From positions 1 to 34,019 of the forward strand of contig JADFPB010000004.1 of assembly GCA_022562515.1 (NCBI GenBank): a stretch of DNA of 34,019 nucleotides, in the 5' to 3' direction. Below are positions 1 through 34,019 of this stretch, piece after piece (position 1 is the stretch's first letter; every line of letters starts with the position of its first letter). A program made the translations under genes and the position numbers. The DNA comes from Chloroflexota bacterium (GTDB lineage: Bacteria > Chloroflexota > Dehalococcoidia > Lucifugimonadales > Lucifugimonadaceae). A model generated the notes under the pieces. It had not been told where the DNA came from. It saw only the letters and a list, made by a program, of their open reading frames with translations, and ran no database searches.

Positions 1-2
1 GG

Positions 3-149
3 GGGGCCCGCTGGAGGGCTGAGACGTATTCACGCCACCAGTTGTTCCAGGACATCATGCGTGCTTGTGACCAGGCGTCGGCAGAAGGCAGTCACAGTGC
101 AGCAATCCGCGGCCTAGCAGTAGCGGGCAAGATGATCGGGGTGATCTGA
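3..149 (+). CDS. C-terminal end of a truncated CDS, weakly resembling phage terminase small subunit C-termini
   Basis: Frame open from the window edge: ...WRAETYSRHQLFQDIMRACDQASAEGSHSAAIRGLAVAGKMIGVI*. The 'SAAIRGLAVAGKMIGVI' ending resembles terminase small-subunit tails; short and unsearched. Confidence 0.3.
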   Translation, partial: GARWRAETYSRHQLFQDIMRACDQASAEGSHSAAIRGLAVAGKMIGVI

Positions 150-480
150 GCGGCTGGTGGCGCGGGTGACGGGGGCGCCGGCTCTGCATGAGAGGGCGCG
201 GGGCAGGGGCCGGAGGCCGGCGGGTACTTCCTGACGGGATGCGGGTGTGGAGGGCGTAGTATCCACGCCCAGATTTCGCGGGCCGCTGGGCCTCTGCGGG
301 TCATCCTGCTATTCGGAGAGACCCAACGACCGCTGAATCCGAACGGATATCAGTGATAACGCTGTCACTTACCCCCTCAAACACTACCGACGCACCGCTG
401 TAGCTCCTTTTGGCTCGGCGTCACGATCAATCTTCGGATTACTCTCCCGAGCCCGCCAATTGCCATACAAGATCATCTAT

Positions 481-525
481 TTCCCAAGCAGAAGGTCGCG
501 GGTTCGAGCCCCGTCTCCCGCTCCA
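481..525 (+). pseudogene. 3' fragment of tRNA-Gly(CCC): anticodon loop to CCA end
   Basis: TTCCCAAGCAGAAGGTCGCGGGTTCGAGCCCCGTCTCCCGCTCCA. T-arm GCGGG-TTCGAGC-CCCGT, acceptor 3' strand CTCCCGC + T + CCA. No matching 5' acceptor (GCGGGAG) or D-arm upstream, so not a complete tRNA. Confidence 0.75.
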
Positions 526-871
526 TTTCATGCCCGGTCGTATTGTCCCTGAGAGCCGTTGATGACCTGCTCAGCCATTGCCCGCACAGCCCATTCGCCA
601 GTTACGCGCGTTCGGCGCCTCAGATATACTTGACAGGTTGAGCGATCTGATCCCGCCGCCGGGCAGCGGTGCGAAGGCCAGATTGCGGGCCAGTCCCTCC
701 CGTCGCCGAAAAATCTGCCGGAGGGAGACGAGTCCCTGAAATGCGTGATTTCCCGTGTGGGAACGACCTGTCCGGGTTGTCTGGCCGTATTGAAGAACAG
801 GGACCTGCCGAAACCAGCGCGAACAGTACGGTCGGTCGACTGAGCCGCATCTCGAGAGGCAATACCAGCTT

Positions 872-2407
<1,536 letters not shown>

Positions 2408-2418
2408 GGGAGTTGGGC

Positions 2419-2946
2419 TTAGCCCTGCCCGGCCCCCGCCACGCGGTCGTAGATCCCGCGGACGTATCGCGCCTGCCCGGCATGCTGGATGTTGTCGCTG
2501 ATAATGCTCACCAGCCGCACGCCGACAGACACCGGCGGGTCGTATGACGTGTCGATGATCCGGTCGAGCTCGGCCGCGTCGACCGATCGCAGGTACTCCC
2601 GCGACCGGTCAGAGACGAAATCAAGATATCCTAGAAGCGCGTCCGCGCTGGCCGGCTGTACCGCGGCAACCTGCTCTGAGGTATACCCGTACCCCGTGTT
2701 AGACAGCGCCGGGTCGAGGCCGAGCCTCTCCGCCCAGTCACCCGTGGCCCATGCCTGCGCCGTACCGGCTATCGGCGCCACCTGCGAGTCCTGGGTTCTC
2801 GCCAGGTGCCATACCAGCCACGCGATCGAGTTCGCATCCGTCTCGGGCCTGTACGTGAGGCCTTCAACGGCCAGCCCATCGGCCGCCGTGTGGGCAAGTT
2901 CCTGGATCCTCGTATAGGCATCTATCAGAACGTCTCTGGACTCCAA
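2419..2946 (-). CDS. DinB/DUF664-like family protein
   Basis: Four-helix DinB-like pattern, 'ANSIAWLVWHLARTQDSQVAPIAG' and late 'NIQHAGQARYVRGI'. Confidence 0.7.
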   Translation of the reverse strand: MESRDVLIDAYTRIQELAHTAADGLAVEGLTYRPETDANSIAWLVWHLARTQDSQVAPIAGTAQAWATGDWAERLGLDPALSNTGYGYTSEQVAAVQPASADALLGYLDFVSDRSREYLRSVDAAELDRIIDTSYDPPVSVGVRLVSIISDNIQHAGQARYVRGIYDRVAGAGQG

Positions 2947-2981
2947 AGTCTTTCTCCCCCCTATATGATCGCCGTGGTCGC

Positions 2982-3518
2982 TTATCCCGGTGCCTGACCC
3001 ACGTACGGCACGCCGAACTTCTCGCTATGCGCAATCTCGGACAGCGCTTTCCGGTTCTTCTTTGAGCCGCTTGTACCGATATCGTCTGTACGATAGCCGA
3101 ATGGCAGGACGGTGATGAGATCGAATTCGGCGGGAATGCCGAGCAGCTTTTTTATCTTCGCGTTTTGCGTTTCATCCCGCAGCCCCACGAAGCACGTTCC
3201 CAGCCCCTCGGCCCAGGCGACCAGCTCCATCTGCTGCAACGCCCGGCCTGAATCGAGGTCCGGCCGGTCCGCGTTGTCGGTGGCAATCGCTATCGCCAGC
3301 GGCGCGTCGGCGACGAACTTGCCGCTCGTTGCGATGGAGCCGATTTCTTTAAGCATCGACCTTTCTCGCACGACGATGAAGTGCCAGGGTTGAAGATTGC
3401 GGGAGGATGGCGCCACTCGGGCGGCCTCCAGGATCTTTTCGAGCACCGCCACCGGCACCGGGTCCGGCTTGAACGACCGCACCGTGAGCCTGGTCTTCAC
3501 CGCATCGAACGTGTCCAT
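2982..3518 (-). CDS. Nitroreductase family protein
   Basis: MDTFDAVKTRLTVRSFKPDPVPVAVLEKILEAARVAPSSRNLQPWHFIVVRE; internal start chosen inside the longer ORF. Confidence 0.9.
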   Translation of the reverse strand: MDTFDAVKTRLTVRSFKPDPVPVAVLEKILEAARVAPSSRNLQPWHFIVVRERSMLKEIGSIATSGKFVADAPLAIAIATDNADRPDLDSGRALQQMELVAWAEGLGTCFVGLRDETQNAKIKKLLGIPAEFDLITVLPFGYRTDDIGTSGSKKNRKALSEIAHSEKFGVPYVGQAPG

Positions 3519-3668
3519 CCTATCCGCCCTCCTTGTTCGCGAACCCACCGAGTGACCGCAGGCCAAGCACAGGCCGACCGCAGGCGCAATGATAGACAAC
3601 TGAGCGAGATCGCAGCGTGCCGGAACCCTGATTTCGGCGCCCCGATTCCGGCACGAGGATCGAAAATT

Positions 3669-3708
3669 GAAACGCCGCCGTTCCGGGTGCTCGGGACGGC
3701 GGCGTTTC
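3669..3708. terminator. Rho-independent terminator-like hairpin
   Basis: GAAACGCCGCCGT...ACGGCGGCGTTTC inverted repeat, downstream of the minus-strand CDS ending at 3827. Confidence 0.75.
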
Positions 3709-3826
3709 TGCGTGAAGAGGGGTAGAGGGTTCAGTAGGACTGCCGTGCTCCATGCGTATAAGCTCGGCAATACTAATTAGGTGCGAACAAGCCAGAAACG
3801 ATGCACGGGCGGCCTATGGGCGCGAT

Positions 3827-4282
3827 CTACCCGTCGTTGAGCCGGTCGCCTGGCGGTTCCGTGTCCGTGCTCCGGCCAAGATACGACGCGGTGAACGTGC
3901 CCGCGCCAAGATGCATCCCGTTGGCCCAGATCTGGAACTCGTACTTCCCCTCGGCAGGAATTGGCACTCGCGGGAAGGCCACACCCACGTCCTGGGATGC
4001 CAGGCGGTCCGAAATCTCCAGATTCGCGGTCGCGAGCGCCAACTGCTCTCCGGTCCTCACCTGAACGAACCTGATTTCAAGCCGGTATGTGCCTACGGCG
4101 TCCGCCAGTTTGAGGTAGACCGAAAGAGGCCGCTGAGTTGGGAACCTGGAGGCGGCGACCTGGTTGAAAATGCCGATCAAGTTCCACTTGCCGGAGGCCG
4201 GATCACGCGCCGCAATGTCACATATAACCGGACCCGTCAGGAGCGGGCGTACCTGGCTGAGTGTTGGTTCTGGTTCAGTCAT
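3827..4282 (-). CDS. DUF6941-like protein
   Basis: 'VICDIAARDPASGKWNLIGIFNQV' and 'GKYEFQIWANGMHLGAGTF' resemble this family from memory. Confidence 0.65.
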   Translation of the reverse strand: MTEPEPTLSQVRPLLTGPVICDIAARDPASGKWNLIGIFNQVAASRFPTQRPLSVYLKLADAVGTYRLEIRFVQVRTGEQLALATANLEISDRLASQDVGVAFPRVPIPAEGKYEFQIWANGMHLGAGTFTASYLGRSTDTEPPGDRLNDG

Positions 4283-4441
4283 ATTCCCGGATGTCGTTTG
4301 TTCATAAGAGCCCGCCGAGCCTACACCATCATGGCCGCTACGGGAACTTGCGGAACATCCGGATCATCTGGGTGCGAAGAGGCCGCCAGTGCACCCATCA
4401 CACCGGCGGCCTCTTATGCTCCCCCAGAATAGTTCTTCAGA

Positions 4442-4858
4442 TTACGCGGCTTCTGCCCGTGCGGCATCTAGCATGGTCGTCGAGAGTATCGTGTAAGTCT
4501 CAACCCAGGCGGCCTTCACCTCTGGAGTCCACGCCTCACGGAGCCCCTGCTCAAGCGTCCAGAGAAGCGCCTCCCCAACGGTCGCGTAGTGCCCCTCAAT
4601 CGCACCGTAACCCGCATGCCGCACTCCCAGTTGCTGAACCGTAGGAACAATCGATTCAATCTGATGTAATGACGCCACGGCATTCCCGATCATCGCCATC
4701 AGCGCCTTTTTCTGTTTGGCCATGTCGTCATCAAACAGAGCCCGAACCTCCGGGTCCAGTTCGAAAAGCTTCCCGTAAAAAAGGTCTGCCGCCGTATCGG
4801 CGATCGGCAAGATCATCTTCCACGTCGACTTGACCAGCTCAACTTGCTCTGGTGTCAT
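4442..4858 (-). CDS. Single-domain globin
   Basis: MTPEQVELVKSTWKMILPIADTAADLFYGKLFELDPEVRALF...GVRHAGYGAIEGHYATVGEALLWTLEQGLREAWTPEVKAAWVETY. Confidence 0.88.
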   Translation of the reverse strand: MTPEQVELVKSTWKMILPIADTAADLFYGKLFELDPEVRALFDDDMAKQKKALMAMIGNAVASLHQIESIVPTVQQLGVRHAGYGAIEGHYATVGEALLWTLEQGLREAWTPEVKAAWVETYTILSTTMLDAARAEAA

Positions 4859-5083
4859 CTCTGGCTACCCCCCAGCATGTGCGATCAGGCGTGGCGTCTC
4901 GATCAGATCAGTGCGAATGCCCGCGCCGGCTCAGGTTTCGTCTGCCCAGTGTGACGGCTGAGTGCGGGGATTGAACCGTGCGTTGGCGCAAGACGCATGC
5001 GCGGATGCGGAGTGATGCCTGAGCAAATGGCGACAGCCAGTAGAGGGGTATGGCTGTTGCATGTCCGGAGATGAGCCGGGACG

Positions 5084-6364
5084 CTACGGCTTGACCATGC
5101 TCCCATCAGCCCTTCTGACGGTATCCCACGCCCCGCCGAACTCCCTCTCTTTGAACGGGAATTTCGCCGCGAGTTCCTCATCGATGTCTATACCCAGGCC
5201 CGGCTTGCCACTCCCCCACATGTGGCCGTCCCTGACTTCAGGGCAACCCGGGAAGACTTCCTGAGTCCGCTCTCTGAAAATCGCGTACTCCTGAATGCCA
5301 AAGTTCCATGCGTTCAGATCCAGCGCCAGGTTCGCCGCATGGCCAACCGGAGACGTATCGCCAGGGCCGTGCCAGGCCGTGCGCACACTGAACGCCTCGC
5401 ACAGCGCCGCCAGTTTCTTGCCGGGCGTAATGCCGCCGATCTGCGACATATGCACCCGCATGAAGTCGATGAGGCGGTCCTTCACCATCGGGATAATCTC
5501 GTGCGGGCTGTTGTACAACTCGCCCATCGCCAGCGGCGTCGCACACTGCTGACGCACCATCCGGAAGTAGTCGTTGTCTTCCGGTGCGAACAGGTCCTCC
5601 AGGAAGAAGAGATTGAACTGCTCAACGTCTTTTGCGAACTTTACGCCGAGTATCGGCGGGATCCGCTCGTGGACATCGTGGAGAATCTCGACCTTCTCGC
5701 CAAGCGTGCTCCGAATGTGCTCGAACAGATTGAGCGCGGAGCGTATGTACGGCTTCGGTTCGAACACGCCTCCGGGGTGGGCATAGAGTTTGCCGGAGTC
5801 ATAGTCCCGCAGTCGTTTGGTGACCCAGCGCGGCCCGTCCTGCGGGTCGCGCTTGCCGTCGCTCTCGCGGTTGCCATAGGTGGCAAATCCCGGCGTCGAC
5901 GTCTGCACGCGTATATAGTGGAAGCCCTGCTCCATGAGCTCTCTGGCTCGCTCTTCCACGGCCAGCGGCTCCGGCCCAGACGCGTGCACGTAAACCGCTG
6001 CTGCGTCGCGAGCCTTTCCGCCCAGCAGATCATAGACCGGCATGCCGGCCATTTTCCCCTTGATGTCCCAGAGCGCCTGGTCGACTCCGCTCAAGGCATT
6101 GTTCAGCACCGGCCCGTTGCGCCAGTATGACGATACGTAGGACGACTGCCAGATGTCCTCGATATCGGCCACGTCTTTGCCAATGAGAAACGGCCGAAGA
6201 TAGTCCTCTACCGCGGCTACGACCGCGCTCGGCCGCTGCGTGAACGTGGCGCAGCCAAGTCCGTAAAGGTCCGGTTCGCTGGTCTCAATCTTCACAATGA
6301 CCAGCCGGATGTTATCCGGCTCGGTAAGAATCACGCGGATATCGCGGATAGTGACGTTGCTCAT
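5084..6364 (-). CDS. Enolase-superfamily D-mannonate dehydratase (ManD/RspA-like)
   Basis: Full-length 426 aa; 'LLGGKARDAAAVYVHASG', 'HYIRVQTSTPG', 'EILHDVHERIPP', 'LFFLEDLFAPED', 'CEAFSVRTAWHGPGDTSPVGHAANLALDL'. Confidence 0.88.
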   Translation of the reverse strand: MSNVTIRDIRVILTEPDNIRLVIVKIETSEPDLYGLGCATFTQRPSAVVAAVEDYLRPFLIGKDVADIEDIWQSSYVSSYWRNGPVLNNALSGVDQALWDIKGKMAGMPVYDLLGGKARDAAAVYVHASGPEPLAVEERARELMEQGFHYIRVQTSTPGFATYGNRESDGKRDPQDGPRWVTKRLRDYDSGKLYAHPGGVFEPKPYIRSALNLFEHIRSTLGEKVEILHDVHERIPPILGVKFAKDVEQFNLFFLEDLFAPEDNDYFRMVRQQCATPLAMGELYNSPHEIIPMVKDRLIDFMRVHMSQIGGITPGKKLAALCEAFSVRTAWHGPGDTSPVGHAANLALDLNAWNFGIQEYAIFRERTQEVFPGCPEVRDGHMWGSGKPGLGIDIDEELAAKFPFKEREFGGAWDTVRRADGSMVKP

Positions 6365-6486
6365 GAATCTCCTGCTGTATTGCCGGGGGCATCGGCGGTC
6401 AAAGCGGGGGCAATTCTATACCTGTGCCCAGTCCCTCAAGCCAAACCCTCATGCAGCACGTTCATACAAGGAGCCTGGCCAGAAAA

Positions 6487-6517
6487 GTAAACGGCGGGCG
6501 CGAGGCCCGCCGTTTAC
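6487..6517. terminator. Terminator-like hairpin
   Basis: GTAAACGGCGGGC-GCGAG-GCCCGCCGTTTAC perfect inverted repeat, downstream of the minus CDS ending at 6601. Confidence 0.7.
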
Positions 6518-6600
6518 GACCGGATTTGGGTGCCGGGTGCTTGTTTGTGAGAGGTCCGTACCCGGGTACCCGTTAGATCTACCAGTTACGCAAAGAGGTC

Positions 6601-7155
6601 TCAGTTGGCCGGTTCGGCCGCCGCCCTCGCCTGGCTCCAGAGCACCGAAGCGGCTTCGAGCCGAGATGTTCCGGCCTTCAGTTCGTCATCAAACGCGATG
6701 CCGTTCTTCACGATTGTCGTGAAGTAAGTACCGAGCTCGATGAAGCCATCCTGTGTCAGCCGCATCGCGTCGCGAGCGAAGCTGTGGGCTGCATCCATCT
6801 CGGGAGGAGCTACAACCTTGTCCCAGGCCAGAATTACTCCCTGGGACTCTGTGGCCAGTCGCTCCACCAGCGCCAGCGCGTCGGTGGCCCGCGCGTCAAA
6901 CACCGCGGGGTCCGCAAGGCTTATGCCGTTGTACTCAATCAGAAAATTGTTCCACTGTCCCACTATGGCGTTATGGCGTACGACAAGCGGAGACAGCTCC
7001 GCTTCATAAGGGCTAACGGTCGTGCCGCCGGCAAAAATAACAACCAGGATAGTCGCTGCGACGCCGGCGCCGACTATGCCCATGGCTGCAACGATTGCCT
7101 TGGGGCTTATCGCCCGGCGGGGCGTGTCAATTCGCTCGGTGGTCTGAGCAATCAT
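6601..7155 (-). CDS. Hypothetical membrane-anchored protein
   Basis: Start MIAQTTERID chosen; one N-terminal TM segment (AIVAAMGIVGAGVAATILVVIFAG) followed by a helical domain. Confidence 0.6.
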   Translation of the reverse strand: MIAQTTERIDTPRRAISPKAIVAAMGIVGAGVAATILVVIFAGGTTVSPYEAELSPLVVRHNAIVGQWNNFLIEYNGISLADPAVFDARATDALALVERLATESQGVILAWDKVVAPPEMDAAHSFARDAMRLTQDGFIELGTYFTTIVKNGIAFDDELKAGTSRLEAASVLWSQARAAAEPAN

Positions 7156-7380
7156 GAATCCGGTCTTCCATTCTTTCGCGCTGGCGGCAAGACATGCACT
7201 CTCACCTGCAATGCCGTGCCGGTTGGTTTCCCCGCTGATAGCGATGGTGCCAGTCTGACGCCGCCATTGATGCGCATGGCGTATCACGGATGGCTACCCA
7301 ACCGGCTCGTCATTGAGCCAATCGGCTCATCGCCCCCCGGGACCCACGCGTCCCCATGCACCCCCAACCCACGAGAACAC

Positions 7381-8439
7381 TCAGATCTCAACGTGGACTT
7401 TTATCGAGCCGGTGGACTTGTCGTACGCCGTCTCGAACCCCGTCTGTATTTCGCTCAAAGGCACACTGTGGGTCACTATCTCGTGGAACGGCACGCGACC
7501 GCTGGCGAGGATGTCGATCGATACTTCGTAATCGTGGTGGCCGTCGACGATGCCGTAACAGGATGAGAGCAATATTGACTGCTCGTTGAGCATAGGCGCC
7601 AGGAAGTCGAACTCAACCGGCTTCCTGAATCCCCCGATCACGACGATCTTTCCCTGCATGCGGCACGTGTCCATCGCCTGGACCAGGGTGTCCGCCGAAT
7701 TGCCGCCTATCGACTCGAACACGATGTCTGCGCCGCGGCCGTCGGTAGCCCCCCGGGCCGCCTCTTCCAGCTCCCCAGGCTCTGAGCCAACCACGACGTC
7801 CGCTCCCATACGCGCTGCCGCTACGGCCTGCTGGCCATAGCGCGCCGATGCGATGATCCTCCCCGCCCCGAGCTGGCGCGCCGCGGCAATTGCAGCAAGC
7901 CCGATCGTGGCCGAACCGACCACCGCGACCGTGTCGCCAGGCGCCATGCCGCCCCAGCGAACGGCATGAACCGACACGGCCAGCGGCTCGACGAGGGCGC
8001 CGTCCGTCCAGCTCATGTCATCAGGAAGCTTGTACAATCCGCCCGGCTTCCGGGTCATGTACTCGGCGAAGCCACCACCTGTTTCGTCCGACTTGTCAGT
8101 ACAGTGCCGGTACTGGCCCATATTGCAGTACCAGCACTCGTTGCACGCCTTGCCGGAGCCGATGGTTTCAACTGCAACCCTGTCGCCGACAGCGATTCGC
8201 GTCTCCCCTGCCGGCACCTCGACCACATCCCCCGCCACCTCGTGGCCGCCGGGCATCGTTTCCGGTTCGGTCCGCTCGTTGTTCATATGCAGGTCGGAAC
8301 CGCATATTCCCGTACGTCTGACTCGGATCAGGGCGGAGCCGGAAAACTGCTCCGGCATCGGCAGGTCGTCCCGGACCTCCATCAGATCGCCGGCGTCATG
8401 TAGCGCACCTTTCATAAACCGGGGGGTCGAAGCTGGCAT
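7381..8439 (-). CDS. Zinc-dependent alcohol dehydrogenase (MDR family)
   Basis: 'VRRTGICGSDLHMNN', 'PGGHEVAGDVVEV', 'CNECWYCNMGQYRHC', 'GDTVAVVGSATIGLAAIAAARQLGAGRII'. Confidence 0.9.
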   Translation of the reverse strand: MPASTPRFMKGALHDAGDLMEVRDDLPMPEQFSGSALIRVRRTGICGSDLHMNNERTEPETMPGGHEVAGDVVEVPAGETRIAVGDRVAVETIGSGKACNECWYCNMGQYRHCTDKSDETGGGFAEYMTRKPGGLYKLPDDMSWTDGALVEPLAVSVHAVRWGGMAPGDTVAVVGSATIGLAAIAAARQLGAGRIIASARYGQQAVAAARMGADVVVGSEPGELEEAARGATDGRGADIVFESIGGNSADTLVQAMDTCRMQGKIVVIGGFRKPVEFDFLAPMLNEQSILLSSCYGIVDGHHDYEVSIDILASGRVPFHEIVTHSVPLSEIQTGFETAYDKSTGSIKVHVEI

Positions 8440-8585
8440 ATTGAGGGGCCTCTCATCCGGGTGGTCGCGTCGGGGTGGGCCGGATTGTACCCGGCGGAAT
8501 GATTCCCGTCCGGCCGTCCTCTGCGGTAAAGTCGCGTGGCGGCCCCGCACTTCTCGGCCACGACACACCTGGGGGGAGCTGACTG

Positions 8586-9524
8586 TTGGCGATTTCCGAA
8601 GCTGAACTCATTCGCTCACGAACGAAATTCAGAGGCGTATACGCAATACCGGTCACCGCGTTTCACGAAGACAGGTCCATAGACTTCAAGGGCGTCGCCC
8701 GCTGCGTCGAGTACTGCATCGCAACCGGTTCGCACGGAATCGTCATGCCGGTGAACGCCAGCGAGTTCTTTACGCTCTCCGACTCAGAGCGAATCGCCGT
8801 CATCAAGGCAGGCGTGGACGCGAACGCCGGAGCGCTGCCGCTCGTCGCAGGCATATCGGGTGTCTCTCCCCAGCACGCTCTTGAGCTAGCGCTGAAGGCG
8901 CAGGATGCCGGTGCAAACGCCCTGATGGCGCTTCCGCCGACTTCGAGGCCGACCTCCCCGGCAGGCATGGAGGAGTATTACCGAATTCTCGGCGAGGGCG
9001 TGGAGCTACCGGTATTCATCCAGAACCACGACCCGCCTGCGGGGCAGAAAGTTCCGCTCGACGTCATGGTCCGGCTTCTTAAAGAAGTCGACTCTATCCA
9101 GTACATCAAAGAAGAGACGATGCCCCCCGGCCAGGCGATCACCGCCGAGTTCGAGGCCGCTGGCGACGCGCTTCTCGGCGTGATGGGCGGCATGGGCGGC
9201 CGCTATCTCCTGGACGAGTACCGCCGCGGCGCATGCGGCACCATGCCCGGCTGCCACATGCCGGACGTACACGCCGCCCTCTGGAGCGCCCTTGAACGAG
9301 GCGATGAGGCCGAGTCGATACGTATCTATAACAAGATGGCGCCAATGCTCCTGTTCGAGAACGCCTTCGGGGTGGCCGTATACAAGAACGTGCTGCATCG
9401 TCGCGGGGTGATCGATTCGCCAACCATGCGCGTCCCAGGAGGCCGCCACATGGACAGCACAGACAGCGCAGAGCTGGACCGGCTAATTGGCGAAGTGTCA
9501 GAGTTCTTCACCTGGAGCAGGTGA
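8586..9524 (+). CDS. Dihydrodipicolinate synthase/N-acetylneuraminate lyase family protein
   Basis: 'GVYAIPVTAFHEDRSIDFKGVARCVEYCIATGSHGIVMPVNASEFFTLSDSER'. Confidence 0.92.
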   Translation: MAISEAELIRSRTKFRGVYAIPVTAFHEDRSIDFKGVARCVEYCIATGSHGIVMPVNASEFFTLSDSERIAVIKAGVDANAGALPLVAGISGVSPQHALELALKAQDAGANALMALPPTSRPTSPAGMEEYYRILGEGVELPVFIQNHDPPAGQKVPLDVMVRLLKEVDSIQYIKEETMPPGQAITAEFEAAGDALLGVMGGMGGRYLLDEYRRGACGTMPGCHMPDVHAALWSALERGDEAESIRIYNKMAPMLLFENAFGVAVYKNVLHRRGVIDSPTMRVPGGRHMDSTDSAELDRLIGEVSEFFTWSR

Positions 9525-9595
9525 TCCTGCACCTTCTCGGGAATCAGCCGTTCTTGGCCGGGTCAGTGGTTAGTGCCCTCGCGGGGAAAGGTCCT

Positions 9596-9700
9596 ATGGC
9601 AGAGGTAGTCAGCCTCAGGCGGAAAAACGTGCCCGTCCCGCGTTGCCGGCCACGCAGGTTCGGCAGAAGCCGTCGGATTAGCGAAAGACCAGTCGATTAA
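9596..9700 (+). CDS. Candidate Arg-rich small ORF (34 aa) abutting the next CDS
   Basis: GGGGAAAGG upstream of ATG; MAEVVSLRRKNVPVPRCRPRRFGRSRRISERPVD*; TAA directly followed by ATG at 9701. Confidence 0.3.
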   Translation: MAEVVSLRRKNVPVPRCRPRRFGRSRRISERPVD

Positions 9701-9949
9701 ATGGCTCCAAAAAACTTCATCAGAGTCATGTCAATGTCTGACCCGGCGTCGCTTGCCATCGCGCAGGACATCCTGCGTGACAGCCGGATCCCGTTCATGC
9801 TGTCAGGCGCAGGCGCCGAGAGCGTCTTCTACGGCCCCGGCAACGTCGCCCTGAGCGCCTCGCTCATGGTCGAGGAGCCGTACGTCAGAGAAACGCTGGA
9901 GATTCTCGAGGGTCTGAACGGCGTGATCAAGGCGTCCGATTACGAGTAG
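9701..9949 (+). CDS. DUF2007-like protein
   Basis: 'DPASLAIAQDILRDSRIPFMLSGAGAESVFY...LMVEEPYVRETLEILEGL'. Confidence 0.75.
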   Translation: MAPKNFIRVMSMSDPASLAIAQDILRDSRIPFMLSGAGAESVFYGPGNVALSASLMVEEPYVRETLEILEGLNGVIKASDYE

Positions 9950-10142
9950 CGTCCGCTCTCCGCTTTCTCGCCGCCAGGACGATTACCGTCAGCGGCATGG
10001 CGACTATCACTATTCCGATGAGGATCACGATGGTCGCAGCGTCCAGACCAGTCACGTTGTCAATCTGGTGCTTGATTGAGTCCCAGAGATCGGGGTCGAT
10101 CGCCTCGGCGTGGTGTTCGATTGGTCGTAATGGCGAAGACAT
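9927..10142 (-). CDS. Small hypothetical membrane protein
   Basis: 71 aa with one TM (AATIVILIGIVIVAMPLTVIVLAARKRR); close to the upstream minus-strand MFS gene. Confidence 0.5.
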   Translation of the reverse strand: MSSPLRPIEHHAEAIDPDLWDSIKHQIDNVTGLDAATIVILIGIVIVAMPLTVIVLAARKRRADATRNRTP

Positions 10143-10151
10143 CGCGCCCGC

Positions 10152-11459
10152 TCAATCACCCTCTGCCGGCGCCGTGATGACCAGGTCTCCCGGTTGCGCG
10201 TAGCGCGCAGAGTACCGCCGCTCCCGGATTGAGAAGCTTATGGCGCCCGCGAATAGCAATGTGACGAACCCGCCCCAGAACGCCAGGTCGTAGGTTCCGA
10301 AGGCGTCGAAGACAAGTCCGAATATCAACACCGCCGCGGCCCCACCCAGTTGATGCGACATCGTGATCAGCCCGGTCAGCGTGCCCAGAGCGCGGACCCC
10401 GTATACGTCCGCCGTGAGGCTGGTCGTGAGCGGCACGGTCGCCAGCCACGAGCCGCCGCCGATCACGGCGAACGTCCACAGCCCTATGTTGGCCGGCAGC
10501 AGGATCAACGACAGGAACGCCACGGCCCGTATCAGATACACGATGCCGAGCAGTGTCTTGCGCTGCATCTTGTCCGAGAGCCAGCCGATGGTGATGACGG
10601 CAATCGCGTTGATGCCGCTCAACAAGCCGAACGCAAGCGCCGCCGTGCCCGGGGAGATCGACTGGTCCTCAGCCCACCGCACGTAGTGCACCGCAATGCT
10701 GGCCGTGGTGATGCCGCACACCAGAAACCCAATGGATAGCTGCCACATTGGCGGCGAGGCAAACGAGTCCCGCCAGTTCTCCGTCGTCAGCGGGCCATGA
10801 GCATCTTCCGCCGCGGCGGCAGCGCTTGCCTCCTCCTCGTCTCCGTCCGGATTCAGGCCCAGATCTTTCGGGTCGCCCCGCACAACCAGCAGGATGACCG
10901 GCAGGCCAAGCAGCAGTATCAGGCCACCCATCACAGCCCAGGAGACCCTCCAGTCGGCCACGATGAGAAGGTACGCGGCAAACGGGACGATCAGCAGGCC
11001 GCCGATAGAGCCGCCCGAGGTGAGGAAGCTGATGGCGGTCCCGCGCTTACGCCTGAACCAGCGCGCAACGATCGTCCCGGTCGTGGTGAACATGATGCCA
11101 CCGGACGCGAACGAGATGATGAACCCGTAAAGGAATATCAACATGAAGACGTTCGTCATGAGACTCATCGCGATCGTCCCGAATCCCATGACGGTCAGGC
11201 TGATGAGAATCACCGGCTTTGCGCCGAAGCGGTCAGCGAAGTTGCCGAAGAATGGCTGCACCAGGCCGTTGACGAGCCAGCCGAGCGCGGCCGCAACGGA
11301 GATCATGGTGAGCGACGTGTCGAATTCTTCTTCCCACGTCCTGACGAACACGCCGAACCCTTGCCTGGAACCGACCGCAAGGAATGTCATGAAAAATAGC
11401 GCCGCGACTACGTACCAGCCGTAGTACGCCGACGTGACCGATCTATATATGCCTCTCAT
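10152..11459 (-). CDS. MFS transporter
   Basis: Twelve-TM-like hydrophobic profile, 'GWLVNGLVQPFFGNFADRFGAKPVI', 'GWLSDKMQRKTLL'. Confidence 0.9.
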   Translation of the reverse strand: MRGIYRSVTSAYYGWYVVAALFFMTFLAVGSRQGFGVFVRTWEEEFDTSLTMISVAAALGWLVNGLVQPFFGNFADRFGAKPVILISLTVMGFGTIAMSLMTNVFMLIFLYGFIISFASGGIMFTTTGTIVARWFRRKRGTAISFLTSGGSIGGLLIVPFAAYLLIVADWRVSWAVMGGLILLLGLPVILLVVRGDPKDLGLNPDGDEEEASAAAAAEDAHGPLTTENWRDSFASPPMWQLSIGFLVCGITTASIAVHYVRWAEDQSISPGTAALAFGLLSGINAIAVITIGWLSDKMQRKTLLGIVYLIRAVAFLSLILLPANIGLWTFAVIGGGSWLATVPLTTSLTADVYGVRALGTLTGLITMSHQLGGAAAVLIFGLVFDAFGTYDLAFWGGFVTLLFAGAISFSIRERRYSARYAQPGDLVITAPAEGD

Positions 11460-11496
11460 TCTGGTGCGTCAGGTTACTACCGTGGGACAAAGAAAG

Positions 11497-11518
11497 CGGC
11501 CCGGAAAATTCCGGGCCG
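11497..11518. terminator. Terminator-like hairpin
   Basis: CGGCCCGGAA/TTCCGGGCCG, downstream of the minus CDS ending at 11554. Confidence 0.65.
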
Positions 11519-11553
11519 GTTCCTGTTCGCTGATAGTGAATCAGGTCTGTGGC

Positions 11554-13635
11554 TTACTCGCCGGAGGGCACATACCCGGTCACGCCCAGGGAGCGTGCGA
11601 TCCGCATCAAACCCAGCAGTTCTGTGGCTTTGGCATTCTCGACAGAGCTCCCGCTCAATGTCGCCTCCAGCGATTCGATCAACTCATCGAGTTGCACGTC
11701 CGTTGCGAACGGGCTCTCGCGAAGTATCTCGGCGAACATGGCTGCAACCACGGCCGTTCGGTATGCGGGCGAGGTTTCCCGTAATAGACGTGCCGTCTGC
11801 GCCAGTTGAATCGGCGACGAGATTTCGGTGACTTCCCCGGAATCGGGGTCGGCAAATCGGACACGCACTGTGCCAAGACTGGCTTCGGGGGAATCGGTCA
11901 GCCTCAGTTCGTAGATGGCGGTGACCGTGTGTCCTGCGCCGACTTCGCCTGCGTCCACCGAGTCGTCCCTGAACTCCTCCGTCGTGAGCGCCCGGTTCTC
12001 GTAGCCGACAAGGCGATACATCTCGACGGATGCGGGATTGAACTCGACCTGGATCTTCGCATCGGAGGCGATCACCTCAAGCAGACCGGTCAGGCCATCG
12101 CCGAACAGCCGTGCCGCCTCCGCGTCGGTGTCGATGTAGGCGTAGTTGCCGTCACCGTGGTTGGCAAGCCGTTCCATCAGCACGTCGTTGAAGTTATCCA
12201 GCCCAACGCCGATGGTCGATAGCGTTATCCCGTTCTGGGCCGTCTCCTTGATCTCCCGAAGCAACACGTCCGGGTCGGTCTCCCCAACGTTCGCGACGCC
12301 GTCCGAGACCAGGATGACCCTGTTTATCTTTCCTTCTTCAAAAGCCCTGTCGACCATCTCGTAGCCCAGCAGCAACCCGGCCTCGGCGTTCGTCGAGCCA
12401 CGTGCGATCAGAGAATTGACCACCGCCTTCACCGCCTCCTTGTCCGTGGTCGGGTCGAGCAGCTTGCGGGCCGTCGAGCCGTACTCGACGATGCCGATGC
12501 GGTCGCCGGGCCTCAGGTTGTCGACGAGCAGCGTGATGCTTCGTTTCACCAGCTCCAGCCGGTTGTCCCGGCCCATGCTGCCCGAGGTGTCGATCACGAA
12601 GGCGATCACCGCCTCGCGACGGTCATCGAGCGCGATGTCCTGGCCGCTGATGCCAACCCGAAGCAGCGTCCGGCCATCATCGTGGTAGGGCGATACAGCG
12701 CCGTCTACGTTGATATCGAACGTGCCCGTCGCGTCTGGATAGTCCTGATCGAAGAAGTTCACGAACTCTTCTACCCGAATCGCGTCGACGGGCGGCACCT
12801 GTCCCTGGTTGAGCCACGCTCGAGCGATCGTGTATGACGCCGTGTCGACATCCATGGCAAATGTTGAAAACGGCTCTGTCGCGGCGGAGACGAACGGATT
12901 CACGCCGTAATTCTCGAAGAACGTGGACTGGAAACCGCCGGGCAGTTCGATACCGCTCAGGTCCAATTCACCGGCCACCGCCTGCGCAACGAGGACATCC
13001 CACTGGTTCTGGGATATCCCGTAACCTGTCGATGCAAGGGCGAATTGCTCTACGAGAGCCTCCGCCTCCGCCTGGGTTAGCGTTCCGCCACTCGCCGGCG
13101 CGGGAGTCGCGGTGGCCCCCGCGAATGAAGCCGCCGGCGCGGGCGTCGCCGCTGGAAGCGCACTTAACTGCCGTTCAACAATGACCGTCTGGACCACTAC
13201 TCCATTTGCTGTCACGAGCGCCGCGTTCGCCGGCGCCGTCGTAGCCGCGGGCGCAGCAGTGGCGGCTGGAGCGGCGGTGGCGCCTGGCACGCTTGGCGCT
13301 CCCGGCGCGCCTGGCACGCCAGGCCGGCCTACCCTGCCATCTTCGCCCACTAATCCGCTGAGCGCGATGCGTGAATCACCAGAGTCACCCAGTCGCAAAG
13401 CAGTCGCCGCGCCAACCGCGACGATCAGCACGGTTGCTGCGCCCGCGAGTGCGATCTTCAGCCCCGGCCGGTTGGCCAGGCTGAAGCGCGACCACCACCG
13501 AGGCTGAGCCTGTGCGGGAAGTTGGCCCTGAATGCGGGCGAATAGATCAGCCGGCGCTTTTAGCGACTCGCGCTCAGCGTCAAAGAAATCGTTCAGCTTT
13601 CGTTCGATATTGGAAAAGTCTTGATTTTGAGTCAT
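11554..13635 (-). CDS. vWA domain protein (YfbK-like) with anti-sigma-like N-terminus, TM and collagen-like/Ala-Pro linker
   Basis: N-terminal cytoplasmic segment, TM 'LKIALAGAATVLIVAVGAATAL', 'GEDGRVGRPGVPGAPGAPSVPGA', vWA MIDAS 'FVIDTSGSMG'. Confidence 0.9.
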   Translation of the reverse strand: MTQNQDFSNIERKLNDFFDAERESLKAPADLFARIQGQLPAQAQPRWWSRFSLANRPGLKIALAGAATVLIVAVGAATALRLGDSGDSRIALSGLVGEDGRVGRPGVPGAPGAPSVPGATAAPAATAAPAATTAPANAALVTANGVVVQTVIVERQLSALPAATPAPAASFAGATATPAPASGGTLTQAEAEALVEQFALASTGYGISQNQWDVLVAQAVAGELDLSGIELPGGFQSTFFENYGVNPFVSAATEPFSTFAMDVDTASYTIARAWLNQGQVPPVDAIRVEEFVNFFDQDYPDATGTFDINVDGAVSPYHDDGRTLLRVGISGQDIALDDRREAVIAFVIDTSGSMGRDNRLELVKRSITLLVDNLRPGDRIGIVEYGSTARKLLDPTTDKEAVKAVVNSLIARGSTNAEAGLLLGYEMVDRAFEEGKINRVILVSDGVANVGETDPDVLLREIKETAQNGITLSTIGVGLDNFNDVLMERLANHGDGNYAYIDTDAEAARLFGDGLTGLLEVIASDAKIQVEFNPASVEMYRLVGYENRALTTEEFRDDSVDAGEVGAGHTVTAIYELRLTDSPEASLGTVRVRFADPDSGEVTEISSPIQLAQTARLLRETSPAYRTAVVAAMFAEILRESPFATDVQLDELIESLEATLSGSSVENAKATELLGLMRIARSLGVTGYVPSGE

Positions 13636-13640
13636 GTCTC

Positions 13641-14204
13641 TTAGCGCTCCTCGGTAATGAGGGTGGCGGGTTTGGGCGATGTTTCGAGTACGTCTCTAAG
13701 TTGGCGCAGGGCGCGGTGCAGGCGGGACTTCACCGTCCCCTCACGCCAGCCGAGCGTCTCCGCGATCTCCGGTATCGTCATGCCGGCGTAGAACCGCAGG
13801 ACAACCGCCTGCCGCGGCTCAAATGGAAGTTGCAACAGGGCCGCCCTGATGCGCTCGGCCTCTTCCGCCGATATGACCGTCTGGATGGCGCTTTCGGGTT
13901 CCACGAGCTCGTTGTATGAAGCGTCCATCTCAACCTCATCAACCCGCTTGCGGCGTCTGTCGCTAATCACCCGGTTCACAAGAATTCGCATCAGCCACGC
14001 CTTCAGGTTGCTTCCGGCTCGGAAGCCGGGGATGCCCTTCCAGGCCAGCATTAATGCGTCTTGAACCAGGTCTTCGGCCAGCGCGCGGTCATGAGTCATC
14101 AACACGGCGGTGCCGTACATGACGTCGCCATAGCGCTCGACTATGACCTGGAATGCCGACTCGTGGCCTTCCTGGCAGAGTCGGACTGCCTGTGTTTCGT
14201 CCAC
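13641..14204 (-). CDS. ECF-type RNA polymerase sigma factor
   Basis: 'DLVQDALMLAWKGIPGFRAGSNLKAWLMRILVNRVISDRRRKR' and 'MTIPEIAETLGWREGTVKSRLHRALRQLRD'. Confidence 0.95.
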   Translation of the reverse strand: MDETQAVRLCQEGHESAFQVIVERYGDVMYGTAVLMTHDRALAEDLVQDALMLAWKGIPGFRAGSNLKAWLMRILVNRVISDRRRKRVDEVEMDASYNELVEPESAIQTVISAEEAERIRAALLQLPFEPRQAVVLRFYAGMTIPEIAETLGWREGTVKSRLHRALRQLRDVLETSPKPATLITEER

Positions 14205-14400
14205 GTCGTCCCCCTCTTCACGCCTGGGTGACTATGGGCCTGTCTGTCCTCGACCGGCTTCGGCTGCCTCACTGGAAATCGACTGGGGGAGTCGGCCGGT
14301 CTCACAGAAGAAAACGCACGCTGTCGCGAAAACGTTCCCGGCCCAACTGGCGGAGCCGATTGAGGGGCGCGAAATTCTGGAGCCAGACGTGGGCCGCCGC

Positions 14401-15285
14401 CTATAGCGTGGTGATCGGCCGTGCCTGCAGCAAGAACAGGTCCGCGCCATGAAAGGCGAATTCGGCATCCACGGGCCAGCCAAGCTGTTCTTCGAGTGCG
14501 GTCGCCATTTTGGCCGCTTCGATCACCTGCTCCGGACTCGCCGATGGCGCCGACCGCATGATGCGGGGGACGTCCACTTCTTTCGTGCCGTCGGGCGTAG
14601 AGACGGTCATCAGCATCTTCTCGGCGATGGTCTCGGACGTGATCTTGAAATCGCCCTTGCTGACGATGAACGTATCCGGCGTGACCATGCCGCCGACAAT
14701 GCTCTCGCCGAGGCCCCAGCTCATGTTGATCATCACTTCGTCCCGATTGCCGGTGATGGGATTGGCGCTGAACACGATGCCGGAAGTATCGGACGCCACA
14801 AGGTGCTGCACCAGCACCGCCATGCGGGCGCCGTCCAGTGCGATGCCGGCAGACTCCCTGTATGCGATCGCCTCAGGGTTTTGCAGGGAGTTCCAGCACT
14901 TGACGATGGCGGCCGATACGGCGTCTTCGCCGGTGATGTTCAGGTAGGTATCGTGCTGGCCCGCAAATGACGCCCCGGCGGAGTCCTCGTCGGTCGCCGA
15001 TGACCGAACCGCCACGGCGGGCGTCTCCTCTCCCACTGTTTCACCCAGTTGCCGGTACGCATTCGCCACGTGCTCTTTGAAATCGTCCGGTACATTCTCG
15101 ATGTCGGTCTTACCGGATTGCTTCAGACGGCCCGGCTCACTCCACCGGCTGAAGGCTTCTACCGAAAGCGCGAAGCCGCACGGAACTTTAAAATCGGCAG
15201 CGATCTGAGAGATGTTGGCGGCCTTGGCGCCCACCTGTTCCGCGTCGTGGCAATCCTGGTCGCCCAGCCAAACGATTTCTCTCAC
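14401..15285 (-). CDS. Standalone PEP/pyruvate-binding (PPDK N-terminal, ATP-grasp) domain protein
   Basis: 'VGAKAANISQI', 'VAVRSSATDEDSAGASFAGQHDTYLNI', 'MVQHLV..TSGIVFSANPITGNRDEVMINMSWGLGESIVGG', ends 'LFLLQARPITTL'. Confidence 0.88.
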   Translation of the reverse strand: MREIVWLGDQDCHDAEQVGAKAANISQIAADFKVPCGFALSVEAFSRWSEPGRLKQSGKTDIENVPDDFKEHVANAYRQLGETVGEETPAVAVRSSATDEDSAGASFAGQHDTYLNITGEDAVSAAIVKCWNSLQNPEAIAYRESAGIALDGARMAVLVQHLVASDTSGIVFSANPITGNRDEVMINMSWGLGESIVGGMVTPDTFIVSKGDFKITSETIAEKMLMTVSTPDGTKEVDVPRIMRSAPSASPEQVIEAAKMATALEEQLGWPVDAEFAFHGADLFLLQARPITTL

Positions 15286-15325
15286 GGCGCACTCCCCGGT
15301 GAAAGTAGCGAATGAAACTAGCGAA

Positions 15326-16210
15326 TCAACCGACGCCGAGTATAGCCGCCGCGTCGCGGTTGATGATCTCCTCGATGACCCGCTCTGGAATTTCCGGCAG
15401 ACCGTGGTCGACAGCGAACTTGCACACAGCTCTTATGCCGGACATGCTCTCATCCGGCGTCGCAACTGGCCAGTCCGTTGCGAAGAATATCTTGTCCGTC
15501 ACGCCCCACTCATGGAAGATCCGCATGCCGTTCCAGAATGACCACGGCCGGTAAAACTGGGCGGATATGTCTGCATATACGTTCGGGTGCTTGCGGACGA
15601 CCGATAGGGCATCGACATGCCAGGGATGGCCCATGTGCGCCAGGACCATCTTCAAGCGTGGGAACGAGGCCGCAACCCTGTCGAACGTCAGGGGGTGTGC
15701 GTACTCCAGCGGCGCGTCGGCCTTGGGCGACGTTCCCATATGCCACACGATGGGTATGCCGTCATGCTCCAGCCGTGCGAATAGACGGTACGCCTCGGGC
15801 CCGTTCGGGTCGAAATCCTGATAATTCGCGCCCATCTTTATGCCCCGGCAGCCAAGATCTCCAACCGCGCGGTCATATTCATCATTTACGTCCGCTGCCA
15901 GAGGGTGCAGCGACATGAACGGGATGATCTTGTCAGGCGCGGCCTTCGCGACCGCCGATGCCACATCGTTGTGATTGAAGTGCGCGGGCCATCCGGCAAT
16001 CCGGTTGCGGCGCTCATCACCGGCCCACGGGCGCGGCGCGATGCCGAACAAGAAGGCCTTATCGACCGGCTCCATGGCTTCCAAGTACTCCGCCACCGTT
16101 TGCGTGAAGCGGACCGGTGTGCCAGACCGGTGGACAGACATCGCTATCTCGTCGGATGCAGGCACCGAATCCGGATGGGACGGCAGGTGTGTGTGAACGT
16201 CTACGATCAT
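15326..16210 (-). CDS. Metal-dependent amidohydrolase (TIM-barrel, amidohydro-rel-2-like)
   Basis: 'MIVDVHTHLPSHPDS', 'LKMVLAHMGHPWHVDALSVVRKHPNVYADISAQFYRP', 'DKIFFATDWPV'. Confidence 0.9.
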   Translation of the reverse strand: MIVDVHTHLPSHPDSVPASDEIAMSVHRSGTPVRFTQTVAEYLEAMEPVDKAFLFGIAPRPWAGDERRNRIAGWPAHFNHNDVASAVAKAAPDKIIPFMSLHPLAADVNDEYDRAVGDLGCRGIKMGANYQDFDPNGPEAYRLFARLEHDGIPIVWHMGTSPKADAPLEYAHPLTFDRVAASFPRLKMVLAHMGHPWHVDALSVVRKHPNVYADISAQFYRPWSFWNGMRIFHEWGVTDKIFFATDWPVATPDESMSGIRAVCKFAVDHGLPEIPERVIEEIINRDAAAILGVG

Positions 16211-16214
16211 GCCG

Positions 16215-17099
16215 CTACCCGACGCCCAGTATGTCCAGGGCGTCGCGATTGATTATTCCTTCGATCTCGTCTTCCGGGATGCCGGGCAGATTGTGCTCCG
16301 TCGCGAACTTGTTCAGGCCGCGTAGATGATCGATGTTGTCCTGCGGCTGCGTGACCGGCCAGTCCGAGGCAAAGAGGATCTTCCCCGTGACACCCCACTC
16401 GTGGAAAAGCCGCATACCGTTCCAGAACGACCACGGCCGGTAAAACTGCGCCGAAACATCGGCCCAGACGTTGGGATGCTTGCGAACGATCGAGAGGCAG
16501 TCTGTTTGCCACGGGTGGCCAAGGTGCGCCACAACTATCTTCAGGCGCGGGAACGCCATCGCTATGCGGTCGGTCGTCAGCGGGTGCGCATACGTCAACG
16601 GCGCGTCCCCAAACGGCGATGTGCCCTGGTGAAACACGATGGGCAATCCGTCGTGTTCCAACCGGGCAAACAGTCGAAAGGCTTCCGGGCCAAGTGGGTC
16701 GAAATCCTGGTAGTTGGGACCAAGCTTTATGCCCCTGCAGCCCAGATCTCCCACCGCACGGTCATATTCCTCGTTCACTTTCGGATCAAGGGGATGAAGC
16801 GACATGAACGGGATGACCTTGCCGGGCGCGTGGGACGCCACCTCGGCCGCCACGTCGTTCTGGTTCAACGGTGGCGGCCAGTCGTCCGATTGCTCCATCG
16901 GATTCCAGTCTTTCCAGGGCCGGGAGGCGATGCCGAACAGGAACGCCTTGTCCAGCGGCTCTATGACGCGAAGGTAATCGTCGATGGTGTTCGTCATCTG
17001 CACCGTCTCGCCGGAGCGCATCGTAGTATCGATGCGCATCTCACCAGGCGGTATCGAATCACGATGGCTCGGGAGATGCGTGTGTACGTCAACGATCAT
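16215..17099 (-). CDS. Metal-dependent amidohydrolase, paralog of the adjacent gene
   Basis: 'MIVDVHTHLPSHRDS', 'VVAHLGHPWQTDCLSIVRKHPNVWADVSAQFYRPWSFWNGMRLFHEWGV'; internal start gives 294 aa, the same length as its neighbour. Confidence 0.9.
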   Translation of the reverse strand: MIVDVHTHLPSHRDSIPPGEMRIDTTMRSGETVQMTNTIDDYLRVIEPLDKAFLFGIASRPWKDWNPMEQSDDWPPPLNQNDVAAEVASHAPGKVIPFMSLHPLDPKVNEEYDRAVGDLGCRGIKLGPNYQDFDPLGPEAFRLFARLEHDGLPIVFHQGTSPFGDAPLTYAHPLTTDRIAMAFPRLKIVVAHLGHPWQTDCLSIVRKHPNVWADVSAQFYRPWSFWNGMRLFHEWGVTGKILFASDWPVTQPQDNIDHLRGLNKFATEHNLPGIPEDEIEGIINRDALDILGVG

Positions 17100-17214
17100 C
17101 CGATGGCACTCCGTTCGCAGGTCAGCGCAGGCGGCAAAAAGCGCTCGGCGACGTATCTTATTCGCTCGTGAGCCGGGGCGGTAGATCGCGGCAGGGTGTC
17201 CGAATCGCGGGGAC

Positions 17215-17240
17215 AAGAAAAGCCGCCCTCGCCGGGCGGC
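17215..17240 (-). terminator. Rho-independent terminator
   Basis: Minus strand GCCGCCC-GGCGA-GGGCGGC-TTTTCTT just downstream of the response regulator. Confidence 0.75.
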
Positions 17241-17271
17241 CTATTGCCAGATATTAGATATTGCGGAAACT

Positions 17272-17646
17272 CTACGCTGCAGCCGTCATGGCTCCACCAA
17301 GAATGGCGCGCAGGCTGCCCAGGCTGAGCTCGCGTTTCGGAATGAAACCCACCGCTCCCATGTCTAACGCAAGGCGTTGATACTCTGGCTCGGACCGCAT
17401 GCTGGTGATCACCACGCAGGCGTCCGGATCCCCCTTGAGAATCTCCCTGGTCGCCTCCAGCCCGTTCATCCGGGCCATCTGCACATCCATCAGGACCAGG
17501 TCAGGGTTGAGCTCCGGGTAAGCGTTAACAGCGTCGAGGCCATCTTCGGCCTCTGCTACTACCTCAAAGTCATTGGAACCGGAGAACATGCTTCTTACGA
17601 CGTCTCTGAACAGTTCCTGATCGTCTACGAGAAGGACTCTCAGCAT
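17272..17646 (-). CDS. Single-domain response regulator (receiver only)
   Basis: 'LRVLLVDDQELFRDVVRSMF', 'PDLVLMDVQM', 'VVITSMRSE', 'GAVGFIPKRE'; ends at 124 aa without an output domain. Confidence 0.9.
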   Translation of the reverse strand: MLRVLLVDDQELFRDVVRSMFSGSNDFEVVAEAEDGLDAVNAYPELNPDLVLMDVQMARMNGLEATREILKGDPDACVVITSMRSEPEYQRLALDMGAVGFIPKRELSLGSLRAILGGAMTAAA

Positions 17647-17819
17647 TACTCACCGTGGGGGTGCCGTGGAAATCTAGTGACTTCAACATAGCCTCCCAGG
17701 CTCAGCGCCAAAAGCGAGTTATCACTACTGGATGTGGGAGCCTGCGCATAGCACTCATGCGAAACAGGGACGCGTGGCTTGTCCGACGCGAGTTGCGGAG
17801 ACGCTCTACTGCCTCACCG

Positions 17820-19379
17820 TTACTCTGGCACGACCCCGCCACTACCTGAGGTGGACGGCTCGCCGGGTGGCGCCCAGTGCATGTTGACCAGAGTGCCGAT
17901 GGCCGCGTTCTCCGGCTGCTGCGCCTTGTACCACCAGTGGTTCAACGGAATCTTTACTTCAATCTTCGTACCCTGGCCGGGCAGGGAGGTTATTGCCAGG
18001 AGACCGCCCAGTGAGTCCGTGTAATCGTTCATCATTGCAACACCAAGCCCTGACGGAACACGCGCGTCCGGCGGAAACCCCGCTCCGTCGTCGGTGACGG
18101 TCAGGTGGAGGTTGTTGCCCTCCTCGAGCGCAAGCGTCACCGAGCAGTGCTGTGCCCGTGCATGTTTGATCACGTTGCCAATAGCCATTTCCGCGATCCG
18201 GTAGACGCCGAGTCTCACGTTGTCGGGAATCTTCGAAAGGCCGGCCCCTTCCATCTCACCTATCTTCTCCGAGATCTGCAGATCGATAGCGACCACGTCT
18301 CGGTAGTGCTCACACAGCGAACGCAGCCCGGGGCCTATCCCAAGCCTGATCACGCTCGGATGGAGCCGATGTGACAGCAGCCGGATGTCATTTTCACGAA
18401 TATCGTCCAGGTCACTGATCACAGTGCCAAGCTCATCGGCGTCGCGGCCGCGTAGCCGCTCCTGAATCTCCTGCAATTTGATCCAGTTGGCATACAACCG
18501 GGTTTGCACGCCGCCGTGCAACTCTTCCGCCATTGCCCGCTTCGCAGACTCGTGGGCCTCCATCAATCTCGAGCGCGAGTCCTGGACCTGGTTCGTCTGC
18601 CACTCCAGATCCTCGTTGGCCCCAGCCAGGTCGAGCTGGATTCTTGTCATCTTTTCGATCTCGGATTCAAGCTGTGCGATCCGCGCCTTGCCCTCCGTGC
18701 TTCGCCGCGCGAGGTTCAACTGCCGCGTGTCGGATACCGCCGGCGCTACCTCTTCTGCAACGCGCTGCAGCAAATCCAGGTCTCCCGATGTGTACGCATC
18801 GTCTCTGAGGCTGAAGAGCACCAGCTTCCCAACAGTGTCGCCGCCTGATTCCATGGGCGCTGAGATCCCGGAGCGCAGTCTGGGAGATTCCTTCTCCGAA
18901 TCGTCGAAAAAATCCCTCTCGTAGATAATCCGATCCGTCTCGTCGCCGGAGCCGGCGAATACGACGAACCTGTCATAAGGGATGATCGCCTTCGTCTCTT
19001 CCGCGATCGCCTCGTAAAGCCAGTCGGAGTCGAGGCTCGCTTCAACCACTCGGCCGATGACCTCGATCGCGCGCCGCTCTCCCAGCGCGCGCAGACGCGC
19101 TCTTGATATCAGCGCGACCGTGATGCCGATGAGCGCTGTGGCAACTGCGATGCCGATGGCGGGACCGATGCCAAGCGCTCCGTTTCGGACAGCGAGCCCC
19201 ATCAGGGCGAACTGCGCGGCGCCGAGCACCACGAGCCCCACACGAAGGAGGACCTCCTTCAGCGTGAGTGGGGTCCTCTCCAATTCATCAGGACCAGGAA
19301 TGACCGGGGATGAAGCGCGTATCGGGACCCAGCCGGTGCTGGTAATGCCGACCCGTTCTATTTCTGCCTGCGAGTCCAA
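17820..19379 (-). CDS. Sensor histidine kinase (TM + GAF-like + HisKA_3/HATPase)
   Basis: H-box 'MAEELHGGVQTRLYANWIKLQ', HATPase 'AIGNVIKHARAQHCSVTLALEEGNNLHLTVTDDGAGFPPDARVPSGLGVAMMNDY'. Confidence 0.9.
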   Translation of the reverse strand: MDSQAEIERVGITSTGWVPIRASSPVIPGPDELERTPLTLKEVLLRVGLVVLGAAQFALMGLAVRNGALGIGPAIGIAVATALIGITVALISRARLRALGERRAIEVIGRVVEASLDSDWLYEAIAEETKAIIPYDRFVVFAGSGDETDRIIYERDFFDDSEKESPRLRSGISAPMESGGDTVGKLVLFSLRDDAYTSGDLDLLQRVAEEVAPAVSDTRQLNLARRSTEGKARIAQLESEIEKMTRIQLDLAGANEDLEWQTNQVQDSRSRLMEAHESAKRAMAEELHGGVQTRLYANWIKLQEIQERLRGRDADELGTVISDLDDIRENDIRLLSHRLHPSVIRLGIGPGLRSLCEHYRDVVAIDLQISEKIGEMEGAGLSKIPDNVRLGVYRIAEMAIGNVIKHARAQHCSVTLALEEGNNLHLTVTDDGAGFPPDARVPSGLGVAMMNDYTDSLGGLLAITSLPGQGTKIEVKIPLNHWWYKAQQPENAAIGTLVNMHWAPPGEPSTSGSGGVVPE

Positions 19380-19600
19380 CTGGCCTCAACAAAAAACTGG
19401 TGGATGGACCTTGCTTTCACCATCCAGTTTCCCCCACCAGTTCAATCGGGCCAACGCGCGCCCGCACCCATCCAGATGAGCCTCAGGGCTCATACTTGTG
19501 AGCCGGTTGGCTCACTGGTCCGCAGGCGCTGGCGAGCCGCGGCCGCCGGGACGCTACAGGCGTTGGAGAGCCGCGTGTTTTGGCAGCCGCGGCGGGCGGG

Positions 19601-20749
19601 CTAAGCCTTCTCCGCCGCGATCAGGATATCGGCGATCTCCGAGCGCGTGAACTCCGCTGGCGGCCTCTCACCCGCAACCAGCATCTCCCTGACCCTGGTA
19701 CCGCTCAGGAAAACGTGGTCTTCACCGGGGTGCGGGCAGGTCTTGGCAGTAGCCATGCCGCCGCAACTCTTGCAGTAGAAAGAGTGCTCGAACATCATCG
19801 GAGTAATACCGAGCGCCGCGGGATCAAACTCACGGAAAATGTGCTGGGCATCGTAAGTCCCGTAGTAATCCCCGACGCCCGCGTGATCGCGACCCACGAT
19901 GAAGTGGCTGCAGCCGTAGTTCTTGCGCATGATGGCGTGGAAGATCGCCTCCCGCGGCCCCGCGTAGCGCATGAACGCGGGCAGCACGGACAGAAGAGTC
20001 CTGTCAGCAGGGTAATAATCCTTGAGCAACGCCCGGTAGCACCGCATCCGCACCTCTGCGCCAATGTCCCCCGCCTTCGTCTCACCGACGAGAGGATGGA
20101 CCAGAAGTCCGTCCACCAACTCCAGCGCGCACTTCATGATGTACTCGTGCGCTCTGTGGATCGGATTCCGGGTCTGAAACCCGACGACAGTCTCCCAGCC
20201 CGCCTCTTCAAACAGCCTGCGCGTCTCGGCGGGTTTGCGGTCCGAGTCGGCGTAGACCTCAGCGGGCTCGACCGCCACCGCCCTGATGCTTCCTCCCAGC
20301 AGCACGTCGCCCTGCGAATAGAGGTTCGCAACGCCGGGATGCGCCTCGTCCTCCGTCCGGTATACCTCACGGGCCTCTAACTTCCGGTCGTACTCGAACT
20401 TCTCCTCCAGCAAGAGCGTGCCGGCCGGCTCCCCATCGCCGTTCAACAGGGCAATCTCATCGCCTTCGCGCAGGCCGGACGCGGTTGCGGAATCAGTCGA
20501 AAGCGTGACCGGAATCGTCCACGGGACGCCGCCGGGGAGATGGGCGTCTCTGACCGACCCCTCGTACTGCTCACGGTTCATGAATCCGGAGAGCGGACTG
20601 AACGCGCCAATCGAGATCATCTTGAGGTCAGAAGCCTCGCGCTCGTTGAGGTTGAGCGTTGCCATCTCAGGGGCCCTGGCCTTGAGATCGGTTGCTTCGT
20701 CGTCGGAAAGAACGCGGTCGATCAGTGCGCCGCCATGGGGGTCAATCAT
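19601..20749 (-). CDS. sat: Sulfate adenylyltransferase (ATP sulfurylase)
   Basis: 'GFQTRNPIHRAHEYIMKCALE', 'HPLVGETKAGDI', 'GCSHFIVGRDHAGVGDYYGTYDAQ', Cys cluster 'CKSCGGMATAKTCPH', 'LSGTRVREML'. ATG at 20749; an in-frame TTG at 20761 is also possible. Confidence 0.95.
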   Translation of the reverse strand: MIDPHGGALIDRVLSDDEATDLKARAPEMATLNLNEREASDLKMISIGAFSPLSGFMNREQYEGSVRDAHLPGGVPWTIPVTLSTDSATASGLREGDEIALLNGDGEPAGTLLLEEKFEYDRKLEAREVYRTEDEAHPGVANLYSQGDVLLGGSIRAVAVEPAEVYADSDRKPAETRRLFEEAGWETVVGFQTRNPIHRAHEYIMKCALELVDGLLVHPLVGETKAGDIGAEVRMRCYRALLKDYYPADRTLLSVLPAFMRYAGPREAIFHAIMRKNYGCSHFIVGRDHAGVGDYYGTYDAQHIFREFDPAALGITPMMFEHSFYCKSCGGMATAKTCPHPGEDHVFLSGTRVREMLVAGERPPAEFTRSEIADILIAAEKA

Positions 20750-20855
20750 TTTAGAAGCCAATTCCTTTTTGAAGGGGGGAGATCGTGTCAGTATTCAGGT
20801 CGCCTGGATTCAGTCGGCGGGCGTTGGGTGATTGTATTTAGTTGTGTAGAGGCGC

Positions 20856-20896
20856 GTAGAGGGCGGCCGTCTCGACCGCCCTCTACTCTCGTTTCG
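20856..20896 (+). repeat. Inverted repeat with plus-strand terminator-like T tract
   Basis: GTAGAGGGCGG-CCGTCTCGA-CCGCCCTCTAC followed on the plus strand by TCTCGTTTCGTTTTTT. Confidence 0.5.
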
Positions 20897-20914
20897 TTTT
20901 TTGCGACCGGCTGC

Positions 20915-21085
20915 CTACTGTAGCGGAGGCTCTACGGGGAGGCGCCTGGCAATCCAGTTCCGCAGGTCCGACAGAGCGCCCGAAAGTCCCTTCCGATCCT
21001 TACTTTCGCCCCGCCGGTCATTACCGTCCGGCGCTGTCGATTGCCGACGGTCTTCAGGAGCTTCTGGCGCTGCCAGTGGACTCAT
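20915..21085 (-). CDS. Candidate small protein (56 aa) between cysH and sat
   Basis: MSPLAAPEAPEDRRQSTAPDGNDRRGESKDRKGLSGALSDLRNWIARRLPVEPPLQ*; GGAG-containing sequence upstream of ATG. Confidence 0.4.
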   Translation of the reverse strand: MSPLAAPEAPEDRRQSTAPDGNDRRGESKDRKGLSGALSDLRNWIARRLPVEPPLQ

Positions 21086-21141
21086 AACGTTCTCTCTGTC
21101 TCCGGCCTGATAGGCCCTGGATATACCCGGGTCCGATAGGC

Positions 21142-21891
21142 CTAACGGGTGGCCTTTTCGACGATATGGAGGCCGCACTCCTTGGCATCCGGATCCGACT
21201 CCCACCACCAGCGCCCGGCGCGAAGATCCTCGCCCGGCTCGATTGCACGCGTGCAGGGCAGGCACCCGATGCTCGGGAATCCCTTGTCGTGCAGTTCATT
21301 GTAAGGAACGCTGTTCTCGTCCACATACGCTCGAACCTGGTCGAAATCCCAGTTTGCGAGCGGGCTGATCTTGTAATTGCCGTGCGCTTCGTCGCGCTCG
21401 ACGATCTTGATCTCGCCGCGCGCCATGCCCTGGTCGCGCCGCAGGCCGGTGATCCAGGCGCCCACTGAGTTCAGGGCCCGCTCCAGCGGCTCTACCTTGC
21501 GGATGCCGCAACAGAGCTTCCGGTTGTCTACTGACTTGTAGAAGAGGTTGTAGCCTTCCTTGCTCACCATTTCCTGAACGCTGTCCATGTCTGGCGTGAA
21601 GGCCTCAATTTCTGTCTCGTATCGGGCCGTGATCCGGTCCATCAGCGTATAGGTCTCGGTCGGAAGCCGCAGAGTGTCCAGCGTCATGACCCGTGCTCTG
21701 GGATTGATCCGCCAGAACATGTCGAAAACGGCCACGTCTTCCAGGCCGAAGCTCGACATCAGGACCAACTCTGAGCCAAAGCGGCCGTCCGCCCAGCGCA
21801 CAATCTCCTGTGGAGAGGCGCTTTCAAACCGCTCATTGAGCGTGGCCAGTTCCTGATCGCTCAGTTGTTTGATTTCCGTCGTCGTCATCAT
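21142..21891 (-). CDS. cysH: Adenylyl-/phosphoadenylyl-sulfate reductase
   Basis: 'VLMSSFGLEDVAVFDM', 'CCGIRKVEPL', 'WITGLRRDQG', 'ISPLANWDFDQV', 'GFPSIGCLPCTRAI', 'KECGLH'; the extra Cys pairs suggest the [4Fe-4S] APS reductase type. Confidence 0.95.
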   Translation of the reverse strand: MMTTTEIKQLSDQELATLNERFESASPQEIVRWADGRFGSELVLMSSFGLEDVAVFDMFWRINPRARVMTLDTLRLPTETYTLMDRITARYETEIEAFTPDMDSVQEMVSKEGYNLFYKSVDNRKLCCGIRKVEPLERALNSVGAWITGLRRDQGMARGEIKIVERDEAHGNYKISPLANWDFDQVRAYVDENSVPYNELHDKGFPSIGCLPCTRAIEPGEDLRAGRWWWESDPDAKECGLHIVEKATR

Positions 21892-21945
21892 TCCTCGCTA
21901 TCGGGCCACCTGAGCTGACCCTTTCTGTTCGAAATACCGGCAAAT

Positions 21946-21977
21946 AAAAACCCCTCGCATCAACTCGTTGCGAGGGG
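21946..21977 (-). terminator. Intrinsic terminator in the cysH leader (attenuator)
   Basis: Minus strand CCCCTCGCA-ACGAGTTGA-TGCGAGGGG-TTTTT(ATTT): 9-bp perfect stem plus U tract. Confidence 0.85.
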
Positions 21978-22022
21978 GCAGACCGGACAGCCGAACGCGC
22001 GCCGCTAGCCGATCTCCCTCGC
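21970..22022 (-). promoter_or_regulatory. Candidate antiterminator, mutually exclusive with the terminator at 21946-21977
   Basis: Minus strand GCGAGGG-AGATCGG (22009-22022) pairs with CCGGTCT-(GCC)-CCCTCGC (21970-21986); the 3' arm overlaps the terminator 5' arm. Confidence 0.75.
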
Positions 22023-22079
22023 GGGGCTCGGACAACAGCAGGTGCACATGTTGGCTGGTCGTTTATTCAACATCTTCAT
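22005..22079 (-). CDS. Polycysteine leader peptide (24 aa)
   Basis: ATG AAG ATG TTG AAT AAA CGA CCA GCC AAC ATG TGC ACC TGC TGT TGT CCG AGC CCC GCG AGG GAG ATC GGC TAG = MKMLNKRPANMCTCCCPSPAREIG*. Confidence 0.8.
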   Translation of the reverse strand: MKMLNKRPANMCTCCCPSPAREIG

Positions 22080-22084
22080 TCGGG

Positions 22085-22115
22085 AGTATATATCAGTTTG
22101 TGTCAGATATCACAA
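22085..22115 (-). promoter_or_regulatory. Promoter for the cysH leader
   Basis: Minus strand TTGTGA (22110-22115), 17-nt spacer, extended -10 TGA-TATATA (or TATACT); the expected start falls at or next to the ATG at 22079. Confidence 0.65.
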
Positions 22116-22117
22116 AC
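22096..22117. promoter_or_regulatory. 22-bp palindromic operator-like site, CRP/FNR-like core
   Basis: GTTTGTG-N8-CACAAAC perfect 7-bp arms; core TGTGA-N6-ACACA on the minus strand, overlapping the -35 and spacer. Confidence 0.55.
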
Positions 22118-22188
22118 GCGGCCCGTGAATGATTGGATGCCGGAACAGTGATTCCGGTACAGGAATCGCGTTGCCCCGGACGAAAGCG

Positions 22189-22230
22189 CCGGGCGTGTCC
22201 AGAGGGGCTCTCGCCCGTGAACACACCCGG
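22189..22230 (-). repeat. Structured intergenic element (bulged stem capped by a GNRA-type hairpin)
   Basis: Minus strand CCGGGUGUGU..GGGC-GAGA-GCCC..ACACGCCCGG; the one non-Watson-Crick pair is a G-U wobble only on the minus strand. Confidence 0.45.
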
Positions 22231-22288
22231 TTTTCCGTACGATTACGATGAGATCGAAACGCTGTGACGCGCCCGGCTGCCGGCCCAA

Positions 22289-23539
22289 CTACCCGGTAGG
22301 TGGCCTGGTGCCGAGCTTCACCTCTACCTGAATCGCTTCGCCATCGCGAATCACATCCGCGGTGACCACATCACCGGGACTGGTCCTTGAAGACAGGTAG
22401 GCAATCAGATCGGCAAAGTCCAGGATGGCAGCGCCATCGATCGCGGTCACTACGTCTCCGGACTCAAGGCCCGAGTTTTCTGCGGGGCCGTCCGGGATCA
22501 GGGAGTCAAGAATGGCGCCGCGAGTGTTGGAGGGAAGTCCAAGGCGCTCGGCCTCCTCAAGACCCAGGGTGCCGACCGTAACTCCGAGCCACGAATATCG
22601 ATACTCGCCATTGGCGATAAGGGCCGGCACCACGCGCTTGGCCTGATTGATCGGGACCGCGAAACCTATACCGGTGTTCACGCCGGACCGGGTTTCGATC
22701 TGCGAGTTGATGCCGATCACGCGCCCCTGCCGGTCGAGCAGCGGTCCACCCGAGTTGCCGGGGTTGATGGAGGCGTCGGTCTGGATTGCGTTCGGTATGG
22801 AGTAGTTCTGCCGGGGACTATCGATCGTCCTGCCCAGAGCGCTGATGATGCCGCGGGTGAGGGTGAAGTCCCGGCCAAACGGGGTGCCGATGGCCAGTGC
22901 GATCTCACCGGGCCTGAGATTGTCTGAGTCGCCGAGTTCGATCGGCTTCAGGTAGTCCACCGGAAGATTCACTTCAAGTACAGCCAGATCAGAGTCCGGG
23001 TCCGTGCCCAGGATCTTAGCTTCTACGTCTGTGCCATCTGGAAATAGCACCCTGACGGAATCCGCCCCTGCGACCACGTGGTGGTTGGTGACTATGCGGC
23101 CCTTGGAGTCCCAGACGAAACCGGAGCCGGTTCCTTGAGGAATCAGGCCGTCGCCCGGCCCGCGGAACGGGTCGCCGAACAACGAATTCGTCCTTCCTTC
23201 TGAGAAGACGATTATCTGGACCGTTGAATCGAGAACGTCCGCGTAGACGTCAGCGATGACCTTCTCTCCGGCCTCGACGATCTGTTCGGCCGTGAGAGAA
23301 TCGATGATCTGTTTTGCGGACGGGAACCCGTCGCTGACGATTTGGGGAGCAGTGGCCTCTGTGCTGGCAAATGTCGTCGAAGAGTCGGTGTCTGCTTCCG
23401 CCGCGCTGGCCGGCGCGAGGCTAATCGGCGAGTTGCTGACGACCAAGTCTGAACCATCCCCGCTGGAACATGCAATTGCTGTCAGAGATGCGATAGCGAT
23501 TAGCGGAAGGATCAGACGCTTGAGGGCTGGGTATTTCAT
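22289..23539 (-). CDS. Trypsin-like serine protease with PDZ domain (HtrA/DegP family), lipoprotein signal
   Basis: Lipobox-like 'IASLTAIACSS', catalytic 'VTNHHVVAGA', 'DSDLAVLEV', 'NPGNSGGPLLD', PDZ 'GAILDSLIPDGPAENSGLESGDVVTAIDG'. Confidence 0.95.
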   Translation of the reverse strand: MKYPALKRLILPLIAIASLTAIACSSGDGSDLVVSNSPISLAPASAAEADTDSSTTFASTEATAPQIVSDGFPSAKQIIDSLTAEQIVEAGEKVIADVYADVLDSTVQIIVFSEGRTNSLFGDPFRGPGDGLIPQGTGSGFVWDSKGRIVTNHHVVAGADSVRVLFPDGTDVEAKILGTDPDSDLAVLEVNLPVDYLKPIELGDSDNLRPGEIALAIGTPFGRDFTLTRGIISALGRTIDSPRQNYSIPNAIQTDASINPGNSGGPLLDRQGRVIGINSQIETRSGVNTGIGFAVPINQAKRVVPALIANGEYRYSWLGVTVGTLGLEEAERLGLPSNTRGAILDSLIPDGPAENSGLESGDVVTAIDGAAILDFADLIAYLSSRTSPGDVVTADVIRDGEAIQVEVKLGTRPPTG

Positions 23540-23930
23540 TATGTCTCCGATGGATCACGCTGGAGGGGGTACACGGCTCATTACTCGCGCCGGGAATCTA
23601 TATATGCCTTAGATGCAACCGGGCTGCAGGAGTGACTTCATAACTCACTTTAGCGGTACGGAGCCACCGGTCCGCATGGATGCGGCCTCTGTGGTAACCG
23701 CCGGGTCACACCCATCGTTTTCGCGATTGCGGTCGTCCGGACTCCCTGGATTTACCGGGGAGTTGCCTGGGAGTTACTGGGATTCACTGGCGGCCGGGCG
23801 TGCATGTGAACCAAATCGCCAGGTAAAGTTCACCGCGCGAATATCAAGAAATCGTGGAGCAGATCGGGCCCGCCGGGCTTAATCCCTGGGGGCTCAGGCA
23901 CCGCGATGTTCAGTAGAGCGGACTGCCCTG

Positions 23931-24632
23931 CTAGCTCTCGTCACTACCCTTATCGGCAGCGGTATCGCCTTCAGCAGCTTCCGCTCCCTCTTCGCCCTCG
24001 ACGGCCTCTTCGCCCTCGACGGCCTCTTCACCTTCAACGGCCTCGGCGCCGACGACCTCGAAGACTTCGATCTCGCGCTGCTTGGCGGCGCGCGCAATGA
24101 CATCTTCACCGTGCGTTGACGCCTCTACTCCAGACGGCAGGTTCAGGTCACTGACGCGCAGCACATCGCCTATTTCCTCGAGGCTGCTGATGTCGCCTTC
24201 GATTATCGACGGTACCTCCAGCGGAAAAGCAAGGACCATCAACGTGCGGGTGATCTGGTTGATCTGCGCCGCGCCGCCAACGGTGGCTGGCGCCTCCCCG
24301 ACGAGCACCACATTGACCGGCGCTTCAATCTTCTGATCGGCCCGGATCCGCAGGAAGTCCACATGCTGTATCTCGCCCGTGACAGGATGGACGGCAACGT
24401 CACGGATGAAGCTGAGCGTCTCTTCCGGCTCGCCCTCGACTGAAATATTGACCGGAGAAGTCCGGCCGGCATCCACTATGACTTTCCGCACCAGCGTTGA
24501 CGGCGCCTGCAGCGAAAGCGAGGCCGCGCCAAGACCGTAAAGGTGCAGAGGAGTGACGCCGCTCCTGCGAAGGGCTTTGACCTTCTTGCGAAGCGCCGTG
24601 CGGGGAGTCGTCTGAAGCGATACGGGGTCCAT
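23931..24632 (-). CDS. rplY: 50S ribosomal protein L25 (CTC-type) with acidic repeat tail
   Basis: 'PVSLQTTPRTALRKKVKALRRSGVTPLHLYG', 'HVDFLRIRADQKIEAPVNVVLVGEAPAT', C-terminal '(AVEGEE)n' repeat. Confidence 0.92.
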   Translation of the reverse strand: MDPVSLQTTPRTALRKKVKALRRSGVTPLHLYGLGAASLSLQAPSTLVRKVIVDAGRTSPVNISVEGEPEETLSFIRDVAVHPVTGEIQHVDFLRIRADQKIEAPVNVVLVGEAPATVGGAAQINQITRTLMVLAFPLEVPSIIEGDISSLEEIGDVLRVSDLNLPSGVEASTHGEDVIARAAKQREIEVFEVVGAEAVEGEEAVEGEEAVEGEEGAEAAEGDTAADKGSDES

Positions 24633-24815
24633 GATGGCAGGTCAACCGATCGGGAACGGGTCTCTGGTAATTCCGGGCCCATTCCGGCGGCGCGTTACTT
24701 CCTGATGTGTAGTTAAGCGTACCTGGTAGCGGAAATGCGACTGGCGTGATTGCCGCCCGCGCAACCCGAAAATCGTATCACACGCCAACGGGAAGATTCT
24801 GGTTATCCCACCCGT

Positions 24816-24836
24816 AAACCAGACCGGTTTGGTCTG
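24816..24836. promoter_or_regulatory. Palindromic operator candidate upstream of the Rrf2 gene
   Basis: AAACCAGACCGGTTTGGTCTG; imperfect 16-bp palindrome ACCAgACCGGTtTGGT; followed by extended -10 TGC-TATACT at 24844-24852. Confidence 0.5.
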
Positions 24837-24907
24837 AATTGGGTGCTATACTTCTTGAACGATCCAGCCCTGCACGAACACAGACGCGCAGCAATCAGGC
24901 CCTGACC

Positions 24908-25336
24908 ATGCTATTCCCTATGAAGGTCGACTACGGGCTGAGGATGCTCATAGACCTCGCCCAGCAGCCGGAAGGCCGGCCGATACCGGCCGCAGATATC
25001 GCGGCGCGGCAGGCAATACCTGAGGCATTCGTTGTCCAGTTGTTTAACTCGCTTCAGCGCGGCGGCATGGTTACCAGCCGCAGAGGGCCGCGCGGCGGGC
25101 ACATGTTGGCCATCGCCCCCGAAGATATCTCTGTTGCCGAAGTGGTCGAAGTATTCGACCGTTCCATCGCGCCTATGGGCTGCATCCATTCACCTGACGA
25201 CTGTACGCTCTCCGGAGCTTGCTCGCAGCGCGAGCTCTGGAGCGACGTGGAGCAGTTGCTGCTGGAAGTGCTGAGCAAAACGAGCGTCGCGGACCTGGCG
25301 GCGAAACAGACCTCGATGGCCAGCGCACTCGTCTGA
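24908..25336 (+). CDS. Rrf2 family transcriptional regulator with three clustered cysteines
   Basis: 'MKVDYGLRMLIDLAQQPEGRPIPAADIAARQAIPEAFVVQLFNSLQRGGMVTSRRGPRGGHMLA', 'GCIHSPDDCTLSGAC'. Confidence 0.92.
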   Translation: MLFPMKVDYGLRMLIDLAQQPEGRPIPAADIAARQAIPEAFVVQLFNSLQRGGMVTSRRGPRGGHMLAIAPEDISVAEVVEVFDRSIAPMGCIHSPDDCTLSGACSQRELWSDVEQLLLEVLSKTSVADLAAKQTSMASALV

Positions 25337-25548
25337 TCCGGCTGTCAGCGCACTCAAAGCCGGAGTATCATGTCGAACCGCAAAGTTTCTCTTGCCGCTT
25401 GCGAGGGGGCCGGTTGGCACCTCTGACAAGCTGTGAAGTATCTAACTGGCGGAGATAAAATCCAGGAGTTATTCAATTGTTACCGGGCGCCGGCGGCGCT
25501 GATACCGTTGCCGGAACCAGTCCCTGGGAATGAACTGGGAGAACACTT

Positions 25549-25580
25549 CCTGGAATCGCGCAATGAGTCGCGATTCCAGG
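25549..25580. repeat. 12-bp perfect inverted repeat in the leader of the MoeB/cysM genes
   Basis: CCTGGAATCGCG-CAATGAGT-CGCGATTCCAGG, 26 nt upstream of the ATG at 25607. Confidence 0.8.
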
Positions 25581-25606
25581 CTACAAAGTGATAGAGGGAA
25601 AAAGAA

Positions 25607-26440
25607 ATGGCTGAAATTCAGGCACTGAGTCCTGAGCAGGTGGCACGGTATAGCCGCCACATCATCATGCCGGATGTCGGCAGCGCCGGACAGCGCAAGC
25701 TGCTCGGGTCAAAGGTCTTGATCGTAGGCGCCGGCGGCCTCGGCTCACCGGTCGCCATGTACCTGGCCCTCGCAGGTGTCGGCACCATCGGCATCGTAGA
25801 TTTCGACATCGTCGAACTCAGCAACCTTCAGCGCCAGATCCTGCACCAGAACAAAGACGTGGGCGTTCGGAAGGTCGTATCAGCCCGCGAAACCCTCGAG
25901 GCCTACAACCCGGACGTTAACGTGATACTGCACGAGGAGCCGATCGACTCCACGAACGCCATGGACATCATCCCCAACTACGACATCATCGTGAACGGCG
26001 CGGACAATTTCCCGACGCGATATCTCGTCAACGACGCTTCGTACCTGGCAGGCAAGCCGCTGGTCGACGGCAGCATCCTCTTGTTCGACGGCCAGGCATC
26101 CACGTACATCCCCGGCCAGGGCTGCTACCGCTGCGTCTTCCCAGAGCCGCCGCCACCCGGCGAGGTCCCGAGTTGCGCCGAAGCCGGAGTGCTCGGCGCG
26201 CTACCGGGAATCATCGGAACCATCCAGGCCACAGAGGTCATAAAGCTGATCCTCGGCAAGGGCGAACCGCTCGCCGGTCGGATGCTTCTGCTGGACGCGC
26301 TCGCAATGGACTTCCGCATAGTGAAAGTTCGCCGAAATTCCAAGTGCCCCCTCTGCGGCGACAAGCCAACTGTCACGGAACTCATCGATTACGAGCAGTT
26401 CTGCGGCATTGCGCCGCCAGCCGCTCCTGTAGGGGTGTAG
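25607..26440 (+). CDS. moeB: ThiF/MoeB-family sulfur-carrier adenylyltransferase
   Basis: 'RYSRHIIMPDVGSAGQRKLLGSKVLIVGAGGLGSPVAMYLALAGVGTIGIVDFDIVELSNLQRQILH', 'CYRCVFPEPPP', 'CPLCG'. No rhodanese domain. Confidence 0.95.
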   Translation: MAEIQALSPEQVARYSRHIIMPDVGSAGQRKLLGSKVLIVGAGGLGSPVAMYLALAGVGTIGIVDFDIVELSNLQRQILHQNKDVGVRKVVSARETLEAYNPDVNVILHEEPIDSTNAMDIIPNYDIIVNGADNFPTRYLVNDASYLAGKPLVDGSILLFDGQASTYIPGQGCYRCVFPEPPPPGEVPSCAEAGVLGALPGIIGTIQATEVIKLILGKGEPLAGRMLLLDALAMDFRIVKVRRNSKCPLCGDKPTVTELIDYEQFCGIAPPAAPVGV

Positions 26441-26506
26441 CTCCCGCACGACCCGATAACGGGCCAGGAAGTACAGAAGTACATAAGAGGATTACATCAG
26501 GGACAG

Positions 26507-26529
26507 ACCGGCGGCCACGAGCCGCCGGT
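26507..26529. repeat. 9-bp perfect inverted repeat between moeB and cysM
   Basis: ACCGGCGGC-CACGA-GCCGCCGGT; no following T tract. Confidence 0.75.
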
Positions 26530-26612
26530 TGCGCGCCCGTGGAGCAACAGCCACAAGGCAAAAAATGGGGGATAGGCAGCAATTGTCAACGGGCACGGAT
26601 CCGGTCACGAAC

Positions 26613-27548
26613 ATGCTCAAGAGGGATGTCATCGATGCCATCGGCAACACTCCTCTTGTTGACGTCAGCATTCTCAGTCCCAACCCGGACGTCAGGATAT
26701 TCGCCAAGCTGGAGGGAGCGAACCCGAGCGGCAGCGTCAAAGACCGGATTGCCAGGCACATGATCCTCGCCGCAGAGGAGGCCGGCAGCATCAAGCCCGG
26801 CGACGTAATCATCGAGCCGACGAGCGGCAACACGGGAATAGCGCTGGCAATGGTCACCCGCCTGCGCGGCTATAGCCTGAAGGCGGTCATGCCCGCCAGC
26901 GTGAGCGCCGAGAGAGTCCAACTGCTGAAGGCCTATGGTGCGGAGGTGATCTTCTCCGACGGCTCAAAAGGCACCAACGAATCGATACTGGTGGCGAAAA
27001 ACATTGCCAGGGAGAACCCGGCGTACTTCATGCCGTACCAGTACGGCAACGAAGCCAATCCCGACGCGCACTACGTCACCACCGGCCCGGAGATCATCCG
27101 CGATATGCCTGGCGTAGATGTCTTCGTCGCGGGGCTCGGCACCGGCGGAACGCTCATGGGTGTCGGCCGCGCCTTGCGTGAACACAACCCGGACGTGAAG
27201 ATCATAGCCATAGCGCCCCATCCAGACGAAGTTGTGCAGGGACTCCGCAGCCTCGAACACGGCTTCGTTCCGCCGATTCTCGACCTCGATGCGCTGGACG
27301 CCCGGTTGATGATCGAAGCGGGCGAGGCGTTCCACTGGACCCAGCAACTTCTCACACAGACGGGTGTGTTCGCGGGCTTCTCCTCCGGCGCCGTCATCGC
27401 CGGCGCCCGCCGCTGGGCCGAGCGGATGGAGCGCGGCAACATCGTCTGCCTGCTTGCCGACAGCGGCTGGAAGTACCTGAGCACGGGCCTCTTCGACCGG
27501 GACTTCAAGGATATGGAGGAGGAGGTCAAAGGCAAAATCTGGTGGTAG
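26613..27548 (+). CDS. cysM: Cysteine synthase, CysM (CysO-dependent-like) type
   Basis: 'IGNTPLVDV', 'EGANPSGSVKDRIARHM', 'EPTSGNTGIALAM', 'FVAGLGTGGTLMGVGRALREH', 'LADSGWKYLSTG...KGKIWW'. Start MLKRDVIDAIGNTP chosen inside the longer ORF at 26529. Confidence 0.93.
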   Translation: MLKRDVIDAIGNTPLVDVSILSPNPDVRIFAKLEGANPSGSVKDRIARHMILAAEEAGSIKPGDVIIEPTSGNTGIALAMVTRLRGYSLKAVMPASVSAERVQLLKAYGAEVIFSDGSKGTNESILVAKNIARENPAYFMPYQYGNEANPDAHYVTTGPEIIRDMPGVDVFVAGLGTGGTLMGVGRALREHNPDVKIIAIAPHPDEVVQGLRSLEHGFVPPILDLDALDARLMIEAGEAFHWTQQLLTQTGVFAGFSSGAVIAGARRWAERMERGNIVCLLADSGWKYLSTGLFDRDFKDMEEEVKGKIWW

Positions 27549-27654
27549 GCACCAGATGTCTCTGGACTTTCTCGGGATTCAGGCGTATCTGCCCGGTCGG
27601 GGACGAATCATCCGCGGAGGGTTGCGGATTTTCGTAGGGGCGGCGGCTTGCGCC

Positions 27655-27676
27655 ACCCTGAGCCTGTCGAAGGGCC
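27655..27676. repeat. Interspersed-repeat-like motif CACCCTGAGCCTGTCGAAGGG
   Basis: Reverse complement CCCTTCGACAGGCTCAGGGTG, recalled as a common dispersed intergenic motif in environmental high-GC genomes; single copy noted here. Confidence 0.4.
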
Positions 27677-27804
27677 CCTCCCGTCACTCTGTTATTAATG
27701 ATTTTCTGAGCGTAGTCTTCGGCGTCGAAGAACCCTGCCTACATCGCCAACACCGTGCGATACGCATCGACCACCCTCCGCCAGCTCGCTCACCGGCCGA
27801 ACGC

Positions 27805-27837
27805 GAAACGACCCCGCCAGATCGGCGGGGCCGTTTC
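27805..27837. terminator. Terminator-like hairpin
   Basis: GAAACG-A-CCCCGCC-AGATC-GGCGGGG-C-CGTTTC, downstream of the minus peroxiredoxin gene. Confidence 0.7.
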
Positions 27838-27857
27838 ATTGAATCCGCGAATCGACT

Positions 27858-28493
27858 CTACTTGTTCGGCTGAGGAGTCATCCGAAGGTAAGGCTTCAAG
27901 GTGTTGAAGCCCTTCGGGAACATCTCTCTGGCATCCTCATCGGAAACCGTCGGGAGAACCACCACGTCGTCGCCGTCCCGCCAGTTCGCCGGAGTCGCCA
28001 CCTTGTGGCTGTCGGTAAGTTGCAGGGCGTCCACGACCCGCAGAATCTCGGCGAAGTTTCGGCCCGTCGCCGCCGGGTAGGTCAGTGACAGGCGCAGCGT
28101 CTTGTTCGGGTCCACGATGAACACCGACCGGACGGTCGCCGGCGCCTGCTCGTTGTTATCGAGCATGTCGTACATCTTCGAGACTTTCCGGTCGGAGTCC
28201 GCGATGAGTGGGAAGTTCAGGGCGTGGCCCTGCGTCTCCTCGATGTCCTTCGCCCACTCCGCATGCTTCTCGACCGAGTCAACGCTCAATCCCAGGAGCT
28301 TCACGTTGCGCTTATCGAACTCAGGCTTCAGACCGCTGGCCGCGCCAAGCTCGGTCGTGCAAACCGGCGTGAAGTCGGCCGGGTGCGAAAAGAGAATGCC
28401 CCAGCTATCGCCGAGGTAGTCGTAGAAATCGATCTGGCCCTCGGTAGAGTCCTGCTGGAAGTTCGGTACCTTGTCACCCAATCGAATTGTCAT
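27858..28493 (-). CDS. Peroxiredoxin (1-Cys/Prx6-like)
   Basis: 'GILFSHPADFTPVCTTELG', 'ADSDRKVSKMYDML', 'RSVFIVDPNKTLRLSLTYPAATGRNFAEILRVVDALQL'. Confidence 0.95.
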   Translation of the reverse strand: MTIRLGDKVPNFQQDSTEGQIDFYDYLGDSWGILFSHPADFTPVCTTELGAASGLKPEFDKRNVKLLGLSVDSVEKHAEWAKDIEETQGHALNFPLIADSDRKVSKMYDMLDNNEQAPATVRSVFIVDPNKTLRLSLTYPAATGRNFAEILRVVDALQLTDSHKVATPANWRDGDDVVVLPTVSDEDAREMFPKGFNTLKPYLRMTPQPNK

Positions 28494-28668
28494 TGCTAAT
28501 AAATCCTCCCGTGACTTTGATATTGCGCTCACCGGCGGCAGTATTCGATCGCCAGCCGAATGATCGACGTCCGGACTGCCAAGCTTACGCGAGCACTATA
28601 AAGAGTCAAGTGCTGCTCAATGTGAACGTTATATCGGCAAGCGCAAATCTACGCCTGCCGGGGCGGTT

Positions 28669-29376
28669 TCAGCGCCGGAAAAGGGCCAGGAAACGATCCT
28701 CATACTGCTCGAACAGTCCCCACCGCTCCAACTCGGCGTGGACTTCCGACGGGTCGCGCTCCCCGCGCCGCGCCTCTTCCAGCATCCGTTCAATGCGCAT
28801 GTGGGCATCGCGCGGCGCGCCGTTCTGCGTATCGAGCAGGCCGCGCGAGTTCAGATCGCTAAAGTTGCCCTGGACGGACATGTTCGTCAGATCGAATATG
28901 AACTTCAGCAGCGACAGATCCCAGTGATCGTCAACGCCGCGAATCACCGCCTCCAGACGCTTGTCCTCTTTGTCCAGCCGCGCGTGGATGCGGCCCGATA
29001 CCTCGTCGGCATTGCCTGAGACGATCTCGGTGCTGCCGAACTCGTTCTTGTACGTGTAGAGGAGCCCCGGCGCGTTGGCCCCGTACATCTGGGTGATCTG
29101 TTCGAGAAACTCCTCCGCATTCTTGCCAAACCCATCGGTTCGTGACAGGTAATACGGAGTCACCACCTGCGGCCGCTCGGCGCGAACCGTCCCGTTGCGG
29201 ATCACGGCCTCCTCCACCGAGCCGGCCTGCGGCAGATCCGCGTAAACGGGCACACTGACCATGTGATAGCGGATCACCGTGCTGCCAAACGTGGCGAGCG
29301 TCTGCGACGGTGGCCGCACCACCCGTGTATTGCGCATCACATATGCAATGCGCGGGTTTTCGTTTTTCTCTTCCAT
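28669..29376 (-). CDS. Conserved-looking hypothetical protein
   Basis: Start MEEKNENPRIAYVMRNTRVVRPPSQTLATFGSTVIRYHMVS; long clean ORF, no family recognised. Confidence 0.7.
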   Translation of the reverse strand: MEEKNENPRIAYVMRNTRVVRPPSQTLATFGSTVIRYHMVSVPVYADLPQAGSVEEAVIRNGTVRAERPQVVTPYYLSRTDGFGKNAEEFLEQITQMYGANAPGLLYTYKNEFGSTEIVSGNADEVSGRIHARLDKEDKRLEAVIRGVDDHWDLSLLKFIFDLTNMSVQGNFSDLNSRGLLDTQNGAPRDAHMRIERMLEEARRGERDPSEVHAELERWGLFEQYEDRFLALFRR

Positions 29377-29426
29377 GGTCAGATAACAGGGTCCTTTGAA
29401 TTGGGGTCTATCTCTATTCTGACACG

Positions 29427-29464
29427 GGCACTCGGAATGCCAAATAGGCGAGTGCCTGTTTTTG
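29427..29464 (+). terminator. Plus-strand intrinsic terminator-like hairpin without a plus-strand gene
   Basis: GGCACTCG-N14-CGAGTGCC followed by TGTTTTTG. Confidence 0.5.
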
Positions 29465-29622
29465 AGCGCGGCTACGCCTTCAACATCCTCCGCGATGCCC
29501 ACACGCTGAACTATGGCATCCGGCCTGTTGCTCGGACCTCGGCCCGGCCGGAATACGCACCGGGCTGGCCCTTCCAATCAACGGTTGCGGCCCATCATCT
29601 GTAGATTTCCCCACCGTATCGG

Positions 29623-30411
29623 CTACGACCCCCCGAGCGCCTTCACGATCCCCTCGCCCTCGCGCTTCCAGAAGGCGTGGAGGATGGAGATGTCCGTCCC
29701 CACGGAGAAGTGCCGCACGCCCATGTCCAGGTACGCCTTCGTCTCGTCCGCGGAGCCGATCTCGGCCCGTGGCGGCACGCCCATCTTGATGGCCATCTCG
29801 AACGTCTTCTTCTTCGCCGCCACGACCTCCGGGTGGTTCATCTCCCCCGGGTGGCCGATGTTCACAGAAAAATCGGAGCCGCCCCACTGCACCATCTCAA
29901 CCTTGGGCTGTTCGAGGATCTCTTCCAGGTTGTCGACCGCGCCCTTCTTCTCGATCATGAAGGCCAGCACCGTGTCGGCAATGGACTGGACGTACTCCGG
30001 CGACCCGCCGTAGCCCATGTACGAGTTTCGCCTGGTGGCCACACCGTACTGCCCACCATGATCCGGGTGATCCGGCGTGGCTGCCCTGATGCAGTCACGC
30101 AACTCGTCCATGTTCCTGACGTCGGTGAACAGGACGCTGCCATAACCGGCGCCGATTCCCCTCTGCGCGAGGAACGGCATGAGACTCTGATCAATCTTGA
30201 TCATGCTGCCCATGTTGAACAGCTCGGCGGTGCGGCACATGTTGTCGAGGTCGTGGAGGTCCGATGGGCCGTATTCGGCCACGAACTCCACGTAGTCGTA
30301 ATACCCCGTGTGGCCGATGGCCTCGATCTCGGCCGGCCAGACGCTGTGGATGTGCGTGCTCAGAGTCGGCTCGCCCGCGTCCAGCTTCTGCCTCAATATG
30401 TTTGGTCTCAT
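29623..30411 (-). CDS. HpcH/HpaI aldolase/citrate lyase family protein
   Basis: 'LRQKLDAGEPTLSTHIHSVWPAEIEAIGHTGYYDYVEFVAEYGP', 'MIEKKGAVDNLEEIL', 'VEMVQWGGSDFSVNIGHPGE'. Confidence 0.88.
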   Translation of the reverse strand: MRPNILRQKLDAGEPTLSTHIHSVWPAEIEAIGHTGYYDYVEFVAEYGPSDLHDLDNMCRTAELFNMGSMIKIDQSLMPFLAQRGIGAGYGSVLFTDVRNMDELRDCIRAATPDHPDHGGQYGVATRRNSYMGYGGSPEYVQSIADTVLAFMIEKKGAVDNLEEILEQPKVEMVQWGGSDFSVNIGHPGEMNHPEVVAAKKKTFEMAIKMGVPPRAEIGSADETKAYLDMGVRHFSVGTDISILHAFWKREGEGIVKALGGS

Positions 30412-30537
30412 GACGTTCGATTACTCCCCGATCCATGTGCCTTCAACCTGAGGCGGCAAGGGTAATCGAAACTGGCTACCAGCGGACGAAGGCGAGGCCG
30501 CAATCGGCTCGACCGTTGCGCCGTTGATCGCGTCACT

Positions 30538-30600
30538 CTAACGCAGCGCCTCCGTCAGCCACTCGGGCATGATCTTTTCAGTAGTCCGCGGGAACTGCAT
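30538..30600 (-). pseudogene. Possible N-terminal remnant of a phosphotransferase (APH/kinase-like) gene
   Basis: MQFPRTTEKIMPEWLTEALR*; resembles the N-terminal 'P..PE.iTpeWLTeaLR' of these proteins, stopped after 20 codons. Confidence 0.3.
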
Positions 30601-30717
30601 GGCGTCTTTGCATGCCTTTCATGGTGGGCCATGCTGGCCGTCCCCGGCCGTGCCAGGTTTTCATCCGCCCCGGGCGGACCCCGCTGTGGGGGAGCGCGCT
30701 CCAGAATCGCGTCCCCG

Positions 30718-31908
30718 CTAGTCGTCAATCGCAGCGTTCACCAGCACCTGCAACTCCCTGCGGAGGGGATAGTCGTTGGACGGAATCAACTGCGTCATGA
30801 AAACGACGATGACCTCTTCGACCGGGTCTATCCAGAACGCGGTGCTTGCCGCGCCACCCCACGCGTACTGGCCGGGTGAACCAACGATCTGCGAAGTGCT
30901 CGGCTCCAGCACGACTGAAAACCCCAGGCCAAACCCGATCCCATCAAATGTGGCCTCGCTCCACCTGCCGGGAATCGCACGATCTGCCAGAGACTTCCCA
31001 CCTGGAAGATGGTTCGTCGTCATTAAATCGATCGTCTTCCGGCTCAGGATTCGCTGGCCTTCCAGCTCGCCGCCGTTCAACAGCATCTGGCAGAGGCGGA
31101 AATAGTCTGACGCGGTAGACACCATCCCACCGCCACCTGAAAGTAATTTTGGAGTCTTACGGTATGCGCTCGTCTCCGGGTCGTCCTGAAGAACGAAGCC
31201 GTTCTCGGCAGTAGGGGCATAGCAGGCGGCAAACCGATCAAGCCTGTCGTCCGGGACGTAAAACGCCGTGTCGACCATGCCAAGCGGACCCAGAATCCGC
31301 TCTTTCAGAAAGGCGTCGAACTTCTGCCCTGATATCACCTCAACCAGGTATCCGCACAGATCGGTGGAGACGGAGTAGTTCCAGGCCGTTCCCGGTGAGT
31401 AGAGAAGCGGCAGTCCTGCCAGTGTGGTCGACCATTCCGCAAGTGGGCGATCAATCAGATTTGGGTAGGCCCGATCAACCGGGTTATCGTCGGTGAATCC
31501 GTACGTAAGCCCGGACTGATGCGAAAGAAGATCTCGAATAGTCATCGCTCGGTCTGGCGGCCGGGTCTTGAAATCCGGGTGCTCACCGCTTACCCACACT
31601 TCCGTATCCGACCACTCAGGCAAGAATTCGCCTACGGGGTCATTGAGCTGAAATCGCCCCTCCTCGTACAGCATCATCAGCGCCACGGTCGTTATCGGCT
31701 TCGTCATCGAGTAGATGCGGTAGATCGTGTCCTTCTGCGTTGGCTTCCCGCGCTCGGAGTCCATCAAGCCGAGCGCCGAGAAGTGTGCGATCTCTCCTCG
31801 TCGGGCAACCAGCGTCAGCGCGCCGGGAATCTTCCCGGCGTCGATGTAGTTCTCCGTGAGAAATCGATCGATCCGCCCGAGGCGGTCTGCAGATAGTCCA
31901 GTGGTCAT
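30718..31908 (-). CDS. Serine hydrolase, beta-lactamase class C-like family
   Basis: 'YRIYSMTKPITTVALMMLYEEGRF' (SxxK), 'YSVSTDLCGYLVE' (YxN-like), 'WGGAASTAFWIDP'. Confidence 0.92.
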   Translation of the reverse strand: MTTGLSADRLGRIDRFLTENYIDAGKIPGALTLVARRGEIAHFSALGLMDSERGKPTQKDTIYRIYSMTKPITTVALMMLYEEGRFQLNDPVGEFLPEWSDTEVWVSGEHPDFKTRPPDRAMTIRDLLSHQSGLTYGFTDDNPVDRAYPNLIDRPLAEWSTTLAGLPLLYSPGTAWNYSVSTDLCGYLVEVISGQKFDAFLKERILGPLGMVDTAFYVPDDRLDRFAACYAPTAENGFVLQDDPETSAYRKTPKLLSGGGGMVSTASDYFRLCQMLLNGGELEGQRILSRKTIDLMTTNHLPGGKSLADRAIPGRWSEATFDGIGFGLGFSVVLEPSTSQIVGSPGQYAWGGAASTAFWIDPVEEVIVVFMTQLIPSNDYPLRRELQVLVNAAIDD

Positions 31909-32042
31909 GCCTTCAATATCTCCCTTTGCGCCAGCACCCGCTCCAGCAGCGGCCTCATGCCCAGTTCCTGCGCGATGGCGATGGCCTCATCTTGAGCTAA
32001 GAGGCCGGGCCGCGGGCGTCGCCGTACCCGCTCAGATGGCAT
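31905..32042 (-). pseudogene. Possible C-terminal remnant of a TPR/adenylate-cyclase-like regulator
   Basis: 'LLAQDEAIAIAQELGMRPLLERVLAQREILKA*' resembles C-termini of large TPR-containing regulators; no upstream body. Confidence 0.35.
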
Positions 32043-32125
32043 GGCGGCCCGAATCATAGCGCGAATCTGCCAGAGTCCGTTTATCGCCGGTTGACGCGCC
32101 GTCACACGCCAACCAGAATGTCGCC

Positions 32126-32746
32126 ATGTTCCGACTCCGGCAACGCGCGTTCGCCTTCGGTTATGACTTCCTCGCCGGCTCTGCTGAGCGCGGCCCATAT
32201 CGGGAATTCCGGGAGTACGTCGCAGGGCAGGCCAGGGGGCATATCCTTGAGATCGGCGCGGGCACGGGGGCCAATCTGGGCTACTACCCGGCAGACGCCG
32301 ACCTGACTCTCTCAGACCCGAACCCCTTCATGCTCAAGCGACTGGAGCGAAAGGCGTTGGAACAGGGCATATCGATTCGCACCGATCACTTCGCGGGCGA
32401 AGAGCTGCCATACGATGACGGCTCGTTCGACACCGTCGTAAGCACGCTGGTTATGTGCAGCGTAAACGACCCCGCCGCATCGATCGCGGAGATCGCGCGG
32501 GTACTCAAGCCCGGCGGCGAGTTCCGCTTCATGGAGCACATCCGTGGCGAAGGCCTCATCAGAGAGCGCTTCCAGGATCTGATGACGCCGGTCTGGCGCG
32601 CCATCGGAGACGGCTGCCATCCCAACCGGACCACCGTCTCCACGATCAGTCAGAACGGACTGGAAATAACCGAAACCCGGCAATTCTCATTCGGCCCGTA
32701 CCCGATCAGGCCGCACATCGCCGGGGTGGCGCGGAAGGCTGCCTGA
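32126..32746 (+). CDS. Class I SAM-dependent methyltransferase
   Basis: 'HILEIGAGTGANLGYYP', 'ELPYDDGSFDTVVSTLVMCSV', 'EIARVLKPGGEFRFMEHIRGEG'. Confidence 0.93.
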   Translation: MFRLRQRAFAFGYDFLAGSAERGPYREFREYVAGQARGHILEIGAGTGANLGYYPADADLTLSDPNPFMLKRLERKALEQGISIRTDHFAGEELPYDDGSFDTVVSTLVMCSVNDPAASIAEIARVLKPGGEFRFMEHIRGEGLIRERFQDLMTPVWRAIGDGCHPNRTTVSTISQNGLEITETRQFSFGPYPIRPHIAGVARKAA

Positions 32747-32918
32747 ATCCGGGCAACCGTCCCAATCCGCCACCCCCACGTTGTCATCCCAAGGGTAGTC
32801 GAGACCGCCTCAGCCGGGTCGGCACAGTGGGACGATTTGTGTTCGACGCGGCCAATAGCGCCCCGATCACCATGTAGCCCAGAGACATCTGGCCCCTTGT
32901 GGTGCAGGTGTGCCTGCC

Positions 32919-33370
32919 CTATTCGGCCTCCAGGCGCGCCTTTGCGTTTGCCTGGGTCTGAGCGATTGCGGCTCGCCCACGCCGGCCCATCATTAACGGC
33001 CACATGATCATCGTTACGAGTGTCATATACCACCGGGACTTGAAGTTCAGCTTCTGTGTGAGTCTCGTGCCGGACTCCGTCTGCTGTAGCTCGATCTCGA
33101 GAGTCATAATCGTCGTGCCGTCATCGCCAACGTGGGCCATTCGACTACGCGGCTCGAACTCTGTAACTTCCCATGTGCTTTCCCCTTTGAACGGGGGGAT
33201 GCCCCCGTACTGTTTGTAGACGAATCCAACACGCATCTCGCCATCGCCGGAGTCAAGCACGCGGTCCGTAGGGACAACCCAGCCCGGGTAGCTCCGGGTG
33301 TCGCACATCAAATCCCAGACTGCTTCCGGAGTTGCATTGATTTCGGTTGAAACTTCTAGACCTGGCACAG
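32919..33370 (-). CDS. SRPBCC (polyketide cyclase/START-like) family protein
   Basis: GTG start candidate: (V/M)PGLEVSTEINATPEAVWDLMCDTRSYPGWV...GESTWEVTEFEPRSRMAHVGDDGTTIMTLEIELQQTESGTRLTQKLNF. Confidence 0.85.
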
Positions 33371-33459
33371 CTCTGCGTTCCCTCGCTTCGTTATCAGCTC
33401 TGGCAGTCGGAATCGGGTAACTACGGTTGTAATAGCTCTCGATTTCGACGGCAGAGCGG

Positions 33460-33800
33460 CATTCCACGATCAGGATGCGCTGTTTGACCAGTTCCAAGAG
33501 AGCGAGAAAAGTCACGATGACTTCTGTTTTACTCTTGGAATCGGCCACTAGAGAAGAGAGGGAAGTTTCGAATTTTTCGGTAATGAGTGTTTGAATATGA
33601 TCGATCTTCTCGGAGATAGAAATTACTTCTTCGATCACGTCTTGCGGCAACTTAGCTATTTTTTGCAGTTGGGTAGCAAGGGCTAGTAGTTTTTTTGACA
33701 GGAAGGCTGGGGTGGCTTGCGGGTCTGGGACAAAGGTAATTTTGTCGTCAAATCTCACGTCTCGAATCCAGGATTGTTTTCTTCTGAGGTCCATTTTTCG
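33460..33800 (-). pseudogene. C-terminal fragment of segregation and condensation protein A (ScpA)-like
   Basis: 'FDDKITFVPDPQATPAFLSKKLLALATQLQKIAKLPQDVIEEVISISEKIDHIQTLITEKFETSLSSLVADSKSKTEVIVTFLALLELVKQRILIVE', read through into SRPBCC sequence. Boundaries approximate. Confidence 0.7.
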
Positions 33801-34017
33801 TAAAAACTGCGACATGCTCGAATAGATCGCGCGCAGCCTCTGTATCGCTGAGAATGAAAGGTGTGCCAACGGCTACTGCCTCATAGGCCCCGCACACCAG
33901 ACAGTCATCTCTGGTTGTCAAATCGATTAGACAATTGGCACTTGATATTAGCTGATTGTACTCCTCTTCATCTAGGAAGCCGGTCAACGTTACATTATGC
34001 AAATCCTTCGCAACCAT
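33800..34017 (-). pseudogene. C-terminal fragment of a family-4-like glycosyltransferase, continuing off the window
   Basis: 'LHNVTLTGFLDEEEYNQLISSANCLIDLTTRDDCLVCGAYEAVAVGTPFILSDTEAARDLF' is a GT-B C-terminal pattern; joined in a different frame to the ScpA piece. Confidence 0.7.
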
Positions 34018-34019
34018 CG

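Follow-up and report, generated by a model that had tools for sequence, protein, structure and literature searches.

A probable cysteine-codon transcription attenuator in the cysH leader of SAR202-type Dehalococcoidia and its recurrence before other sulfur operons

In Firmicutes, sulfur genes are controlled at the level of transcription termination by cysteine T-boxes and S-box riboswitches, which read uncharged tRNA or SAM directly. Attenuators of the trp/his/ilv class carry codons for the end product in a short upstream open reading frame (uORF), together with an intrinsic terminator and a mutually exclusive antiterminator. For cysteine, leader peptides with runs of Cys were predicted in Actinobacteria in 2005, without conserved terminator hairpins (Seliverstov et al., PMC1262725). 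According to the passages of PMC13236596 and PMC9031893 that cite Canestrari et al. 2020, leaderless polycysteine uORFs of M. smegmatis are cysteine-responsive translational attenuators. The uORFC-8-2 motif, which occurs exclusively before cysS in one alphaproteobacterial order, the Rhodobacterales, combines a Cys-codon uORF (tandem Cys codons 14-15, lying within the first stem) with an intrinsic terminator, and transcription attenuation by Cys-tRNA has been predicted for it (PMC8632094).

The locus described here lies in the window, that is, the whole 34,019-nt stretch of Chloroflexota DNA analysed. It belongs to a 2.66 Mb draft genome, estimated to be 83% complete and 5.4% contaminated, whose relatives are labelled Chloroflexi, Dehalococcoidia, SAR202 cluster. 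The leader and the genes following it comprise these features.

22097-22116, minus strand: inverted repeat TTTGTG-N8-CACAAA over the -35 region, read from the sequence
22085-22090, minus strand: -10 box TATACT, 5 nt 5' of the uORF ATG, read from the sequence
22005-22079, minus strand: leader peptide uORF of 24 codons, MKMLNKRPANMCTCCCPSPAREIG and a stop, with Cys at codons 12, 14, 15 and 16 (sequence and ORF check; homologous uORFs in relatives)
22032-22046, minus strand: putative regulatory codons TGC ACC TGC TGT TGT (Cys-Thr-Cys-Cys-Cys), from the sequence and the conservation of CxC
22009-22022, minus strand: predicted antiterminator 5' arm (arm A), GCGAGGG + AGATCGG, formed by the final uORF codons (minimum free energy structure of the stalled-ribosome RNA; conserved G-rich arm; co-variation with the terminator arm)
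21970-21986, minus strand: predicted antiterminator 3' arm, CCGGTCT-(GCC bulge)-CCCTCGC, overlapping the terminator 5' arm (folding)
21951-21977, minus strand: intrinsic terminator hairpin of 9 bp and about -17 kcal/mol, CCCCTCGCA (21977-21969), a 9-nt loop and TGCGAGGGG (21959-21951), from sequence and folding
21946-21950, minus strand: terminator U-tract TTTTT, from the sequence
21142-21891, minus strand: cysH, thioredoxin-dependent (phospho)adenylylsulfate reductase, the predicted regulated gene, with its ATG at 21891 (TIGR02055, NF002537, PF01507)
19601-20761, minus strand: sat, sulfate adenylyltransferase, the next large ORF after cysH (NF003166, score 545.9 against a cut-off of 387; TIGR00339)

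The 24-codon uORF, its Cys codons, the 9-bp hairpin with five T residues and the cysH start had been proposed in an earlier sequence-only reading, and every coordinate was confirmed to the base. By its profile scores, the protein encoded downstream belongs to the APS-reductase type of CysH (242.2 against a cut-off of 235.3 for TIGR02055 and 280.5 against 154 for NF002537, with PF01507 also matched), and its closest homologues, at 85-94% identity, come from the same genus. The operon of cysH probably includes sat. The sequence-only reading had placed cysH and sat together under the control of the leader; the two genes do adjoin, but their adjacency was seen in the genus only and a few hundred bases separate them. 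Between them lies a strong hairpin, GTAGAGGGCGG/CCGCCCTCTAC (20886-20856), with a T-rich flank on its plus-strand side only, which may limit the co-transcription of sat or may serve as a terminator for the opposite strand. The neighbourhood in other genera is cysH-cysD-cysN or tauE-cysH, with TauE first in the operon. At one locus of a draft genome (L028, G055:C79:1253-1963), cysH contains two in-frame stops and the attenuator is intact, which reflects either an assembly error or a decaying gene.

Compared with the systems above, the cysH leader shares with the trp/his/ilv class the end-product codons in a uORF, the intrinsic terminator and the mutually exclusive antiterminator, whereas it would sense cysteine, is probably leaderless rather than led by a Shine-Dalgarno (SD) sequence, and has its antiterminator arm inside the end of the uORF. 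With the mycobacterial uORFs, as they are presented in the passages cited, it has in common a short Cys-run ORF, here probably leaderless, before sulfur or cysteine operons and the occurrence of several such operons per genome; those uORFs are described as translational (PMC13236596, in the passage concerned), whereas the cysH leader possesses an intrinsic terminator, with an antiterminator that co-varies. A Cys-codon uORF, an intrinsic terminator and predicted ribosome-mediated attenuation by Cys-tRNA are likewise shared with uORFC-8-2, of which the Chloroflexota device is nevertheless not a member, having CxC-type runs, targets such as cysH, DUF4395 and metY, and a home in another phylum. 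Control of sulfur genes by termination is the point of likeness with T-boxes and S-boxes, but the cysH leader has no Rfam match in the window.

The Cys-codon run alone is weak evidence and is not rarer than chance, as the pattern TGYNNNTGYTGYTGY, which describes the spacing of the Cys codons, matched the genome 6 times against 11 times for a reversed control pattern. A Cys-run uORF combined with a terminator was found in one of the 56 1.2-kb strand-tiles of the window, namely the cysH leader. In a strict automatic test, this combination was present in 39 of 81 cysH upstream regions inside the order (SAR202-type Dehalococcoidia); 40 cysH upstream regions drawn from different orders of the same class yielded no instance, nor did their 40 reverse strands. 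Many of the other regions inside the order have a version with two Cys or a terminator that is weaker, and a looser, hand-checkable pass recovered about 57 distinct cysH leaders in the order with a Cys-run uORF and a terminator. The sharp fall at the order boundary argues against a scanning artefact, and the combination before cysH is, judged by this comparison, not a chance motif. An alignment of cysH upstream regions from relatives had been proposed as the check on the sequence-only reading, and in these regions the Cys runs, the terminators and the co-varying alternative pairing were indeed kept. A search with model R1 over 400 genomes of the phylum returned weak, mostly terminator-like matches, with no convincing polycysteine uORF at the inspected loci; in view of these matches and of the 0/40 cysH regions in other orders, an occurrence of the device beyond the order was rejected.

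Codon and promoter statistics cover 28 non-redundant family leaders. Cys is encoded at the first and third positions of the CxC core in 28/28 leaders, with TGC and TGT mixed, and the positions around it hold 7-15 kinds of residue, as can be seen from MKMLNKRPANMCTCCCPSPAREIG, MFLDNHQNCACACCATLLGTPD, MSSKFYCNCACTCRLTFETGVV and MKPVAIRVTCACTCRSGHSEGSS. Invariant Cys residues in a drifting peptide are what would be expected of a codon sensor, unlike a functional peptide, and the predicted uORF thus carries cognate codons that are conserved at the amino acid level with synonymous changes, as the leader ORF of an attenuator does. A TATACT-like -10 box (at least 5/6 matches) was present 5-12 nt before the ATG in all 28 leaders. 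Given the box at 22090-22085, the A of the uORF ATG or an adjacent base is the expected transcription start, and the uORF mRNA is probably leaderless, a feature that the sequence-only reading had raised for mycobacteria only. Outside the family, some leaders may be SD-led instead. Chloroflexi are known to have leaderless genes, at a low predicted percentage (PMC3160421). Repeats resembling TTTGTG-N8-CACAAA are located at the equivalent position elsewhere in genera g1 and g7 (L002-L004, L008, L014, L015, L018) and were not found in most other genera. As a lead only, a CRP/FNR- or Rrf2-like regulator might use this repeat as its operator, and attenuation may be overlaid by the action of a DNA-binding regulator.

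The pairing of arm A with the terminator 5' arm was stronger than in dinucleotide shuffles (Fisher P 2.5e-17 for 57 leaders, 24 of which were individually <0.05). Among 46 non-redundant leaders, arm A paired better with its own terminator (-13.7 kcal/mol) than with the terminators of others (-11.4 kcal/mol; permutation P<=5e-5), both in family f1 alone (P<=5e-5) and outside f1 (P=0.005); these Fisher and permutation tests ignore phylogeny, to which the best available answer is a control window of the same ancestry upstream of the Cys codons, where no such preference was detected (P=0.68). The leader accordingly has an intrinsic terminator between the uORF and cysH and a mutually exclusive antiterminator whose arms co-vary. 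In nearly all leaders, 0-18 nt separate the last Cys codon from the start of arm A, and in most of family f1 the end of the arm is at most about 11 nt from the stop. A ribosome at the first Cys codon would therefore leave the arm free, and one at the stop would cover it. Some families have their stop codon 40-50 nt beyond the arm and agree less well with the simple covering model.

With a ribosome modelled as stalled on the first Cys codon, the RNA running from the ribosome's 3' edge to the end of the terminator 5' arm had as its minimum free energy structure a helix of two 7-bp parts and a 3-nt bulge (-30.3 kcal/mol), which is the alternative helix that the sequence-only reading had described. 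With the ribosome at the stop codon, the terminator 5' arm of our leader was largely unpaired when folding was carried up to this arm. Across leaders folded under a ribosome mask, a median of 67% of the terminator 5' arm was paired in the stalled state and 25% at the stop (Wilcoxon P 1e-7). For our leader at full length, the terminator form reached -38.3 kcal/mol and the antiterminator form -30.3 kcal/mol, and the path from the antiterminator to the terminator has a barrier of 8.9 kcal/mol (median 5.5 across leaders). At equilibrium, nearly all leaders preferred the full-length terminator despite a stalled ribosome, P(term) in our leader being about 1.00, and our leader also takes the terminator form when folded with no ribosome. 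Because the terminator wins at equilibrium, the switch must depend on the order or kinetics of folding; such dependence is normal for attenuators and, on these folding models, would hold for the cysH leader. Equilibrium folding was rejected as proof of a switch, as the stalled and terminating states were indistinct at full length in most leaders, and evidence from folding order alone was used.

Right after the uORF stop (about 22004-21991 in the window), a GCGCGC/ACGCGT-like element is present in many genera, for which no consistent pairing partner was found in the leader alignment. A protector hairpin between the Cys codons and this element looked attractive in genera g7/g8 and was unsupported overall (Fisher P 0.10). 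The sequence-only reading had invoked the classical trp/his logic. The Cys codons, the terminator and the co-varying antiterminator agree with this, but no conserved 1:2 protector hairpin was found, and the cysH leader was therefore not filed as the four-segment trp/his form.

On comparative grounds, the parts of the leader, their conservation, selection on the Cys codons, co-variation between arm A and the terminator, and reuse on sulfur operons are established, whereas we infer the leaderless start, the stalling of the ribosome, the kinetic trapping of the antiterminator and a cysteine response. It is highly probable that the cysH leader is a ribosome-mediated transcription attenuator sensing Cys-tRNA; the same interpretation had been reached from the sequence of this one locus, and it draws support from the invariant Cys codons, the kept terminators, the co-varying pairing and the sulfur-assimilation targets. 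The transcript would start no more than a base or two from the uORF ATG, and a ribosome would translate the leader peptide behind RNA polymerase. When Cys-tRNA is ample, the ribosome would arrive at the stop codon and cover arm A (22022-22009), the terminator 5' arm would pair with its 3' arm, and transcription would end short of cysH. Under a shortage of Cys-tRNA, the ribosome would be expected to stall at 22046-22032 and leave arm A free; arm A would then capture the terminator 5' arm during transcription, presumably through kinetic trapping, and the polymerase would continue into cysH.

Other explanations of the same leader have to be weighed. Since the leaderless polycysteine uORFs of M. 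smegmatis exert their effect on translation (Canestrari 2020, in the passages of PMC13236596 and PMC9031893 that cite it), and the -10 box suggests the same leaderless start here, the uORF might gate the cysH ribosome-binding site in the mycobacterial style, the hairpin being incidental. A device of that type would occlude the ribosome-binding site without an intrinsic terminator, whereas here about 55 nt separate the cysH start from the end of a G+C hairpin with a T-tract that is kept order-wide, the conserved pairing uses the 5' arm of this terminator as the co-varying partner of arm A, and the SD-like GAGG of cysH lies outside the terminator and antiterminator structures. We regard purely translational attenuation as improbable; a mixed effect on transcription and translation is possible. 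Even less credit is due to the idea that the leader peptide or the G-rich arm has another function, such as that of a pause site resembling an SD sequence or a part in a step that depends on Rho or NusG, and that the match to the terminator arm is a by-product: arm A does resemble an SD core (GGAGGGG) and still pairs fairly well when reversed (-11.25 kcal/mol), but own pairs beat swapped pairs and the true orientation beats the reversed one (P 5e-4).

A terminator with an alternative structure before a biosynthetic gene would look riboswitch-like too, so a metabolite-binding riboswitch or a T-box with an incidental short ORF was also considered. However, a covariance-model search of the window against Rfam gave 0 matches above the gathering score, and conservation resides in the codons and in arms A/B/C, with variable spacers and no structured aptamer seen; this explanation is very hard to credit. 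An htrA-like gene (22289-23539) lies upstream of the leader on the same strand, and as the Cys-codon pattern alone is no rarer than chance, the hairpin could be imagined as the constitutive terminator of this gene next to a chance Cys-rich ORF. Against this stand dozens of genomes with invariant Cys codons, a promoter and a co-varying arm, as well as the presence of the device before unrelated sulfur operons and its absence outside the order. These comparative data refute such an origin for practical purposes, and its probability is negligible. Ribosome-mediated transcription attenuation thus remains the preferred reading of the cysH leader.

A covariance model trained on the cysH leaders of the family only was run over 76 family genomes, so that its matches at other genes are independent of what lies downstream. 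Besides those at cysH, the matches were full-length and most had a Cys-run uORF. Among 40 inspected loci, about 20 precede DUF4395 membrane proteins, the commonest non-cysH target, which suggests a role for these proteins in cysteine or reduced-sulfur metabolism. Further targets are Sulf_transp (YeeE-type) with rhodanese, TauE/SafE-type proteins, an O-acetylhomoserine sulfhydrylase-type protein (metY) with an HTS (MetA/MetX-like) protein, and two families of tiny proteins, to both of which a GLGIE motif is common. Three groups of loci are as follows.

L125, L128-L134, L136, L138-L140, L145, L147, L148, L151, L152, L156, L158, L159: attenuator loci before DUF4395
L155, L160, L135, L161, L162, L163: first tiny-protein family, a conserved protein of 36-40 residues of the MINILKIALSGLRKAVDSAQGLGIEADSLAPAPKGR type without Cys, its ORF 34-57 nt after the terminator
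L142, L143, L144, L153: second tiny-protein family, a conserved protein of 44 residues of the MATSTHIPSPIRNERPGVFRSSWTRTVSAFRRLINAVDGLGIEP type, its ORF 57-60 nt after the terminator

The genome from which the window comes has kept a DUF4395 gene (L165, G000:C92:1856-2410). Where its sister G072 has the leader (L147), it has unrelated sequence with no polycysteine uORF left, and this locus was rejected as a second instance in that genome, the gene being present and the leader replaced; it may have escaped from cysteine control. This genome is a draft, and further copies of the attenuator may exist in it. For the order as a whole, we lean towards a cis device in which each sulfur operon would have one leaderless Cys-codon transcription attenuator and Cys-tRNA charging would be the regulon-wide signal. 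The proposed targets are sulfate reduction, DUF4395, Sulf_transp with rhodanese, metY with HTS, TauE and at least two families of 36-44-residue proteins.

Among the open-licence papers searched, we found no report of Cys attenuators in Chloroflexota or SAR202; a Cys-codon uORF with a terminator had already been predicted for cysS of Rhodobacterales (PMC8632094). Attenuation by Cys codons is therefore already known; the combination of a terminator with a leaderless uORF, the targets, the phylum and the regulon-wide reuse appear to be new. If the reading is correct, this would be the first attenuator class reported for Chloroflexota, as far as the open-licence papers searched show, and it would show how bacteria that are largely uncultured, here of a marine order of Chloroflexota, may tune the assimilation of sulfate and reduced sulfur. 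It would also provide a sequence signature by which DUF4395 and the tiny proteins are assigned to the cysteine response, and a test case for 70S leaderless initiation supporting ribosome-polymerase coupling tight enough for attenuation.
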